A stretch of 64,000 nt of DNA. It comes from Haloprofundus halobius (GTDB lineage Archaea; Halobacteriota; Halobacteria; Halobacteriales; Haloferacaceae). This document shows, in pieces, positions 1 through 64,000 of this stretch. The notes beneath the pieces were generated by a model. It made no database searches and was not told where the DNA came from. It was given only the letters and a program-made list of their open reading frames with translations. The position numbers and the translations under genes were made by a program. The DNA lies in NCBI RefSeq assembly GCF_020097835.1, contig NZ_CP083666.1, forward strand, positions 3,162,001 to 3,226,000. Reading direction: 5' to 3'. How positions within the stretch are numbered: position 1 is the first letter of the stretch; every line of letters starts with the position of its first letter.

Positions 1-188
1 CCAACGACTCGCAACTGTTCTTCCCGAACGCGCTCTCGGAGGAACCGCAGTTCGGCCAGTACGTCCCGCAGGGGTACAGCGCCGAGGGGAGCCAGTCGCT
101 CTCGCGGCGCGACAAGCAGTACCTCTACTGGGTCGACCGACAGGTCCCGGCAGACTATCAAATCGACTCTCCACCACATCAACCGTGA
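1..188 (+). CDS. C-terminal end of the substrate-binding protein of a tungstate/molybdate ABC transporter (partial)
   Basis: An open frame enters from the left edge and stops at 186-188, giving about 61 C-terminal residues. The visible part contains a QLFFPNA stretch and ends with a hydrophilic tail; no further domain can be judged. The family is inferred from context: its stop codon overlaps the GTG of a tungstate-type permease in a GTGA arrangement, which implies translational coupling with the permease and ATPase that follow. Binding proteins normally open such operons. The sequence alone is too short to prove the assignment. Confidence 0.55.
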
Positions 189-871
189 TTCCGGCCTTCG
201 GCGACCTGAACCTGAACTACCTCGTCAGCGTCACCATCGTATCGCTGTACGTGAGCACCGTCGCCGTCGGCATCAGCACGCTCGTCAGCCTCCCCGTCGC
301 CGTCGGCGTCGCCTTCGGCGACTTCCCCGGCAAGCGCCTCCTCACGACGATAATCAACACCGGGATGGGCTTTCCGAGCGTCGTCGTCGGCCTCATCGTC
401 CTGCTGACGCTCTCGAACGCCGGTCCCCTCGGCGAACTCGAACTGCTCTTTACGCCGCAGGCGATGATCATCTCGCAGACCATCCTCGCGACGCCCGTCG
501 TCCTCAGCGTCTCCATCTCCGCCGTCGAGAGCGTCGGCGGCGACCTGCGCGACGCCGCGTTCGCCGCGGGCGGAACGAACACCGACGTCGGGCTGCTCGT
601 CCTCCGCGAGGCGCGCTACGGTATCGTCACCGCCGTCCTCGCGGGCTACGGCCGTGCCATCAGCGAGGTCGGCTCCGTGCTCATCGTCGGCGGTAACATC
701 GTCTTCCCGCCCGAACAGACCTCGTTCACCCGGACGCTGACGACCGCCATCACCGTCGAGGCGCGCCGCGGCAACTACGAGACGGGCCTCGCCCTGGGCG
801 CGGTGCTCCTCGTGCTCGTCCTGGTCGTCAACGGACTCGGCGGCCGCATCCGCGACGGAGGGAGAGCGTGA
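185..871 (+). CDS. Tungstate-type ABC transporter permease (TupB family)
   Basis: A 228-residue inner-membrane permease that would form the channel of an oxyanion importer. It is almost entirely hydrophobic, with about five or six membrane spans, and carries a DAAFAAGG-type EAA loop near residue 120 followed by a conserved [16 protein letters not shown] segment typical of TupB/WtpB permeases. The start is a GTG inside the stop codon of the preceding binding-protein gene, and the end overlaps the ATPase start by GTGA, so all three are coupled. Tungstate rather than molybdate is inferred from family resemblance; the two substrates cannot be separated from sequence alone. Confidence 0.85.
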
Positions 872-1764
872 GCGCGAGGAACGCGGCGACCGACCGCCTC
901 CGCCTCCGCCTCGTCGCCGACGGTGTCTCGCACGGCTTCGACGGCGAGTCCGTCCTCGAAGACGTCTCGCTCACCGTCGAACCCGGCGAGGTGCTGGCCA
1001 TCGTCGGCCCCTCGGGAACCGGAAAGACGACGCTGCTGCGACTGCTGGCGCTGTTCTCGCGGCCCGACGACGGTCGAATCGCGCTCGACGATGTCGGTAG
1101 CGACTCCGCCACCGACGCTGCCGACCCGGCGGGCGGCGGCCTCGTCGCGGACGCGCGGGCGGACGGCCGGGGCGAATCCAGCGCTCGCGACGCGTGGTCG
1201 CTGTCGGACGAGGAGCGACTCCGCCTCCGCCGACGCATCGGCCTCGTCGCGCAGGACCGCTCGCTGTTCTCGGCGTCGGTCGCGTACAACGCCGCCTACG
1301 GACTCGCGGTCAGACGCTCCCGGGCGAGTCGTCTCCGCAGTTCACTCCTGCGAACTGTCGGCGTCTGGTCGCCTCCGAAAGCGGCGCTCGACGCCCTCGA
1401 AACCGTCGGAATGGTCGAGATGGTCGACAAACACGCCGAGTCGCTGTCGTCGGGCGAAGCCCAGCGCGTCGGCGTCGCGCGGGCGCTCGCCGTCGACCCC
1501 GACGTGCTCCTACTCGACGAACCGACCTCGAACCTCGACCCGCGAAACACCGCCGTCATCGAGAATGCCATGGGCGAGGCCAAAGAGCGCGGTATCGGCG
1601 TCGCACTCGCCACTCACGACATGGCGCAGGCGCAGCGAGTCGCCGACAAGACGGCCGTCGTTCTCGAGGGGACGTGTATCGAGCACGGTCCTACCGAGCG
1701 CGTGTTCGAGTCGCCGCGCGACGACCGCGCCCGGCAGTTCGTCGCCGGCGAACTCGTCTACTGA
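868..1764 (+). CDS. Tungstate/molybdate ABC transporter ATP-binding protein (TupC-like)
   Basis: A 298-residue ATPase that would power the permease encoded just upstream. Walker A (GPSGTGKTT) lies near residue 48, the Q-loop at VAQDRS near residue 131, the signature [15 protein letters not shown] near residue 194 and Walker [12 protein letters not shown] near residue 213; the H-loop is LATHDMAQ. Between Walker A and the Q-loop there is an extra, low-complexity Ala/Asp/Gly-rich insert of about 40 residues, which makes it longer than the usual 220-260 residues. GTG start overlaps the permease stop. No C-terminal TOBE domain is present; a TOBE protein is encoded next. Confidence 0.88.
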
Positions 1765-1818
1765 CGGCCCGGACTCGACAACGGGTGAACTGATTACGGG
1801 GGACGACGAACGAGCGGT

Positions 1819-2541
1819 ATGGACGGCGCGTTCGAGGCGTATCTCGCATCCGACGGCGTCACGTTCGACGACGACGACGCCGAACTGCTCCGGGCGGTCG
1901 ACGGTCACGGCTCCGTCAGCGGTGCGGCCGCGGCGCTCGGTCGCTCGCGGGCGCGCGCGCTCTCCCGACTCGAAACGCTCGAATCGGCCTTCGGGTCGCT
2001 CGTCGAGCGTCGACGCGGCGGGGCCGACGGCGGCGGGAGCGAACTCACCGACGAGGCTCGAGAACTGCTCGACCGGTTCGCCCGCCTCCGTGGCGCGCTC
2101 TCGGGGACCACGGGCGCGCGCGAGGCAGTCCTCTACGGTCGAATCGCCAGCGTCGACGGTGAACTCGGCGTCGTCGACACGGACGCGGGGTCGGTCCGCG
2201 CGCTCGTCGTCGACGCCGAGGGGCGGTCGGCCCGGGAGGTCGACCCCGGAACGCCGGTGCAGGTGAGCGTCCGCGCCGACGCCGTGACGCTGCACGCGCC
2301 CGACGACGCCCCGCCGTCGTCGGCGACCAGCGCTCGGAACCGCTTCGACGGCGCGGTCTCCGACCTCGACGCCGGAGAGACCGTCGCCACCGTCGCCGTC
2401 GACATCGGAACGGAAGCGCCGCTGTTCGCGCTCGTGACCGTCGAGAGCGTCGACCGACTCGGACTCGCCGAGGGGGCGAACCTCGTCGCGTCGTTCAAGG
2501 CGACGGCGACGCGGGCGACGGTCGTCGACGACGAAAAATAG
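1819..2541 (+). CDS. ModE-like winged-helix regulator with TOBE (Mop) domains
   Basis: A 240-residue protein. Residues 20-100 form a ModE-type winged helix (an SVSGAAAALGRSRARALSRL recognition region); residues 105-155 and 170-235 look like two TOBE/Mop modules that bind molybdate or tungstate. It follows the ABC importer by 54 bp on the same strand, so it most likely senses intracellular oxyanion and represses the transporter, as ModE does. A small-molecule storage role for the TOBE pair is possible. Start ATG at 1819 sits shortly after the ATPase stop. Confidence 0.8.
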   Translation: MDGAFEAYLASDGVTFDDDDAELLRAVDGHGSVSGAAAALGRSRARALSRLETLESAFGSLVERRRGGADGGGSELTDEARELLDRFARLRGALSGTTGAREAVLYGRIASVDGELGVVDTDAGSVRALVVDAEGRSAREVDPGTPVQVSVRADAVTLHAPDDAPPSSATSARNRFDGAVSDLDAGETVATVAVDIGTEAPLFALVTVESVDRLGLAEGANLVASFKATATRATVVDDEK

Positions 2542-2553
2542 TTCTCGGACGCG

Positions 2554-3411
2554 TTACAGTTCCGCGACGAGCGCTTCCAGTTCCTCGCGTGCCTCGTCGT
2601 CCACCGGCTGGTGCGGCGCGCGGGCGTAGCCGGCGGGTGCACCGCGGGCGCGCATCGCGGCCTTCAGTCCGGAGACGCCGTGAAGCGCCGTCACCGCGCG
2701 GTCGAGTTCGACCAGGTCGGCGTTCAACCTCCGCGCGCTCTCGGCGTCGCCCTCGCGGTGGCGGGCGTACAGTTCGGCGCACGTCTCCGGTGCGACGTTC
2801 GCCACCGCGAGGACGCCGCCGTCGGCACCCGCGTCGAGCGCGTGGGCGGCCACGCTACCCGAGCCGACGAAGAACTCGAACTCGTCGCCCACGAACCGGC
2901 GCGTGCGTCCGAACGCGGCGAGGTCGCCGCTGGAGTCTTTCATCCCCGCGATGTTCGGGTGGTCGGCGAGGCGGCCGGCCGCCTCCGGCGGGAGCGTGAC
3001 GTCGGTGTAGACGGGGACGCTGTAGAGATACACCGGCACGTCGGCTTCGTCGGCGATCTCCCGGTAGTACGCTTCGAGCACCGCCTCGTCGTGCTGGTAG
3101 TAGAACGGCGTGACGACGAGCGCGCCGTCGGCACCCGCGTCGGCGGCCGACTGCGTCTGGCGCTTCGTCTCGCGCAGACCCGGGTGGCCGGTACCGGCGA
3201 GCACCGGCACCGACGCCTCCTCGACGACGAGTTCGACGACGCGGGCGCGCTCGTCGACGCTCATCAGTTCGGCTTCGCTGTTCGACCCGCAGGGGACCAG
3301 AAAGTCGACGCCGCGGGCTTCGACCCAGCCCACGAGTTCTCTGAGCGCCTCCTCGTCGAGCTCGCCGCCTTCGGTGAACGGTGTCGCCAACGGTGGCGCG
3401 ATTCCTTCCAT
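2554..3411 (-). CDS. DapA/KDG-aldolase superfamily lyase
   Basis: A 285-residue class I aldolase-fold enzyme of the dihydrodipicolinate synthase superfamily. The Schiff-base lysine is visible in GMKDSSGD near residue 155 and the conserved tyrosine in YLYSVP near residue 128. The usual GTTGE loop is replaced by CGSNSE, so the substrate cannot be assigned: 2-keto-3-deoxy-gluconate aldolase, N-acetylneuraminate lyase-like or true DapA activity are all possible. It converges on the regulator gene with only 12 bp between the stop codons. No lysine-pathway neighbours are present, which argues against DapA. Confidence 0.75.
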   Translation of the reverse strand: MEGIAPPLATPFTEGGELDEEALRELVGWVEARGVDFLVPCGSNSEAELMSVDERARVVELVVEEASVPVLAGTGHPGLRETKRQTQSAADAGADGALVVTPFYYQHDEAVLEAYYREIADEADVPVYLYSVPVYTDVTLPPEAAGRLADHPNIAGMKDSSGDLAAFGRTRRFVGDEFEFFVGSGSVAAHALDAGADGGVLAVANVAPETCAELYARHREGDAESARRLNADLVELDRAVTALHGVSGLKAAMRARGAPAGYARAPHQPVDDEAREELEALVAEL

Positions 3412-3720
3412 AGCGGGCGGTCACACGCGTCGAGAATGTAGCTTTGGGTCGGGGTCGCACGGTCCGCTTTTCGAGACGAAACGCGGAGACGCTTCAATTC
3501 GACAAAACGTCCGAATTCGGCGTCGTACGGCAGTCACACGCCCGTCTGACGTGGATTTAAGTCGATCCGCCGATTTCGTTCAACCGGGCGCATAGACGGC
3601 ATCTGTTCCCATCCTCCCACCCGTTCGCGCCCGGATGCAGGCCGAACCCCACCCGACTGCATCCGAGTCCGTTCGGGGCGACCGTCCCCCGCGGTCGCAT
3701 CCGCACGGACACGGACTTTC
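3412..3720. other. Intergenic region without a recognised gene
   Basis: About 309 bp between the start of the DapA-family gene and the end of the TrkA gene. There is an AT-rich patch near 3552-3560 (ggatttaag) and a perfect 7-bp hairpin at 3678-3698, 23 bp beyond the TrkA stop. The hairpin has no T-run after it in the direction of transcription, so I do not call it a terminator. No convincing small ORF was seen. Confidence 0.5.
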
Positions 3721-4395
3721 CTACTCGTTCGTCGCCGCCGCGTCGCCGAGTAGCCGCCGCCGAACGTCTTCGAGCGACTCCTGCTCGACGATGAGCGCGA
3801 CTCTGTCGCCCGCCTCCACGGTCGTCTGCGGGAGCGGAATCGTCATCGCCTCCCGGTCGTCGCCGTGGGCGTAGATGCGAGCCGTCGGCGGCAACTTGAT
3901 CTCGCTGACGCGCTTGCCGACGACCGGCGAGCCCTCGGGAATGGTGACCGCCGACAGCTGCAGGTTCTCGGTGAGTTCGCCGATGGCGTTGAAGTTGCCG
4001 CCGAGCAGCGCCGTCTTCGCACCCGCCGCGCCGAGGCGCTCGGGGTAGATTATCTCGTCGACGTCCTCGGCGTACTCCTTGTAGATCTCCTCGCGGTAGT
4101 CGGCGTCGATACGGAGGACGGTCCGACAGCCGTGCTCTTTGGCGACCATGCAGACCGCGTAGTTCGTGTTCAAATCGCCCGTGATGCCCCCGACGGCGAC
4201 GGCGTCGTCCAGCCCGGCGCGCTGCAAGACGGACTCGTTGCTCCCGTCGCCTTCGACGACCTCGAAGCCCGCTTTCCGGGCACGTTCGACCTTGTCACGA
4301 TCGTTCTCGACGAGAACCACTTCGTGACCTTCCTCCTTGAGGATGCGCGCGGTTCGAGAGCCGACCCGGCCGTACCCAACGATAACGAATCGCAT
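3721..4395 (-). CDS. TrkA-type potassium-uptake regulatory protein (RCK_N + RCK_C)
   Basis: A 224-residue cytoplasmic protein. Residues 1-125 form a Rossmann RCK_N domain with the NAD-binding start VIVGYGRVGSRTA and an acidic VEND motif after strand 2; residues 140-215 form an RCK_C domain ending in DRVALIVEQ. Such single-copy TrkA subunits bind NAD(H) or nucleotides and gate a TrkH-type K+ channel, central for salt-in halophiles. No TrkH gene lies next to it. The ATG at 4395 is the first possible start and leads directly into the beta strand of the fold. Confidence 0.9.
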   Translation of the reverse strand: MRFVIVGYGRVGSRTARILKEEGHEVVLVENDRDKVERARKAGFEVVEGDGSNESVLQRAGLDDAVAVGGITGDLNTNYAVCMVAKEHGCRTVLRIDADYREEIYKEYAEDVDEIIYPERLGAAGAKTALLGGNFNAIGELTENLQLSAVTIPEGSPVVGKRVSEIKLPPTARIYAHGDDREAMTIPLPQTTVEAGDRVALIVEQESLEDVRRRLLGDAAATNE

Positions 4396-4444
4396 GGCTC
4401 TCTATACCGTGCTCCGCCTCAAAAAGCTACGTCCCGTCGGCGAC

Positions 4445-5077
4445 TCACCGCTCGCGCGTCCGGTCGAGGTGGCTCACGAGCGAATCCACCGTCGTCGAGA
4501 GGCGTCGGGTGCCGAACAGCGCGACGACCACCGCTCCGACGGCGTCGAAGACGAGGTCCAACAGCGTGTCTTCGAGGCTGTACTGGATGAGGACGGCCTG
4601 GATACCGAAGAAGTCGGTGACGCCCCGTACGCTGAACTCCAGCACCTCCCAGAGGACGCCGAACGCGAGCGTCACGACGAGGATGAACACCGAGAGGAAC
4701 TGCGGGGGCAAGTACACCGCGTCGCTGTGTTCGTCGACGGCGCGCGCCGTCGCGTAGCCGACGCCGGCGACGATGGTCGCCGACAGCGTGTGGGTGAGGT
4801 TGTCCCACCACGGTATCGCGGTGTAGAGGCCGAGCATCCCCAGCGAGTGCAGCGAGACGGCGAGCGTCACCCAGAGCGTGACGCCCGCGCCGAGGTTGAT
4901 GTCCGTGTCGCGTTCGAGCAGCGCCGGGAGAACTGTCACCCCGAGCGCCATCGTCGCGTTGACGACGACGCTGAGATTCCGTCGGCTGATACCGACGAGG
5001 AGGACGACCACGACGACGAGTTGGAGACTGCGACTGAGCACCAGTTGGTGACGAGGCGACAGCCGAAACGAGACCAT
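4445..5077 (-). CDS. Multi-pass membrane protein resembling the DUF2238/YjdF family
   Basis: A protein of about 210 residues with six predicted membrane spans. The motif WWDNLTHTLSA in the middle, the GVLWEVLEF segment and the DTLLDLVFDAVGA segment match the arrangement of YjdF/DUF2238 proteins, whose function is unknown. I chose the ATG at 5077 because the upstream alternative at 5104 is a TTG and the extra residues are not membrane-like. It follows the TrkA promoter region head to tail. Resemblance is by pattern only. Confidence 0.65.
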   Translation of the reverse strand: MVSFRLSPRHQLVLSRSLQLVVVVVLLVGISRRNLSVVVNATMALGVTVLPALLERDTDINLGAGVTLWVTLAVSLHSLGMLGLYTAIPWWDNLTHTLSATIVAGVGYATARAVDEHSDAVYLPPQFLSVFILVVTLAFGVLWEVLEFSVRGVTDFFGIQAVLIQYSLEDTLLDLVFDAVGAVVVALFGTRRLSTTVDSLVSHLDRTRER

Positions 5078-5235
5078 CGTACCGCGTTCGGTCTCGGCGT
5101 GCAAAACGTTGTTTCGTCGACGAGAGCCGTCGCCACCTCACCGTGCGCCACCCCCGCTACGTGACGCACCGTTCGTGCACCGCGTTGCCATCGCGCCCGA
5201 CACGGTTTTTGCCTCATGTGCCATACTCGGGGGCG

Positions 5236-5838
5236 ATGATGGCCACCACGCACGCCCTGATCGGGGTCGTGCTCGCGCTCGTCGTCGCCCCCGACGGCGG
5301 CCTCCTCCCGGTCGCGGCCGCCGGTCTCGGCGGACTGTTCCCCGACTTCGACCTCTACGCCGGCCACCGGAAGACGCTGCACTTCCCGGTGTACTTCTCG
5401 CTCGCGGCGTTCGTCGCCGCCGGCGTCGCGGCATTCGTCGCCTCGCCGATAGCGCTCGCCGTCGCGCTGTTTCTGGCGGCAGCGGCGCTTCACTCGGTGA
5501 TGGACGTCGCCGGCGGCGGTCTCGAACTCAAACCGTGGGAGGCGACCTCCGAGCGTGCGGTGTACGACCACTTCAACGGTCGATGGCTCGCGCCCAAGCG
5601 CTGGATTCGCTACGACGGCGCGCCCGAGGATTTCCTCCTCGGCGCCGCCTTCGGCGTCCCCGCGCTGTTCGCCCTCTCGGGTCCCGCACAGATCGCCGTC
5701 GGCGTCGCACTCGCCGTCTCGGCGGTGTACACGCTGCTGCGAAAGACGCTCGTGCCGATAGCCCAACGTCTCGTCGATGCGACACCCGCCGAACTGCTGG
5801 CGTACGTCCCCGAACGCTTCGTCGAGGACTTTCGGTAA
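5236..5838 (+). CDS. YdjM-type membrane-bound metal-dependent hydrolase family protein
   Basis: About 200 residues, four membrane segments. The family hallmark is visible: an early THALIG histidine, a GLFPDFDLYAGHRKTLHF block with Asp and His residues near residue 40, and a further LHSVMD histidine/aspartate motif near residue 85. These are the conserved polar residues of the YdjM/LexA-regulated hydrolase family, thought to bind metal at the membrane. The ATG at 5236 (or 5239) is preferred; upstream codons belong to the divergent promoter region. Confidence 0.75.
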   Translation: MMATTHALIGVVLALVVAPDGGLLPVAAAGLGGLFPDFDLYAGHRKTLHFPVYFSLAAFVAAGVAAFVASPIALAVALFLAAAALHSVMDVAGGGLELKPWEATSERAVYDHFNGRWLAPKRWIRYDGAPEDFLLGAAFGVPALFALSGPAQIAVGVALAVSAVYTLLRKTLVPIAQRLVDATPAELLAYVPERFVEDFR

Positions 5839-5856
5839 CTCGGACGTGCCCGTCGC

Positions 5857-6987
5857 TCACCCGATTTCGCGCTCGCAGAACGTGAAGCGCCAGCGCTCGC
5901 CCGCCGAGAGTCGCTGTCCACCGACGACCCACTCCTCGACCGTCTCGTCGGTGAGCGGTCGGGCGACGAGGTAGTTCGCACTCGTCACCCGCGAGAGCGG
6001 CGCCTCGTCGTTGGCGACGAAGCCGTATTTCCGCAGCAGTCGGTCGGGGATCGCCTCGCCGAACACCGACAGCAGGTCGGCGTCCTCGTTGTCGGCGACG
6101 ACGCGCGCGAGTAGCGCGTCCACCGCGTCGGTCCACGCCTCCCCGCCGGTGAGCGGCGCGACGTCGGTGACGTGGACGACGGTCGAATCGAGACCCAACT
6201 GCGTCCCGACGACGAACGCGGCGACCGGACTGCCGCCCCGCTCGGCGAGCAGCGTCTCGTACTCGAACCGCGGGTTCGCGTACCGCCAGGCGTAGAACTC
6301 GGCGTCTCTGTCGGCGTGGGCCTGCGGGAGCGGCGACGAGGCGGCGAGCGTCGCCAACTCCCCGGCGGGGACGTCCCGCTCGCGGCGAACGCTCACGTCA
6401 GCGTCGTCCGGTGTCCCCGTCCGCAGCGAGAGATAGCCCCGAGTCGCCGCCGTCGCGAGTTTGCCGAGCGTCTTCGACGTCCTGTCGCCACCGAGGGAGG
6501 TCAGCGCCGTCGGGTTCTGCACGCGGTAGTATACCGGGAACTCGCGCGTGACGCCCCGGTGCAGCGAGAGTCGTTCCCCCAACTTTTCGAGTGCACCGAG
6601 CACGGCCTCGTTCGGAAACCCGATCGAGACCTGCGGCTCACGACTCGCGTAGTGGTCGTACACGTGAGTCACCATCTTCGAAAACAGCCCCTGTCGGCGG
6701 TGGTCGGGGTGGACCATCGGGTCGACCTGTACCACCGCGAGCACGCGCTCGTCGCCGGCGCGGAGGGGAATCGGGACGCTCGGGCGCGCGCCCACGAGTT
6801 CGCCGTCTGCGGTCTCGGCGACGGCGATGGGCGTCTCGTCGAGATACGGGTTATCGACGTAGCGCCAGTCGAACCAGTTCGGGTCGGTGCGGTCGAACAC
6901 CGTCTCGTAGAGCGATAGCACAGTCGCTCTGTCGCCCGGTTCGTACTGTCTGACCCGGTAGCCCTCTCGGCCGTCCTCGTCGTCCAT
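5857..6987 (-). CDS. GNAT-family N-acetyltransferase, Eis-like two-domain form
   Basis: About 376 residues. The N-terminal half is a GNAT fold with the acetyl-CoA loop VHPDHRRQGLFSKMV near residue 85 (the Q/RxxGxG/A type motif); the C-terminal half (residues 190-370) is a second, more divergent GNAT-like region, as in Eis-type enzymes of about 380-400 residues. Substrate is unknown. The ATG at 6987 is preferred over one 39 nt upstream because the conserved YRVRQYEPGDR strand starts just after it. It converges on the YdjM gene. Confidence 0.8.
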   Translation of the reverse strand: MDDEDGREGYRVRQYEPGDRATVLSLYETVFDRTDPNWFDWRYVDNPYLDETPIAVAETADGELVGARPSVPIPLRAGDERVLAVVQVDPMVHPDHRRQGLFSKMVTHVYDHYASREPQVSIGFPNEAVLGALEKLGERLSLHRGVTREFPVYYRVQNPTALTSLGGDRTSKTLGKLATAATRGYLSLRTGTPDDADVSVRRERDVPAGELATLAASSPLPQAHADRDAEFYAWRYANPRFEYETLLAERGGSPVAAFVVGTQLGLDSTVVHVTDVAPLTGGEAWTDAVDALLARVVADNEDADLLSVFGEAIPDRLLRKYGFVANDEAPLSRVTSANYLVARPLTDETVEEWVVGGQRLSAGERWRFTFCEREIG

Positions 6988-7181
6988 CTCGTGTCGACTC
7001 CACGACGACCGGCGACATAGTTGCACGGGGCCTTCGGCGCGTCCGGTCCGGGGTAGTCTCCGTCTACCGTCCGAAAGCCATCATTTAGTCGACCCGACAC
7101 CTTCTCCCCGTTCTCGGAATCCATCCCGTAATCAGTGAACGGACGGTCCCATTTTTGCCTCTCTCCGTCGAACGATGGTCA

Positions 7182-8750
7182 ATGCATTCAGGCGTGTTCT
7201 CCCCCGCCGCACGCACAGGCAACGCGGCGCGGGTGTACGACGAAACGGCCACCGCTCGCGGCGACGCCCTCGCACTCGAAACCGAGCAGGCACAGTACAG
7301 CCACGCCGAACTCAGCGATCGGTCGGCGCGGCTCGCCGGGGCGCTGCACGAACAGGGACTCGAACCCGACGACCGCCTCGGTCTGTTCCTCTCTAACCGC
7401 GCGGAGCTCGTCCTCACGGCACTGGGCGCGCTGAAGGCCGGACTCCCGTTCTCCCCGGCGAACCCGCAGTTTACCCCACGCGAACTCGCCTTCCAGTTGG
7501 ACGACAGCGACGCGCGGGCGCTCGTCACCGAACCGTCGCTGCTCCCGAAGGTCGCCGACGCGCTCGACCGCCTCGACGCCGACCCGCTCGTGATTCTCGT
7601 CGACGACGTTGAGGGCGATACTGCCGTCGAGACGGACGTCGACACCGTCGCCTTCTCCTCGCTCGACGCCGACCCCACGGTGGTCCACCGCGACGACGAC
7701 GACGTGGCGATGCAGCCGTACACGAGCGGGACGACCGGGAAGCCGAAGGGAGTGCTGCTGACGCACCGAAACCTGCGCGCACAGTCGTTCATCGCCTTCG
7801 AGCGCTCGGCGCTCCGGGCCGACGAGGAGCGGTTCCTCTCTACCCTTCCATTGGCACACATCGCGGGGTTCGTCAACCGGACGTGGCAACCGCTGATTCG
7901 CGGGGCCGCCGTCTACCTCCGCGACCCGAGCGAGTGGGACCCTGAGACGGCGATGGAACTCATCGAGCGCGAGCGCATCACGAAGTTCGGCGCGGTGACC
8001 GCGATGTACGTCGACATCGTCAACCACGAGCGGTTCGGCGAGTACGACCTCTCCAGCCTCGAAGAGGTGATGGAGGGCGGCGACCGGATTCCCTCGGCGG
8101 TCCAAGAGCAGTTCGAGTCGACGGCGGGCGTCGAACTGTTCGAGGCGTACGGCCTGACCGAGACCGGCGGCGGCACCCACGTCGGCTTCGGGTCGACGTT
8201 CGGCCCGCGTCTCGGCACTATCGGCCAACCGCTGCGCGCGACCGACTGTAAACTCGTCGACGCCGAGGGTCGGGAAGTACCGCCGGGCGAGACGGGCGAA
8301 CTGCTCGTCCGCGGGCCGCACGTGATGAAGGGTTACTACAACCGACCCTCGGAGACCGAGGCGGCGTTCACCGAGCACGGGTACTTCCGCACCGGCGACG
8401 TGGCCCGCCGCGACGCCGACAACTACTACGAACTCGTCGACCGCAAATCCGACGTTATCGTCACCGCTGGCTACACGGTGTACCCGCGGGAGGTCGAGAA
8501 CGCGCTGTACGAACACCCCGACGTCGTCGACGCCGCCGTCGTGGGCGTGCCCGACGAGCGCCGCACCGAGACGGTGAAGGCGTACGTCGTCCGCAGACAG
8601 GGGTCGACCGTCGACAGCGAGACGCTCCGCGAGTTCTGTCTCGAACGCGTCGCGCCGTACAAACACCCGCGAACGGTGGAGTTCGTCGAGGAACTGCCCC
8701 GGACGCACAACAGCAAGGTTCGGCGGGTAGAGTTGCGGGAAGGAGCGTAG
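7182..8750 (+). CDS. Long/medium-chain acyl-CoA synthetase (AMP-forming)
   Basis: A class I adenylate-forming enzyme of about 522 residues. The P-loop YTSGTTGKPKG, the A5 motif YGLTETGG, the A7 region YFRTGDVARRD and the C-terminal lysine in HNSKVRR are all present, so it should activate a carboxylic acid as acyl-AMP and then acyl-CoA. The chain-length preference cannot be read. The ATG at 7182 is preferred to an upstream TTG. It stands alone, divergent from the GNAT gene and convergent with the nuclease gene at 8779. Confidence 0.88.
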   Translation: MHSGVFSPAARTGNAARVYDETATARGDALALETEQAQYSHAELSDRSARLAGALHEQGLEPDDRLGLFLSNRAELVLTALGALKAGLPFSPANPQFTPRELAFQLDDSDARALVTEPSLLPKVADALDRLDADPLVILVDDVEGDTAVETDVDTVAFSSLDADPTVVHRDDDDVAMQPYTSGTTGKPKGVLLTHRNLRAQSFIAFERSALRADEERFLSTLPLAHIAGFVNRTWQPLIRGAAVYLRDPSEWDPETAMELIERERITKFGAVTAMYVDIVNHERFGEYDLSSLEEVMEGGDRIPSAVQEQFESTAGVELFEAYGLTETGGGTHVGFGSTFGPRLGTIGQPLRATDCKLVDAEGREVPPGETGELLVRGPHVMKGYYNRPSETEAAFTEHGYFRTGDVARRDADNYYELVDRKSDVIVTAGYTVYPREVENALYEHPDVVDAAVVGVPDERRTETVKAYVVRRQGSTVDSETLREFCLERVAPYKHPRTVEFVEELPRTHNSKVRRVELREGA

Positions 8751-8778
8751 TTCGGCGACGGGGCGGACGTTCCCCGAA

Positions 8779-9273
8779 TCAACGTTCGGTAAACACGTCC
8801 TCGGGAAGCGAACACGTCTCTCCAACGTGCGTCGAGATGTCTCGCTCTCCTCTGACGACCACGAGGGCGTACTCCTCGGGAACGTCGTGGTACTCGCTCA
8901 GTCCGATTCCTTTGACGAGGCTGTTCCCGGAAACGATACCCTCCCGAACGCCGTCCCCGACGATACCGGCACGCCGGAGCGCGTTTCTCTCGACACAGGC
9001 GTCCAAAAAGGCCAGCCGCCACCGCCGGTCGCCCACGAGTTCGTCCAACTTGACGACGTCGCTCCTGTCGAAGGTGGGTTTGAGTTCGAGCAAAAGCAGT
9101 TGCCCGTCTCTGTGGGCGATGAGGTCGACTTTCTTCGAGCCTCGGCTCCCCTTCTCGCTCGAATCGGGATGTTTCGCCTCGATTCGTGGCAGCGCGTCCG
9201 TCCCACCGGGTGGTTCCCCTCCTACCAACGTCCATCCGGAGCGGTTCAGAAACCACTTCGCGTACATGTACAT
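8779..9273 (-). CDS. PD-(D/E)XK nuclease-like protein of the restriction-modification island
   Basis: About 164 residues. The core KKVDLIAHRDGQLLLLELK (near residues 47-65) is a textbook PD-(D/E)XK pattern: Asp in a first strand, then a short turn, then an E-x-K strand, with an upstream Glu in RIEAKHP. This predicts a metal-dependent DNA nuclease. The gene is last of three on the same strand after the methyltransferase fusion. A TATA-like box 24-30 nt upstream of the ATG at 9273 suggests that this ATG, not the GTG at 9291, is the start and that the message is leaderless. Role is inferred: restriction endonuclease or an accessory nuclease of the system. Confidence 0.6.
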   Translation of the reverse strand: MYMYAKWFLNRSGWTLVGGEPPGGTDALPRIEAKHPDSSEKGSRGSKKVDLIAHRDGQLLLLELKPTFDRSDVVKLDELVGDRRWRLAFLDACVERNALRRAGIVGDGVREGIVSGNSLVKGIGLSEYHDVPEEYALVVVRGERDISTHVGETCSLPEDVFTER

Positions 9274-9295
9274 TTCGGGCTCGGATACCACAGCC

Positions 9296-9304
9296 CTAAT
9301 ATCG
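9296..9304 (-). promoter_or_regulatory. TATA-like box for the small nuclease gene
   Basis: Read on the minus strand this is gatatta, centred about 27 nt before the ATG at 9273. That spacing is typical of leaderless haloarchaeal transcripts and supports the shorter start of the gene. Confidence 0.45.
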
Positions 9305-9364
9305 GATATTCGGACCTTCTATCCTTCGCATACGTCTCCCGACGCGGACTACCCGATCCGGTCT

Positions 9365-10327
9365 CTAGAAGTCGTGCAAGACGCCGTCCTTCAGCGAGAT
9401 CGCGTCCGCGGTTGCGTACCAGAGCGCGCTCTTGCGCTGCGGGTCGTTGGGGTTCTTCTCCACCCACGTCTCGACGGGGACTTTCGGAACGTCGATGACG
9501 AGATTTCGGTGCTTGTCCCGCGGATCCGGTCCCTCTCTGCACCAGCCGTAGTCGTAGACGAACTGCATTCCCGTATAGGGGTCCTCTCGACGACATTTCT
9601 CCGGCGACATGTTGCACTTGTAGACGAGCGTCTCCGCCCGATTCGTGAACTCCTCGGAAACGTCGACGTCTCCGCGGTCCGTCTCCCACTCGGAGACGAG
9701 CGCGTCGGTGTCGCGTATCGTCGCGCTTCTCGGGAGCGATTCGTAGCGCGGGTTCACGCCCACGGAGCGGTCGTACCCCCAGCGCATCTCCTCTCTGATC
9801 TCCGTTGCCGTGTCGAGTCCCACTATCGAGCAGTCGTTGTCGAGGAACTCGGTGACGAATCTCGAAATCAGCTCGTCCTCGGAGCCGTCGGTGACGAGCT
9901 CCGCATCGTCGTCACACGGCCAGTTGATGCTCCAGAACGGGGCCTCGTGGATCGACGATACCTCCCACATGGCCGTGAAGTAGCGGGCGTTGGCGTAACA
10001 CCGTCCCGCGTGGGTCCCGTGTTTCATCGCGAGGTAGGGAAAGAAGATGATGGAGGGGACGTCGTGTTCGGCCGCCCGAACCATGCGGCCGAACCGCTGT
10101 CCCATGTTGTGTCCCGACGGCACCTCGGAGCTCTTCTCGACCACCAGTACGGGCTCTCCTCGGTCCGTGAGGATGATGTCTGGACGGTCGTAGTCGAGCA
10201 ACCGTTCTATCTCCTCGGGGAGTCCGCCGTTCAGGAGCCGATACTCCGTCTCCCGTAGTCGGTCGTCGAGTCGCTTGAACCACAGCGCCTCCTGCGGTTC
10301 GTCGGCGTATATCCGGAGAGTAGTCAT
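9365..10327 (-). CDS. Putative restriction endonuclease of the methyltransferase-glycosylase system
   Basis: A 320-residue protein with no close family that I recognise. Residues 48-66 (RPDIILTDRGEPVLVVEKS) look like a PD-(D/E)XK half-site: PD strand, turn, then a hydrophobic strand ending in Glu-Lys, though the usual E-x-K spacing is shifted by one. Several Cys and His residues lie in the second half (YKCNMSPEKCRRED), which could bind zinc. It sits between the methyltransferase fusion and the small nuclease, all on the minus strand, and has its own TATA box. Restriction function is inferred from position and the nuclease-like core. Confidence 0.5.
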   Translation of the reverse strand: MTTLRIYADEPQEALWFKRLDDRLRETEYRLLNGGLPEEIERLLDYDRPDIILTDRGEPVLVVEKSSEVPSGHNMGQRFGRMVRAAEHDVPSIIFFPYLAMKHGTHAGRCYANARYFTAMWEVSSIHEAPFWSINWPCDDDAELVTDGSEDELISRFVTEFLDNDCSIVGLDTATEIREEMRWGYDRSVGVNPRYESLPRSATIRDTDALVSEWETDRGDVDVSEEFTNRAETLVYKCNMSPEKCRREDPYTGMQFVYDYGWCREGPDPRDKHRNLVIDVPKVPVETWVEKNPNDPQRKSALWYATADAISLKDGVLHDF

Positions 10328-10351
10328 TCAACGAATTATTCTAGATACGTC

Positions 10352-10359
10352 ACTTATAG
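10352..10359 (-). promoter_or_regulatory. TATA box of the putative endonuclease gene
   Basis: The minus-strand sequence ctataagt lies 25-32 nt before the ATG at 10327, in an AT-rich 127-bp gap after the methyltransferase gene. The spacing implies a separate, leaderless endonuclease message, which would allow control apart from the methyltransferase. Confidence 0.5.
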
Positions 10360-10454
10360 CTATTTCTAGGCTTCCGTCGCGTTCCCCCCGACGACGGACA
10401 AACACGAAAAGATCGACTGCGTGACTCCGGCGGCCATCGGACACCACCAACTCC

Positions 10455-12296
10455 TTACTCGTAGCAGTCGCACTCGTCGCTGACCGGGCAACGGTCACAG
10501 TCGGGCGACGTGGCGGTACAGATCTCTGCCGCATGGTCCAACAGGGCCATACTGTACCGTTCGAAGTCGTCTTCTGGAAGGAGGGACCCCGCGAAATCCC
10601 AGAGATACTCGTCGTCGAGGTGTCCGTCCTCGACGTTCAAATCGAACACACGAGCGTAGAGTCGCGCGACGTTCTCGTCTACGACAGGTCTCCGTCGACC
10701 GAATCCGAAGCACAGCGTTGCGTTCGCCACGTAACGCTCCACGTGGGGAAGATCGAGCAATTTCTCCTCCGAGTCCGGGATTCCAGAAAACACGAGTTTG
10801 CTCGCAATCTTCCGGAACGCCTTCGCGTACTCGTCGTTCGGTTCGAGCGGTCGTAGAATCTCGGCCAGTTCGTCCTCGCTCGCTCCCTTGAGAGTGCCAA
10901 AATCGGGATATCGGTCGGTGAAATCCCGATACACCGGCTCGGCGTTCTCCGGTAACGCGCGTTGGAGCAACATCTGCGCGACGAACACCTCGTACGGCGA
11001 ACAGTCGGGGGTCCGCCAAGGGAACTCGCGACGGTTCTCCTCGCCCCACTCGAGCAACTTCTCGCGGAATGGCTTTGCTCTGTAATTCGTCGCGATAGCT
11101 TCTCCGAGTCGCTGTGCAAGCAGCGGCGGAACCGCCATTCCCGTCTGGACGCGTCCCTGAACGACGCCGCCCTCGAACACGTAGTGGTCCGGGAACGACT
11201 GTATCCGAGCGCGTTCTCTGACCGTCAAGCCGCGGCTCTGCTCGGGATGTCCGTACTGAAACTGGGGTCGAATGCCGCCGGCGATGATGGTCGGCCCGGG
11301 CTGGTCCGGATGGAGCCTGATCCGCTGTCTGAAACGATCGTACATCGGCTCGCCCGGCTCCGTGTTCTTCACTCGGTCGACGGTGGTCTGTCGGTGGTTC
11401 GGTGCCTCGTGGTTGTGTAACCGTCCGTCCTCGATGTCGGCACCCGCCGGGGTTTCTCGCATCGACTCCGCGAATGCCGACAGCGGTTCCGAATCGTACC
11501 GTTCGGTCTGTTCGCCCGCGTCGACCGCCGGGAGGTCCGAGAGAGCCTCCGAAATCGTTCGAGGGTCGTCAGCGTGCGTTGGCTTCGGCCAAGTCAGCGG
11601 GTGCCCGTTTCTCGCACCCATGAAGAAGAGGCGTTTACGCTTCTGCGGAACGCCGTACTCCTCCGCGCTCAGCACTCGATAGTCCGTCGCGTAGCCCAAC
11701 CGCTGGAGGCACTCCACGACGGCCTCCACGAACTCGCCGTCCTTCGCGGCCTTCATCGTAGAGACGTTCTCGACGAGAACGAACCGCGGTTCGAGAATCT
11801 TCACCGCCCGGACGAACTCCTCGAACAGGTAGTTTCGCTCGTCCTCGTCGTGCTGTTTTCTGTTTGCGATCGAGAACCCCTGACAGGGGATTCCAGCGGT
11901 CAAGACGGCGAGTTCTTCCCCGCTGAGCGCGTCCTCGGCAACGGTCCCGAGGAGGGTGTCGACGTCGACGCGTTCGTCGTCGATGACGTCGAAGATGTCG
12001 CGGTCGTCGTCGGCGCGCTTGTTGATTTCTCGGATGTCCCCCAAGATGGCGTGTGCGTGCGGATGGTTCCGCTGGAACGTCTCGATAGACGGTTCGTGGA
12101 TGTCGACACCGAGGACGGACTCGAACCCCGCCTGTTCGAGTCCCTGAGAGAGCCCTCCCGGACCGCAGAACAGGTCGATAACCTTCGGGGCGTCGCTCCG
12201 TGACGCCCCGTCACGCGGTGGTCGATGTTGCGCTTTCTCTGACCAGTTGTGACGGTTCTCCTCTATGTCCTCGTCTACGCTCCAAGCGTCAGACAT
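10455..12296 (-). CDS. DNA (cytosine-5)-methyltransferase fused to a thymine-DNA-glycosylase-like HhH-GPD/4Fe-4S domain
   Basis: A 613-residue, two-enzyme protein. Residues 38-405 are a complete C5-methyltransferase: motif I DLFCGPGGLS (41-50), catalytic PCQG (137-140), ENV (176-178), QKRKR (218-222), a target-recognition region and ERARIQSFPD (361-370). Residues 408-613 are an endonuclease III/MutY-fold glycosylase: FPWR (425-428), LLQRA, helix-hairpin-helix LPHVERYVA (516-524), catalytic Asp540 in VVDENV, and a 4Fe-4S loop with Cys593, 600, 603 and 609 in the standard C-x6-C-x2-C-x5-C spacing. Tyr522 occupies the Lys120 position of endonuclease III, as in the T:G glycosylase MIG of Methanothermobacter. 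The likely role is to methylate a host DNA site and to repair T:G arising from m5C deamination. The recognition sequence is unknown. Confidence 0.9.
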   Translation of the reverse strand: MSDAWSVDEDIEENRHNWSEKAQHRPPRDGASRSDAPKVIDLFCGPGGLSQGLEQAGFESVLGVDIHEPSIETFQRNHPHAHAILGDIREINKRADDDRDIFDVIDDERVDVDTLLGTVAEDALSGEELAVLTAGIPCQGFSIANRKQHDEDERNYLFEEFVRAVKILEPRFVLVENVSTMKAAKDGEFVEAVVECLQRLGYATDYRVLSAEEYGVPQKRKRLFFMGARNGHPLTWPKPTHADDPRTISEALSDLPAVDAGEQTERYDSEPLSAFAESMRETPAGADIEDGRLHNHEAPNHRQTTVDRVKNTEPGEPMYDRFRQRIRLHPDQPGPTIIAGGIRPQFQYGHPEQSRGLTVRERARIQSFPDHYVFEGGVVQGRVQTGMAVPPLLAQRLGEAIATNYRAKPFREKLLEWGEENRREFPWRTPDCSPYEVFVAQMLLQRALPENAEPVYRDFTDRYPDFGTLKGASEDELAEILRPLEPNDEYAKAFRKIASKLVFSGIPDSEEKLLDLPHVERYVANATLCFGFGRRRPVVDENVARLYARVFDLNVEDGHLDDEYLWDFAGSLLPEDDFERYSMALLDHAAEICTATSPDCDRCPVSDECDCYE

Positions 12297-12381
12297 GATA
12301 CTCTCGGTTGAACATGACTTGTGACTGTGTCGACGCGGTGTCTCTCAATGTCGTCTCTATCGTTTTCTCTTTCCTATCGCA

Positions 12382-12389
12382 TTTATACC
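12382..12389 (-). promoter_or_regulatory. Possible TATA box for the methyltransferase fusion gene
   Basis: The minus strand reads ggtataaat here, a good haloarchaeal TATA match, about 90 nt before the ATG at 12296. The implied leader of about 60 nt is longer than usual, so it may belong to another transcript. The rest of 12297-12546 contains no gene that I can support. Confidence 0.35.
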
Positions 12390-12546
12390 CTTTCAGACTT
12401 GATTTGAATCTCCTCCGAGCGGGTGAACGAGAGAACCCGAGCGAACATCGACGGGTCGCCGTAAGCGTGGAGGCGACGAACCGAACTGAGAAACTGCCAT
12501 AACGCGGACGAAAACGAGCGCGCTCGTCGTGTGAGTTCGTGAGAAG

Positions 12547-12618
12547 AGCCTAGGCCGGGATTTGAACCCGGGCTCTCGTCCTTACCAAGGACGCGCTTTA
12601 CCGCTAAGCTACCCAGGC
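12547..12618 (-). tRNA. tRNA-Thr (anticodon GGT)
   Basis: A 72-nt cloverleaf can be folded on the minus strand. The acceptor arm starts gcctggg and closes with cctaggc (one G-U pair). The anticodon arm is cgtcc-ttggtaa-ggacg, placing GGT at positions 34-36. The T arm includes ggttcaaatcc, and the discriminator is U, as expected for haloarchaeal tRNA-Thr. No intron is seen and CCA is not encoded. Its 3' end points toward the restriction-modification island, the usual side for integrated elements. Confidence 0.95.
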
Positions 12619-12673
12619 GCTCGCTGCGCAATCAGTCGTTTGCCCGATTCGTCTTTAGGCGTTTCGATTCGGG

Positions 12674-13390
12674 TTAGCTATCGGTAGGCGATGGCACGGG
12701 ATCGTCGCCGCCGGCCGCCAATCGTTCCGCCGCCGACTCCGGTAACGCCGCCGGTGCGGGCGGGAACGTCGTTCCGTACTCGGCGGCGAGGTCGGCGGCG
12801 TACGTCGACAGCGCCTCCGGCACAGCCTGCTCGACGGCCGTCGCTCCCGCGAGAACAGCCAGCGAGAGCACGTCCGCCTCCAGCTTCCGGTCGAACGTCT
12901 CGGAGTCGGAGTCGTTCCCGCCCTCGCCGTCGCCAGCACCCGACGACGAGCGTCGGCCGAGCGTCTGGTCGCGACCGAACGCTCGGACGGTGTCGACCGC
13001 ACGCGCCGCGGCTTCGGTTCGGGCGAGAACGAAGAAGCCGCGCGCGACGAGCACGTCGGCGGCGAGAATCTCCATATCCGCTTCGATACCCGCGATGAGG
13101 TCGTTCGCGCCGTTCCGGCGCTCCGCCTCCGCATCGGACCAGGGCTCGTCGCGGGCGAGATCGCGAGTGAGGCGGAGCCCCTCGTAGATGAGTTGCACTC
13201 CGGCGGCGCGTTCGGCGAGCGCGTCGGCGTCCACGCCGGGGTCGAGCGCCCGCGCGCTCACGAGCGCGAGCGCTCCCGGCAGCATCGACGCGTCAGCGAG
13301 GCGCGCATCTAGCGCGTCTAACAACTGCGGAGGGTCGATATCGGAGAGCGCTTCGCGCGCGGCATCGCGGGTCCGCACGGCGTCGTCCAT
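12674..13390 (-). CDS. Conserved haloarchaeal alpha-helical protein of unknown function
   Basis: A 238-residue, acidic, largely helical protein with no membrane segment or signal peptide. It has an Asp/Ser/Gly-rich linker near residues 145-165 that separates two helical parts. I do not recognise a catalytic motif; its helix-rich Ala/Leu composition is distantly reminiscent of all-alpha prenyl-synthase-like folds but lacks DDxxD motifs. It is divergent from the enoyl-CoA hydratase gene with a 59-bp shared promoter space. Confidence 0.6.
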   Translation of the reverse strand: MDDAVRTRDAAREALSDIDPPQLLDALDARLADASMLPGALALVSARALDPGVDADALAERAAGVQLIYEGLRLTRDLARDEPWSDAEAERRNGANDLIAGIEADMEILAADVLVARGFFVLARTEAAARAVDTVRAFGRDQTLGRRSSSGAGDGEGGNDSDSETFDRKLEADVLSLAVLAGATAVEQAVPEALSTYAADLAAEYGTTFPPAPAALPESAAERLAAGGDDPVPSPTDS

Positions 13391-13449
13391 CAGTAACGGA
13401 TTGCGACGGGAAGGGCAAAGACCTTTGGAAACTCGCCCGCAGAGCGGGT

Positions 13450-14151
13450 ATGGTTCGCTTCACCGATCGCGAGCGCCTCCGCGTGGTCACCCTCGACCGA
13501 CCCGACCGTCGCAACGCGCTCCGCCCCGCCGACCTCGACGCGCTCGAAGCGGCCGTCACCGGTGCGGCCGCCGCCGACGTGCCGGTCGTCTACCTCCACG
13601 GTGCGGGACCGGCCTTTTGCGCCGGGGCGGATTTGGACGTGGTCGCCTCGCTTGCCGAACCCGAGGCGTTCGCCCGCCACGGCCAGCGCGTCGCCGACAC
13701 CATCGAAACCGCCGACCCCGTCGTCGTTGCGGGTGTCGACGGTGCGGCCCGCGGCGGCGGTGTCGAACTCGCACTCGCCTGCGACCTTCGAATCGCAACG
13801 CCCGAAGCGACGTTTGCCGAACCCGGCGTCCGATTCGGACTGTTCGGCGCGTGGGGCGGGACGGTCCGCCTCCCGCGCGTCATGCGCGAGGGCGACGCGC
13901 TCGACTTCGCACTCTCCGGACGCGCAATCGACGCCGAGGAGGCGCTCCGGACGGGGCTGGTCTCGCGAATCGAGGAGGATCCGATGGCCGTCGCCGAGCG
14001 ACTCGCGGCGAACGAACCGGACGCGCTGGAGGTGGTGAAAGCACGGATGCGCGACCAGCGGAAGAAAGAAGAACAAGAAACGGCAGAGGCCGATGCGTTC
14101 GGCGAACTCGTGCGGGCGCACGCCGTTGACATCGCGGTGGACAGGGGGTGA
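13450..14151 (+). CDS. Enoyl-CoA hydratase/isomerase family protein
   Basis: A 233-residue crotonase-fold enzyme. The oxyanion-hole strands are visible as AFCAGADLD near residue 57 and GAARGGGVELALACD near residue 100; EATFAEPGVRFGLFG follows. One catalytic Glu of true hydratases is replaced by other residues, so it could be a hydratase, isomerase or hydrolase. It is slightly short for the family (about 255 residues) because the C-terminal helices are trimmed. Convergent with nadE with only 3 bp between stop codons. Confidence 0.82.
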   Translation: MVRFTDRERLRVVTLDRPDRRNALRPADLDALEAAVTGAAAADVPVVYLHGAGPAFCAGADLDVVASLAEPEAFARHGQRVADTIETADPVVVAGVDGAARGGGVELALACDLRIATPEATFAEPGVRFGLFGAWGGTVRLPRVMREGDALDFALSGRAIDAEEALRTGLVSRIEEDPMAVAERLAANEPDALEVVKARMRDQRKKEEQETAEADAFGELVRAHAVDIAVDRG

Positions 14152-14154
14152 GGC

Positions 14155-14988
14155 TCAGAGACCCAACGCCTCGGGCGCGGGCGGCATCGACCGCTTGTGC
14201 GCGCTCCGGGCGACCAGTTCCTCGACGGTCTCTATCTGTGACTCGCTCACGCCCAGATGCCGCGCCGTCGCCGCCGTCGACAGCGGGCCGTCGACGTGCA
14301 GCGCGAGAATCGCGTCGAGCGTGTCGTAGGTGATGCCCATCTCCTCCTCGTCGGTCTGGTCGAGCCACATCTCGGCGGAGGGCGTCTTCATCACGAGGTC
14401 CTCGGGGACGCCGACGTGGGCGGCGAGTTGGCGAACCTGCTGTTTGTACAGATTGCCGATGGGGTTGCAGTCGACGGCCTGGTCGCCGTACTTCGTGAAG
14501 TAGCCGGTCATCGCCTCGCTCCGGTTGCCCGTTCCGAGAACGATGCGGTTCTTGTGGTTGGCGACGAAGTACCCCAGCACGCCGCGGGTGCGCACGTAGA
14601 CGTTCCCGGCGGCCATCCGGTCGTCGGCCGCCTCGGGGAAGGCGCCGAAGAACTGCTCCGCGATGGGCTGAATCTCGACGACGTCGTACGGAATTTCGAG
14701 CATCTCCGCGACGCGTTCGGCGTCGCTCATGTTCTCCTCGGTGTTGACCGAACTCGGCATCACGAGGCCGTGAAGTCCCTCTTCGCCGAGCGCTTCGACG
14801 GCGAGGTGGGCGGTCAGCGTGCTGTCGATACCCCCCGAGAGGCCCAGTACGGCCCCTTCTGCCCCGGCGTCGTCGACGACACTCCGGATGAACGCGACGA
14901 TGTGCTCGCGCGTCGCGTCGAGTTCGTCGTCGGAGAGGCGGAGGTCCAGCGGTGCAGTGGCGTCGAGAATCGGCGTCTCGCTACTCAT
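14155..14988 (-). CDS. nadE: NAD synthetase, ammonia-dependent
   Basis: A 277-residue enzyme that amidates deamido-NAD+ with ammonia and ATP, the last step of NAD synthesis. The PP-loop ATP motif LGLSGGIDSTL lies near residue 42 and the substrate-loop GTGNRSEAMTGYFTKYGD near residue 145. No N-terminal nitrilase (glutaminase) domain is present, so ammonia is the nitrogen donor. The ATG at 14988 is chosen because the longer open frame upstream is out of character with the family. It ends in a short helical tail typical of haloarchaeal NadE. Confidence 0.93.
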   Translation of the reverse strand: MSSETPILDATAPLDLRLSDDELDATREHIVAFIRSVVDDAGAEGAVLGLSGGIDSTLTAHLAVEALGEEGLHGLVMPSSVNTEENMSDAERVAEMLEIPYDVVEIQPIAEQFFGAFPEAADDRMAAGNVYVRTRGVLGYFVANHKNRIVLGTGNRSEAMTGYFTKYGDQAVDCNPIGNLYKQQVRQLAAHVGVPEDLVMKTPSAEMWLDQTDEEEMGITYDTLDAILALHVDGPLSTAATARHLGVSESQIETVEELVARSAHKRSMPPAPEALGL

Positions 14989-15127
14989 CGGGTAGTCGTA
15001 GACCCGTGGACGACTAATAGGCATCTCTTCGTGCGATTCGCTGGACGCGTGTCCAATTTCTCGAAACGCTATCTTGAAGTGTTCCCGTCCGGTACTTTCG
15101 GGTACACTCGACGTAGTGAGCGCCGAT

Positions 15128-15154
15128 GATTCACCGAACGTAGTGAAGTGAATC
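15128..15154. repeat. 7-bp inverted repeat before tRNA-Gly
   Basis: The arms gattcac and gtgaatc match perfectly around a 13-nt spacer. It lies between the divergent nadE gene and tRNA-Gly, 24 bp before the tRNA 5' end. It may be a regulatory or processing element; no protein partner can be named. Confidence 0.35.
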
Positions 15155-15177
15155 TGGGGGCGCAAGCGAAGCGCAGC

Positions 15178-15248
15178 GCGCCGATGGTCCAATGGTAGGA
15201 CAGTGGCTTCCCAAGCCACCGGTCCGGGTTCGATTCCCGGTCGGCGCA
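15178..15248 (+). tRNA. tRNA-Gly (anticodon CCC)
   Basis: A 71-nt cloverleaf: acceptor gcgccga pairs perfectly with tcggcgc, the anticodon arm is gtggc-ttcccaa-gccac with CCC at positions 34-36, and the T arm contains ggttcgattcc. The discriminator base is A. No intron is seen. Confidence 0.95.
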
Positions 15249-15305
15249 CTCCCTCCGGTCGGTTGCCGACCGACGTTCTCCTTACTTCACTCGCCGAACG
15301 CCCGG

Positions 15306-15821
15306 TCACTTCGTGTACGGTTTCTCGATATCGGGGTCGACGGTGATGAGCGCGCTCATCCGTCGGGTTATCGCGTCGAACACCGTGATGACGGGCGAGA
15401 GCGTCCGCTCGACGAGTCGAATGGGAGACGCGACGCGTAGCGACCAGTTCTCCGCGTTGCCGAGGCCGTAGGCCTTCGGGACGATCTCGCCGAATATTAA
15501 GACGAGACAGCTCGTGAGCACCGTCGTCGCCGCGACTGCAACTCCGGGCGGAAGGTAGCTGGCGATGAGGACGGTCACGATACTCGAAATCGCGATGTTC
15601 ACGACGTTGTTTCCGACCAGCAGCGTCACCAGCAGCCGGTGCGGGTCGTCGCGCAACTGCTGGAGGAGCTCCGCGCGGCGGTCTCCCGTCGTCGACTGCC
15701 GCTCTATCCACTCCGTCGACAGCGAGAAGATGGCCGTCTCCGAACTCGAAAAGAACGCGCTGCACACGAGCAGGATACCCGTCGCTGCGACCCCGAGAAC
15801 TGCCACGGTCGAACTCTCCAT
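15306..15821 (-). CDS. Stand-alone DUF21 (CNNM transmembrane) domain protein
   Basis: A 171-residue membrane protein with four spans. It starts with the FSSSETAIFSLS motif and carries the LLVGNNVVNI and IFGEIVPKAYG motifs of the DUF21/CNNM transport core, linked in the family to divalent cation (Mg2+, Co2+) efflux. Full-length members continue with a CBS pair and a CorC/HlyC domain (about 430 residues). Here the protein ends just after the DIEKPY region that normally leads into the CBS pair, 58 bp from tRNA-Gly. It is therefore either a natural single-domain form or a truncated gene. Confidence 0.75.
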   Translation of the reverse strand: MESSTVAVLGVAATGILLVCSAFFSSSETAIFSLSTEWIERQSTTGDRRAELLQQLRDDPHRLLVTLLVGNNVVNIAISSIVTVLIASYLPPGVAVAATTVLTSCLVLIFGEIVPKAYGLGNAENWSLRVASPIRLVERTLSPVITVFDAITRRMSALITVDPDIEKPYTK

Positions 15822-15957
15822 GACCCGCTCTTCTGGTCGTGCGTGAAGAGCCTATCGTCTCCGTTACCCGTTCTGAGAAGCGGTAGCTTCGGCGGGACCG
15901 CCGAACCGACCCGTCGACGCCCTCGAAAATCGCCGTGAGTCGCTCATCGACCGAATC

Positions 15958-16008
15958 GGCTCTGTTGGAAATTCGCAGAACGCGACAGGAATGACGTGCT
16001 GAATACAG
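15958..16008 (+). repeat. Left inward-facing IS6-like end
   Basis: It begins ggctctgttg at 15958 and includes tgctgaatacag at 15997-16008. The first ten bases are identical to the right end on the opposite strand. It lies 137 bp upstream of the DUF21 start codon. Confidence 0.5.
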
Positions 16009-16100
16009 AGAGTGGATGCACAGAATCAATCGGCTATTTTTCGCACTTGCTCGACCTGATCGAGGCGGTCAGTAACCCTGCCTGTCCAGCCCCAAAATAA

Positions 16101-16107
16101 ATTTATC
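16101..16107 (+). promoter_or_regulatory. TATA-like box of the lipoprotein gene
   Basis: The sequence atttatc inside an A/T-rich run is centred 30 nt before the ATG at 16134, the usual spacing for a leaderless haloarchaeal mRNA. Confidence 0.4.
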
Positions 16108-16133
16108 GGAGATTGGAAGAGAAAATAAAAACG

Positions 16134-16529
16134 ATGCCCTCTCGACGCCATCTTCTCTCGGCTACTGCTACTCTTCTCCCACTCACAGGATGTTCGTTCC
16201 GGAGTTCGGAGAGCGGGAACGTTCAAATTGCAAACCGGACGGGGCAAGAGGTCCAGCTAACGATAACCGTCTCAAGAGGGAGTGGCTTATTTTCGGATTC
16301 TAAAGTGGTCTACGAGGATACGTTCAGACAGTTCCCAACCAAGCATCACCGGGATACGATAACCGACGTAGTTCGACCGGGAACGTACCAAGTTCAGGTA
16401 GAAGCCGAGACGAAAGAGGGCCAAACCAGAACTAAGAATAAGTCGAAATGGCAGGTGAGTGGTGAGACGAATGAGGCTCTCATCGTTGCTATCGAGACTG
16501 GGCCCGAGATCGAATTCCTGACCCAGTAA
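16134..16529 (+). CDS. Small secreted lipoprotein, unknown function
   Basis: About 131 residues. The start MPSRRHLLSATATLLPLTGC has a twin-arginine motif, a hydrophobic stretch and a lipobox (LTGC), so it should be exported by Tat and lipid-anchored outside the membrane. The mature part is beta-rich (NVQIANRTGQEVQLTITV and a PGTYQVQVEAE strand) and resembles small Ig-like domains of haloarchaeal lipoproteins. The ATG at 16134 gives the leader; seven extra residues upstream are unlikely. It is lower in GC than its neighbours and lies inside the IS6-bounded block, suggesting transfer. Confidence 0.65.
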   Translation: MPSRRHLLSATATLLPLTGCSFRSSESGNVQIANRTGQEVQLTITVSRGSGLFSDSKVVYEDTFRQFPTKHHRDTITDVVRPGTYQVQVEAETKEGQTRTKNKSKWQVSGETNEALIVAIETGPEIEFLTQ

Positions 16530-16693
16530 ACTGCGGATAGAAAACGGGTAATTTGGTTCCAAGTTGCTATACAGACACCCTTGTTCTAACGGACTATTCT
16601 ATTGTGCAACCGTGAAAATACCACCTAGTGAAAGACCCTACGACGACCCCAACTGGAGGGTAACCCCGTGACTGCAGCGTCAGGGATGTTAGC

Positions 16694-17290
16694 TTACTGG
16701 TTTTCGAGGGCGTCAAGGATACACGCGGCGGCGATCACCGCCTCTTTCGGGACGTTGCTGGCGTCGTCGATGCTGACCGTGTAGGTGTCCCGCAGCGAGA
16801 ACTGCCCCTCGATGTCGCCGACGTGGTTTCCGTCGGCGTCGAATATCTCGTACTTGTTCGGAACGAAGTTCGCCACGGAGATGAGGTGTCGGAGTGCCGA
16901 GAGGACCTTGTTTTTAGATTGAATGGTCGCTAGCGGCTCTCCCGTCTCGGGGTCTCGAACCGTCCAGTTCTCCACGAACAGCGAGAAGTCCTCGTCGAGG
17001 ACGACGACCTCTTCGCCGGTGCCCGCATCTCTGATGGCGTAGTTCCCTGCGACGTCCATAATGCCGCCAGCCTTCACGGTGAATGCGTCCTCGCCGTCGC
17101 CAGTTACGAACGGGAACTCCTCTTTCAGCTTGAACATCTTCTGCTTCCCGCGCAGGACGACGTTGCCAGCGTTGTCGCGGACGGCGTACTTGTTCCGGAT
17201 CGCGGACTGTTTGACCTCGTAACGGTCGTCGTCGAGATCGACCGTGGAGATGTCGTAGGTCCCCGACTCGAATTTGGAGGGCTCGACCAT
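16694..17290 (-). CDS. LURP-one-related (LOR) family protein
   Basis: A 198-residue protein with the repeated strand pattern of the LOR/scramblase-like beta-barrel: YEVKQSAIRNKYAVRDNAGN, then FPFVTGDGEDAFTVKAGG, MDVAGNYAIRDAGTGEE and a final hydrophobic helix (VPKEAVIAAACILDA). LOR proteins in archaea are uncharacterised; the fold is shared with Tubby and phospholipid scramblases. It is intact, unlike other genes in this block, and lies between the two IS6-like ends. No signal peptide is visible. Confidence 0.75.
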   Translation of the reverse strand: MVEPSKFESGTYDISTVDLDDDRYEVKQSAIRNKYAVRDNAGNVVLRGKQKMFKLKEEFPFVTGDGEDAFTVKAGGIMDVAGNYAIRDAGTGEEVVVLDEDFSLFVENWTVRDPETGEPLATIQSKNKVLSALRHLISVANFVPNKYEIFDADGNHVGDIEGQFSLRDTYTVSIDDASNVPKEAVIAAACILDALENQ

Positions 17291-17424
17291 AGGTAACTCG
17301 TGAACTACATTCTGAAAAATCTTCTGTTCAGGTCGATACTTTTCAAAATGGGCGTTCCTCGGACTATTATTCCAGAAGCCGATGACTAACCTATCTCAGG
17401 TGGGACATGCGAATAAATGGCGAA

Positions 17425-17615
17425 TTATGCGCTCACCCGCGCGACACCGTATCCAATGAAGATCCCAACGACGATATGAAACCCCGTTTGATTGAGAACC
17501 GAAGGCGGCTGTATAATTTCGAATAAGCCGAGATGTCCATGAGAAGAAAGAATACAAACCCAGGTATCAACGCCCTAATTAGATCAACTAGCTCTCGTCT
17601 TTCGACGGGCGGCAT
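17425..17615 (-). pseudogene. Frameshifted small membrane protein
   Basis: Read from the ATG at 17615, the protein begins MPPVERRELVDLIRALIPG and then a hydrophobic FVFFLL. The frame then becomes unconvincing, while the frame displaced by one base continues with a plausible second membrane helix (TGFHIVVGIFIGYGVARV) to a stop at 17425-17427. Joined across a single frameshift near 17540 it would be about 63 residues with two spans. No family is recognised. The same pattern could arise by chance in a short stretch. Confidence 0.35.
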
Positions 17616-17642
17616 TAATGGACCATCCTATCGGCTTGGTAA

Positions 17643-17777
17643 GTGCTTTCTCTGTACTTACCACTCCTTCGACCGTCTACGGAATCCCTCGAAGAAGTGC
17701 TTGCCTCGACCGATGACCAAACGTTCGTCTCCGCCGATGACGTTCGAAGTCGGATACTGGGATTGATACATCGGTAG
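17643..17777 (+). pseudogene. Possible gene fragment (44 codons)
   Basis: A short frame opens with GTG right after an in-frame TAA and ends at TAG. Its second half (SLEEVLASTDDQTFVSADDV) has the composition of a real haloarchaeal protein, whereas its first part does not. It may be the 3' remnant of a gene lost during decay of this block. The stretch 17778-17899 contains nothing else that I can support. Confidence 0.2.
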
Positions 17778-17899
17778 TGAATGCGGCCCAGTCATCCACC
17801 GTCTCGCTGTTCGGTCATCCCTGCATTAGAAACGTGTATCCTCTGCATCTACCGATTAGATTTGAGCCAAACTGAGTTTCTTGATGATGAATCGGCGCC

Positions 17900-17955
17900 C
17901 TGTATTCAGTACCGGTCTCAACAAACTATTACTGGTTGAGGGTTTCAACAGAGCC
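17900..17955 (-). repeat. Right inward-facing IS6-like end
   Basis: On the minus strand it begins ggctctgttgaaac at 17955 and reaches tactgaatacag at 17911-17900, mirroring the left end at 15958. A short internal inverted repeat (ctcaac/gttgag) is present. Confidence 0.5.
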
Positions 17956-17974
17956 ATCGAACCCGGCGATTCGT

Positions 17975-18547
17975 TTACTGAACCGTGTACCCGTCGTCTT
18001 CCAACGCTTGAGTAACCAGTTCGTCGAACACCGTCGCCATCTCGGGGACGAGTCGGTCCACCGCGGGGTCCTGGTCGCGGTACTCGACCGTCCGCTGCTC
18101 GCCGTCGACGAAGCCGTACCGTCGTCCGTACTTCTCGCCGTTGTCGCCATATACGACGACCGTTACGTAGGGGTCGCGGCCGCCGTGGACGCCGATTTCG
18201 TGGACCAGCACCGTCGCGAACTCGGTGAGATTCGTCGCGTAGTTGCCGACGACCAACCCGCGTTCGAGTGCCTCGCGGTTCCACTCGCGGCGTTCGCCGG
18301 TTTTGAGGCTGCAACCGACGACTCGCTCGGGCGTTATCTCCTCGACCTCCCACTCGTCGATGCGGGCGGAGGCGACGTCGCGGTCGGCGTTCTTGATTCG
18401 GTCGCCGACGCGGACGCCGAGATACACCGCCCGCCCGGGTCGCCACTCCACGCGAATCTCGTCGGGGGAGAGGTAGACGCGCGCTTCCTGCCCGGCGATG
18501 GTCCGTCGTTCGATTCTCGTGTGGCTGTCGATGTCTCTCAGCGTCAT
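17975..18547 (-). CDS. Conserved haloarchaeal hypothetical protein
   Basis: A 190-residue soluble acidic protein, beta-rich in the first half (TIAGQEARVYLSPDEIRVEW, GRAVYLGVRVGDRI) and mixed in the second. No signal, membrane span or known catalytic motif is visible. It is intact and its composition matches the chromosome, so it marks the right boundary of the transferred block, whose end lies 20 bp from the stop codon. It is co-directional with the possible Nmad3 gene at 18643 but 95 bp downstream of it. Function unknown. Confidence 0.6.
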   Translation of the reverse strand: MTLRDIDSHTRIERRTIAGQEARVYLSPDEIRVEWRPGRAVYLGVRVGDRIKNADRDVASARIDEWEVEEITPERVVGCSLKTGERREWNREALERGLVVGNYATNLTEFATVLVHEIGVHGGRDPYVTVVVYGDNGEKYGRRYGFVDGEQRTVEYRDQDPAVDRLVPEMATVFDELVTQALEDDGYTVQ

Positions 18548-18642
18548 GCTGTCTCGGAGGCGCGCTGAGGAGTTAACCCGCGCGCCGGTCTCGATTCTGC
18601 GCCGTCAGCTGCGTCGTCCCACCCGCCTCTCCCGCTCTCCTC

Positions 18643-19437
18643 TCACCCGAACCACGGCGCGTCGTCCGTCTCTCGGCCGTCTTCGTCGATAATCGCTCGA
18701 AGTTCCGCCGTCGCAGACTCGTCGAACCAGAACCGCCGTCGCCACCACGGCCCCTTCCCAGAGTCGTTCGACAGTTCGGTCACGAGGCGGTTCGCCGTCG
18801 CGCCTGCCTCGCGCGAACTCAGCGGGACGACGCGCTCGAACAGCCTCGACTCCTCACCGCCCTCGACGAGCACCTTCGCGTCGAACGGGTCACGTTTGAC
18901 GTGGGCGTTCCCGGCGAACCGCTCGCGCTCTGCGGTCAAGAGTTCGTGGTACCCCTCGCCGGTCACCGACTGTCGGACGCGAAACTCGCCGACGAGGTAC
19001 GCCCCCCAGTCGTCGTCGACGACACGGTTCGAGGTCAGTTCGGCGTCGTCACGACTGTCGTCGCCGTTGCGTGCGGCGTTACCGCCGCGTACGTGGTCGC
19101 TGCCGTCGTGCCGACTCAGCGTCGCGTAGAAGAACAGCGAGTCGCCCGGCGACAGGTCCGAGAGCGGTCCGGCTTTGACCCCGTGTTCGTCGCCGTAGGT
19201 GTGTCGCGTCGCCCCATGGACGCCCGCGAACGCCGGGTCGAGATGGACCGGCGTGTCGAGCACCGACGCCGGGAGGTCGAAGCCGAACGAGAGGTCGCCG
19301 TAAGTCGGCACTCGCTCGCTCGTCTCCTCTCGCTCGGGAATCGGGACGTACTCGAACCGACCGTCTGGATACACCGGTCCGCGGAAGCCGGGGAGGTTCG
19401 TGTTCGCGGCGACGTTTATCGCGATGCTTCGAGCCAC
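18643..19437 (-). CDS. Possible Nmad3-like protein (nucleotide-modification-associated)
   Basis: A 264-residue protein opening with AINVAANTNLPGFRGPVYPDG followed by a YVPIPE motif. This N-terminal arrangement (small residues, GPVYPDG, then PIPE) recalls the Nmad3 family, which was predicted from comparative genomics to act with DNA-base modification systems. Further features are a HLDPAF region, an SLFFYATL strand and a long polar insert near residues 115-140. Starts at GTG (19437). No modification enzyme lies directly beside it, so the family call is tentative; it could simply be a conserved hypothetical protein. Confidence 0.45.
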   Translation of the reverse strand: MARSIAINVAANTNLPGFRGPVYPDGRFEYVPIPEREETSERVPTYGDLSFGFDLPASVLDTPVHLDPAFAGVHGATRHTYGDEHGVKAGPLSDLSPGDSLFFYATLSRHDGSDHVRGGNAARNGDDSRDDAELTSNRVVDDDWGAYLVGEFRVRQSVTGEGYHELLTAERERFAGNAHVKRDPFDAKVLVEGGEESRLFERVVPLSSREAGATANRLVTELSNDSGKGPWWRRRFWFDESATAELRAIIDEDGRETDDAPWFG

Positions 19438-19479
19438 GCCGTCGCTACGGGAGCACCCGACAAAGAGTCGCCCGGTCGC

Positions 19480-19812
19480 TCATCCCAGCCGCTGGGCGCA
19501 GTTACGGCAGAACGTGAACGTCGTGTCCGTTTCGTTCTCGACGCCGCAGTGCGGACAGATGCGCTCTGTCGCCGACTCCGGGAACGCCTCCATCGTCGCC
19601 GCCGACATCGCCGGACTCAGTTTCGCGGCCGCGGTTCGGTCGTGAGCCATCTCGCGCTCTGCGGATTCGTCGCCGCTCCCGCCGTGCCGCGCGACTGCGC
19701 TGTCGGCCTCGGCGAACGCGCCGTCGTCGCCGCCGAGGTAGCGGTAGACGAGCAGTTGGAGGACGACCAACCCGAGCACGTAGACCAGTATCCATCCCCA
19801 CAGTGCGCGCAT
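19480..19812 (-). CDS. Membrane-anchored zinc-ribbon protein
   Basis: A 110-residue protein with one N-terminal transmembrane helix (residues 3-23), a polar Asp/Ser/Ala linker and a C-terminal zinc ribbon formed by CPHC near residue 87 and CRNC near residue 102. The ribbon should face the cytoplasm. Such small anchored ribbons are common in haloarchaea but have no known role. Confidence 0.7.
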   Translation of the reverse strand: MRALWGWILVYVLGLVVLQLLVYRYLGGDDGAFAEADSAVARHGGSGDESAEREMAHDRTAAAKLSPAMSAATMEAFPESATERICPHCGVENETDTTFTFCRNCAQRLG

Positions 19813-19890
19813 AGTATGATATTTGTCACCATGGCACTTGTGTCTTCGGTTCGTACCGAGAACCGCAGGAAAGCGGGCCGATTCGTTCGT

Positions 19891-21000
19891 CTACTCCTCC
19901 GTCTCTGGGAAGAACCGAATCACCCTATCGTCGCCGTCGCGCGGTTCGCCGCGTCCGTCGAGGTTGCTCGTCACGGCGTAGAGGTGGTCGTTCGGCCCCG
20001 TGAACACCGTCCGGAGGCGACCGAACTCACCCTCGTACAGCGGTTCGTCCTCGACGATCTCCGTACCGTCGATGCGGAGGCGGCGGAGGTGTTCGCCCGC
20101 GAGCGTTCCGAAGAAGAACTCACCCTGCCACTCGCGGTACGGGCCGTCGTAGAACGTCGCGCTCGCGGGGGCGATGGTCGGCGTGTACTCGGTGATCGCG
20201 CCCGTGTACTCGTCGGTGCTCTCGGTACCGCCGACCTCCGGCCAGCCGTAGTTGTTGCCGGCTTCGAGGACGTTCACCTCGTCGTTCTCGTCGGGGCCGT
20301 GTTCCGTCGAGAAGATCTCTCCGTCGCGGAAGGCGAGCCCCTGCGGATTTCGGTGGCCGTAGGTGAACACCTCGTTGTCGAAGGGGTTGTCGGGATGCGG
20401 TTCGCCGTCGAACGTCAGCCGAAGCACCTTCCCGTTGAGCGAGTCGGTGTCCTGGGCGCGGTCGCGTCCGTTCGCGTCGCCGACGGTGGCCAGGAGGCTA
20501 TCCTCGTAGACGGCGAGGCGACCGCCGTCGTGGATGACGTCGCCGGGGATTCCGTCGAGTATCGGCTCCCACTCCCAGCCGTTTTCGAGGTCGTGGCGGA
20601 CGATGCGGTTCGTGAACTCGTACTCGCCGCCCGAGTACGTCTGGTACGTGTACGCCGCCGACTCCTCGGGGTGAAAGACCAGCCCCAGCAGTCCGCCCTC
20701 GCCGTCCTGGACGACGTCCTCGACAGTGAGCAACTCCTCGGGGTCGCCCTCCCCGTCGGGGATGCGGACGATGCGTCCGAGGCGCTCGGTGAGATAGAGG
20801 TCGCCGTCGCGCCACGCCGCCCCCCACGGGATTTCGAGTCCCGTGACGACCGACTCGTGCTGGATGCTCTGCGGCGGCGGCGACGTCGTCTCCTCGTCGG
20901 TGGAGGTGTCGTTCCCGGACGGGTCGGAGGCGGTGGGGGCGTCGAGGCAACCGCTGACGGCAGCGACGCCGACGAGGCCGAGATAGGTCCGTCGGTCCAT
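19891..21000 (-). CDS. PQQ-type aldose sugar dehydrogenase (glucose/sorbosone dehydrogenase family), lipoprotein
   Basis: About 369 residues. The leader MDRRTYLGLVGVAAVSGC has a twin-arginine motif and lipobox for Tat export and lipid anchoring. The mature protein is a six-bladed beta-propeller of the GSDH family: LEIPWGAAW, LLGLVFHPEE, GDANGRDRAQDT and FGYGHRNPQGLAF-type segments (here TYGHRNPQGLAF), SEHGPDENDEVN and YGWPEVGG. Family members oxidise aldoses with PQQ and calcium; PQQ synthesis is not seen nearby. The ATG at 21000 is used because it starts the leader. Confidence 0.85.
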   Translation of the reverse strand: MDRRTYLGLVGVAAVSGCLDAPTASDPSGNDTSTDEETTSPPPQSIQHESVVTGLEIPWGAAWRDGDLYLTERLGRIVRIPDGEGDPEELLTVEDVVQDGEGGLLGLVFHPEESAAYTYQTYSGGEYEFTNRIVRHDLENGWEWEPILDGIPGDVIHDGGRLAVYEDSLLATVGDANGRDRAQDTDSLNGKVLRLTFDGEPHPDNPFDNEVFTYGHRNPQGLAFRDGEIFSTEHGPDENDEVNVLEAGNNYGWPEVGGTESTDEYTGAITEYTPTIAPASATFYDGPYREWQGEFFFGTLAGEHLRRLRIDGTEIVEDEPLYEGEFGRLRTVFTGPNDHLYAVTSNLDGRGEPRDGDDRVIRFFPETEE

Positions 21001-21108
21001 GGTCGGATTTCTGTCTTCCCTAACCAAAAGCTATCGCAAAAAAGGCGTGTTTCGACGTTCGAACCTCACGGTTCCGGCGGACTGCGCGGCGGTCGAACCG
21101 CCCGATTT

Positions 21109-22008
21109 TTAGTTCGGCGATCCAAGGTCGCGACCGAACTCGTCGAACACGTCGACGCCTTCGGGGAGGTCGTACGGTATCTCGCGCTCGGCCTGCTGGT
21201 TCTCGCCGCCCGCCTCCAGCGGTTCGGCTTCGTCCTCCCATCCGGGCTTGATTTTCACGCTTTCCGCGGGTGTGCCGACGGCGACGTGGTGGGCGGGGAC
21301 GTCGCCCTGCACGACCGAGCGCGCGCCGACGACGCTGTTCTCGCCGATTTTGCACCCCGCCCGAACCATCGCGTCGTAGGTGACGCGGGCGTCGTCCTCG
21401 ACGACGGTGTGGAAGTTCTTTACTGCGGTTTGGTCGACGATGTCGTGGTCGTGGCTGTAGAGGTGGACGCCGTCGGAGATGGAGACGCGATTGCCGATGG
21501 TCAACCGACCTCGGTCGTCGAGGTGGACGTCGTCGTGGATGACCGTGTTGTCGCCGACGCGGATGTTGTGGCCGTACGTCATCGTGATGCCCTTGAACAG
21601 GCGGAGGTTCTCGCCGGCCTCCTCGAACAGGTGGTTGGCGAGCATCTGGCGGAATCGCAGCGCGAACTCCACGTTGTCGGCCATCGGCGTCGCGTCGAAC
21701 TGCCGCCACAGCCACTGGAGGTGTTTCGAGCGCTTGAACTTCTCCTCGTCCTTCTCGGCGTAGTACTCCGATTCGAGGGTCGAGTTGCAGGGGTCGTACC
21801 CCTGGAGGCGGACGCGCTCTGCGTTCGATACGCCCTCGCCCGCCTGCCAGCGCTCGTACGCCTCGCGGTCGCCGTAGAGGTCGATAAGCACGTCCTGGAC
21901 CACGTCACAGGTGTCCTCCTCGCCGGAGAGTCGTTCGTCAACCTCGTCGATGAAGGCTCGAACTCCGTCCTCGGCCGCGAGGGGGAGCGAGATGTGACGC
22001 TTTGTCAT
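21109..22008 (-). CDS. Hexapeptide-repeat acyltransferase (LbetaH family)
   Basis: About 299 residues. Residues 1-130 are a helical, charged N-terminal region; residues 130-235 form a left-handed beta-helix with hexapeptide periodicity (IRVGDNTVIHDDVHLDDRGR, KIGENSVVGARSVVQGDVPA) and the acetyltransferase-like catalytic histidine in HLYSHDHD. The likely donor is acetyl-CoA; the acceptor is unknown. The long N-terminal region is unusual for sugar O-acetyltransferases. The ATG at 22008 is preferred since upstream frame residues are non-specific. Confidence 0.75.
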   Translation of the reverse strand: MTKRHISLPLAAEDGVRAFIDEVDERLSGEEDTCDVVQDVLIDLYGDREAYERWQAGEGVSNAERVRLQGYDPCNSTLESEYYAEKDEEKFKRSKHLQWLWRQFDATPMADNVEFALRFRQMLANHLFEEAGENLRLFKGITMTYGHNIRVGDNTVIHDDVHLDDRGRLTIGNRVSISDGVHLYSHDHDIVDQTAVKNFHTVVEDDARVTYDAMVRAGCKIGENSVVGARSVVQGDVPAHHVAVGTPAESVKIKPGWEDEAEPLEAGGENQQAEREIPYDLPEGVDVFDEFGRDLGSPN

Positions 22009-22169
22009 TGGGCCACGTTGGCCATCGTCGCTCAAATCGGTTCGGGTGTGCGCGCGTCGGGTCAGACCACGTGAAGACGTGGATGACCCGACGACCATGT
22101 CGTCTCTCGATTCGATCCGCCGCGTCGGGAAGCGGGTCACTTTCAACGCAGTACGGCATTCGGGCTCAC

Positions 22170-23468
22170 ATGAACGAACGCACGCGCGAATTCGAGGCGA
22201 AGAACGGCCCTCCCGCGTGGACCCGCGAGCACGCCGCCGCAATCGAACGCACCGACGATACTGTCGCCCCGATCATCTACCCGCCGGAGGCACCGGTCGA
22301 CTCGGACCTCCACATCTGGGACACGTGGTTCCTCCGCGAGCGCGACGGCTCTATCGCCGACATCGACGGCTACCGCATCGTCTTCGCACTCTCCTCCTCG
22401 TCGGAACTGCTGCCCGGCAAACGCCACGACGTAGCCACTATCAGGTACTTCTACTCCCGCGACGGGGAGAACTGGAAAACTGGTGGATCGATCTTCGACG
22501 TCGACGAGAAGGGACCGCTCGGGTCGCGGCAGTGGGCCGGAAGCGCGCTGTACGACCAAGGAACCATCTACGCCTACTACACCGCCTCGGGCGCCCGAGG
22601 CGAAGAAGCACTCACCTACACCCAGCGTCTCGCCGTCGGGCACGGCGGCACCGTCGAAACCGACGAGGACGGGCTTCGAATCGAGGGGCCGTGGACCCAC
22701 GAGGTTCTGCTCGAACCCGACGGGGAGTTCTACGAGACGGAGAGCCAGTCCAGAGGGATGATTTACACCTTCCGGGACCCGTGGTTCTTCGAGGACGAGG
22801 GCACCACCTATCTCCTGTTCGAGGCGAACACGCCCGTCCCCGAGGGGTCCGACGCCTGCGGCGGCGACGCGGCCCAACAGGAATTCAACGGCAGCGTCGG
22901 CATCGCCGAGTCGCCGACGGGCAACCCGACGGAGTTCGAGCTCAGGCCGCCCTTACTGGACGCCGTCTGCGTCAACCAGGAACTCGAACGGCCGCACGTC
23001 GTCCGCCGTGACGGGTGCTACTACCTCTTCATCTCCAGTCACGACCACACGTTCACGCCAGGTCTCGACGGGTACGACGCGCTGTACGGCTTCGTCGCCG
23101 ACTCGCTGCGCGGCGAGTACGAACCGCTCAACGCCTCCGGTCTGGTGCTGACCAACCCGTCGAACGCGCCGTTCCAGGCGTACTCGTGGCTCGCGTACGA
23201 CCACGGCGACGAACTGCTCGTCACCTCCTTTTTCAACTACTTCGAGTTCGACCGGCCGAGTCTCGACGAAGTCGCGGTGCTGCCCGAGGCCGAACAACTG
23301 CGTCGCTTCGGCGGGACGCTCGCGCCGACGGTCCGAATCCGTCTCGACGGCAATCGGACCAAAGTGGTGGGCACACTCGGCCACGGCCACCTCCCGCTGC
23401 CGGACGAAGAACTGCCGGAGTCGTGGTGGGAGCGCTGCGAGAAACTACCGGACGAAGGCGAGTACTGA
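22170..23468 (+). CDS. Levansucrase/fructosyltransferase (GH68)
   Basis: A 432-residue GH68 enzyme. All three catalytic residues are visible: nucleophile Asp51 in HIWDTW, transition-state Asp203 in FRDPWFF, and acid/base Glu273 in QELERPH. Family segments such as GSRQWAGSA, YTQRLA, LLFEANTPV and PFQAYSWLAY are strongly conserved. The reaction splits sucrose and transfers fructose to build levan or fructo-oligosaccharides. No signal peptide is present at the ATG at 22170 or in the upstream frame, so export, if any, is not classical. A GH32 fructosidase and a regulator lie close by. Confidence 0.95.
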   Translation: MNERTREFEAKNGPPAWTREHAAAIERTDDTVAPIIYPPEAPVDSDLHIWDTWFLRERDGSIADIDGYRIVFALSSSSELLPGKRHDVATIRYFYSRDGENWKTGGSIFDVDEKGPLGSRQWAGSALYDQGTIYAYYTASGARGEEALTYTQRLAVGHGGTVETDEDGLRIEGPWTHEVLLEPDGEFYETESQSRGMIYTFRDPWFFEDEGTTYLLFEANTPVPEGSDACGGDAAQQEFNGSVGIAESPTGNPTEFELRPPLLDAVCVNQELERPHVVRRDGCYYLFISSHDHTFTPGLDGYDALYGFVADSLRGEYEPLNASGLVLTNPSNAPFQAYSWLAYDHGDELLVTSFFNYFEFDRPSLDEVAVLPEAEQLRRFGGTLAPTVRIRLDGNRTKVVGTLGHGHLPLPDEELPESWWERCEKLPDEGEY

Positions 23469-23548
23469 CGCGGGAGACGGCGAAAAGACGAGACTGGTCG
23501 GCGGCGGTCCCGAGGCGTCGTCGGGTCGCTGCTCCGGAGGACGTCGGC

Positions 23549-23716
23549 CTACACGTCTCTCGATATCCGCTCGACGTGTTCTCGCGACACAGTCACGCCG
23601 TGCGTCTCCTCGGCGTGTCGCTGGACGAACGCGACCAGTTCCACCTCGTTTTCCGAGCGGACGAGGAACTCGCAATCTTCGAACCCGGCGTGTATACAGC
23701 TCACTTCTTTGACCAT
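23549..23716 (-). CDS. DUF1059 small protein
   Basis: A 55-residue soluble protein starting MVKEVSCIHAGFEDCEFLV. The spacing of its two cysteines (C-x7-C) followed by an ELVAFVQRHAEETHG helix matches the DUF1059 family of small proteins of unknown function, which are widespread in haloarchaea. It converges on the levansucrase gene. A second member is at 47364. Confidence 0.75.
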   Translation of the reverse strand: MVKEVSCIHAGFEDCEFLVRSENEVELVAFVQRHAEETHGVTVSREHVERISRDV

Positions 23717-23798
23717 GATTCGCTACCCTCGGACCCGAGTCAGTATGTCGCGGCGGAGCATAGCAGTTCTCTCGCTCCCGTCCGGCTCTCGAAGCCGC

Positions 23799-24623
23799 TT
23801 ACTGGTTCGTCAGCGCATCCCGAATCCCGCTCTTCGTGAACGTTTCGAGACGGACGGACTCGGACTCGTACGTCTCGTAGGTCGCCTCCGCCCACTCGCG
23901 AGCGGCCGGGGAGTCGGTGTCGACGAACGCCGTCAGCGCGTTCGTCTCCGGGTCGCGGACGGCGACGCCGATTCGGTCGTCGAAGACGGCCAGTCCAAAC
24001 GGCAGCGAGTCGTGCAGTCGAATCGTGAGATGTCCGCTCACGCACACCGCCACGCACCGTTCCGGGTAGTTCTCCATCACGTCCTCGACGACGGCCACCG
24101 GGTCGACGAGCGTCGTCTCCATGCCCTCGAGAATCCGCTCCTGAATCTCCCCCATGTAGGTCGGTGCGATGGCCCACGTGTCGAATCCGCGGAGCGTCTC
24201 GCTCTCTCGAACGAGCGAGACGTACCGGTTCATCGGCCCGTGCGGGTCGCCGTCGCCGGGCGTCGTCACCGTCGCGTCGACGAACGCCGAGAGCGGAATC
24301 GGCGGTATGGGGCCGTCACCCCCGTCAACCGCGTCGAGCACGGGCGCGAGCAACAGCGCGACGGTCACTTCCGATTTGAACCTCGCGAGCGCCTCCGCTA
24401 CCGCACGCCCGGTCGCCGTGAGGCGGAACTCGCCGTCGACTCGCTCGACCAACCCTCGGTCCCCGAACCACCGCGTGAACCGATGGCTGGTCGCCCGCGA
24501 GATATCCAACTCCGCCTCCAGCGTTCGTCTGTCCGCCGCCCCGTCGCACAGGGCCTCCATCATGGGCGCGCGTCTGACGAGTTCGAGGAACCCGTCGGGG
24601 TCCGACAGCGTCTCGGCGGTCAT
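23799..24623 (-). CDS. Winged-helix transcription regulator with FilR1-type ligand domain
   Basis: A 274-residue protein. Residues 10-85 form an HTH of the kind found in haloarchaeal MarR/ArsR-like regulators (LEAELDISRATSHRFTRWF). Residues 130-265 form the C-terminal domain (YMGEIQERILEG, RCVAVCVSGHLTIRLHDSLPF-type strands, GVAVRDPETNAL) of the methanogen regulatory protein FilR1/DUF1724 class, which probably binds a small ligand. It lies between levansucrase and fructosidase genes, so control of fructan metabolism is possible but unproven. Confidence 0.8.
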   Translation of the reverse strand: MTAETLSDPDGFLELVRRAPMMEALCDGAADRRTLEAELDISRATSHRFTRWFGDRGLVERVDGEFRLTATGRAVAEALARFKSEVTVALLLAPVLDAVDGGDGPIPPIPLSAFVDATVTTPGDGDPHGPMNRYVSLVRESETLRGFDTWAIAPTYMGEIQERILEGMETTLVDPVAVVEDVMENYPERCVAVCVSGHLTIRLHDSLPFGLAVFDDRIGVAVRDPETNALTAFVDTDSPAAREWAEATYETYESESVRLETFTKSGIRDALTNQ

Positions 24624-24813
24624 GCGAGAACTACCGCCGGACGGAGGATAACCCTGTCTCGGAAGGCCGAGATCCAGTCGGTCTCAGTCGGTGAGACGCA
24701 CTCACTCCCCGCGAAAATATCTCAGGTTAATTATAGATTCGGCGGCGCCGTACGGGAAACTGTCCGTCGCAGAACGCGGTGGCCGGGGGACGACCCCGAA
24801 GAGGTGTATCACG

Positions 24814-25431
24814 ATGGCAGTAGAATCCGAACAGGAAGGAACCGTAACACAGGGCGTCGACGTGGAGAAACTGAAGGCGTTCTTGGAGTTCGCCGAGGCC
24901 AACCCCGAGGACGTGCAGTTCGACCTCGAAGCGACGGGCGTCTACGAAGGTCGGGCGATTCACACGAAGGCGACGACCGGGCCGTACACGCTGGGCGGTC
25001 AGCGAATCGACCGCACCGCTCGCGAGTACGTCCACCATCTCGGCGGGCACAGAGAGGTCGAAGACGCCGTCGGATTCGTCGACCCGACCGACCGCCAGGA
25101 GGTCATCGAACTCGCGCTCGCCGCGCTCTCGGGGTGCATCAACGCCGCCGTCAGCATGAGCGCAATCGCGGCGGGCATCGAACTCGACACGCTCGAAACC
25201 AGCGTCCGCATCGCCTGGGATCCGTTCGTCTTCCTCCATCTCGAAGAGATTACGACCGAAGACGGCGACCCCGTCGACATGTTCGGCGACCTCGAAGTCG
25301 ACATCGAGGTCGACGGAGACGGCCTCGGCGAAGACGAACGCAGCTACATCGAGGAGTCGGTGGGGCGTTCGGCGGTGTACAACCTCGTGACGCTGCCGCA
25401 CCGCTGCCGACCGTCGGTTCGCCGTCGGTGA
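24814..25431 (+). CDS. OsmC-family protein
   Basis: About 205 residues. The OsmC fold is shown by the central ALSGCINAAVSMSAIAAGIELDT helix region, which holds the conserved cysteine, and by strands on both sides. A second peroxidatic cysteine may be the one in PHRCRPSV near the C terminus. OsmC/Ohr proteins reduce organic peroxides with thiols. The ATG at 24814 is preferred because the upstream frame is unrelated and an AT-rich promoter (ttaattatag near 24726) lies before it. Confidence 0.82.
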   Translation: MAVESEQEGTVTQGVDVEKLKAFLEFAEANPEDVQFDLEATGVYEGRAIHTKATTGPYTLGGQRIDRTAREYVHHLGGHREVEDAVGFVDPTDRQEVIELALAALSGCINAAVSMSAIAAGIELDTLETSVRIAWDPFVFLHLEEITTEDGDPVDMFGDLEVDIEVDGDGLGEDERSYIEESVGRSAVYNLVTLPHRCRPSVRRR

Positions 25432-25497
25432 GCGACACCGAGAGTCGGTCGCGTAGGCGGTACTACCTTTCTTGCAGCGCGTTCGAGCGAAGTTCGC

Positions 25498-27666
25498 TCA
25501 GCCGCCGTCAGAGCGCCGGTTTCGACCCGCCGGAAACGTCGATTCGAGTTCCCACGCTCTCGCCGCGCGAAGCGTCACGTCGCCGCCGACCGCCGACAAC
25601 GAGACACCGTCGGCGTCTTCGCGCGTCGGGTACACGCGGCTCGTAAGACACCGGCGCTCGTTCGCGAACAGTTCCAGAATCGACCCATCGACGAACGCCC
25701 GAAGCGAGAGCGCGTCCCCGTCGCCGTCGCCCTCGACGGGCATCCGCTGTTCGTCCCTCGCCGCCGGTCCGTGACTCGACTTCGAGCGGTCGACGACGAC
25801 CGACTCGCCGTCGTACCTGGCGACCGTTCGTTCCGAGAGCGCGGGCGACTCGAAGACGCCGAGTTCGAGGGTCGCACCCGAGTCGAGGTCGACGTCGAAC
25901 GCCAGTTCGTAGCTGTTGCCCGCGAGGTCGAGCGTCCGGCGCTCGCCCGCCGACAGCGACACGTCGCCCGAGAGCGCGCTGCGCCCGCGGAGGCTCGCCA
26001 GTTCGGCGGCCGGTCGCTGGACGATATCTCCCCCGGAGACGTCGAGTTCCCGCGGGAGCGACATCGCGCCCGACCAGCCAGCGCGCCACTGTGCGTCGAG
26101 GCCGCGGGCCTCCGGGAGCCACCCCCACGTCAGCACGCGGCCGTCGGGCGTGCGTAGTGACTGCGGCGCGTAGTAGTCGCCGTAGTCGAGGACGCCCTCG
26201 TTCGTCGGCTCGAAGTCTGGTGTGTCCAAATCCGCCTCGCCGACGAAGTAGATGGTCTCGTCGTAGTTCGACACCTGCAGAATCTGTCCCTCCTCGAACG
26301 TCAGCAGTTCCGGACACTCCCAGACGGTTCCGGGGTCGGACTCCTCGCGGCAGAACAGCGGGCCGGCGTACTCCCACTCGTCGAGGCTCTCGCCGCGGTA
26401 GAGCAATACGACGCCGCCTCCAGCCTGCGTGCCCGCACCGATGAGGTGGTACCAGACGTCGTCCTGTCGCCAGACGCAGTGGTCGCGGAACTCGGCGTCC
26501 CAGTCGTTCGTCGCCAGCACCGGCGGGTCGGTCGGCGCTTCCTCGATAACCGGGTTCTCGGCGTGTTTAACCCACGTCCGAAGGTCGTCGTCGGCTGCGG
26601 TCGCCAGACACGGCAGTTGGACGGTACCGCGACCGCCGGTGTAGAGCAACGTCGGCGTCCCGTCGGTGTCGACGACGGTACAGCCGGACCAGCAGCCGTC
26701 GCGGTCCGGGCCGTCCGGCGACGGCGAGAGCGCCACCGATTCGTCGCGCCAGTGGACGAGGTCCTCGCTCGTCGCGTGCCCCCAGTGAATCGACCCGTGG
26801 AACGGTCCTGCGGGGTTGTACTGATAGAACAGGTGGTATCGGCCGTCGTAGTGGACGAGGCCGTTCGGGTCGTTCAACCAGTTCGCGGGCGCGGCGAGGT
26901 GGTAGCCGGGCCGGTGGTGGTCGTCGGAAAGCGCCGCCCGAACATCGGCGAACCCGTCAGCGTCGGCGGGTCGGTCGGTGAACGTCGGCCAGCGGTCGGC
27001 GGCGAGCGACGTCAGTAGATTTTGTGTGAATCGGTCGCGCCCGTGCGTCTCGTCGCCGCCGTCGCCGAACCGGAGGTGCTCGCCGACGCCGACGACGTGT
27101 CCGGTGCCGACGCGCCACGACAATAGCGACTTGTGGCCGACCAGTAGGTCGTCGCCGCGGAGCGAACTCCCAAGGAGTTCGCCTCGTTCGGGAACGAGCG
27201 ACTCGTAGCGGGCGAACGACCGCTCGTCGCCCGCCGACGCGACGTGGAACCGCTCGCCGAACGATTCGAACGCCGGATGGTCGTCGTAGAGCGCCTTCCG
27301 CGCGAACCCGACCGGGTCGTGAACGTCCTCGACGCCGGTCGCGTCCGGACCGACGCTGTCGATGCCGAGGGGTTCGACCGCAGAGAGCGCGCGAAGCGAG
27401 AGTAGCAGCCCACCACCGTCTTCGAGGAACGCGCGGACGCGGCGAGCGCCGTCTCGGACGGCCGCAATCCCGCCGTCGAGAGGCGCGTCGCGGTGCCACC
27501 ACACAGCGTCGTAAGCGCCGAGGTCGACGGCTCCGTCAGCGACGGCACCGAACGAGACGATGTCCGCTGTCGCCGCCGTGTCGCCACACCACTCGTACGC
27601 CGCCCGCTGTTCGGGCGAGCGGTCGGCCACGTACATACACGCGACGCGCACAGGAAGCGTATCCAT
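25498..27666 (-). CDS. GH32 beta-fructosidase with an N-terminal glutamine-amidotransferase-like domain
   Basis: A 722-residue protein. Residues 255-560 are the five-bladed GH32 propeller with nucleophile Asp266 in NWLNDPNG, Asp395 in FRDH and acid/base Glu450 in the EC motif; residues 560-722 form the C-terminal beta-sandwich. It should cleave fructose from sucrose, levan or inulin. Residues 1-222 are extra: alternating strands and helices ([31 protein letters not shown]) recall ThuA/class I glutamine-amidotransferase-like folds, here without an obvious catalytic triad. No signal peptide is visible, consistent with intracellular use. Confidence 0.9.
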
Positions 27667-27764
27667 CCTCTACGACTGGCGTCGCTGAGCGATTAAGCGT
27701 TGCCGACTTCCCGGCGGTGCGAACCGAACGCCGCGAGACCTGTCTCCCCGTCTCCGACAGTCGC

Positions 27765-29381
27765 TCACCCCGACGGCGAGTGCGATTCGCTCATCCGCCG
27801 AGCGGCCTCAACGGCTCTCGAAGCGTTCACGCGGCCGGCGCCGAGTTCGGCGCGACTCTCGCCCGGAATCCCGTCGGCGGTCTCCGTGATCAGCCGCTGG
27901 ACCTCCGGGGCCGAGAGCTCCGGAGCGACCTCTCGAACGAGTGCCACGACACCGGCGACTTGCGGAGCGGCGAACGAGGTTCCGGCGGAGTATCCGTAGT
28001 GCCGGTCTTCTGAGAGCAGGGCCTCGGTCGGATACGTCGTCAGCGACAGCGCCATGTAGCTGTTCGGGGGAAACGGTCCCCAGATGTTGTTACGCGGATA
28101 CGGGTATGCGGGCAGCGCGCACGCGTCGCCGACCGTCGAGCCGGGCAGCAACCATCCGGTCGCGTCCGAGGAGATCTCGCCGGTGTCGTCGCTGTCACCG
28201 TCGGGCGTGCAGAACGCTTTGACGATGGTCTCGTAGCCGCCGCCGGGTGCGCTCACGTCGACGAATTCGCTCCCGTAGGTGGTGTACTCCGTTCGCCTGT
28301 CGTTCGGGCCGGTCGCGCCGACGGTCAGCGCGCTTGGGATGCTTCCCGGGAAGTCGAAGAACCTGCCACCCGGCGGGAATCCGAACCCGGCGTTCCCGCT
28401 GGCAATGACGACGACGGTGAACAGCCAGTTCCTCACCGCGAGGTAGTCCGCTACGAGCAGCAGAAAGCGACTCAGGTCCGACGACAAGTCGAACAGCACA
28501 CCGAGACTGAGGTTCATCACGTCGGCTTCGATACTCGCCGCGTACTCCATCGAGAGAATCACGTCCGAGAAGAATGCCTGTATCTTCGCCGGATCGATTC
28601 CCGGACTACTCCCTCCGGCCGACGGGCTCACCGAGACGAGTTCGGCGTCCGGTGCGACGCCGACGATACCGGCGTCGCCGTTGTTGCTCGCGGCGGCGAC
28701 GCCAGCGACTAACGTCCCGTGCCCGAAACCGTCGCGGCCTCGCGATGGGAACGTTCGACCCTGGTTGATTCGAACCGATGCATCGAGATCGACGTTCTCT
28801 CGAAGGTTCAGATGATCGGCGTAAATTCCCGTGTCGATGACGGCGATGCGCGTCCCTTTCCCGGTAGCAGTTCGGTGCGCCTCGAACGCCTTGATGACGC
28901 GTTTGTCCCACTGACGCGAGACGTATCGGTCGTCCTCGTCGTCCTCGTCGGTGGGATCGATTTGCGGTGTTGGTGACCCCGATGCTGTCGGAGGCCTCGT
29001 CGTCGCGTTCCCCGCCGAGCGCGGGAGAACGTTGGACGCGTCTGTACGGAGCATACGATCCTCGACGGCGTCGACGACTCCAGAGACGCCAGCTAATCGC
29101 GCCCGCTTGCCCGACTTGCCCGTCACGACGAGCACGTTCCCCCCGAAGAGTTCGCGTTCTATGGAGAATCCGGCACCAACGACTCGTCTCGAGACGCCGC
29201 TGGCGAGCGGGTCGCCCGCGGCGAGATATCGAACTCGCTCTCGACCGCTCCCGACTCCGATTACGCCGAGCGTTCCGAGACCGAATACTCCCCCTCGTAG
29301 TACCGCCCGACGCGTGTATCGATTCGTTTTCCACCGACGCAACCGGATGTCGGTAGTCGATGCGTGACTCTTCTTCGACAT
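27765..29381 (-). CDS. Secreted subtilisin-like serine protease (S8, halolysin type)
   Basis: A 538-residue protease precursor. The leader has YTRRAVLRGG followed by a hydrophobic stretch, a Tat signal. A propeptide runs to about residue 150, then the S8 domain with catalytic Asp183 (VIDTG), His221 (GHGTLVAG), oxyanion Asn330 (ASGN) and Ser469 (GYSAGTS). There is a cysteine pair (391 and 421) in an insert before the active serine. No C-terminal extension of the kind seen in some halolysins is present. It should digest extracellular protein. Confidence 0.92.
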   Translation of the reverse strand: MSKKSHASTTDIRLRRWKTNRYTRRAVLRGGVFGLGTLGVIGVGSGRERVRYLAAGDPLASGVSRRVVGAGFSIERELFGGNVLVVTGKSGKRARLAGVSGVVDAVEDRMLRTDASNVLPRSAGNATTRPPTASGSPTPQIDPTDEDDEDDRYVSRQWDKRVIKAFEAHRTATGKGTRIAVIDTGIYADHLNLRENVDLDASVRINQGRTFPSRGRDGFGHGTLVAGVAAASNNGDAGIVGVAPDAELVSVSPSAGGSSPGIDPAKIQAFFSDVILSMEYAASIEADVMNLSLGVLFDLSSDLSRFLLLVADYLAVRNWLFTVVVIASGNAGFGFPPGGRFFDFPGSIPSALTVGATGPNDRRTEYTTYGSEFVDVSAPGGGYETIVKAFCTPDGDSDDTGEISSDATGWLLPGSTVGDACALPAYPYPRNNIWGPFPPNSYMALSLTTYPTEALLSEDRHYGYSAGTSFAAPQVAGVVALVREVAPELSAPEVQRLITETADGIPGESRAELGAGRVNASRAVEAARRMSESHSPSG

Positions 29382-29410
29382 GGCGAATCGATTACCACCC
29401 CTGTCGTATT

Positions 29411-29432
29411 AACTGATAATATACTTTTATAT
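29411..29432 (-). promoter_or_regulatory. AT-rich promoter of the protease gene
   Basis: Two TATA-like matches on the minus strand, gtatattatc and atataaaagta, lie about 35 and 46 nt before the protease ATG. One of them probably binds TBP. Confidence 0.45.
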
Positions 29433-29440
29433 GATTTCAG

Positions 29441-29485
29441 ACATGTAGAAACGATACTCTCGGCGCGTAGCGAGTGTCTACATGT
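29441..29485. repeat. 9-bp perfect inverted repeat upstream of the protease promoter
   Basis: Arms acatgtaga (29441-29449) and tctacatgt (29477-29485) are perfectly complementary, with a shorter actc/gagt pair inside. The position just upstream of the protease TATA region suits an operator or activator site; a stem-loop in RNA is the alternative. Confidence 0.45.
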
Positions 29486-29846
29486 TCCGGTAGTTCGAGA
29501 CGGTGTTCTCCCACAAGTTCGGAGGATGGATTCTGTTGCGTGTCTACCGGTAAGGTGTATAGCGTATTGTTCGAGTGGAGGATCGACAGACGCGTCTCAA
29601 TTCATTCTAATCATGTGAAATAAGGCGCGTATCGTCCGGCCAAACTCCGAAACGTCGGTTCTCCACGCAGACGATATTTGATATCGCGGTATCTAATATA
29701 TCACACGCGGTGCCACCTCGTCAACGGACCGCGACGAGCGGCGGCGAGAACACCTTGTTCGCTCGGAGACCGCCAGTCGCCACGCTCTTCATGAATTCGA
29801 CGGTCGAACCGGTTCCGATAAGTGTCGTCTCGCCGTAGCGCGCGGT
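29486..29846. other. Non-coding stretch before the aldo/keto reductase
   Basis: No gene is supported here. AT-rich patches occur near 29600-29625 and 29675-29702. A gataagt box at 29817-29823 is 24-30 nt before the reductase ATG and is its likely TATA element. Confidence 0.5.
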
Positions 29847-30944
29847 ATGAACTACCGAACGCTGGGCGATTCGGGAGTGGAAGTGAGCGAAGTCGGCTTC
29901 GGCGCGTGGGTCGTCGGCACCGACTGGTGGGGTGACCGGACCGAACAGCAGGCCATCGAGATGATCGAACACGCCCTCGACCAGGGGATCACGTACTTCG
30001 ACACCGGCGACGTGTACGGCCACGGGAACAGCGAGAAACTCATCGGGAAGGCGCTGGCCGACCGCCGCGACGAGGTGACGCTGTCGACGAAGATCGGCTA
30101 CGACTTCTACAACCACCCGCAGGCGGGCCACGGCGAGTTGCCGAAGCGACTGGATCCCGACTGGATTCGAACCTGTGTCGAGCGGAGTTTGGAGCGTCTC
30201 GACACCGACTACGTCGACTTCCTCCAACTGCACAACGCGAACGTCGACGAAGTGACGCCAGACGTGATCGAGACGCTCGAATCGCTGCAGGAGGAGGGGA
30301 CCGTCGACGCGCTCGGCTGGGCGCTCGGCCCCTCCATCGGCTGGCTCGCTGAGGGCGATCGTGCGGTCGAACTCGACTTCGACGCCATCCAGACGGTGTT
30401 CAACGTCTTCGAGCAGACGCCCGGCCGTCACTTCCTCGACACCATCGCGCGCGAAGAAGCGGAGACGTCCGTCATCGCCCGTGTCCCTCACTCCTCGGGA
30501 CTGCTGAACGAGCAGGTGACGCCCGACACCGAACTGGACGCCGGCGACCACCGCGGGTTCCGCCCGGACGAGTGGTACGAGACCGGGTGGGAGAAAGTCG
30601 AGGCGCTGCGCTTCCTCGAACGCAGGGAGGAGCAGAGCACCTCTGGCTCCCGGACTCCGCCCGGGAATAACGGCGAGCGAACGATGGGCCAAGCCGCCAT
30701 CCAGTGGCTGCTCAGCCACGACGCCGTCGCGTCGGTGACGCCGACTTTCCGAACGACCGCCGACATCGACGAGTGGGCCGCTGCCTCGGAGACACCGCCG
30801 CTGTCGGACGAGGAGATCGAACGCGTCGAGGACCTCTCTCGAGAAAACTTCGGTATCACCCGCGACGACGGGATGGACAGCCTTCGCTCTTCGGTTGACG
30901 GGGCGGACCTCGTCGGCACCGGCAAGCAGAACGCCGGTCTGTAG
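29847..30944 (+). CDS. Aldo/keto reductase
   Basis: A 365-residue TIM-barrel oxidoreductase. The tetrad is visible: Asp in YFDTGDVYG, Tyr of that same motif, Lys in LSTKIGYDF and His in LQLHNANVD. It should reduce aldehydes or ketones with NAD(P)H. It is slightly longer than usual because of a polar insert near residues 265-280 (EEQSTSGSRTPPGNNGER). Substrate unknown; no operon partner. Confidence 0.88.
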   Translation: MNYRTLGDSGVEVSEVGFGAWVVGTDWWGDRTEQQAIEMIEHALDQGITYFDTGDVYGHGNSEKLIGKALADRRDEVTLSTKIGYDFYNHPQAGHGELPKRLDPDWIRTCVERSLERLDTDYVDFLQLHNANVDEVTPDVIETLESLQEEGTVDALGWALGPSIGWLAEGDRAVELDFDAIQTVFNVFEQTPGRHFLDTIAREEAETSVIARVPHSSGLLNEQVTPDTELDAGDHRGFRPDEWYETGWEKVEALRFLERREEQSTSGSRTPPGNNGERTMGQAAIQWLLSHDAVASVTPTFRTTADIDEWAAASETPPLSDEEIERVEDLSRENFGITRDDGMDSLRSSVDGADLVGTGKQNAGL

Positions 30945-31031
30945 TCCGAACAGGGGTATAAACTCTCTTCTGCGATATCAAAACCTGCGCGCGTCGCTAC
31001 GTCGGGCTTTACTGGTAGAGGAAACAGTAAT

Positions 31032-31390
31032 GTGACCTACTCCGCAACGCAGTTGCGTGAGTGTAGTAGCCCAGTTTCTTCTCAGCGGGGTGAATTCGTT
31101 CTCGACGAACTGATGGACGCTCTGCCCGACGTGACAGTTCGATTCGAACGGGTCGTGTTGGGGCGAAGTTCGCTCGTCCCGTTGCTCTGGGTACGAGGCG
31201 GCGACCCGCGGGGTTCGAGGAGGCCGCCGCCGCAGATTCCACCGTCGCCGCGGTCCAGCGACTCGAAACTGCCGAGTTCGACGCGTTGTTTCGTGTTCGG
31301 TGGAACTCGCTGGAGAGCCGACGTCTCTTCGACGTCTTCGGAGAGAACGAGGCGCTGTCGGTCGGTCGGCACGCGTTCGACCGCGACTGA
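31032..31390 (+). pseudogene. Frameshifted remnant of a Bat-like (bacterio-opsin-activator type) regulator N-terminal domain
   Basis: In one frame the sequence encodes GEFVLDELMDALPDVTVRFE and then LVPLLWVRGGD. After a frameshift near 31213 it continues as FEEAAAADSTVAAVQRLETA and ALFRVRW to a TGA at 31388-31390. Together this matches the N-terminal sensor part of haloarchaeal HTH_10 regulators (strand, helix, VWV-type strand, FEEA-ADSTV helix, YRVRW strand). No HTH_10 domain follows, so it is both frameshifted and truncated. A TATA-like ggtataaact lies near 30956. No functional protein is expected. Confidence 0.55.
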
Positions 31391-31409
31391 CACTGGCGTC
31401 ACCCCTGTC

Positions 31410-31447
31410 ATATATAACCCATCTCGTTCAAGGCCTCGGTTATATAT
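31410..31447. repeat. 10-bp inverted repeat built from two TATA-like boxes
   Basis: The arms atatataacc (31410-31419) and ggttatatat (31438-31447) are perfect reverse complements separated by 18 bp. The right arm is centred about 35 nt before the ATG of a 29-codon ORF, so it probably serves as a TATA box; the left arm points the other way. A dimeric regulator site or bidirectional promoter are both possible. Confidence 0.5.
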
Positions 31448-31477
31448 TGTCTGGCGTAGTTGTATCTAATTGACATT

Positions 31478-31567
31478 ATGTCGCCTCCCCTCCACCGCGG
31501 ACTGTACGCCGTCGCTCGACCGGTCGACTACTCCAGCGACTCCGCTTCTCTCCGGTTCGCACAGTAA
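31478..31567 (+). CDS. 29-codon upstream ORF coupled to the HTH gene
   Basis: An ATG about 35 nt after a good TATA box opens a 29-codon frame that ends in TAATG, overlapping the start of the next gene. It begins MSPPLHRGLYAVARPV. The arrangement is that of a leaderless message whose first ORF delivers ribosomes to the next start. No family is recognised; it may be a leader peptide or a chance frame. Confidence 0.4.
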   Translation: MSPPLHRGLYAVARPVDYSSDSASLRFAQ

Positions 31568-31908
31568 TGTCTTCAGATACACACGACCACTCACTCGCAC
31601 CGTCAACGGCCTTCGAACTGCTCGCCGACCCCTGTCGGCGGGGCGTCCTGTACGTCCTGTTCGACACCGGGGAACCGATGCGCCACGAACAACTCATCGA
31701 GCGGATGTTGCAGCGGGAAGTGACGTCGTTTCGTGACCGCCGTCGCCTCCGCCTCGAACTGCACCACGCGGCGCTTCCGAAACTGACGGCGACTCGGTTC
31801 GTTCATTACGACGAGCGAACCCGCCGTCTCCACCTCACCGACCCGGAGTCGGAGCTCAAACCGTACCTCGCGTTCGCACAGTCGATGGAACCCACTCGGA
31901 CTCGATAG
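31567..31908 (+). CDS. Small winged-helix protein of the DUF7344 type
   Basis: A 113-residue soluble protein. AFELLADPCRRGVLYVLFDT, a helical LRLELHHAALPKLTATRFV segment and the wing-like VHYDERTRRLHLT match the haloarchaeal DUF7344-type winged helix seen in many short putative regulators. It probably binds DNA; targets are unknown. It is preceded by a coupled uORF and by the broken Bat-like gene. Confidence 0.7.
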   Translation: MSSDTHDHSLAPSTAFELLADPCRRGVLYVLFDTGEPMRHEQLIERMLQREVTSFRDRRRLRLELHHAALPKLTATRFVHYDERTRRLHLTDPESELKPYLAFAQSMEPTRTR

Positions 31909-32071
31909 GGACATCTCAGTCGGCGGTCGGTCGCTCTCCGTCCGCCACCCCTTCGCTTCACTTCGAATTCGACCGACAGCATCGGTTCACCTCGTTTTTC
32001 GACCACTTCCGCTGCGCACTCTCGACAGCCGTCGGTAACTAATACGTTCATCGACGTCGTCAGTGTACCAT

Positions 32072-32410
32072 ATGAACGAGCAGAACGTCCGAGTCTCGGT
32101 GTCGGTCGTCGCCGACGGGAACGTCGTCGGCCGCTTCGATTCGGCCGCCGATACGTCCGAAGTCGCCGCCTCGACGGAGCGTTCCGACTCGACCGGCGAC
32201 GAACGCGAGTCCGACGAGGTCGAACCGGAGTCGGCGGCGACCTTCGAGTTGTACCGCGACCGCGCCGACGAGTGGCGCTGGCGACTCCGCCACGACAACG
32301 GCAACATCATCGCCGACGGCGGCGAGGGGTACTCCTCGAAGGCGGCGGCGAGAAACGGTATCGAGAGCGTCCGAAAGAACGCGCCGGGAGCGACGCTCAC
32401 GACCCGGTGA
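32072..32410 (+). CDS. HVO_2922/YegP-type (DUF1508) small protein
   Basis: About 112 residues. The C-terminal half contains the DUF1508 unit: FELYRDRADEWRWRLRHDNG, then GEGYSSKAAARNGIESVR. Many relatives carry two such units; this has one, preceded by an acidic low-complexity segment (residues 28-55) and a short strand region. The unit is structurally known from YegP-like proteins but has no assigned function. It is convergent with the PitA gene, 9 bp away. Confidence 0.75.
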   Translation: MNEQNVRVSVSVVADGNVVGRFDSAADTSEVAASTERSDSTGDERESDEVEPESAATFELYRDRADEWRWRLRHDNGNIIADGGEGYSSKAAARNGIESVRKNAPGATLTTR

Positions 32411-32419
32411 ATTGGCGAC

Positions 32420-33955
32420 TCAGGCGAGGAAGACGTGCCGCGGGCGGTCCGCAAGCACGTCGCGGCCCCACTGGACGGTCTCGCGGAACTCGTCGCTGCG
32501 GAAGAAACCCATCGCGTCCTCCTTCGAGCGCCACTGGCTGGCGATGAACATGTCGTCTTCGTCGTCGACGTTCACCATCAGGTCCGTCTCCTGGTGGCCG
32601 TCCATCTCGCCTAAGAGGCCGCCGACGGTGTCGAACTTGTCGACGAACTCCTCGCGGTAGTCGGATTTGACGGTGTAGAACATCCCCATCGTGCCGAATC
32701 CTGACTCCTCGCCCGCGCGCGAGACGATGCCGGGCAGTTCCGAGAGGAATCCGGCGGCCGTCTCGGCGGCGCTTTGGGTCTCCCAGATGCTGACGACGGC
32801 CGAGCGACCGCGTTCGTTCGCCTCGTAGACGGCCGTCTTGACGTGCGTACCGTAGTGCTCGAAGTTGCCGCGGAGTCCCTCGACTTCGTCGAACAGCTCC
32901 CCCGTGTCGGCCTCCGAGTACAGCACCGTCGCGTAGACGTCCTCGCCGTGTGGTTGCCCGGCGTAGATGTTCAGGTCGGTGAGTTCGCCGCGTATGGTCT
33001 CGCTCTCGTCGGCGTCACCTCCGTCGTCTCCGCCGCTTCCGTGGTGGCTGTCGCCTCCGTGGTGATGGCTACCATCACCGTCGTCGCCGTGGTGTCCGCT
33101 CTCGCCGTGGCCGTGGTGCCCGCCGCTCTCGCCGTGAGCGTCACCGTGGTGGTGCCTTGCGTCCTCGTGTTCGTTCGTCGGTACCGACTCGCCGTCGAGG
33201 TACGCGCCGAGGTCTGCGGGCGGGAACCGCCGGCCGACGTAGAACTGCCCGAACTCGCCGTACCGAGAGGAGGCTTCGTCGAAGCGCATCTCGTAGACGA
33301 TATCCTTGATGTCGGTCGGGTCGCTGCCGAACAGCGTCACGCCCCACTCGTAGTCGTCGAAGCCGACGCTGGAGGCGATGACTTGCTTGATTTTACCCGC
33401 GTACTTCCGACCCACGTCGCCGTGACCGGCCATCAACTCGGCGCGCTCCTCGAAGGAGAGATCGTACCAGTTGTACTGCTCGCCGCGGCGCTTGCTCATC
33501 GGGTAGAAGCTGACGTACTCGTCGTCGGGGATGTCGGGTTTCATCTTCCCCTCGATGTAGCGTCGGAGGCCTTCGTCGACGGCGTCGGCACCCTCCTCGA
33601 AGTACTCGTCGGAGACGTAGCCGCTCACTTCGGTCACCGAGACGTACGACGTCGGCTGGTCGGTGAACCCGGCGAGCGCCGTCCGCTCGAAGCGGCGTTC
33701 GGCCGTCGACAACGCGTCGAGCGTCGGCCGGAAGTGCAGAACCAGCAGGTCGGCTTTGTGACCGACGATGGAGAACACGGCAGACGCGCCTTCGTCCGCA
33801 TCCTCGACGGCTTCGTGCGACTGGAGGTAGTCGACGGCTTCGTCGATAGCGCGTTCGCGTCTCCGCCGGGGCGCGTCGCGCCACGCGTCCCAGTCGATGC
33901 TGCGGAAATCGTGCAGCGCGTACCACCCTTCCTCGGTCTGCGGCGCTTGAGGCAT
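32420..33955 (-). CDS. pitA: PitA-type heme protein: chlorite-dismutase-like domain, His-rich linker, ABM domain
   Basis: About 511 residues. Residues 1-240 are a Cld/HemQ-fold domain starting MPQAPQTEEGWYALHDFRSI and including YVSFYPMSKRRGEQYNWYDL and DDYEWGVTLFG. Residues 250-310 form a linker packed with His, Gly, Asp and Glu that may bind metals. Residues 320-511 carry an antibiotic-biosynthesis-monooxygenase-like fold, perhaps two copies. This architecture is known from Haloferax PitA. Cld-family members of this type act in heme (coproheme decarboxylase) rather than chlorite chemistry in many archaea. It is divergent from an FNT-family channel gene. Confidence 0.88.
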   Translation of the reverse strand: MPQAPQTEEGWYALHDFRSIDWDAWRDAPRRRRERAIDEAVDYLQSHEAVEDADEGASAVFSIVGHKADLLVLHFRPTLDALSTAERRFERTALAGFTDQPTSYVSVTEVSGYVSDEYFEEGADAVDEGLRRYIEGKMKPDIPDDEYVSFYPMSKRRGEQYNWYDLSFEERAELMAGHGDVGRKYAGKIKQVIASSVGFDDYEWGVTLFGSDPTDIKDIVYEMRFDEASSRYGEFGQFYVGRRFPPADLGAYLDGESVPTNEHEDARHHHGDAHGESGGHHGHGESGHHGDDGDGSHHHGGDSHHGSGGDDGGDADESETIRGELTDLNIYAGQPHGEDVYATVLYSEADTGELFDEVEGLRGNFEHYGTHVKTAVYEANERGRSAVVSIWETQSAAETAAGFLSELPGIVSRAGEESGFGTMGMFYTVKSDYREEFVDKFDTVGGLLGEMDGHQETDLMVNVDDEDDMFIASQWRSKEDAMGFFRSDEFRETVQWGRDVLADRPRHVFLA

Positions 33956-34082
33956 ACGCGGGCGTTGGACCCCGCCGACTAAGGGCGTTGTGAGTCGCAC
34001 CGGGGGTTCGCCCCCGACCCGGCGGCTGATACTCGCCCCAACTTGTTTTGCCTCGGCGAGCGTCGGTGAGGCTGACCATTCG

Positions 34083-34949
34083 ATGCCATCGACGACAGAC
34101 GACCCCTCCGGCGCGACGCTCTCGTACCGCAACATCATCGAACGGGAGATGGAGAACGCCCTCACCGAGATGCGTCGCCCGACGAAGGGCGTCGCCATCT
34201 CCGGGTTCGGCGCGGGGCTCACCGTGAGTTTCGGCGCGCTGTTCATGGGGATGGCGTTGACGTTCCAGCCCAACTTCGACTCGGCGCTCGCGAAACAGCT
34301 CACTCTCGGTGGCGTCTCCTCCGTCGGCTTCCTGTTCGTCATCATCGGCCAGACCGAACTGTTCACCGCGCACACGACGATGGCCGTTCTCCCCGTGTTG
34401 GCCGACCGTGCCTCGCTTCGGGAGCTCCTTCGCCTCTGGGGCGTCGTCCTCGCCGCCAACCTCGTCGGCTGCGCGTGCTTCGCTGGACTCATCGCCGCTG
34501 TCGGTCCGGCGATGGATATCGTCGACCCGGCGGCGTTCGGCTCGATGGCGTCGGCGCTACTCCCGTTTCCGTGGTGGGTCGTCACCGCCAGCGGCGTCAT
34601 CGCCGGGTGGCTGATGGGACTGCTGACGTGGCTCGTCGCGGCGAGCCGCGACACCATCAGCCGGGTCGTCATCGTCCTCGTCGTCGCTTCGACCATCGGC
34701 TTCGCGCCCTTTCACCACGCGCTGTTGGGGACGACCGAAGTGCTCGCCGCGATGTTTCTCGGTCAGGGCGTCACGCTGTTCGAGTTCGCGAAGTTCCTCG
34801 GCTGGACGACACTCGGCAACGCCGTCGGTGGCGGCGTCTTCGTCGCGCTGCTCAACTACGGTCACGTCGCGCTCGCGGGCGACGACGTCGACGTCGACTA
34901 CGAGGCCGGCTCGACCGGGTTCGGCGACGACACGACCGAGGAACCGTGA
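34083..34949 (+). CDS. Formate/nitrite transporter (FNT) family channel
   Basis: A 288-residue membrane protein with six to seven spans. It has the FNT pattern: an N-terminal EMENALTEMRRPTKGVAISG, ALFMGMALTFQ, IGQTELFTAHTT and WTTLGNAVGGGVFVALLNYGH. It is of the YfdC-like subgroup rather than classic FocA. Such channels pass small monovalent anions or acids. It is transcribed away from pitA across 127 bp, so shared regulation is possible. Substrate not determined. Confidence 0.85.
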   Translation: MPSTTDDPSGATLSYRNIIEREMENALTEMRRPTKGVAISGFGAGLTVSFGALFMGMALTFQPNFDSALAKQLTLGGVSSVGFLFVIIGQTELFTAHTTMAVLPVLADRASLRELLRLWGVVLAANLVGCACFAGLIAAVGPAMDIVDPAAFGSMASALLPFPWWVVTASGVIAGWLMGLLTWLVAASRDTISRVVIVLVVASTIGFAPFHHALLGTTEVLAAMFLGQGVTLFEFAKFLGWTTLGNAVGGGVFVALLNYGHVALAGDDVDVDYEAGSTGFGDDTTEEP

Positions 34950-35020
34950 GACCGTCCGTCTCCGTCCCGCAGACGGCGGCCGAACCGGACCAACCGAAAC
35001 GCTTTCACAACGCCCCTCTG

Positions 35021-35033
35021 ATTGGCAACCAAT
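35021..35033. promoter_or_regulatory. Palindrome overlapping the PadR start codon (possible autoregulatory operator)
   Basis: The sequence attggcaaccaat is a perfect 5-bp inverted repeat with a 3-nt centre that covers the first bases of the padR-type ATG. PadR regulators commonly repress their own genes through short palindromes, so this is a candidate site. Confidence 0.35.
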
Positions 35034-35553
35034 GCGGAAAAGCGGCCCCCCCAAAGGCCTCATCTCGTATCTAGTCTTGGAGTTGCTCGGCGAGAAACCG
35101 CGGTACGGCTACGAGATTCTCAAGAAGATTCGCGAGATAAGTGGCGGCCACTGGGAACCGTCGTACGGCTCGGTCTACCCCATCCTCTACAAGTTCGAGG
35201 AGAAGGGCTGGGCCGAACGGGTCGAACGCGAGGACGAACCCGACCGGAAGTACTTCGCGCTGACCGACAGCGGCCGCGACGAACTCCTCGAAAAGCGGGT
35301 CGAGACCGGCGGCAAAGCCCGCGAGTTCGCCGACATCATCCTCGGCTTCTACCACGTCTACGTCGCCTTCGCCACCGACGGCCGCTTCGACGTGGAGAGT
35401 CCCGAGGACGCCTGGCGGTTCGACGAGACGTTCAGCTCCTGGATTATCGAACAGCTAATTCGTCACCACGAGCGCGACTTCGGGTCGTTCGAGCGAATCG
35501 ACGATACGCCCGAGGCGTTCTACGAGCGACAGGACATCGAGTTCGACTCGTAG
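35032..35553 (+). CDS. PadR-family transcription regulator
   Basis: About 173 residues. Residues 1-90 are the PadR winged helix (YLVLELLGEKPRYGYEIL, WEPSYGSVYPILYKFEEKGW, RKYFALTDSGRDEL). Residues 95-170 form a helical C-terminal part that may mediate dimerisation and effector binding. It follows the FNT gene on the same strand after 82 bp. Target genes are unknown. The ATG at 35032 directly follows an intergenic palindrome. Confidence 0.9.
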   Translation: MRKSGPPKGLISYLVLELLGEKPRYGYEILKKIREISGGHWEPSYGSVYPILYKFEEKGWAERVEREDEPDRKYFALTDSGRDELLEKRVETGGKAREFADIILGFYHVYVAFATDGRFDVESPEDAWRFDETFSSWIIEQLIRHHERDFGSFERIDDTPEAFYERQDIEFDS

Positions 35554-35658
35554 GCGCGTCTGCCCCTGCGTTCGGTACGCCACGGAACGCCGTCGACGCC
35601 GACCGGGATCGGGGCTCGGCGTCGGTGCCGACGACCGTCGCCACTCGACGACGCGGCT

Positions 35659-37446
35659 TCAGGCGAGCAGTTGCGGGCCGAACAGCAACAACAGCAGACT
35701 GGCGAGCATGATGAGGCCGATGCTCGTCGTTATCGCGCTCGTCAGCTCCTGTCTCCCCTCGACCGGGAGCCGCGAGACGACGGCCTCCGTCGACGTGCGG
35801 AGGATTCGCCCACCGTCCAGCGGGTACGCGGGGATGCAGTTGAAGAAGGCGAGGTTGAGATTGACCCAGCCCACCCAGAAGAGGGCGTTCGCGAGGAGGA
35901 ACACCCCGCCACCGAGCGCCGCGAGCGGACCGCTGACGGTGTAGAAGTTCGCGTTCGTCGCGACGAACCCGGCGAAGTTGGCGTCGATACCCGGAACGAC
36001 CGTACCGGCGAAGGGCAGAAACAGGATGAACAGCACCTGCGAGAACAGCCCGCCCTGAATGTCGCCGCCGAGGATGCTGAGGAACTGTTCGGCGGGGTAC
36101 GGCACCACGCCGAGGCTGTTGACGCCGATGCCGCTCAGTTCCGGCCCCTGCGTCACGCCGACGAGGCCGCGACCCGTACCGTCGTTCGCCTCGGCGAGCG
36201 TCACTTCGTACGTCCGAAGCTCTCCGTCGACGTAGGCGGTGACGTTCACCTCGTCGCCGGGTTCGCCCCCGTCGAGCGCCGACTGCACGTCGCTGTAGTC
36301 GAGCGTTCGCTGGCCGTCGATGCTCGTGACGACGACCTGTTCGCCGCCGGGGACGTCGGTCTGCTCGCTCAGCGGTCCGTCCGGAGAGACGGCGAGAAGG
36401 ACGCCTATCGGGCCGCTCACCGTCGACTCCTCGCCTGCCCGGTCCTCGACGGTGAGCGTAGCGATGGGTTTGTCGGCCACCGCTTCGCGCAGCCCAGACT
36501 CGGTGTTGACCGACGTCCCGTTCACCGCGACGATGGTGTCGTTCGTGCTCACGCCCGCCTCGCCGTCGGCGGCCAACGGCGAGTTCGGCGACATCGCCGT
36601 CACCAACAGCGACCGCTGGACGGTCCGCTCGGTGCCGTCAGACATCGTCACCGTCACGTTCGCGGCGTCGTTCGATTCGAGCGCGTTCCGGAGGTCCGCG
36701 TCCGAGGTGACGTTCGTCCCGTCGAAGCCGACGATGCGGTCTCCCGATTCGATTCCGGCGTCGGCGGCCGCCGAGTTCGGGAACGTGCTGCCGACGGCCG
36801 CGCCGGGGGACGCCGCGATCGCGCCCGTCACCGGACCGAACAGCAGCGCCAGCGCGATGGCGGTGATGGCGAGGTTGTTCGTCACGCCGGCGGCGAACAT
36901 CCGGGTCCGGCCGCCGCGACTCGCGTTTCGTTGGCTCTCCTCGTCGGGTTCGACGAACGCGCCGATGGGGAGCACCGTGAAGAGGACGAGCCCCATCGAC
37001 TCGATGTCGATGTCTTCGACCCGACAGAGCAGTCCGTGACCGCCCTCGTGGACGACGAGTCCGACGAGGAGGCCGAGGAGAATCTCGGGAGCGACCGACA
37101 GCGGGAGGAAGTCGTTGACGCCGGGGATGACCAACACGTTTCGCGGTGCGTTCACCGCCGTCGGCGCGGGCGGGTTCTGGACGATCTGGACGCTGCGGAG
37201 CACGAGGAGGACGAACGTGCCGACCATTATCACGAGCGTGATGCCGACGCCGACGTTGCTCCACGCCCGCCAGAACCGCTTGGGGGTGGAGAGCCACTCG
37301 AGGAACTCGCGTCCGCGGCGGGTGTGAATCGTCATCAGCGGGCCTTGCACCTTCAGCGAACTCGGGAGCAACCCGCGCTGTCGCAGCAGCAGGACGAGTA
37401 CCGTGTAGAGGGCCACGCCGGAGACGATCCAAAGCAGCGTGTTCAT
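35659..37446 (-). CDS. Site-2 protease (M50) with two PDZ domains
   Basis: A 595-residue intramembrane metalloprotease. HEGGH at 133-137 sits in a membrane helix and supplies two zinc ligands; the third comes from the PAYPLDGG motif near residue 555. Two PDZ-like domains (GSTFPNSAAADAGIESGD and SPLAADGEAGVSTNDTIV regions) lie between, facing outside. It probably cleaves membrane-anchored regulators. Eight or more membrane spans are visible. A second S2P is at 42470. Confidence 0.88.
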   Translation of the reverse strand: MNTLLWIVSGVALYTVLVLLLRQRGLLPSSLKVQGPLMTIHTRRGREFLEWLSTPKRFWRAWSNVGVGITLVIMVGTFVLLVLRSVQIVQNPPAPTAVNAPRNVLVIPGVNDFLPLSVAPEILLGLLVGLVVHEGGHGLLCRVEDIDIESMGLVLFTVLPIGAFVEPDEESQRNASRGGRTRMFAAGVTNNLAITAIALALLFGPVTGAIAASPGAAVGSTFPNSAAADAGIESGDRIVGFDGTNVTSDADLRNALESNDAANVTVTMSDGTERTVQRSLLVTAMSPNSPLAADGEAGVSTNDTIVAVNGTSVNTESGLREAVADKPIATLTVEDRAGEESTVSGPIGVLLAVSPDGPLSEQTDVPGGEQVVVTSIDGQRTLDYSDVQSALDGGEPGDEVNVTAYVDGELRTYEVTLAEANDGTGRGLVGVTQGPELSGIGVNSLGVVPYPAEQFLSILGGDIQGGLFSQVLFILFLPFAGTVVPGIDANFAGFVATNANFYTVSGPLAALGGGVFLLANALFWVGWVNLNLAFFNCIPAYPLDGGRILRTSTEAVVSRLPVEGRQELTSAITTSIGLIMLASLLLLLFGPQLLA

Positions 37447-37665
37447 TGGCCAACCGGAGGAGTGCGAGCGGGAAAGACGTTCGGATTGTGTCTGCGGGGC
37501 TACGTCGACTCCTCGGGGGTCGCAGGCCGGGTTCGGTTATCTCGATGGCCACGGGACGCCGTCGCGTCCGACGCGCGCGGACGACCCACGCCAGCGCGAC
37601 GACGCCGAGGACGGCACCGGCCGTCGCGAGCCGTCACTTCATTCCGTTCGTGACGAGCCTCCGTC

Positions 37666-39348
37666 TCACTCCGTTCGACGGAGACGCCCCACCACGAACT
37701 CCCGTTCGAGTTCGCCGAGGAACTCGCCGAGACGCGGCCCCTGCGTCTGGTCGAAAAAGAGCAGGTACCCCGCCTGAAACAGATCGCCCGTCTCCACGTC
37801 GTGTGCCTTCGCGGCTTCGTAGATTTCGCCCTGTATCTCCTCGCCCGTGTGGCCTTCCTCGACGAACGCCGCGAGTGTGGAGAGGGCGGCGGCCACGTCG
37901 TCGTCGAGATCCACGTCGGGCATCTCCGTCTGGAGGCGGTAGTTGTACTCGTTGTCCATCCGCTTGGCCCACGCGCGGGCCTTCTCGACGCGCTCCATCG
38001 CGTCTACGACGGCCCACTCGGGCGTCTCGTCGGTGATGTGCCCCTCGTTCTTCGCCATCTGTCTCCTGAGTTCGGGGTTGTCGACCATGCCCAGCACCGC
38101 GGCGAACGTGTACGGGAGACGGACGCGGTCCTCCCGTACCTCGTCGACGAGGAAGGGGTACGCGCGGTCGGCCACCTCTTCGATGTTCTCGTCGGTCTCC
38201 TCGTCGAAGTAGACGCGCTCGAAGCGGTCGAAGTCGTTGACGAGCAGGTCCAATCGCCGGAGGTCGAAGTCGCGGGCGCGGCGCGGGTTGAGCGCGAAGA
38301 AGTACCGCAGGACTTCGGGTTCGGCGAGTTCGAGCACCTCGGCGACCGTGACGATGTTGCCCGCCGAGGAGGAGAGCGGTTCGCCGTTGAGCGTGAACCA
38401 CTCGTACGTCATCGGGACCGGCGGTTCGATGCCGAGGACGTTACGCGCGATGTCCTCGCCGCTGGGCCACGAGCCCTCGGCGTGGTCCTTGCCGAACGGC
38501 TCGAAGTCGACGCCGAGCACCTGCCACTGGGCGGGCCACTCGAAGCGCCACGGCAGTTTGCCGTCGCGGAACGTCGCCGTCCCCTCGTGACCGCAGCCGG
38601 AGATGGTGTTGTCGCCGGCGGTCATGTCGGTGCAGACGTAGTCGACGGTGCCGGCGTCGAGGTCGATCCCCGTCACCGTCTCCGTAATCTTCCCGCAGTT
38701 CCCACAAACCGGGTTGAACGGCACGTAGTCGTCGCCGACCTTGCTCTGGTAGTTCGAGAGCACCGTGCGGGCGGTGTCGGCGTTTTCGAGCAGGTGCTGT
38801 ACGACGGGCTCGAACGTCCCATCCGCGTAGAGTTCCGTGTTCGAGATCATCTCGACGGGAACGCCGAGCCGCTCGGCATCGGCCTCGATGAGCGCCGCGA
38901 AGTGCGCCGCGTACGATTCGGCCTCGCCGAAGGGGTCCGGAATATCGGTGTACGGTTTACCCAGATTTCGGCCGAGCGCGCCCGCGTCGACGTCGCCGAG
39001 GCCGACGATGTCGCCCTCCTTGTCGGCGAGTTTGCGGGGGAGTTTGCGGAGCGGGTCCTTGTCGTCGCTCGTGAACACCTGTCGGACCTCGTAGCCGCGT
39101 TCGCGGAGCACCTCGGCGACGAAGTAGCCGCGGAGAATCTCGTTGAAGTTACCCAGATGAGCGACGCCAGACGGCGAGATGCCGCCTTTGACGACGATGG
39201 GTTCGTCGGGGTCTCGCGCGAGAATCTCGTCGGCCACTTCGTCGGCCCAGAAGGCGTGGTGCGTCTCGCCGCTTCCCTCCTCCCGACCGCTCTCGTCGGC
39301 GGCCGTCGGGGCCGCGTCGTTCGCTTCGTGCGCGTCGTCTGCGCTCAT
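37666..39348 (-). CDS. lysS: Lysyl-tRNA synthetase, class I
   Basis: A 560-residue class I enzyme that charges tRNA-Lys. The HIGH-like SGVAHLGNFNE lies near residue 57 and the KMSKS-equivalent LSSSAGN near residue 303. A CGNCGK zinc-like cysteine pair occurs near residue 213. The class I form is typical of archaea. The N terminus has an acidic extension of about 30 residues. Its ATG overlaps the pyrH stop by four bases, so the two are co-translated. Confidence 0.95.
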   Translation of the reverse strand: MSADDAHEANDAAPTAADESGREEGSGETHHAFWADEVADEILARDPDEPIVVKGGISPSGVAHLGNFNEILRGYFVAEVLRERGYEVRQVFTSDDKDPLRKLPRKLADKEGDIVGLGDVDAGALGRNLGKPYTDIPDPFGEAESYAAHFAALIEADAERLGVPVEMISNTELYADGTFEPVVQHLLENADTARTVLSNYQSKVGDDYVPFNPVCGNCGKITETVTGIDLDAGTVDYVCTDMTAGDNTISGCGHEGTATFRDGKLPWRFEWPAQWQVLGVDFEPFGKDHAEGSWPSGEDIARNVLGIEPPVPMTYEWFTLNGEPLSSSAGNIVTVAEVLELAEPEVLRYFFALNPRRARDFDLRRLDLLVNDFDRFERVYFDEETDENIEEVADRAYPFLVDEVREDRVRLPYTFAAVLGMVDNPELRRQMAKNEGHITDETPEWAVVDAMERVEKARAWAKRMDNEYNYRLQTEMPDVDLDDDVAAALSTLAAFVEEGHTGEEIQGEIYEAAKAHDVETGDLFQAGYLLFFDQTQGPRLGEFLGELEREFVVGRLRRTE

Positions 39349-40064
39349 CGCTGGGACCAGTACGTCGGTTCGGTGCCCGCGCCCGCGGGGACGATGTCGG
39401 TCCCCTCGTGCTCGCCGCGGAGCACCGCGCGTTCGAGTCGCTGCGGTTCGGTGCCGTCGAGGACGATAGTGCGCATCCCGGCGCGCTCGATGAGTTTCGC
39501 CGCCAGCAGGTCGACCGGCGCGGAGGACCCGGCGTCAGTGCTCATCGGCGCGATGACGCCGACCAACTCCTCGGGCGTGAGTTCCTCGAACTTCTCGGCG
39601 CCGTCGTCGCTGCGGGGGTCGGCGCTGTAGACGCCGTCGACGCTCGTCGCGTAGACGAGCAGGTCCGCGTCGACGTACTCCGCGAGCGCGGCGGCCACCG
39701 CGTCGGTGGTCTGGCCGGGGACGACGCCGCCCATCACGGAGATGTCGCCGCGGCGGATGGCCTCGCCCGCGTCCTCGTAACTGTGCGCCGGGGCCGGGTT
39801 GACGCCCGCGCCGAGGCCGGCGATGAGCAGGCGGGCGTTGATGCGCGTCACGTCGATACCGATCTGGTCCAACTGGACCTCGTTCGCCCCGAGGCCGCGC
39901 GCGGCGTCGATGTATTCGCGGGCGACGCCGCCGCCGCCGACGACGGTGCCGAGCTCGCAGCCCTCACGGGCGAGTGACTCGATTGCCGCGGCGTGTGCCT
40001 CGACTCGACGGGCGTCGAGTTCCGGCGCGAGGACGCTCCCGCCGATAGAAATGACGACTCTCAT
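39345..40064 (-). CDS. pyrH: UMP kinase (archaeal type)
   Basis: A 239-residue amino-acid-kinase-fold enzyme that phosphorylates UMP to UDP. Motifs: SIGGSVLAPELD at the N terminus, TVVGGGGVAREYI near residue 41, and LLVYATSVDGVYSADPR near residue 140. The length fits the archaeal PyrH group, which is not activated by GTP. It heads the pyrH-lysS pair; this synteny is common in haloarchaea. Confidence 0.94.
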   Translation of the reverse strand: MRVVISIGGSVLAPELDARRVEAHAAAIESLAREGCELGTVVGGGGVAREYIDAARGLGANEVQLDQIGIDVTRINARLLIAGLGAGVNPAPAHSYEDAGEAIRRGDISVMGGVVPGQTTDAVAAALAEYVDADLLVYATSVDGVYSADPRSDDGAEKFEELTPEELVGVIAPMSTDAGSSAPVDLLAAKLIERAGMRTIVLDGTEPQRLERAVLRGEHEGTDIVPAGAGTEPTYWSQR

Positions 40065-40204
40065 TGCACTCGGTTTGCTGGGATTCGGTCTTAAGGGTTA
40101 TCAACTCCCGATTCAGCCGGCCCCGAATCGCCGTTTCGACCCAGTAGAATGACCGGGTCTCTTCTCTAGAGTACTCTTTTGTACTTTGATGATCATATTT
40201 GTCC

Positions 40205-40912
40205 ATGGAATCGGAGGTAGACGGCCGGTACGACATCGAAGGGTTCGCGTTCATCGGGCGCACGTTCGACGAGTACCGCCGCATGTTCGACCTCGACGTC
40301 GACGCGCTCGACGGTCGTCGAGTACTCGACTGTCCCGGTGGCTCCTGCTCGTTCGCCGCCGAGGCAGCCGCTCGGGGCGTCGACGCCGTCGCGGTCGACC
40401 CACTGTACGCAGCGGACGTGGAGTCGCTCGTCGCCCGCGGTCGAGACGATGTCGAGCGGGCGGCGTCGGCACTGTCGGAGGTCGAACGGCTCTACCGGTG
40501 GACGTTCTACGACGACCCCGACGACGTGGCCGACTACCGGCGGGCGGCGCTGGAACGGTTTCGCTTGGACGCGTGCGCAAACCCGGGTCGGTACGTGGCC
40601 GCCCGACTCCCGTCGCTGCCGTTCGCCGACGACAGTTTCTCGCTGGTGCTGTCGGCGCATCTCCTGTTTCTGTACGACGACCGCCTGGACGCGGCGTTTC
40701 ATCGCGCGGCGCTGTCGGAACTGCTCCGGGTCGCTCGCGACGAACTCCGGGTGTTTCCGCTCTCGGGATTCGACGCGACGCGCTCGGCCCGTCTCGACGA
40801 CGCGCTGGAGACGCTCGAAGCGAACGGGTACGACGCGACCGTCGAAGACGTCCCCTTCGAGTTTCAGCGCGACGCGAACGAGCTGCTCCGCATCCGAGCT
40901 GAGCAACACTAA
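40205..40912 (+). CDS. Class I SAM-dependent methyltransferase
   Basis: A 235-residue protein with the Rossmann SAM motif VLDCPGGSCSFAAEAAARGV near residue 40 and a post-I acidic VAVDPLY. A DDSFSLVLSAHLLFLY motif IV follows near residue 145. Cys-Pro in the first motif is common in a subset whose substrate is unknown. It starts at the ATG at 40205 after an AT-rich gap. It is divergent from pyrH and precedes moaE by 27 bp, so they may share a message. Confidence 0.8.
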   Translation: MESEVDGRYDIEGFAFIGRTFDEYRRMFDLDVDALDGRRVLDCPGGSCSFAAEAAARGVDAVAVDPLYAADVESLVARGRDDVERAASALSEVERLYRWTFYDDPDDVADYRRAALERFRLDACANPGRYVAARLPSLPFADDSFSLVLSAHLLFLYDDRLDAAFHRAALSELLRVARDELRVFPLSGFDATRSARLDDALETLEANGYDATVEDVPFEFQRDANELLRIRAEQH

Positions 40913-40939
40913 AGCCGCTCGGTCCCCCGTCTTCCGGAT

Positions 40940-41734
40940 ATGCGAACACTCTGTGTCGTCGGCCCCGGTGCAACGACGCTCACCGAGCGACTCGCGTCGC
41001 GACTCGACGGCCGCGTCGCGACGGTCGAACGACTCCCCGACGGCAGTGACCCCGCCCCCGACTCGGCGGCGTCGTACGGTCTCGCAGACGACGGCGTCTG
41101 GGTCGGCGCAGGTCGCGACCGCTCGCGCGACGAACTGCTGGACCATCTCGCCGCCGAGTACGACTTCGCGCTCCTCGCCGGATTCGAGTCGGCCCGCCTC
41201 CCGACGGTGGTCCTCGGCGACGCGGCCGCGGAGACGGACGACTCTGGCGACATCCTTATCGCCGCCCCGTCGATCGACGAGGTCGACGTCGACGACCTCC
41301 GCGCTCGCGTCGAGGCGCTCGACCCCTACGTCACGCTGGAGTCGCTCGTCGAACGGCTCAAAGGCGACCCGCGCGCCGAGCGTGCGGGCGCGATTGCCAC
41401 GTTCACCGGTCGCGTCAGAGCGAAGGACGCGGACGACGACCCCCGCACGACTCGGTTGACGTTCGAGAAGTACGAGGGAGTTGCCGGGGAGCGACTCGCC
41501 GATATACGACGCGACATCGAAGCACGCGACGGAGTCGAACGCGTGCTGATGCACCACCGAACCGGCGTCATCGAGGACGGCGAGGACATCGTCTTCGTCG
41601 TCGTCTTGGCCGGACACCGAACCGAAGCGTTTCGCGCCGTCGAGGACGGTATCAACCGCCTCAAAGACGAGGTTCCCATCTTCAAGAAGGAGACGACCGT
41701 CGAGTCGGACTTCTGGGTCCACGACCGATCGTAA
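40940..41734 (+). CDS. moaE: MobB-like/MoaE fusion: molybdopterin synthase catalytic subunit
   Basis: A 264-residue protein. Residues 1-120 resemble MobB (GTP-binding cofactor-guanylation helper) but its P-loop is degenerate (VVGPGATTLTERL). Residues 125-264 are MoaE: GAIATFTGRVRAKD, LTFEKYEGVAGERL, VLMHHRTGVIEDGEDIVFVV and IFKKETT with the catalytic lysines. MoaE joins MoaD-type sulfur carriers to make molybdopterin. This links with the tungstate importer at the start of the window, although the two loci are 38 kb apart. The ATG at 40940 is clear. Confidence 0.9.
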   Translation: MRTLCVVGPGATTLTERLASRLDGRVATVERLPDGSDPAPDSAASYGLADDGVWVGAGRDRSRDELLDHLAAEYDFALLAGFESARLPTVVLGDAAAETDDSGDILIAAPSIDEVDVDDLRARVEALDPYVTLESLVERLKGDPRAERAGAIATFTGRVRAKDADDDPRTTRLTFEKYEGVAGERLADIRRDIEARDGVERVLMHHRTGVIEDGEDIVFVVVLAGHRTEAFRAVEDGINRLKDEVPIFKKETTVESDFWVHDRS

Positions 41735-42034
41735 CCCGTTCGCATCGCGGCAAAGGACACTCCGTTTATCGACCGTTTCGCCGTGGTTGTCCGATCCGAA
41801 ATCGGCTATTGTTGCCTAAAAACGGTCTACAAACCGGATAATATCTTAGTTTTTATATATATTAAAAGTGTGAAAGAATCTCCCAGAGTGCCTTGTGAAT
41901 GTTCTAACCGCATATAAAAACGTCGTAAAACGAACTCTTTTGCTCTATTCAGGCTGAAAGGGGCCGAACTGTGGCTAACGTTCCTGTCTTTATAACATCC
42001 CGACCGGCGATGTGGGAAGTGAGGTCAGAACGAA
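41735..42034. other. AT-rich intergenic region
   Basis: A 300-bp gap. Possible terminator hairpins for moaE are ccgat/atcgg at 41791-41805 and cggt/accg at 41823-41836, the latter followed by agttttta near 41848. A strong TATA-like catataaaa lies near 41911-41919 and another (tttataac) at 41989-41996, 39-46 nt before the next ATG. No gene is supported. Confidence 0.5.
41989..41996 (+). promoter_or_regulatory. TATA box for the DUF7123-like gene
   Basis: tttataac is centred about 42 nt before the ATG at 42035, giving a short leader that contains gaggtcag, a possible ribosome-binding site. Confidence 0.45.
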
Positions 42035-42283
42035 ATGAGCGCAACAGCAAACCCCTCCACCGACGGACGCTCGAAAGAGACCCGACTGAAGCAGTACCTC
42101 GTCGAGAAGGCGCAGGACGGCGAACTGTACTTCAAAGGGAAGTTCATCGCCGACGAAGTCGGTCTCTCGCCCAAAGAGATCGGCGCGCTGATGGTGAAGC
42201 TTCGCGACTCTACCCACGAACTCACCATCGAGAAGTGGTCGTACACGAGCGCGACCACGTGGCGCGTCGCCCCGTCGTCGTAA
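42035..42283 (+). CDS. Small winged-helix-like haloarchaeal protein (DUF7123 type)
   Basis: An 82-residue protein with the conserved stretch LYFKGKFIADEVGLSPKEIG followed by ALMVKLRD and IEKWSYTSATTWRV. It reads as a small helix-turn-helix plus wing, and is likely DNA-binding, as in a common haloarchaeal family of unknown function. The family number is from memory. It is monocistronic with its own promoter in an AT-rich gap. Confidence 0.7.
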   Translation: MSATANPSTDGRSKETRLKQYLVEKAQDGELYFKGKFIADEVGLSPKEIGALMVKLRDSTHELTIEKWSYTSATTWRVAPSS

Positions 42284-42469
42284 GCTCCACTCGCTGCAGC
42301 GACCTCGCCTCCCGCGCAGGTCCCCGCGCTGCCGGCCGAATCGCGAACCATGCAGGTCCCCACCTCCCACCATGACACCCCTCACACCTACCGACCGCTG
42401 ACCGCACCGACCCTTCGACTCGCTCAGGCACCGAAGTTATACCCTTCTGCGCGTTACAGGTAGTATCTG

Positions 42470-43630
42470 ATGGACGAGGCCGACCCCCCTCCGTACGGCC
42501 CAGCGACCGCCCCCGCAGATGGTCCCTCGCTCGAACAGCTGAGCTCTGTTTTCTACGTTCGCGAGGTTCGGACGGACGACGACCGACTGCTGTACTACGG
42601 CGAGTCGCTCGTCTCGCGCCGCTCGCTACTGGAGACGGTGTGGCCCTCGTTCCGAGAGTCCGGCTACGACGTCCGCTTCGCGCGGACGAACGACGGGCTC
42701 GACGTGCTCGTCGCCGAGCCGATTTCGGTCGGCGTCGACGGCGTTCCGTGGAAGAACCTGCTCTTACTGGTCGCGACGGTCGCCTCGACGCTGTTCGTCG
42801 GCGCGTACGCGTGGTACTACATCCCTGTGAGCCAGATTCAGGAGAACCCGCTCGTCGCGCTCGAAGCGTGGCCGTTCACCGCCGCGGTTCTCGGCGTGCT
42901 CTGCGCACACGAACTCGGCCACTACGTGATGGGCCGGTACCACGGTGTCGACGTGTCGCTGCCGTACCTCATCCCCTTCATCTTCCCGTTCGGCACGATG
43001 GGGGCCATCATCCGGATGCGAGGGCAGATGCCCGACCGGAAGGCGCTTTTCGACATCGGCGTCGCGGGCCCGTTGGCGGGGCTGGCGGCGACGGTGGTCG
43101 TCACCGCCATCGGCCTCTCGCTCGACCCGATTACGATACCCGAGCGCGTGTTCGTCCGCAGCAGCGAGGTCATCCAGTTCAACAACCCGCTGCTTTTGGA
43201 CCTCATCGCGACGCTTCTCGGCCAACCGAGCGACTACAGCTACCCGCAGACGGTCAATCCGGTCATCATCGGCGGGTGGGTCGGGATGTTCTTCACCGTA
43301 CTGAACCTGCTCCCGGTCGGACAGCTCGACGGCGGACACATGGTCCGCGCGATGCTCGGCCGTAGACAGGAGACGGTGGCGACGCTCGTTCCCCTCGGGC
43401 TGTTCGGCCTCGCGGGCTACCTCTACTACGTCCGCGAACTCGGCCTTCAGGAGTCCGTCGGTCTGTGGGCGTTCTGGGGTCTGTTCTCGATGTTCATCGC
43501 TATCAACGGCCCCGCACACCCCATCGACGAGTCCGGTATCGGCTGGAAGCGACAGCTCGTCGGTGTGTTCACCTTCGCGCTCGGCCTGTTGTGTTTCATG
43601 CTAGTGCCGATTCAGCTGATTAGCGCCTGA
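42470..43630 (+). CDS. Site-2 protease family protein (EGY1/SREBP-like M50)
   Basis: A 386-residue intramembrane metalloprotease. HELGH at 147-151 gives the zinc site, the third ligand being in LNLLPVGQLDGGH near residue 285. Residues 1-95 are a cytoplasmic domain; at least six spans follow. Unlike the 595-residue S2P at 35659 there is no PDZ domain. It likely cleaves membrane-anchored factors; substrates unknown. Confidence 0.88.
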   Translation: MDEADPPPYGPATAPADGPSLEQLSSVFYVREVRTDDDRLLYYGESLVSRRSLLETVWPSFRESGYDVRFARTNDGLDVLVAEPISVGVDGVPWKNLLLLVATVASTLFVGAYAWYYIPVSQIQENPLVALEAWPFTAAVLGVLCAHELGHYVMGRYHGVDVSLPYLIPFIFPFGTMGAIIRMRGQMPDRKALFDIGVAGPLAGLAATVVVTAIGLSLDPITIPERVFVRSSEVIQFNNPLLLDLIATLLGQPSDYSYPQTVNPVIIGGWVGMFFTVLNLLPVGQLDGGHMVRAMLGRRQETVATLVPLGLFGLAGYLYYVRELGLQESVGLWAFWGLFSMFIAINGPAHPIDESGIGWKRQLVGVFTFALGLLCFMLVPIQLISA

Positions 43631-43658
43631 GCGTTGGAGAGCCGCACCGCCGTCGGCG

Positions 43659-44540
43659 CTACGCCGAGTGAGTGTAGCCGCGGTCGGGAAGCGACTCGCC
43701 GTCGAGTGTTACGCCCGCGCTCGACTCGGTGACGCGTCCGATACGGGTAATCGGCGTCGGTGACACCGACGCTGTGCGTTCGAGCGCCGACTCGGGGAGC
43801 GCGAACACCAACTCGAAGTCCTCCCCGAAGTGGAGTGCGGACTTCCAGTACTCCCCGTCGTCGTCGGTCACGTCGTCGACTGCGGAGTCGACCGGAACCG
43901 CCGAGGAGTCGAGCGCGAACCCGCAGTCGCTCGCCTCCGCGAGTTGGTGGACCGAACGCGCGAGGCCGTCGCTGGAGTCCATCATCGCCGTCGCGTAGTC
44001 GGCGAGTTCCACGCCCGCAGCGACTCGCGGCTCGAACCGGAAGAGGTCGTTGCCGCGTTCGCTATCGCCGCGTTCGAAGTAGCGAAGCGCGGCCGCCGAC
44101 CGCCCGAGCGTCCCGGTGACGCAGAGCAGGTCGCCCGGAGTCGCACCGGACCGGAGCACCGGGTCGTCGGTTCGGCCGATGGCCGTCGTCGCCGTCGTGA
44201 ATTCGTCGTGCGTGTCGAGGTCGCCACCGACGTACTCGGCACCGACGAGTTCGCAGACCTCTCGGGCACCGCGGACGAACGCACTCAGTTCGTCTTCGTC
44301 GAACGTGGGCGCGGCGTACGCGGCGACGGCCGCCACGGTCTCTGCGCCCATCGCGGCGACGTCCGACAGCGACGCGCCGACCGACCGCCACCCGGCGGTG
44401 TAGCGCGTCGTTCCGGCCGGGAAGTCCGTCGTTTCGTGGAGCATGTCGGTCGTCACGACCAGTCCGTCGACGACCGCCGCGTCGTCGCCGGCCGCCGGGA
44501 GCTCCGCCGCCAACGTTCGCAACGCCGTCCGCTCGTCCAT
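43659..44540 (-). CDS. thiL: Thiamine-monophosphate kinase
   Basis: About 293 residues, AIR-synthase/ThiL fold. Early AGDDAAVVDGLVVTTDMLHE matches the ThiL metal-binding motif (GDDxA ... TDxL); later signs are MMDSSDGLARSVHQLAEASD and GEDFELVFAL. It phosphorylates thiamine monophosphate to the diphosphate. The ATG at 44540 is preferred, as upstream residues are non-family. It is convergent with the S2P gene, 28 bp away. Confidence 0.92.
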   Translation of the reverse strand: MDERTALRTLAAELPAAGDDAAVVDGLVVTTDMLHETTDFPAGTTRYTAGWRSVGASLSDVAAMGAETVAAVAAYAAPTFDEDELSAFVRGAREVCELVGAEYVGGDLDTHDEFTTATTAIGRTDDPVLRSGATPGDLLCVTGTLGRSAAALRYFERGDSERGNDLFRFEPRVAAGVELADYATAMMDSSDGLARSVHQLAEASDCGFALDSSAVPVDSAVDDVTDDDGEYWKSALHFGEDFELVFALPESALERTASVSPTPITRIGRVTESSAGVTLDGESLPDRGYTHSA

Positions 44541-44686
44541 GGTCGGCCTTTCGGCGTCGGCGCGAAAAAGCCACCGAGGCGTCCGGCCGACCGCTCTCGT
44601 GGGAGTCAGCCTCACAGTTTCACGGCTACCGCGACGGAAGAGGGGCGTAAGCTATCGCTACCGCTGCTGTCGATTCCGGTGGCTTA

Positions 44687-45739
44687 ATGCCGATAGTGAC
44701 CGTCCGGGAGGGTATGGCCAGAGAGAACCTCCGAGCCACTCTGCTCGGCTTCGCCGGCGCGTTGGTGGTGTTCGCGGTTCTCTTCTCGCTCATCGGCGTC
44801 GGCGACCTCGTCTACCAGCTACAGAGCGCCGACCCGCGATTCGTCGCGCTCGTTATCGTCGCGACGCTCGGGTGGTTGTTCGCCTGGGGGCTGGCGCTTC
44901 GGACCGTCCTCTCAGTTCTCGGCGTCGAACTCTCGGCCGTGAAGTCGTTTCTCGTCTTCTCGGGCGCGATGTTCTCGAACAACATCACGCCGTTCGGGCA
45001 GGCGGGCGGCGAACCGGTGACGGCGCTTCTCATCTCGCAGAGTTCGGACGCCGAGTACGAGACGGGTCTCGCCGCCATCGCCAGCGTCGACACGCTCAAC
45101 TTCGTCCCCTCGATAACGCTGGCGCTCGTCGGCGCGGTGTACTTCGCGACGGAGACGACGCTCGGACAGAGCCTCGAACTGGCGGTCATCGGCGTCGTCG
45201 TGCTCGCCACGGCAGTTCCCGGCCTCGTCTACGTCGGGTGGCAGCGACGGTATCAACTCGAACACAAAGCCGTCAGCGTGCTCACGCCCGTCATCCGACG
45301 CGTCGCGGAGTTCGTCCCGCGCGTCTCGAAACCGACCGCAGAGAGCATCGAGGGGCGGATCAGTCGATTCTTCGCCGCCATCGAACGCGTCGCAACGAAC
45401 CCGCGCGGACTGGTACTGGCTGTCTCGCTGTCGGCGGCCGGGTGGCTCGCACAGATGCTCGGCCTTTGGTTCGCCTTCCACGCCGTTGGAACGCCGGTTT
45501 CGCCGGCGATTCTGCTGTTCGTCGTCCCCATCGGCGCTATCGCCGGCGTGACGCCGCTACCCGGCGGCGCGGGCGGTATCGAGAGCGTCCTGCTCGTGTT
45601 GTTGCTGGCGGCGACGGGTCCTGCCGTCACGCAGTCGGCGATTCTGGCGGCCATCGTCATCTATCGCGGGGCGGTGTACTGGCTGCCGACGCTCATCGGC
45701 GGCGTCGTCGTCAGCGTCTTGGGTCTCAACAACACCTGA
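44687..45739 (+). CDS. UPF0104/LPG-synthase-TM family membrane protein (flippase-like)
   Basis: A 350-residue protein with about eight membrane spans. It resembles the transmembrane domain of lysylphosphatidylglycerol synthase/AglD C-terminal type: SGAMFSNNITPFGQAGGEPV, then GVTPLPGGAGGIES near residue 287, a signature of the UPF0104 family. These domains likely flip lipid-linked compounds. It may instead start at the ATG at 44714. It is divergent from thiL. Confidence 0.8.
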   Translation: MPIVTVREGMARENLRATLLGFAGALVVFAVLFSLIGVGDLVYQLQSADPRFVALVIVATLGWLFAWGLALRTVLSVLGVELSAVKSFLVFSGAMFSNNITPFGQAGGEPVTALLISQSSDAEYETGLAAIASVDTLNFVPSITLALVGAVYFATETTLGQSLELAVIGVVVLATAVPGLVYVGWQRRYQLEHKAVSVLTPVIRRVAEFVPRVSKPTAESIEGRISRFFAAIERVATNPRGLVLAVSLSAAGWLAQMLGLWFAFHAVGTPVSPAILLFVVPIGAIAGVTPLPGGAGGIESVLLVLLLAATGPAVTQSAILAAIVIYRGAVYWLPTLIGGVVVSVLGLNNT

Positions 45740-45800
45740 CTGCCGTTCGTGTCGGAGCCGAAACGTCCGCTGGATAGGGCCGACGACGCCAATACGATGC

Positions 45801-45807
45801 TTTTAAA
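45801..45807 (+). promoter_or_regulatory. TATA box of rps19e
   Basis: ttttaaa is centred about 28 nt before the ATG at 45832, which indicates a leaderless ribosomal-protein transcript. Confidence 0.6.
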
Positions 45808-45831
45808 CAGCGCAACACAGAACTCGAAGCC

Positions 45832-46287
45832 ATGGTAACCCTCTATGACGTTCCGGCGGACGACCTCATCCAGGAGGTCGCCGACCGACTCGAGGACCGC
45901 ATCGAACAGCCCGACTGGATCCAGTTCGCGAAAACCGGGTCGAACCGCGAACTGCCGCCCCAGAACGACGACTTCTGGTTCGTCCGCGCCGCCAGCGTAC
46001 TTCGCAAACTCGCGACGAAGGGTCCGTTCGGCGTCGAGCGCCTCGCCGTCGAGTACGGCGGCCGTAAGCGCGGGTCGACGCGCTACCGCGTCGCGAAAGC
46101 CCACACGGGAACCGGCAGCAAGAAGATTATCCGTGTCATCCTCCAGCAGCTCGAAGCGGAGGAGCTCGTCGAGAGCGCTGGAGGCGACGGCCGCCGCATC
46201 AGCGACGAGGGTCGCGCCTTCCTCGACGACGCCGCCGCCTCGGCCTTCGAGTCGCTCGACCGTCCGGAACTCGAACGCTACGCGTAG
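45832..46287 (+). CDS. rps19e: 30S ribosomal protein S19e
   Basis: A 151-residue ribosomal protein of the archaeal/eukaryotic S19e family. It starts MVTLYDVPADDLIQEVADRL, includes the DWIQFAKTGSNRELPPQ and FWFVRAASVLRKLATKGPFG segments and the GGRKRGSTRYR basic patch, all diagnostic. It binds the small subunit head and is needed for 16S maturation. It leads the conserved S19e-PDCD5-PP-loop gene trio. Confidence 0.96.
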   Translation: MVTLYDVPADDLIQEVADRLEDRIEQPDWIQFAKTGSNRELPPQNDDFWFVRAASVLRKLATKGPFGVERLAVEYGGRKRGSTRYRVAKAHTGTGSKKIIRVILQQLEAEELVESAGGDGRRISDEGRAFLDDAAASAFESLDRPELERYA

Positions 46288-46374
46288 AGGACACACACGC
46301 TTTTCCAGCCGTTCGACCCCGACAGCCGCTAGGCTGTCCGTAATCGTTTTCTGCCGTGCGCGAAAAGTTCGGGT

Positions 46375-46737
46375 ATGAGCGGGAACTCCGACGACGACCG
46401 GCTCGACGAACTCCGTGAAGAGCGACTTCAGGAGCTACAGGAACAGGCCGACGGCCAACAGCAGCAGCAGGGCAACGAGGAGGCCCAGCAGGCGGCAGAG
46501 GAGCGCGCTCAGGCGCAGAAAGACGCGTTGCTGCGTCAGTACCTCACCGACGGCGCGCGCCAGCGACTCAACGCGGTCCAGATGAGCAAACCCGACTTCG
46601 CCGAACAGGTCGAACAACAGCTCGTCGCGCTCGCCCAGAGCGGACGCATCCAGTCGAAGATAGACGAACAGCGGATGAAACAGCTGTTGAAGGAACTCCA
46701 GCCCGACAAGAAGCGCTTCAACATCCGCCGTCGCTGA
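46375..46737 (+). CDS. PDCD5-family DNA-binding protein
   Basis: A 120-residue alpha-helical protein. Residues 1-55 are Gln/Glu-rich and probably disordered; residues 55-120 carry the PDCD5/TFAR19 core ([44 protein letters not shown]). Archaeal members bind DNA or ribosome-associated factors. It is co-directional with rps19e and overlaps the next gene by one base (TGATG). Confidence 0.93.
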
Positions 46738-47330
46738 TGGAACTGGCCCTCCTGTACAGCGGCGGGAAGGATTCGACGCTCGCCGCGCTCACGCTCGATT
46801 CGTTCTACGACGTGCGCCTCGTGACCGCGCACTTCGGTTTCACCGACGACTGGACACACGCGAAGAAAGCCGCCGAGACGCTCGGCTACCCGTTCGAGAC
46901 GGTCGAACTCGACGACGACATCGCCGCCGACGCCGTCGAGCGGATGCACGCCGACGGCTACCCACGAAACGGCATCCAGAAGGTTCACGAAGCCGCGTTA
47001 GAAGCCGTTGCGGGACTCGGCTACGACGCTATCGCCGACGGGACGCGGCGCGACGACCGCGTGCCGACCATTTCGCGGGCGCAAGCACAGAGCCTCGAAG
47101 ACCGCTACGACGTCGACTATCTCGCGCCGCTGTCGGGGTTCGGTCGCCGTGCGGTCGACCGCATCGTCGACGAGACGCTCGACATCGAGGTCGGCCCGAG
47201 CGAGACGGTTCCGAAGGCCGACTACGAGGGTGAACTGCGGCAGTTGCTCGCCGAGACCCACGGGTCCGACGCGGTCGGACACGTCTTCCCGGAACACGAG
47301 CAGACGTACGTCCGCGGACTGCTCGACTGA
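46737..47330 (+). CDS. PP-loop ATPase (asparagine-synthase/adenine-nucleotide alpha-hydrolase type)
   Basis: A 197-residue protein with the PP-loop LLYSGGKDSTLAALTL at the N terminus and further GYDAIADGTRRDDRVPTISR and DYLAPLSGFGRR motifs typical of archaeal alpha-hydrolases of the DUF7411-like group. PP-loop enzymes adenylate a substrate such as a tRNA base or a carboxylate; diphthamide or tRNA modification are candidates. Its ATG overlaps the PDCD5 stop, so it is co-translated, and this trio is conserved in haloarchaea. Confidence 0.85.
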   Translation: MELALLYSGGKDSTLAALTLDSFYDVRLVTAHFGFTDDWTHAKKAAETLGYPFETVELDDDIAADAVERMHADGYPRNGIQKVHEAALEAVAGLGYDAIADGTRRDDRVPTISRAQAQSLEDRYDVDYLAPLSGFGRRAVDRIVDETLDIEVGPSETVPKADYEGELRQLLAETHGSDAVGHVFPEHEQTYVRGLLD

Positions 47331-47363
47331 ACGCCGTCCGGGCCTCCGGGGGTCGCCCGATAG

Positions 47364-47525
47364 CTACCTCGTCTCGATATCCTCTCTGATTCTCGACTCG
47401 CCGACGTCGAGGTCGGGGTGGTGGTCGTCGTTGTGTCTCAGCGCGTCGTCGACAACCTCGTCTTCGGTTGCCGCAGACGTATCGAACTCGCAGTCGCCGA
47501 CGGCGCAGGCGTATCCGTAGGACAT
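47364..47525 (-). CDS. DUF1059 small protein
   Basis: A 53-residue protein starting MSYGYACAVGDCEFDTSAAT, with the C-x5-C pair of DUF1059 and an acidic tail (HHPDLDVGESRIREDIETR). It is convergent with the PP-loop gene. The second such gene in the window is at 23549; the two are clearly different. The ATG at 47525 is chosen over 17 upstream residues that lie outside the family. Confidence 0.72.
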   Translation of the reverse strand: MSYGYACAVGDCEFDTSAATEDEVVDDALRHNDDHHPDLDVGESRIREDIETR

Positions 47526-47645
47526 GACGGTTCGAAGTCGCCGCGGCGCCGCAGAGAGGATTCGGCCTGTATACACCAGCGACCGGACCTGGTGCGGACG
47601 ACGGTAATCGAACCGCTCTTGCCGGCGCAGACGCGAGCGGTAGAC

Positions 47646-48563
47646 GTGAATTCGGGAATCTCGTACTCGCTCGTCGCCGCCGTCGTCTGGGGCGTCTACC
47701 TGTTCGTCCTCAAGCGATATTTCGACGGGATTCCCGGGTCGGTTCTCACCGTCCTCGTCAACGTCGCGGCCGTCGCGTGGTATCTCCCGGTCGTTCTCAC
47801 ATCGGTGTCGCCCTCGGAGATGCCGTCACTCCCGTCTCTGGGCTTCGACGCGCTCGCCGTCGTCGTCGGGACGGTCTGTGCGACCGGTGCCGCGTTCCTG
47901 GTTTTCCTCCGGGCGCTCGACGCGGGCGATGTCTCCTACGTCGCGCCGATAAACAAGGTCGTTCCGGTGTTCGTCCTCCCGATAGAGATACTGCTGCTGC
48001 ACGAGCGACTCGCTCCCGTACAGATACTCGGCGTCGTCGTCGCGACGCTGGCGGTCTACGTCGCCAACTACCGGGGCGGGCGTCTCGCCGACCCGATACG
48101 GGCCGCGTCGTCGTCGACGGCGGCGCAGCTCGCGCTGGTGAGCGCCGCCTGCTACGCGGTCAGCGACGTTGGCAAACGAGTCGCGCTCCAGGAGCTGAGC
48201 CTCCAGCCACAGCTCTGGGTGGTGATCCTCCTGAGCGGCGTCACCGTCGTCGTCCTCCCCTTTGCGGTCCGGTCGTGGCCCGGCGACGTGTTCACGCGGC
48301 GGACGCTCGGCGAACTCGCCGTTGGCGGCTTCCTCGTCGCGCTCGGCGAGCACGTCACGTCGCTGGCGTTCGCGGCGGTCCCGGCGAGCATCGCCTCGCC
48401 CATCATCAACACGCAGGCGGTCGTCGCCGTCGTCCTCGGCGGCGTGCTCCTCCGCGAGGAGTTCTTCGGGACGCGACTGGTCGCCGCGGCGCTGGCGGTC
48501 TGCGGCGTCGGCCTTATCGCGCTCGACTCGGCGAACCTGAACGCCGTTCTCGGCTGGTTCTGA
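47646..48563 (+). CDS. EamA/DMT-superfamily transporter
   Basis: About 305 residues with ten membrane helices in two EamA repeats (SLVAAVVWGVYLFVLKRYF and QLALVSAACYAVSDVGKRVA, each followed by a PASIASPIINT-type loop). Such carriers move amino acids, nucleotide sugars or other metabolites. It starts at a GTG (47646), since the upstream frame lacks membrane character. No operon partner. Confidence 0.83.
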   Translation: MNSGISYSLVAAVVWGVYLFVLKRYFDGIPGSVLTVLVNVAAVAWYLPVVLTSVSPSEMPSLPSLGFDALAVVVGTVCATGAAFLVFLRALDAGDVSYVAPINKVVPVFVLPIEILLLHERLAPVQILGVVVATLAVYVANYRGGRLADPIRAASSSTAAQLALVSAACYAVSDVGKRVALQELSLQPQLWVVILLSGVTVVVLPFAVRSWPGDVFTRRTLGELAVGGFLVALGEHVTSLAFAAVPASIASPIINTQAVVAVVLGGVLLREEFFGTRLVAAALAVCGVGLIALDSANLNAVLGWF

Positions 48564-48769
48564 GTGGCTGACAGGCGACTCTCGTCCGGTTTCGCAAGCG
48601 GCGCGTCGCACACCCGCCTCGGCCGCGTTGCGTCGATTCGTTAGCGCACCTGCAGGGTTGGTCCCCTCACGGTATTTGAACGTACGCCACTACTGCCACC
48701 ACCAGTTGATCTGTCTACCGGCCCGCCGAAAGGACAGCCTTGAAGCGACCGCTCCGCAAACCACCGTAC

Positions 48770-50065
48770 ATGTACGACCGACTCAAGGGGTTTCGTGACT
48801 TCTACCCCGACGAGATGGCCCCGCGGCGGGAGGTCATCGACACGATGGAAGACGCCGCCGAGCGGTACGGGTTCCGCGAGGTCGGTACGCCCGCGCTCGA
48901 ACGGACGCAGATGTACGTCGACAAATCCGGCGAGGAGATCGTCGACGAACTGTACGCGTTCACCGACAAGGGCGGCCGCGACGTCGCGCTGACGCCGGAA
49001 CTGACGCCGACGGTCGCGCGGATGGTCGTCGCCAAACAGCAGGAGCTCTCGAAACCCATCAAGTGGTTCTCGACGCGGCCGTTCTGGCGGTACGAACAGG
49101 TACAGCAGGGTCGCTTTCGGGAGTTTTACCAGACGAACGTCGATATCTTCGGCTCGTCGGAACCCGAGGCCGACGCCGAGATTCTGGCGTTCGCCGCCGA
49201 CGCGCTGACCGACCTCGGCCTCACCGGCGACGACTTCGAGTTCCGCGTCTCACACCGCGACATCCTCGGCGGTCTCCTGCGAGCGTTCCGCTCCGACGTC
49301 GACACCCGCGCTGCCGTTCGCGCCGTCGACAAACGCGCGAAAGTCGACGAAACCGAGTATCTCGGGCTTCTCACCGACGCGGGTCTCCCGTGGGACGAGG
49401 CCGAACAGTTCGACAGACTCGTCGCGGGCGGCGACCTCGACGAGATAGCCGAGTTCGGTGGCGACGACGTGGAAGCCGCCGTCGAGAACCTCCGCGAGGT
49501 GCTGGCGGCGACGGAGGACTTCGGCGCACGCGACTACTGCACCCTCTCGCTGACGACCGCTCGCGGACTGGACTACTACACCGGCGTCGTCTTCGAGTGC
49601 TTCGACTCGACGGGCGAAGTCGGGCGCTCGGTGTTCGGCGGCGGTCGGTACGACGACCTCATCGAGAGCTTCGGCGGCCAGCCGACGCCCGCCGTCGGCG
49701 TCGCGCCCGGTCACGCGCCGTTGAACCTTCTGTTGCAGCGCGCGGACGTCTGGCCCGAGGGCGCGGCCTCGACGGACTACTACGTACTCTCGGTCGGCGA
49801 CACGCGGTCGGTCGCATCCCGCGTCGCCCGCGACCTCCGCGCGGCCGGGAACACCGTCGAAACGGATGTCTCGGGGCGGAGTTTCGGCGCGCAGATGGGG
49901 TACGCCGACAGCATCGGCGCGGAGACGGTCGTCATCGTCGGCGAGCAGGACCTCGAGAACGACGAGGTGACCGTGAAGGACATGGAGAGCGGCGAGCAGA
50001 CGACCGCACCCGTCGACGACTTCCCCGGCGACCGCGACGCGCCGAGGTACGACGACTACGCTTGA
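48770..50065 (+). CDS. hisS: Histidyl-tRNA synthetase
   Basis: A 431-residue class II synthetase. It starts MYDRLKGFRDFYPDEM, has motif 2 FWRYEQVQQGRFREFYQTNVD near residue 110, the histidine loop LTTARGLDYYTGVVFE near residue 265 and motif 3 FGGGRYDDLIE. The C-terminal anticodon domain (residues 330-431) is complete. The ATG at 48770 is used because it starts the conserved motif; the frame is open ten codons further upstream. Confidence 0.95.
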   Translation: MYDRLKGFRDFYPDEMAPRREVIDTMEDAAERYGFREVGTPALERTQMYVDKSGEEIVDELYAFTDKGGRDVALTPELTPTVARMVVAKQQELSKPIKWFSTRPFWRYEQVQQGRFREFYQTNVDIFGSSEPEADAEILAFAADALTDLGLTGDDFEFRVSHRDILGGLLRAFRSDVDTRAAVRAVDKRAKVDETEYLGLLTDAGLPWDEAEQFDRLVAGGDLDEIAEFGGDDVEAAVENLREVLAATEDFGARDYCTLSLTTARGLDYYTGVVFECFDSTGEVGRSVFGGGRYDDLIESFGGQPTPAVGVAPGHAPLNLLLQRADVWPEGAASTDYYVLSVGDTRSVASRVARDLRAAGNTVETDVSGRSFGAQMGYADSIGAETVVIVGEQDLENDEVTVKDMESGEQTTAPVDDFPGDRDAPRYDDYA

Positions 50066-50171
50066 GGCCACTATCGTCGAACGCCCGGGGTCGAGGCGTT
50101 CGACAAGGGGCCGACGACCGAAGCGACCGTCTGCACAATGATTATTGCTAATTGATACGTAGCGTCGGCGA

Positions 50172-50648
50172 ATGGTCCTCTCGCATCCGACCGCCCTCCT
50201 CGTCCGCCTGCTCCACGTCACCGGCGTCGGCGTCGCCGTCGGCGGGGCCGTCCTGACGTGGGCGGCGAGTCGCCGAGCGGTCTCGACTGGTCGCGTCGAC
50301 GCCGCACGTACCGCCCTCTCCGTCGCGGAGACCTACGAGTGGCTCTTCTGGGGCGCTCTCGGTGCAATTGTCGCCAGCGGCGTCGGAAATCTCGGCTCGC
50401 TCGGCCTCGCCGTCTCCGGTCTCGAGACGACCTGGGGGACGACGCTCGGGGTCAAACTGGGGCTTCTCGCGGCGTTTCTCGCGGGGTCGGCGGGTCGGAC
50501 GTTGTTCGTCTCGTTCGCGGCGGGGCGATCCGGCGCGGACGCGGCTCCTGTCACCGCCACTACGCGCCGACTCCGGACAGCCTACGCTGTCACGAGCGTC
50601 GTACTCCTCGCGCTCGTTGGATTCGGGGAGGTGCTCGCACATGGCTGA
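50172..50648 (+). CDS. CopD-like four-helix membrane protein
   Basis: A 158-residue membrane protein with four spans, the first containing LLHVTGVGVAVGGAVLTWAA, a pattern of the CopD/DUF2269 family with a conserved His. Such proteins bind heme or copper at the membrane. It overlaps the next membrane-protein gene by 8 bp, so the two are coupled. Confidence 0.65.
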   Translation: MVLSHPTALLVRLLHVTGVGVAVGGAVLTWAASRRAVSTGRVDAARTALSVAETYEWLFWGALGAIVASGVGNLGSLGLAVSGLETTWGTTLGVKLGLLAAFLAGSAGRTLFVSFAAGRSGADAAPVTATTRRLRTAYAVTSVVLLALVGFGEVLAHG

Positions 50649-51186
50649 GTCGCCAGTGGACGACTCCGGAGCGCAGCGGCGCTCCGACTCGCGTCCGGAC
50701 GCGCGGACCGAGGAGGGACGGCCGCTTCCGACGCTGGCCGTGTGGGGACTCGCGACGTTTCACGTCACCGTACTGGTGGTCGTGCTCGTCGTCGCGCTCC
50801 ATCTCGCTGGACCGCTCGGGGAATTTCTCTCGGGGCTGAACACCGCGATCGGACTCGGCGTCTTCGCGTACCTCTGGGCGCTCACGTGGTGGACGAACCG
50901 CCGTGCGCTCGGTGACGCGTGGCGAGGCGACGGATTCGACCCCCGCGCGGCGGCGACACGGGCGACGCTCTGGGGCGGCGTCACGGGCGTTCTCTTCCTT
51001 CTCGCGCCGTTCGCCCTGTTCTTGGTTCTGCTGGTCGCGCAGGGTGCGTCCGTTCTGGCAGTACTCGCCATCGGACTGCTCGGCGCGCTCGTCGCCGCCC
51101 TCGTCGGCGCGGTAATCGGCGGCGCGTTCGGCGTCGTCGACGTGGTACTGTTCCGCGTGGTCGACGCCGCCCGGAGTCGTCAGTAG
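50641..51186 (+). CDS. Membrane protein of unknown function
   Basis: About 181 residues, with an acidic, charged N terminus (residues 1-28) and four predicted membrane spans. No conserved catalytic motif is recognised. It overlaps the CopD-like gene by 8 bp and probably works with it. The start ATG at 50641 is set by this overlap. Confidence 0.6.
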   Translation: MAESPVDDSGAQRRSDSRPDARTEEGRPLPTLAVWGLATFHVTVLVVVLVVALHLAGPLGEFLSGLNTAIGLGVFAYLWALTWWTNRRALGDAWRGDGFDPRAAATRATLWGGVTGVLFLLAPFALFLVLLVAQGASVLAVLAIGLLGALVAALVGAVIGGAFGVVDVVLFRVVDAARSRQ

Positions 51187-51247
51187 CGGCGACTGCCCGG
51201 ACAAAACACACCTTTCTCCGGGCCGTACGCTCACGCGGTGAACTGAG

Positions 51248-51721
51248 ATGTACGACACCATCCTCGTCGCGACGGACGGCAGCGACCCCTCTGAGGCGGC
51301 AGTCGACCGCGCGCTCGACCTCGCGAAGCAGTACGGAGCGACGCTCCACGTCCTCTCGGTCGTCGACACGAGGGTGTACACCGACGTCGACGTCCGTACG
51401 GAACCCGTCTTCGACGCGCTCGACGAACGGGCGCGAGAGATAGTCGCCCCCGTCGCCGAGACGGCCTCGGCCGCGGACGTCCCCGTCGTGACCGACGTCG
51501 TCCACGGCTCGCCAGCCAGCGGCATCGTCGACTACGCGACCGAGCACGACGTCGACGTGATCGTCGTCGGCACGCACGGCCGACGCGGCGTCAGGCGGAT
51601 GCTCCTCGGCAGCGTCGCCGAGCGCGTCGTCAGAAACTCCCCGATCCCCGTGTTGACCGTCCGCGGCGGCAACGAAGACGAGAGCGAGGGCCGGAGCGAC
51701 GACACGAGTCGCGTCCGTTAA
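51248..51721 (+). CDS. Universal stress protein (UspA family)
   Basis: A 157-residue cytoplasmic protein. It starts MYDTILVATDGSDPSEAAVD and ends with the ATP-binding loop GTHGRRGVRRMLLGSVAERV. It probably binds ATP and dimerises under stress. A short gtgaactgag ribosome-site-like stretch precedes the ATG. No partner gene is evident. Confidence 0.93.
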   Translation: MYDTILVATDGSDPSEAAVDRALDLAKQYGATLHVLSVVDTRVYTDVDVRTEPVFDALDERAREIVAPVAETASAADVPVVTDVVHGSPASGIVDYATEHDVDVIVVGTHGRRGVRRMLLGSVAERVVRNSPIPVLTVRGGNEDESEGRSDDTSRVR

Positions 51722-51746
51722 GCGCCCGTCGTCCGAACCGTCGGCC

Positions 51747-52601
51747 ATGCGTGCGTTCCGCGTCGCCTACGACGGCCGCCCCTACTACGGGTTTCAGCGT
51801 CAACCGGACGTCCCGACCGTCGAGGGCGCGCTGTTCGACGCGCTGGCGAAACTCGGCGTCTACGACGAGACGCGTCACCGGCCCTCAGGCTACGCCGCCG
51901 CGGGGCGCACCGACGCGGGCGTCTCCGCCGTCGCGCAGACGGTCACCTTCGACTGCCCCGACTGGTGTACCCCGCGAGCGGTCAACAGCGAACTGCCCGG
52001 AACCGTCCGCGCGTGGGCCGCAACGGACGTTCCCGACGAGTTTCACGCGACCCACGACGCGAGTCGCCGCGAGTACACCTACCACCTCTACGCGCCGAAA
52101 GCGGGTGACGCGACGGGAGGCCGCTACCCCACGCCCGACCCCTACGCCGCCGTCGACGACGAGCGGGCGAAAGCGGCGCTCTCGATGCTCTGCGGTGAAC
52201 ACGATTTCCGGAACTTCACGCCCGACGACCGGAACACGGTTCGAACACTATCGGGGTCGCTCCGTCGCGACGGCGAGTTTCTCGTGTTCACCATCTCCGC
52301 GCCCGGGTTCGCCCGCGAACTCGTCCGCCGCGTCGTCTCGCTCGTCCGCATCGTCGGCTCCGACGCGTCGATGGCGAGAATCGACCATGCGTTCGCCGCC
52401 GACTCGCTGGAGGGCCGCGAGGGAATCCCGCCCGCGCCCGCCGCGGGACTGGTGCTCACCGGCGTCGATTACTCTCACATAGCGTTCGAGCGCGACGAGG
52501 ACGCGGTAGAAACCGTGCACGAGGTGTTCGGCGCGTCGCGGGTCGAGGGCGCGGTCAGAACGCGCGTCTGCGAGACGGTACTCGACGGGACGAGCGAGTG
52601 A
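51747..52601 (+). CDS. truA: tRNA pseudouridine synthase A
   Basis: A 284-residue TruA enzyme that isomerises U38-40 in the anticodon arm. The catalytic Asp is in AAGRTDAGVSAVAQTV near residue 56; DEFHATHDASRREYTYHLYA and DFRNFTPDD follow. The archaeal form has a longer C-terminal part (FAADSLEGREGIPPAPAAGL). Convergent with the M28 peptidase: the stop codons are directly adjacent at 52601/52602. Confidence 0.93.
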   Translation: MRAFRVAYDGRPYYGFQRQPDVPTVEGALFDALAKLGVYDETRHRPSGYAAAGRTDAGVSAVAQTVTFDCPDWCTPRAVNSELPGTVRAWAATDVPDEFHATHDASRREYTYHLYAPKAGDATGGRYPTPDPYAAVDDERAKAALSMLCGEHDFRNFTPDDRNTVRTLSGSLRRDGEFLVFTISAPGFARELVRRVVSLVRIVGSDASMARIDHAFAADSLEGREGIPPAPAAGLVLTGVDYSHIAFERDEDAVETVHEVFGASRVEGAVRTRVCETVLDGTSE

Positions 52602-53984
52602 TCACGCCCAGTCGTCGGGCCACAGTCCGGCCGCCCGCATCCCCACCTCGAAGTCGTTCTCGCGGAACGTCGCCGCGAGGTCGTCGAGGGCCAGTCGCGG
52701 CGCGTCCGTCTTCGACAGGTCGTCGACGAGCAGCGCCGTGAGCATGGCGTGTTCGCGGATGTTGCGGTCGTCGACCTTGTCGCGGGTGTCGGCGTGGGTG
52801 TGTCCCCAGCCACGGCCGCGCTCGCCGCTGTCGCTGTGGAGTTGGAACGCCGGAACGCCCTCGCGGACGAACGGCCAGTGGTCGCTGAACGGGTGCGGGT
52901 CGTCGCTGACGTCGATGGGTTGGCGGGTCGTCTCCTCAATTCGCTCGGCGGCGGCGCTCATCGCGTCGGAGTTGTGCGTCAGCGCGACGAGGTTGCGGAA
53001 CCGCCCCGCGCCGTCGACGTTGACGACGGCTTTGATCTCGTTCAAATCGCTGGTCTCGGCGACGTATTCGGCCCCTAAGAGGCCGATCTCCTCGCAGCCG
53101 ACGCCGGCGACGCGGACGCCGACGTCGAGGTCGGCCTGCGCGAGAATCCGCGCGGCGGTGACGACGGTGGCGATGCCGCAGCCGTTGTCGAGCGCGCCCT
53201 CGGCGATGTCGTGGGCGTCGTAGTGTGCGAGGAGGAGCAGCTCCTCGTCGGTGTGGGGACCGACGTGGCCGACGACGTTCTGGCTCTCGCCCGGCGCGGT
53301 CTCGGCCTCGACGGCGATGCGGACGCGGCCAGTCTCGCCGCTGTTGTTCGCGGCGTACTCCTTCAGCCACTCGCCCGTCTCCTTGCTCACGCCGACAGCC
53401 GGGACCGACCCCTCGTCGCCGAAGGTGAGCGAGCCCGTGGGCGGCAGTTGGCCCTCGATGTGATTGACGAAGACGAACGCCTCCGCGCCCGCCTCGACCG
53501 CGCAGCCGTACTTCTCCATGCGGTGGATGAATCGCCCGGAGGGTGTCGTCGTGCTGGCGACGACGATTTTCCCGTCGACGTCCTCGGCTTCGATCTCGTC
53601 GGGCGTGCCGTAGCCGACGTCGACGAGTTCGGCCTCCACGTCGCCGGAGGGCGAGTACGGCAGCGCGATGGCGTCGAACGGCCGCTCGACGGGGACGGTG
53701 AGTTCGAGTTCCGTCCATCCGCGGGTCCACTGGGTCATCTCGAACGTGTCGAGTTCGATGTCGTCGACGCCCGCGTCGGCGAACGCGTCGGCGACGAGGT
53801 CCGCCGCTCGTCGCTCGCCCGCGCTGCCGCCCATGCGGTCGCCGAGCGCGGTGAGGTCGGTGATGAACTGCCACGGTGTGTCGCCGACCCACGTGCGACC
53901 CATCGCGGCGGCGAACGCCTCGGCCGTCTCGGCCGCGTCGCTCGCATCTGCTGCGTCGCCCGGTGTCGTCTCCTGTTTGGACAT
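52602..53984 (-). CDS. M28-family zinc metallopeptidase with PA domain
   Basis: About 460 residues. Residues 110-220 form a PA (protease-associated) insert; residues 225-440 hold the dizinc site: LLAHYDAHDIAEGALDNGCG (His, Asp), CEEIGLLGAEY (Glu general base) and FSDHWPFVREGVP (His). Aminopeptidase or glutamate-carboxypeptidase activity is likely. No signal peptide is seen at the ATG at 53984, so it acts in the cytoplasm. It is divergent from pepF. Confidence 0.85.
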   Translation of the reverse strand: MSKQETTPGDAADASDAAETAEAFAAAMGRTWVGDTPWQFITDLTALGDRMGGSAGERRAADLVADAFADAGVDDIELDTFEMTQWTRGWTELELTVPVERPFDAIALPYSPSGDVEAELVDVGYGTPDEIEAEDVDGKIVVASTTTPSGRFIHRMEKYGCAVEAGAEAFVFVNHIEGQLPPTGSLTFGDEGSVPAVGVSKETGEWLKEYAANNSGETGRVRIAVEAETAPGESQNVVGHVGPHTDEELLLLAHYDAHDIAEGALDNGCGIATVVTAARILAQADLDVGVRVAGVGCEEIGLLGAEYVAETSDLNEIKAVVNVDGAGRFRNLVALTHNSDAMSAAAERIEETTRQPIDVSDDPHPFSDHWPFVREGVPAFQLHSDSGERGRGWGHTHADTRDKVDDRNIREHAMLTALLVDDLSKTDAPRLALDDLAATFRENDFEVGMRAAGLWPDDWA

Positions 53985-54134
53985 GGCCCGGGGTTGGGCA
54001 CACCCTGACATAGGTGCTCGGTTCGCGGAAGTCGTCGTCACCGTCCCCTCCGCGCTCTCACCGCTGAGTCGTCGGCAACAGTTGCCCTGTTTCGACTTGA
54101 CAAGGTTTACCCTCGTACCGGGCAACCACCGACC

Positions 54135-55934
54135 ATGAGTTCGGTTCCCGAACGCAGCGACATCGACGAGGAGTACAAGTGGGACCTGGAGAGCATCTAC
54201 ACCTCCGACGACGACTGGAACGAGGCGTACGCGGACGTCGAATCGCGCATCGACGACATCGAAGCGTACGAGGGTCGAGTGACCGAGGACGCCGAGACGC
54301 TCCTCGAACTGCTCGAACTCTTCGAATCCGTGATGCGCGACGTCTCGAAAGTCACCTCCTACGCGCAGCTCCGAGCCAGCGAGGACACCCGAAACCAGGA
54401 GTATCAGGCGCTGTCGGCGCGGGCACAGTCGCTGGCGGCCGACGCTCAGAGCGCCTCCAGTTTCGTCGAACCCGAGCTACAGAATCTCGGCGAGGACGAT
54501 GTAGAGGCGTTCGTCGACGAGGAGCCGGCGCTCGCGGCGTACGAACACTACTTCGACGACGTGCTCCGAGCCAAACCGCACACGCGCTCGAAGGAGGTCG
54601 AGGAACTGCTCGCGAACCTCTCGGAGGTGATGGGTGCGCCGAGCGACTTCTACTCGATGCTCGCCAACGCCGACCTGACGTTCCCGACGGTTTCCGACCC
54701 CGGCGGCGACGAGGTGGAGATCTCGCAGGGCAACTTCACGAAACTCCAGAAGCATCCGAACCGCGAGTTCAGAAAGGAGGTCCACGAGCAGTTTTACGAC
54801 GAGTGGGAGGACGTGCGCAACTCCGTCGGCAGTTCGCTGAAGAACAGCGTCAAAGCCGACGTGAAACTCGCGGAGGCGCGCAACTACGACACCGCCCGAG
54901 AGGCGGCGCTCGACGGCCCGAACATCCCGGTGGAAGTGTACGACAACCTGCTGAGCACCGTCCGCGACAATCTCGACCACCTCCACCGCCACGCCGACTT
55001 GAAGCGGCAGGCGCTCGACGTCGACGACCTCCAGATGTGGGACCTCTACATGTCGCTGACGGGCGAGGAGGGTCCAGAAATCAGCTACGAGCAGGCCAAA
55101 GAGCACGTCGTCGAGGCCGTCGCACCGCTCGGCGAGGAGTACCAACAGCGGATGGCCGAAGGCCTCGAAGACCGGTGGGTCGACGTGTACGAGAACCGCG
55201 GCAAGCGCGCGGGGGCGTACTCCTCGGGCACGTACGACACCCAGCCGTTCATCATGATGAACTACCAGGACGACATCACCTCGATGTTCACCCTGGCGCA
55301 CGAACTCGGCCACTCGATGCACTCGGAGCTAGCGAAAGACGAACAGCCGTGGCAGTACGCCGACTACGAGATCTTCGTCGCCGAGGTCGCGAGCACGGTC
55401 AACGAGACGCTTCTCACCCACTACCTGCTTGAAAACGCAGACAGCGACGAACTGCGCCGTCACGTCCTCGACGAGTACCTCGAACGGTTCCGCTCGACGC
55501 TGTACCGCCAGACGATGTTCGCCGACTTCGAACTGCAGATCCACGAAGCGGTCGAGTCGGGCGAACCGCTCACCCCCGACGCGTTCGACCAACTCTACGG
55601 CAATTTGAAGGCAGAGTTCTACGAACCCGCCGAGGTCGACGACCGCATCGCCCGCGAGTGGATGCGCATCCCGCACTTCTACTATAACTACTACGTCTAC
55701 CAGTACAGTACGGGCATCAGCGCCGCCGTCGCCGTCGTCGAACGCATCCTCGACGAGGGCGAGGACGCGGCCGCTGACTACCGCGAGGCGCTTGCGATGG
55801 GCGGCAGCGCGTACCCGATGGAAGTGTTGGAGACTGCTGGCGTCGACATGACCTCGCCCGAACCCATCGAGGACGCTCTAGGGGTTTACGGCGAGTATCT
55901 CGATCGCGTCGCCGAACTGCTAGACTTCGAATAA
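54135..55934 (+). CDS. pepF: Oligoendopeptidase F (M3 family)
   Basis: A 599-residue M3B metallopeptidase. The zinc motif HELGHSMHSEL begins at residue 389; FIMMNYQDDITSMFTLA precedes it and RIPHFYYNYYVYQYSTG is the substrate-binding motif near the C terminus. The N-terminal half is the helical lobe. It hydrolyses peptides of 7-17 residues. The first 50 residues are very acidic. Confidence 0.94.
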   Translation: MSSVPERSDIDEEYKWDLESIYTSDDDWNEAYADVESRIDDIEAYEGRVTEDAETLLELLELFESVMRDVSKVTSYAQLRASEDTRNQEYQALSARAQSLAADAQSASSFVEPELQNLGEDDVEAFVDEEPALAAYEHYFDDVLRAKPHTRSKEVEELLANLSEVMGAPSDFYSMLANADLTFPTVSDPGGDEVEISQGNFTKLQKHPNREFRKEVHEQFYDEWEDVRNSVGSSLKNSVKADVKLAEARNYDTAREAALDGPNIPVEVYDNLLSTVRDNLDHLHRHADLKRQALDVDDLQMWDLYMSLTGEEGPEISYEQAKEHVVEAVAPLGEEYQQRMAEGLEDRWVDVYENRGKRAGAYSSGTYDTQPFIMMNYQDDITSMFTLAHELGHSMHSELAKDEQPWQYADYEIFVAEVASTVNETLLTHYLLENADSDELRRHVLDEYLERFRSTLYRQTMFADFELQIHEAVESGEPLTPDAFDQLYGNLKAEFYEPAEVDDRIAREWMRIPHFYYNYYVYQYSTGISAAVAVVERILDEGEDAAADYREALAMGGSAYPMEVLETAGVDMTSPEPIEDALGVYGEYLDRVAELLDFE

Positions 55935-56122
55935 CCGTCGCATCTCCCTTCTTTTCTCCACGTTCTCGATTCGGCGCCGTCGCGCTCTCACCGCTGCATG
56001 ACTTGTGTTACCATCCATCACTTAAACACCACATACGCGAAATAAGCCATTAACAAATATTATCATTATCAATCATTACCTTTATTGCTCACTTCCCAGT
56101 CCCTCCTGATGCGGTGACCACG
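55935..56122. other. AT-rich intergenic region before the aceA cluster
   Basis: 188 bp with an AT-rich core (56015-56090). No coding potential is seen. A promoter for the uORF-aceA cluster must lie here; candidates are the ttaacaaat and tttattgct stretches near 56050 and 56080, the latter about 40 nt before the uORF ATG. Confidence 0.45.
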
Positions 56123-56212
56123 ATGGCAGTACACGTACACCTCACGACCCGCAAAGCGGCCGACAGCCGACCCGACAGCCGACCGACTTCACGACCGAGA
56201 CGACCCACATGA
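56123..56212 (+). CDS. 29-codon leader ORF of the isocitrate lyase cluster
   Basis: ATG at 56123 opens a 29-codon frame ending with TGA at 56210-56212, overlapping the next possible ATG (56209) as ATGA. It begins [14 protein letters not shown] and then repeats Ser-Arg-Pro units (DSRPDSRP). It could be a short leader peptide that couples translation into the cluster. It may also be chance. Confidence 0.35.
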
Positions 56213-56478
56213 CTTACACCGACCCGACGCGACGCGACCGAACCAGAACCGACCGACGAACGCCGCAGACGACGATACGAACAACCCGAATGCGACCCGA
56301 CGAGGCCGAGGAGGAAGCGCCGCTGGTCCCCTTCATCCAGACGGGCGAGACGACCGAGACGCGACGCGAGTTCCGGACCGAACTGACGAGCCTGAAGCGC
56401 CAGATCACGCGGCTCGAACGCGCGCTGGAGCGTCAGGAGCGACCGACCGAGACGACCCGACCGGAGGAGCGCCGATGA
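56209..56478 (+). CDS. Small acidic/basic coiled-coil protein coupled to aceA
   Basis: Up to 89 residues; an internal ATG at 56290 gives a 62-residue form that begins with an acidic stretch. The sequence has a conserved-looking [20 protein letters not shown] and a heptad-like [18 protein letters not shown] coiled coil. The stop overlaps the aceA ATG as ATGA. No family is recognised. The position suggests a subunit or regulator connected with isocitrate lyase, but this is inference. Confidence 0.5.
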
Positions 56479-57545
56479 ATCAGAACGGAGAGACGCCGAC
56501 GAGCGACGGCGAGGAGCGGCCCACCGGCGACGCCGTCACGACCCGAGACCTCGACAACCCGATGGGACGGGAGTTCAGGCGCAAATTGGACGAGCAGCCG
56601 TACGTGTTCGCCCCCGGCCTCTACCACGCGCTCGACGCCCGAATCGCCGAGATGGCGGGCCACGACGCCGCTTACATGAGCGGCTACTCCACCGTGCTCG
56701 GCCAGTTCGGCTTCCCCGATCTGGAGATGGTGTCGATGACCGAGATGGTCGAGAACGCGAAGCGAATCGTCGACGCCTGTAACATCCCGGTCGTCGCCGA
56801 CTGCGACACCGGCTACGGCGGCGTCCACAACGTCCGGCGGGCGGTCCGCGAGTACGAGAAGGCCGGAGCCGCCGCCATCCACATCGAAGACCAGACGACG
56901 CCGAAGCGCTGCGGTCACATCGCGGGCAAGCAGATCGTCTCCCGTGAGCAGGCCCGCGCGCGCTTCGAGGCCGCCGTCGACGCCAAGCAGTCGGAGGACA
57001 CGGTCATCATCGCCCGTACCGACGCCTACGGCTCCGCCAACGGCGACTGGGAGGAACACCTCGAACGCGGGCGCATCTATGCCGACGCTGGCGTCGACAT
57101 CGTCTGGCCGGAGATGCCCGACCCGAGTCGGGGGGATGCGGTCCGCTACGCCGAGGCGATTCACGAGACCCACCCCGACCTGACGCTGGCGTTCAACTAC
57201 TCCTCGTCGTTCGCGTGGTCCGAGGAGGACGACCCGCTGACGTTCGCGGAACTCGGCGACCTCGGCTACGGCTACATCTTCATCACGCTGTTCGGCCTTC
57301 ACTCGGGCGCACACGCCGTCTACGAGGACTTCCAGAAGTTGGCCGAGGACGGCGAAGAGGCGCAGTTCGACCTCGAATCGCGCTACTTCGGTCACCCGAC
57401 CGAGTCCCACCACGAACTCTCGTTCGTCGACCAGTATCAGGAGACGGAGATGCGCTTCGACGCCGAGGCTCGGTCGCGCATCGAGGAGTCGGCGGGCTAC
57501 AGCGAGGAGCAGACCGGCCCCATCGGCACGGAGGGGGGCGAGTAG
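56475..57545 (+). CDS. aceA: Isocitrate lyase
   Basis: A 356-residue enzyme of the ICL/PEP-mutase superfamily. The catalytic motif KRCGH is in the [20 protein letters not shown] region near residue 145; the metal site is [10 protein letters not shown] near residue 114, and [17 protein letters not shown] lies near the C terminus. It splits isocitrate to glyoxylate and succinate. It overlaps the coiled-coil gene before it, has a GGAGG ribosome site at 56463-56467, and adjoins the CitE-like gene with no gap, so all are one operon. Confidence 0.93.
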
Positions 57546-58457
57546 ATGCCCGACGTCACCCTGCGGCGGAGTCAACTGGCGACGCCCGGCAGCGACCCGA
57601 AGATGATCGAGCGAGCGCCCGGATCCGGGGCCGACGAGGCCTTTCTGGACCTCGAAGACTCGGTCGCGCCGAACGAGAAGATCGACTCACGCCGGAACGT
57701 TATCGAAGGCTTACAGGAGTACGACTGGAGCGAGACGCGCCCCTGCTTCCGGATGAACGGCGTCGACACCCAGTGGTGGTACGACGACATCATCGAGGTC
57801 GTCGGCGAGGCGGGCGAGTATCTCGACACCATCATGGTGCCGATGGTCCACGACACCGGGACCGTCAGAACGGTCGAGAACCTCCTCACGCAGGTGGAGG
57901 CGAACAACGGGCTCTCCGAGGGGGAGATCGGCCTCCAGACCCAGATCGAGAGCGCCGAGGGGATGAACAACGCGCCAGAAATCGCCGCCGCGAGCGACCG
58001 CATCGAGTCGCTCGTCTTCGGCCCCGGTGACTACACCGCCAGCGTCGGCGCGGCCGGACTCACCATCGGCAGCGGCGAGGAGTATCCGGGCCACTACTGG
58101 CACTATCAGTTGGCGCGCCTCGCCCACGCCGCGAAAGCGCAGGGACTCCAACTCGTCGACGGACCGTTCGCCGACATCGAAGATGCGGACGGGTTCCGCG
58201 ACTCCTGTCGACACGCGAGTCTGCTCGGCTGTGACGGCAAGTGGGCCATTCACCCGAGTCAGATCGAACCCGCAAACGAGGTGTTCGCGCCCGATACCGA
58301 GGAGGCCGAGAAGGCGCGGCGCATCGTCGACGCCTACGAGACGGCGACCGGCGAGGGCCGCGGCGCAGTCTCGGTCGACGGCGAGATGGTCGACGAAGCG
58401 ACGAACAAGATGGCGAAGAACGTCGTCGCCCGCGCCGAGCAAGCTGACGTGCTGTAA
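57546..58457 (+). CDS. CitE-family lyase (malyl-CoA/beta-methylmalyl-CoA-lyase-like)
   Basis: A 303-residue HpcH/HpaI-superfamily protein. Motifs: RRSQLATPGSDPKMIERA, AFLDLEDSVAPNEK, QIESAEGMNNAPEIAAAS and LVFGPGDYTASVGAAG, which hold the CoA-arginine and metal-binding Glu/Asp pattern of CitE/Mcl enzymes. It probably cleaves or makes a malyl-type CoA thioester from glyoxylate, the product of AceA. The halophilic malate synthase (about 430 residues) is a distant member of this superfamily; this 303-residue protein is shorter. It starts directly after the aceA stop. Confidence 0.85.
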   Translation: MPDVTLRRSQLATPGSDPKMIERAPGSGADEAFLDLEDSVAPNEKIDSRRNVIEGLQEYDWSETRPCFRMNGVDTQWWYDDIIEVVGEAGEYLDTIMVPMVHDTGTVRTVENLLTQVEANNGLSEGEIGLQTQIESAEGMNNAPEIAAASDRIESLVFGPGDYTASVGAAGLTIGSGEEYPGHYWHYQLARLAHAAKAQGLQLVDGPFADIEDADGFRDSCRHASLLGCDGKWAIHPSQIEPANEVFAPDTEEAEKARRIVDAYETATGEGRGAVSVDGEMVDEATNKMAKNVVARAEQADVL

Positions 58458-58560
58458 CGTCGCGTATCCACGAGCGCCGTCGATACCGGATTCTCACCGC
58501 TCGTTTTTCGCTCCGTTGTCCGAACGCTGAGTGTCCGTCGAACGAGAACGCGGCACGAAA

Positions 58561-58573
58561 GTATATTATATAT
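58561..58573 (+). promoter_or_regulatory. TATA region of the VOC dioxygenase gene
   Basis: gtatattatatat lies about 30-40 nt before the ATG at 58602, giving a near-leaderless transcript. Confidence 0.5.
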
Positions 58574-58601
58574 CTGTGCTAACATCTCGTGAGAGCTCAG
58601 C

Positions 58602-59555
58602 ATGGTATCAGTAGACGGTATACACCACGTGACAGCGTTCGCGGACGACCCGCAGGAGAACTACGATTTCTTCGTCGACGTGCTCGGACTACGATTCGTC
58701 AAGCGGACTGTCAGGTTCGACGTTCCCGAGAAAATCTACCATCTCTACTACGCCGACGGGATGGGGACACCGGGGACCGTCGTGACGTACTTCCCGATGA
58801 CGAACATGGAGATGGAGCGGGGACTCGTCGGGAAAGGACAGATGAGTTCGACCGGACTCACCATCCCGGAGGGGTCGGTCGACTACTGGACGGGACGGTT
58901 CGAAGAGCACGACGTCGACTACGAGATATCCGAACGGTTCGGTGAAACCGCAATCGGGTTCACCGACCCCGACGGCGTGCCGTACGAACTCGTCACCGGC
59001 GAGTCGGATATCGATCCGTGGGACGGCGGCGACGTGCCGACCGAACACGGGATTCGCGGCATGCACAGCGTCACGGTCCACTCGAACGACCCCGCCGGGA
59101 CGTTCGACGTGCTGGAGACGATGGGCTGGGAGCGTGTCGGCCGCGCCGACCACCCGCAAGCCGGTGACCGCGTCCGATACGAGGCCCCGGTGTCGACGCC
59201 CCGAGCGAACAAAGTGGACGTGCTCATTCGACCGAACGCCCCGCAGGGCGTGATGGGTATCGGGACGTACCTGCACGTCGCGTTCCGCGTCGAAAACGAG
59301 TGGGAGCAGAAGGAACTCAGCGACAGACTCCGCGACAACGGGTACATCACGACCTCGAAGAAGGACCGCGACTACTTCCAGTCGCGGTACATCACCGAAC
59401 CCGGCGGAGCGATCTTCGAGTACGCGACGAACGGGCCGGGCTTCGAACTCGACGAAGAGCCCGAAGCGTTCGGCTCCGAACTCCGGGTTCCGGCGTGGCT
59501 CGACGTGGACATCGAGCGCATCGAGGCGATGCTCCCCGAGCTAAACACTCGCTGA
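58602..59555 (+). CDS. Ring-cleaving dioxygenase-like protein (VOC superfamily, MhqO/LinE type)
   Basis: A 317-residue protein with two pairs of VOC modules. The first module begins with the metal ligand His in GIHHVTAFADDPQENYDFFV; the second has MHSVTVHSNDPAGTFDVLE and a later Glu ligand in GAIFEYATNGPGF. MhqO-type enzymes open aromatic or quinone-derived rings with Fe(II). It has its own promoter. No degradation cluster is present, but an alcohol dehydrogenase-like gene of the maleylacetate-reductase superfamily follows on the other strand. Confidence 0.85.
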   Translation: MVSVDGIHHVTAFADDPQENYDFFVDVLGLRFVKRTVRFDVPEKIYHLYYADGMGTPGTVVTYFPMTNMEMERGLVGKGQMSSTGLTIPEGSVDYWTGRFEEHDVDYEISERFGETAIGFTDPDGVPYELVTGESDIDPWDGGDVPTEHGIRGMHSVTVHSNDPAGTFDVLETMGWERVGRADHPQAGDRVRYEAPVSTPRANKVDVLIRPNAPQGVMGIGTYLHVAFRVENEWEQKELSDRLRDNGYITTSKKDRDYFQSRYITEPGGAIFEYATNGPGFELDEEPEAFGSELRVPAWLDVDIERIEAMLPELNTR

Positions 59556-59583
59556 GCCGTCGCTACCGAACGCACTTTCTCTT

Positions 59584-60822
59584 TCACCACGCCGCGTTGA
59601 GCACCGCGAGAATCTCCTCCTTCGTCGGGTCGAGACCGGGTGGAACCGTCGTCATTAGGTTGTCGTTCGCGATGGTGTCTGCGACCACCGAGAACTCCTC
59701 CCGGCGCACTTCGCCGAGTTCACGGAGTCGCGACGGGAGTCCCAACCCGTCGCGAACGTCGACGACGGCGTCGACGATACCCTCCGCGAGCTCGTCGTCG
59801 GTTTGGCCCTCGACCTGAACGCCGAGCGCTTCGGCCAACAGTTCCCGGCGGGCGTCCACGCTGTCGAAGAGGTATCGAAGAACGTGCGGGGCGACGACGG
59901 CGTGAACGCGGCCCTGATGCACGTCGTAGTTGCGCGTGAAGCCGTGGCCGAACGCGTGGACGAGTGAGAGTTTGAACTGCCCCGGCGTCGACACGCCGTA
60001 CTGGACGAGCACGGTGCCCGTAACCGCCTGTGCGAGGTTCTCGCCGTTCTGTCCCCCGTCTCCCGCCCCGAGTGCCGGAAGACTCGACCGGAGGAGCCGA
60101 AGCCCCCGCATCGCGGTGCCGTCGGTGATGGGCGTCGCGTTTCGGGTGTACAGCGCCTCTAACCCCTTGTCGAACCCGTTCATCGCCGACGCGGTCAGTA
60201 CCGACTCCGGCGTCGTCGCGAACAGGTCGATGTCGTAGAACAGCGCCGTCGGCATCAACCGCGCGTCACCGATGCTGCTGCCGATTGGCTCGTCGTCGGG
60301 ACCCATCGCCAGCGTCACGCCGGCGACGGTCGAGAGGTCGGCGCCGGCCAACGTCGTCGGCACCGCGAAAACCGGCGTCGGCGTCCCGTTCGCCGACACC
60401 GACAGATCACCCGACTCGATGGCTGCGGCGGCGACTTCTTCGGGCGATTCCTCGTGTGAGCGCAGCGCGGCGATAACCTTCGCAACGTCGAGGCTGCTCC
60501 CGCCGCCGAGTGCGACGAGCGCGTCGACGTGCTCCTCGTCGGCCAGCCGTGCACCCTCGACCGCCCTCCCCAGATACTTCTCTGGGGTCGTCTCCGCGAA
60601 GACGCCGACGAGTCGGTCGCCGACGCCGTTTCGCACGGGATCGACGACTTCGGGCGTCGACCCGACGGTGGACCCGCAGACGACGAGCGCCCGGCCCAGT
60701 CCTCGACGCGCCAGTTCGTCGCCGATACCGGCGACTGCGCCCCGCTCGCAGACGATCTTCCCCGGCGAGAACGCGAACTCGAAGGCGCATTCAGAATCGC
60801 TCATTACCCTGAAGACGGTCAT
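59584..60822 (-). CDS. Iron-containing alcohol dehydrogenase family protein
   Basis: A 412-residue enzyme (about 406 if it starts at the ATG at 60804). The NAD motif is GGGSSLDVAKVIAAL near residue 107; metal ligands are in NGFDKGLEALY and in LVHAFGHGF and YDVHQGRVHAV. The family includes 1,3-propanediol dehydrogenases and maleylacetate reductases. Convergent with the VOC dioxygenase gene (29 bp apart). Substrate unknown. Confidence 0.86.
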   Translation of the reverse strand: MTVFRVMSDSECAFEFAFSPGKIVCERGAVAGIGDELARRGLGRALVVCGSTVGSTPEVVDPVRNGVGDRLVGVFAETTPEKYLGRAVEGARLADEEHVDALVALGGGSSLDVAKVIAALRSHEESPEEVAAAAIESGDLSVSANGTPTPVFAVPTTLAGADLSTVAGVTLAMGPDDEPIGSSIGDARLMPTALFYDIDLFATTPESVLTASAMNGFDKGLEALYTRNATPITDGTAMRGLRLLRSSLPALGAGDGGQNGENLAQAVTGTVLVQYGVSTPGQFKLSLVHAFGHGFTRNYDVHQGRVHAVVAPHVLRYLFDSVDARRELLAEALGVQVEGQTDDELAEGIVDAVVDVRDGLGLPSRLRELGEVRREEFSVVADTIANDNLMTTVPPGLDPTKEEILAVLNAAW

Positions 60823-60876
60823 TTTCGGAATAAGCGTTCGGTCGAGAGCGGCGGTGCGTTTTCGACATCCGGTTAC

Positions 60877-61695
60877 TCACAACGCCGCGACGAACTCGGC
60901 GAGTTCCCGGTTGTACCGCCCCGGTGCCTCCCAGAACGGCGTGTGTCCGGTATCCGGATACACCGATAGTCGGGCGTCCGGGGTGCGCTCGGCGTTGCCT
61001 TCGGCGGCCGCGACGTCGACGACGGCGTCATGTCCGCCGTGAACGAATATCGCCGGAACGTCGAGTTCTGCAAGCACGTCGTCGTGGTCGACGGTCCGCG
61101 ACCGGAGCGAGCGTCGCACGTGGGGCGGGACGACGACGTTGTAGCCGAGCATCGAGTAGAGTTCCTCGGTCGGTAGCTCCGCGTGGACGCACCGACGGAG
61201 AAACGCTTCGAGTGCGTCGACGCTCTCCTCGGCGTTCTCGGAGCCCAATTGGGGCAAGAGGTCGACGTAGCCGGGGTTCAACAGCGCCGTCGCAGCGTCG
61301 GTTCCCATCTTCGAGATGGCGCTCACGAGGTTCACGCCCGCGACGCGGTCGGTGCCGTATGCGTCGAGGTAGTCGAGGACGACGAGTCCGGCGTACGACC
61401 AGCCGACGAGGACGATGTCGTCGAGTTCGAGCGCGTCGAGAACCGCGCGCACGTCCTCGGCCCACAGGTCCGAGCGGTCGTACCCCTCCTCGGGTTTCCC
61501 GGACTGGCCGTGGCCGCGGTTGTCCATCGAGACGAGTCGGAATCGTTCGGCGAGTCGGGAGTCGTACTGCCGCGTCCACGACCGGTGACTCTGCGAGTAG
61601 CCGTGAACGAAGAAAATCGGCCGCCCGTCGGCGTTGCCGGTCTCGACCACGTGCAGGGCGACGTCGTCACCGCCTCGGACGGTGTGTGTGAGCAT
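60877..61695 (-). CDS. Alpha/beta hydrolase
   Basis: About 272 residues. The oxyanion HGYSQSHRSW, the nucleophile elbow VGWSYAGLVVLD (Ser in G-W-S-Y-A), and the catalytic His in DTGHTPFWEAP are visible; the acid Asp is in HGGHDAVVDV. It resembles haloalkane/enol-lactone hydrolase or non-heme chloroperoxidase members. It lies upstream of and co-directional with the Fe-ADH gene (54 bp apart). Start at ATG 61695. Confidence 0.85.
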   Translation of the reverse strand: MLTHTVRGGDDVALHVVETGNADGRPIFFVHGYSQSHRSWTRQYDSRLAERFRLVSMDNRGHGQSGKPEEGYDRSDLWAEDVRAVLDALELDDIVLVGWSYAGLVVLDYLDAYGTDRVAGVNLVSAISKMGTDAATALLNPGYVDLLPQLGSENAEESVDALEAFLRRCVHAELPTEELYSMLGYNVVVPPHVRRSLRSRTVDHDDVLAELDVPAIFVHGGHDAVVDVAAAEGNAERTPDARLSVYPDTGHTPFWEAPGRYNRELAEFVAAL

Positions 61696-61802
61696 CCTTC
61701 GTATCGGGCTGCGGTCTGTCACGGCTTCAACGTTTGTGCGACCGATTCGCGCGACTCCACCGACACCCGAAACGTCGACCGGCGTACGTGTCCGTCGTGG
61801 CG

Positions 61803-62828
61803 CTAGCGGGTGGGGTACACCATCTTCTTGAGCCCTTCACGGTCCTCCATCTGGTCGAACCCCTCCTGGAGGCCGTTGAGGCCGAACTCGTCGGTAACGA
61901 GCGTGTCGACGTCGATACGGCCGTTCTGCAGCAACGTCACCGCCCGCGCGAACGTGTCCGGCGTGAGCGAGTACGTCCCGACGACCTCTCGCTCCGCGGA
62001 GAACAGGTCGAACGGCGAGAGTTCGACCGTCGCGTCCTCCGGCGGCACGCCGAAGACGAGCGTCCGACCGCCCGGTCCCGTGAGCGAGTACGCCTGCTCT
62101 ATGAGCTCCGGAACGCCGACCGCTTCGACGGCGATGTCGACCTCGCCGACGAGGTCGGGAACGACGGTTGCCGGCTCCTCCTCGGTCGGGTCAAGCGCGT
62201 GGTCGGCGCCGACTTCGAGTGCCGCCTCGCGGCGTTCGTCGACCGGCTCGGAGACGACGATGGTCCCGGCGCCGCTCGTCCGGAACAGCTGGACGAGTAG
62301 CAGGCCGATCGCTCCCGCCCCGATGACGACGACTGTTTCGCCGCTCGTCAGGTCGACCTGGTCGACGCCGTTGATACAACAGCCCAGCGGTTCGGCGAAC
62401 GCGGCGGTCCGGTAGTCCATCTCACCGATCTCCTCGACGTTTCCGGCGGGGACGCACACGTACTCGGCGAACGCGCCGTCGACGATGTGTTTGGCCGCGC
62501 CGCCTATCGACGTGAGGTCCCGACAGAGGTTCTCCCGGCCGGACTTGCACGCCCGACAGTCGTTGCACGGGACCGAGGGGTTGATGGCGACGCGGTCCCC
62601 CTCCCGGTACTCTTCGACGCCCTCGCCCGCCGCGACGACCTCCCCGGCGCTCTCGTGTCCCGGCACCATCGGGTACTCGACCGTGAGCGACCCGCTGTAC
62701 ATGTGAAGATCGGTCGCGCAGATCCCACAGGCGTTGATGGCGACGAGCAGTTCGTCGGCGTCCGGCTCCGGACGCTCTCTCTCGCTGATCTCCACCGTCC
62801 GGGCGTCGGTTAGTGTAGCAGCCTTCAT
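61803..62828 (-). CDS. Zinc-dependent alcohol/polyol dehydrogenase (MDR family)
   Basis: A 341-residue medium-chain dehydrogenase. The catalytic zinc ligands are in NACGICATDLHMYSG and PGHESAGEVV; the structural zinc site is NDCRACKSGRENLC (four Cys). The NAD motif is VIGAGAIGLLLVQLF. It resembles sorbitol/threonine dehydrogenase-type enzymes. The ATG at 62828 starts the typical MKAATLTDART strand. It is divergent from the TatD gene. Confidence 0.9.
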   Translation of the reverse strand: MKAATLTDARTVEISERERPEPDADELLVAINACGICATDLHMYSGSLTVEYPMVPGHESAGEVVAAGEGVEEYREGDRVAINPSVPCNDCRACKSGRENLCRDLTSIGGAAKHIVDGAFAEYVCVPAGNVEEIGEMDYRTAAFAEPLGCCINGVDQVDLTSGETVVVIGAGAIGLLLVQLFRTSGAGTIVVSEPVDERREAALEVGADHALDPTEEEPATVVPDLVGEVDIAVEAVGVPELIEQAYSLTGPGGRTLVFGVPPEDATVELSPFDLFSAEREVVGTYSLTPDTFARAVTLLQNGRIDVDTLVTDEFGLNGLQEGFDQMEDREGLKKMVYPTR

Positions 62829-62951
62829 CGGTCGTCTACGGATAGAAACCGCTCGGAGACGCTTAAAACGCCACGTGTGACCGTCCGCTCGCGGCTGTAC
62901 TCGTCTCCCCACTCGGTGTGGTTTCTTCTCCCCCGCTCGCGAACTGCTCGT

Positions 62952-63977
62952 ATGGCCCGCCCGACGAGAGACCCGATTCGCCAGTACCCGACGAAGCGAC
63001 CGATAGACCCCTCGTTCCGAGGCGAGGACGAGAGCGACGACGAGACGCTCCCGCCGGAGTTGACGAACCTGCCGTGGGTCGACGTGCACAACCACGCGCA
63101 CACGCTGTCGTGGAACGACCGCGAGACGTTCGCACTCGCCGGCTGTCACGCGATGGTGATGGTCGCCGCGGGCTACTACTGGACGCCCTACAAGCCCGTC
63201 GCGCCCGACGACGTGCGCTACCTCTGGGACGACGCGCTCGGCCGGCTCGGTGCCATCAGACGCTCGCACGTTTACGACGCGAGACTCGCCGTCGGCGTCC
63301 ACACCGGCACTCGCGTCGACAACGTCGACGCGTTGTTCGAGGTGATGCCCGACTACTGCGCGCTCGACGAGGTGGCGGCCGTCGGCGAAATCGGCATCAA
63401 CGCGATCCAGCACGTGAACGCGTGGGACCTCGACGAACAGCGGTACGTCAACCGGCGACAGCTCGAAATCGCCGCCGACGCCGGGCTCCCGGCGATTCTC
63501 CACACGCCTTCGAATCCGGGACAGGCCAGCATCCCCGACTACGAGCGCGGTCGGATACCGCGATACGAACTCGACACGAGTCTCCAGCAAGAACCCGTTC
63601 TCGACGGCGACACCGTCAAACGCGACGCCATCGAGATAAGCGTCGAACTGAAGGACGAGGCCGGACTCGCCGACGACCGACTCGTGCTCTCGCACGGGCA
63701 TCCCGACGTCGTCCCGTTCGTGATGGAGAACACCGACTGCTACCTCTCCTTTACCGTGAGCTACCCGTGGCTCCACGGCGTCTCACCGGCCGACGTCGCG
63801 GCGGCGATACGGGAGTACGGTCCAGAGCAACTCCTGTTGGAAACCGACAGCGCGGGCGTGCTCCGAAACGACATCTTCGCGCTGAAACGCTGGATATTCG
63901 AACTGTACCGGCACGGCGTCGAGGTAGACGACATCAGACGGGTGGTGTACGAGAATCCGATGGAACTCCTCTCGTGA
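62952..63977 (+). CDS. TatD-family metal-dependent hydrolase
   Basis: A 341-residue amidohydrolase-fold protein. The metal motif VDVHNHAHTLSW lies near residue 43; EIGINAIQHVNAWD, LHTPSN, LSHGHPDVVPFV and LLETDSAGVLRND follow in order with Glu, His, His and Asp ligands. TatD-type proteins are nucleases or unknown hydrolases, here with an N-terminal extension of 40 residues. It ends 26 bp from the window edge. The ATG at 62952 is clear. Confidence 0.87.
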   Translation: MARPTRDPIRQYPTKRPIDPSFRGEDESDDETLPPELTNLPWVDVHNHAHTLSWNDRETFALAGCHAMVMVAAGYYWTPYKPVAPDDVRYLWDDALGRLGAIRRSHVYDARLAVGVHTGTRVDNVDALFEVMPDYCALDEVAAVGEIGINAIQHVNAWDLDEQRYVNRRQLEIAADAGLPAILHTPSNPGQASIPDYERGRIPRYELDTSLQQEPVLDGDTVKRDAIEISVELKDEAGLADDRLVLSHGHPDVVPFVMENTDCYLSFTVSYPWLHGVSPADVAAAIREYGPEQLLLETDSAGVLRNDIFALKRWIFELYRHGVEVDDIRRVVYENPMELLS

Positions 63978-64000
63978 CGGTCGAGAGTCCGTTCTCCCGT

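What the first reader, a model, noticed from the sequence alone, without database searches (positions are those of the whole stretch)
10455..12296. DNA cytosine-C5 methyltransferase fused to a thymine-DNA-glycosylase-like 4Fe-4S domain
Seen: one 613-residue ORF has a full set of C5-methyltransferase motifs followed by a complete HhH-GPD domain with Tyr522 in the HhH loop, Asp540 and Cys593/600/603/609 in C-x6-C-x2-C-x5-C spacing. Known: MIG of Methanothermobacter, the T:G glycosylase beside a C5-methyltransferase, uses Tyr126 and Asp144 at the equivalent sites; in bacteria Vsr repairs T:G at Dcm sites. Inference: this halophile joins methylation and repair of its own deamination damage in one protein, so the glycosylase is tethered to the methylated sites. 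Whether this fusion has been described I cannot check.
Basis: partly seen in the sequence, partly recalled or inferred. Interest (0 to 1): 0.88.

Follow-up and report, generated by a model that had tools for sequence, protein, structure and literature searches.

The report
Methyltransferase fused to repair-glycosylase-like domain
A salt-loving archaeon carries a restriction-modification system whose DNA methyltransferase is joined in one protein to a domain descended from an enzyme that repairs the mutations such methylation causes, but that domain has lost several otherwise fixed residues here and looks inactive in its three known sister proteins.

Summary
The 613-residue ORF has an intact C5-cytosine methyltransferase (residues ~38-401) followed by an HhH-GPD/4Fe-4S domain (~406-613). 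Y522, D540 and C593/600/603/609 align with Tyr126, Asp144 and the four cluster cysteines of Mig.MthI (1KEA). The second domain groups with Mig-like proteins, not MutY or Nth. It is the genome's only C5-methyltransferase.

It heads a horizontally placed three-gene module next to tRNA-Thr. The other two genes resemble a BtsI/BsrDI/BsmI-type heterodimeric restriction endonuclease, so this is a Type II R-M system.

The fusion occurs in 4 of ~390 haloarchaeal genomes searched, all Haloferacaceae. Elsewhere the same two proteins are separate neighbouring genes, the known Mig.MthI arrangement.

"Complete" is too strong. At positions invariant or nearly so in 43 stand-alone relatives, the window protein has E42Q, T48A, A50P and G124E (Mig numbering). 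The three sister fusions all lost the catalytic Tyr; two also lost Fe-S cysteines, and their domains evolve fast. All four frames stay open, so the domain is retained. Tethered T:G repair is plausible for the ancestor, about 40% likely for this protein, and unlikely for its sisters. New variant of a known kind.

The parts
10455..12296 (-). fusion gene: C5-cytosine DNA methyltransferase + Mig-like HhH-GPD/4Fe-4S domain, 613 aa
11094..12185 (-). C5-methyltransferase domain, residues 38-401: FCGPGG, PCQ (Cys138), ENV, QKRKR, AVPP
   Evidence: Pfam PF00145 2.7e-64; Cys138, ENV and most motif residues invariant in four fused proteins
10458..11081 (-). Mig-like HhH-GPD domain, residues 406-613; Y522, D540, N542, R545 kept; Q441, A447, P449, E520, M583 differ from Mig
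   Evidence: AlphaFold2 pLDDT >90 over most of the domain, 1KEA TM 0.89
10470..10520 (-). 4Fe-4S ligands C593, C600, C603, C609 (C-x6-C-x2-C-x5-C)
9365..10327 (-). 320-aa probable large subunit of a Type II restriction endonuclease (PD-(D/E)xK-like D50...E64), resembling BsmI/BtsIB
   Evidence: PADLOC 'Type II nicking endonuclease' in 8/8 members, best 7.9e-7; predicted fold matches BsmI E=1e-6, prob 1.00
8779..9291 (-). 170-aa probable small restriction subunit, PD-(D/E)xK (D56...E69-x-K71), Hjc/AHJR-like, size of BtsIA
8753..12532 (.). inserted three-gene module; the related species G019 has only about 49 bp here
   Evidence: blastn of flanks to L089; GC 0.607 against 0.656 for the window
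12546..12618 (-). tRNA-Thr(GGT) at the edge of the module (flank)
   Evidence: ARAGORN, also at this place in four same-genus genomes

Best explanation
This is the modification subunit of a Type II restriction-modification system that includes a BtsI/BsrDI-like two-subunit nuclease. A Mig-type T:G mismatch glycosylase, which in relatives is a separate gene next to the methyltransferase gene, was joined to the methyltransferase's C-terminus once, in an ancestor of four Haloferacaceae systems. SHOWN: domain order, Mig-like ancestry, gene cluster, single origin of the fused domain. INFERRED: in the ancestor the methyltransferase recognised the site and the tethered glycosylase removed T from T:G pairs left by deamination of its own 5-methylcytosine, leaving an abasic site for base-excision repair. 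After fusion the glycosylase no longer needed to bind DNA by itself, so its hairpin glycine and minor-groove-reading loop were free to change. The window protein keeps the chemistry residues (Tyr522, Asp540, Asn542, 4Fe-4S cysteines) and may retain weak tethered T:G/U:G activity (about 40%). In the three sister systems catalysis is most likely lost, and the folded domain is kept for a non-catalytic role, such as stabilising or positioning the methyltransferase.
For: Domain calls and 1KEA as best match. The fused glycosylase domains form one clade (100/99) inside the haloarchaeal Mig-like group, apart from MutY. The same methyltransferase-plus-two-nuclease module occurs without the glycosylase in four other genomes. 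A Thermus plasmid carries a related methyltransferase (47% identity) with a Mig-like gene in an overlapping separate frame, a plausible pre-fusion state. 29 of 43 stand-alone Mig-like genes have a recognisable C5-methyltransferase within 5 kb, 20 within 150 bp. Residue table: Gly124 lost in 4/4 fused and kept in 43/43 stand-alone; Tyr126 lost in 3/4 fused and kept in 43/43. Rates: at 69-78% methyltransferase identity the fused glycosylase domains are 36-51% identical, against 58-61% for unfused pairs at 72-74% methyltransferase identity. All four domains keep an open frame where 8-29 stops would be expected under neutrality at 0.5-1 changes per site.
Against: No activity is demonstrated. The window protein's own branch is not fast (0.32-0.36), which fits a working enzyme as well as early decay. 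Only four fused sequences exist, so the loss pattern rests on few lineages. dN/dS values are near saturation. The BsmI match is a fold match to a model of moderate confidence (pLDDT 76). A heterodimeric enzyme of this type usually comes with two methyltransferases; only one C5 enzyme is found here.
Confidence: 0.7

Rival explanations
1. Fully working write-and-repair enzyme: the fused domain is an active, sequence-targeted T:G glycosylase in this organism.
For: Y522, D540, N542, R545, W427, R446 and all four Cys are kept; a hydrophobic residue (M583) at the Leu187 position excludes the MutY-type Gln; short branch in the tree. From memory, untested here: human MBD4 excises T from T:G without a Glu at the position of Mig Glu42.
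Against: Q441, A447, P449 and E520 replace residues invariant or nearly so in 43 stand-alone relatives; an acidic residue sits in the phosphate-binding hairpin; all three sister fusions lost the Tyr.
Confidence: 0.4
2. Non-catalytic remnant in all four proteins: the domain is a structural or DNA-binding appendage of the methyltransferase.
For: Loss of the HhH glycine in 4/4, of Tyr in 3/4 and of Fe-S ligands in 2/4; fast evolution of the domain but an open frame kept in all four.
Against: The window protein retains the catalytic Asp/Tyr pair and the full cluster motif, which a mere scaffold would not need.
Confidence: 0.45
3. The second domain is a MutY (A:G) or Nth enzyme carried along by chance.
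For: NCBIfam mutY model matches at 6e-36, though far below its cut-off (124 against 286 bits).
Against: 1KEA scores above every MutY; AU test p = 0.023 against grouping with MutY; no MutY C-terminal domain; no Lys at the Nth position; the genome has its own MutY and Nth.
Confidence: 0.05
4. The glycosylase is the restriction arm, a base-excision restriction enzyme like R.PabI.
For: Base-excision restriction enzymes exist (PMC10273834).
Against: The gene cluster already holds two nuclease-like subunits, also present in systems without the glycosylase; tethering a restriction activity to the protective methyltransferase makes little sense; PabI resembles neither REases nor other N-glycosylases (PMC4081073).
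Confidence: 0.03

Closest known systems
Mig.MthI of Methanothermobacter thermautotrophicus (1KEA) with its C5-methyltransferase
   Same: HhH-GPD with 4Fe-4S, Tyr126/Asp144 equivalents, partnered with a C5-methyltransferase of an R-M system
   Different: there the two are separate proteins; here they are one chain, and Glu42, Thr48, Ala50 and Gly124 are replaced
Vsr endonuclease with Dcm and R-M systems of bacteria
   Same: proposed purpose: undo T:G made by deamination of the partner's 5mC
   Different: Vsr is a nicking endonuclease of another fold and a separate protein
BtsI / BsrDI / BsmI Type IIT restriction endonucleases
   Same: large subunit about 320 aa plus small about 170 aa (BtsIB about 38 kDa and BtsIA about 19 kDa, worked out from the concentrations in PMC2909958); fold match to BsmI
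   Different: BtsI has two methyltransferases, none reported with a glycosylase; recognition site unknown here
E. coli MutY
   Same: fold, Fe-S cluster, catalytic Asp
   Different: Val45/Gln182 specificity residues absent; no C-terminal domain; separate clade

Membership tests
C5-cytosine DNA methyltransferase | ordered motifs with catalytic PC | tested here: met
   Pfam 218 bits over 38-401; Cys138, ENV and QxRxR invariant in four fused proteins
C5-cytosine DNA methyltransferase | makes 5mC at a defined motif | not testable with these tools
   needs bisulfite or EM-seq
Mig (T:G mismatch glycosylase) | HhH-GPD fold with C-x6-C-x2-C-x5-C cluster and no MutY C-terminal domain | tested here: met
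Mig (T:G mismatch glycosylase) | Tyr126 and Asp144 | tested here: met
   Y522, D540; Tyr is Ala in the three sister fusions
Mig (T:G mismatch glycosylase) | conserved Glu42 and HhH Gly124 | tested here: not met
   Q441 and E520; Glu in 42/43 and Gly in 43/43 stand-alone relatives
Mig (T:G mismatch glycosylase) | Ala50/Leu187 thymine-type pocket instead of MutY Val45/Gln182 | tested here: inconclusive
   P449/M583: neither Mig nor MutY type
Mig (T:G mismatch glycosylase) | groups with Mig in a tree | tested here: met
   (95/85 for the Mig-like group without MutY; AU p 0.023 against grouping with MutY)
Mig (T:G mismatch glycosylase) | T:G and U:G excision | not testable with these tools
   biochemistry needed
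MutY | clade with MutY; Val/Gln specificity residues; C-terminal 8-oxoG domain | tested here: not met
Type IIT restriction endonuclease (BtsI/BsrDI-like) | large plus small PD-(D/E)xK-type subunits encoded together | tested here: met
   (by fold and weak profile match, not activity)
Type IIT restriction endonuclease (BtsI/BsrDI-like) | two methyltransferases, one per strand of an asymmetric site | tested here: inconclusive
   one C5-methyltransferase in the window genome, a second one adjacent only in G038; N4/N6 enzymes were not searched

The most novel reading that the evidence does not exclude
One polypeptide both writes 5-methylcytosine and excises the thymine that results from its deamination, its glycosylase half having given up autonomous DNA binding (lost hairpin glycine) because the methyltransferase half delivers it to its sites.
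Probability: 0.38. Interest if true: 0.72.

Novelty: new variant of a known kind. Interest (0 to 1): 0.52.

Why it matters
5-methylcytosine makes mutation hotspots, and R-M systems carry their own repair partners (Vsr, Mig). A physical fusion would be the tightest coupling of writing and repair, and the four systems form a natural series from near-intact to broken glycosylase. That makes testable whether tethering relaxes the need for the repair enzyme's own DNA binding, and what happens to mutation at methylated sites when the repair half dies while methylation goes on.

Tried and rejected
MutY/Nth identity was rejected by scores, tree and AU test. A chance ORF or assembly join was rejected, because four species share the fusion. 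Further fusions were sought in 391 Halobacteria, 170 Haloferacaceae and 393 phylum genomes, GTDB contigs, plasmids, phages and IMG/VR: none beyond the four. The first impression that a Thermus plasmid carries the fusion was wrong: two overlapping frames. Long open frames around other methyltransferase hits (L098, L099) hold no glycosylase. Literature searches for the fusion found nothing, but the key Mig papers are not held. YN00 dN/dS failed on the divergent pairs and NG86 is near saturation. The idea that the insertion site is a defence hotspot was not borne out: same-genus genomes have ordinary genes there.

Full report
THE OBSERVATION. The ORF at 12296..10455 on the minus strand encodes 613 residues without interruption. 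Pfam finds a C5-cytosine methyltransferase over residues 38-401 and HhH-GPD plus the endonuclease III Fe-S motif over 439-609. A search of the second domain alone against all solved structures ranks Mig of Methanothermobacter (1KEA) first at 104 bits, MutY at 91, Nth at 36. An AlphaFold2 model gives the second domain pLDDT mostly above 90 and matches 1KEA at TM 0.89, above MutY at 0.83. In that model one helix (391-421) runs from the methyltransferase into the glycosylase domain.

SURROUNDINGS. Downstream on the same strand lie a 320-aa and a 170-aa gene. The 320-aa protein has an invariant PD...E core. All eight relatives found match PADLOC's Type II nicking endonuclease model (best 7.9e-7), and its predicted fold matches only BsmI with confidence (E 1e-6, probability 1.00). 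The 170-aa protein has D56...E69-x-K71, and relatives match Hjc/AHJR-like nucleases. BtsI consists of a recognising, bottom-strand-nicking large subunit and a small top-strand-cutting subunit (PMC2909958); the concentrations given there imply about 38 and 19 kDa, the sizes seen here. Type IIT enzymes of this kind, including BsrDI, are reviewed in PMC4081073. The simplest reading is a Type II R-M system with a heterodimeric nuclease; this rests on fold and weak profile matches. Search of 391 Halobacteria genomes with the 320-aa profile gives eight strong hits, all beside this methyltransferase subfamily: four with the fused glycosylase and four without any.

MOBILITY. The three genes occupy 8753-12532 between an AMP-ligase gene and a tRNA-Thr/DUF7114 gene. 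In the related species G019 only about 49 bp lie there. GC is 0.607 against 0.656 for the window. The fusion is found in 4 of 170 Haloferacaceae genomes, in four different genera, and nowhere else searched.

ANCESTRY OF THE SECOND DOMAIN. Two trees place the four fused domains in one clade (100/98, 100/99) within haloarchaeal Mig-like proteins, with MutY outside. Forcing the fused domains together with MutY is rejected at p-AU 0.023. Of 43 stand-alone rows (42 distinct; L035 and L104 are the same record), 29 have a C5-methyltransferase within 5 kb and 20 within 150 bp; three of those loci had been picked because they hit both domains. A Thermus plasmid holds a 47%-identical methyltransferase with a Mig-like gene in an overlapping frame. 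Adjacency followed by fusion is therefore the likely path.

IS THE DOMAIN ALIVE? In Mig numbering, stand-alone relatives are invariant or nearly so at E42 (42/43), T48 (43/43), G124 (43/43), Y126 (43/43), D144 (43/43) and N146 (43/43). The window protein has Q, A, E, Y, D, N; H. marisrubri H, S, D, A, D, A; G038 E, T, D, A, D, N; G088 E, A, T, A, D, R. H. marisrubri and G038 also lost Fe-S ligands. Y126S abolishes T/G activity of Mig.MthI, and Glu42 is proposed to bond the thymine (PMC2714593). So the three sisters, which share a common ancestor in the tree (99-100% bootstrap), most likely lost catalysis once, at the Tyr. The window protein is the least altered and its branch is not fast, but it already carries the hairpin change common to all four, plus changes at Glu42, Thr48 and Ala50. 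Relative to the methyltransferase, the glycosylase half diverges faster in the fused clade than in unfused pairs (for example 78% against 39% for G038/G088; about 73% against 60% in unfused pairs). Yet no frame is broken, where chance would have produced many stops, so the folded domain is kept by selection. Its role in the sisters is presumably not catalysis.

MECHANISM. Shown: architecture, ancestry, gene cluster, sole C5-methyltransferase of the genome. Inferred: the methyltransferase brings the glycosylase to its own motif, where 5mC deaminates to T; the glycosylase makes an abasic site that general base-excision repair fills. I give about 40% that this still works in the window protein. 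The alternative, a retained non-catalytic domain, is about as likely. Only biochemistry can settle it.

KNOWN AND NEW. Mig beside a C5-methyltransferase in an R-M system is known. The covalent fusion, its confinement to four related systems, and the graded loss of the glycosylase site were not found described in the literature searched, which lacks the primary Mig papers and REBASE.

Noticed in passing
L004 6001-7860; L038 6209-8044; L039 5439-7472: The three sister fusions have Ala instead of the catalytic Tyr and in two cases broken Fe-S ligands: a natural series of glycosylase decay inside an intact methyltransferase.
   Followed up: yes
L068, L069, L070, L071: The same methyltransferase plus two-subunit nuclease module exists without any glycosylase, with the methyltransferase gene divergently oriented. 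In L070 the methyltransferase is split into two frames.
   Followed up: partly
L038 4703-5959: A second C5-methyltransferase lies directly upstream of the fusion in G038, as expected for a two-methyltransferase Type IIT system; the window genome has only one C5 enzyme.
   Followed up: partly
window 12546-12618: tRNA-Thr(GGT) borders the inserted module. In same-genus genomes this spot is empty (G019) or holds ordinary genes.
   Followed up: yes
L100-L122, L040-L056: Mig-like glycosylase genes next to C5-methyltransferases are widespread but patchy in Halobacteria. A separate clade (e.g. L110, L115-L120) has no recognisable methyltransferase nearby.
   Followed up: partly
L036 2910-4965: Thermus plasmid pTthSNM6-6d carries another methyltransferase/Mig-like overlapping pair whose glycosylase groups with Mig of Methanothermobacter.
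   Followed up: no
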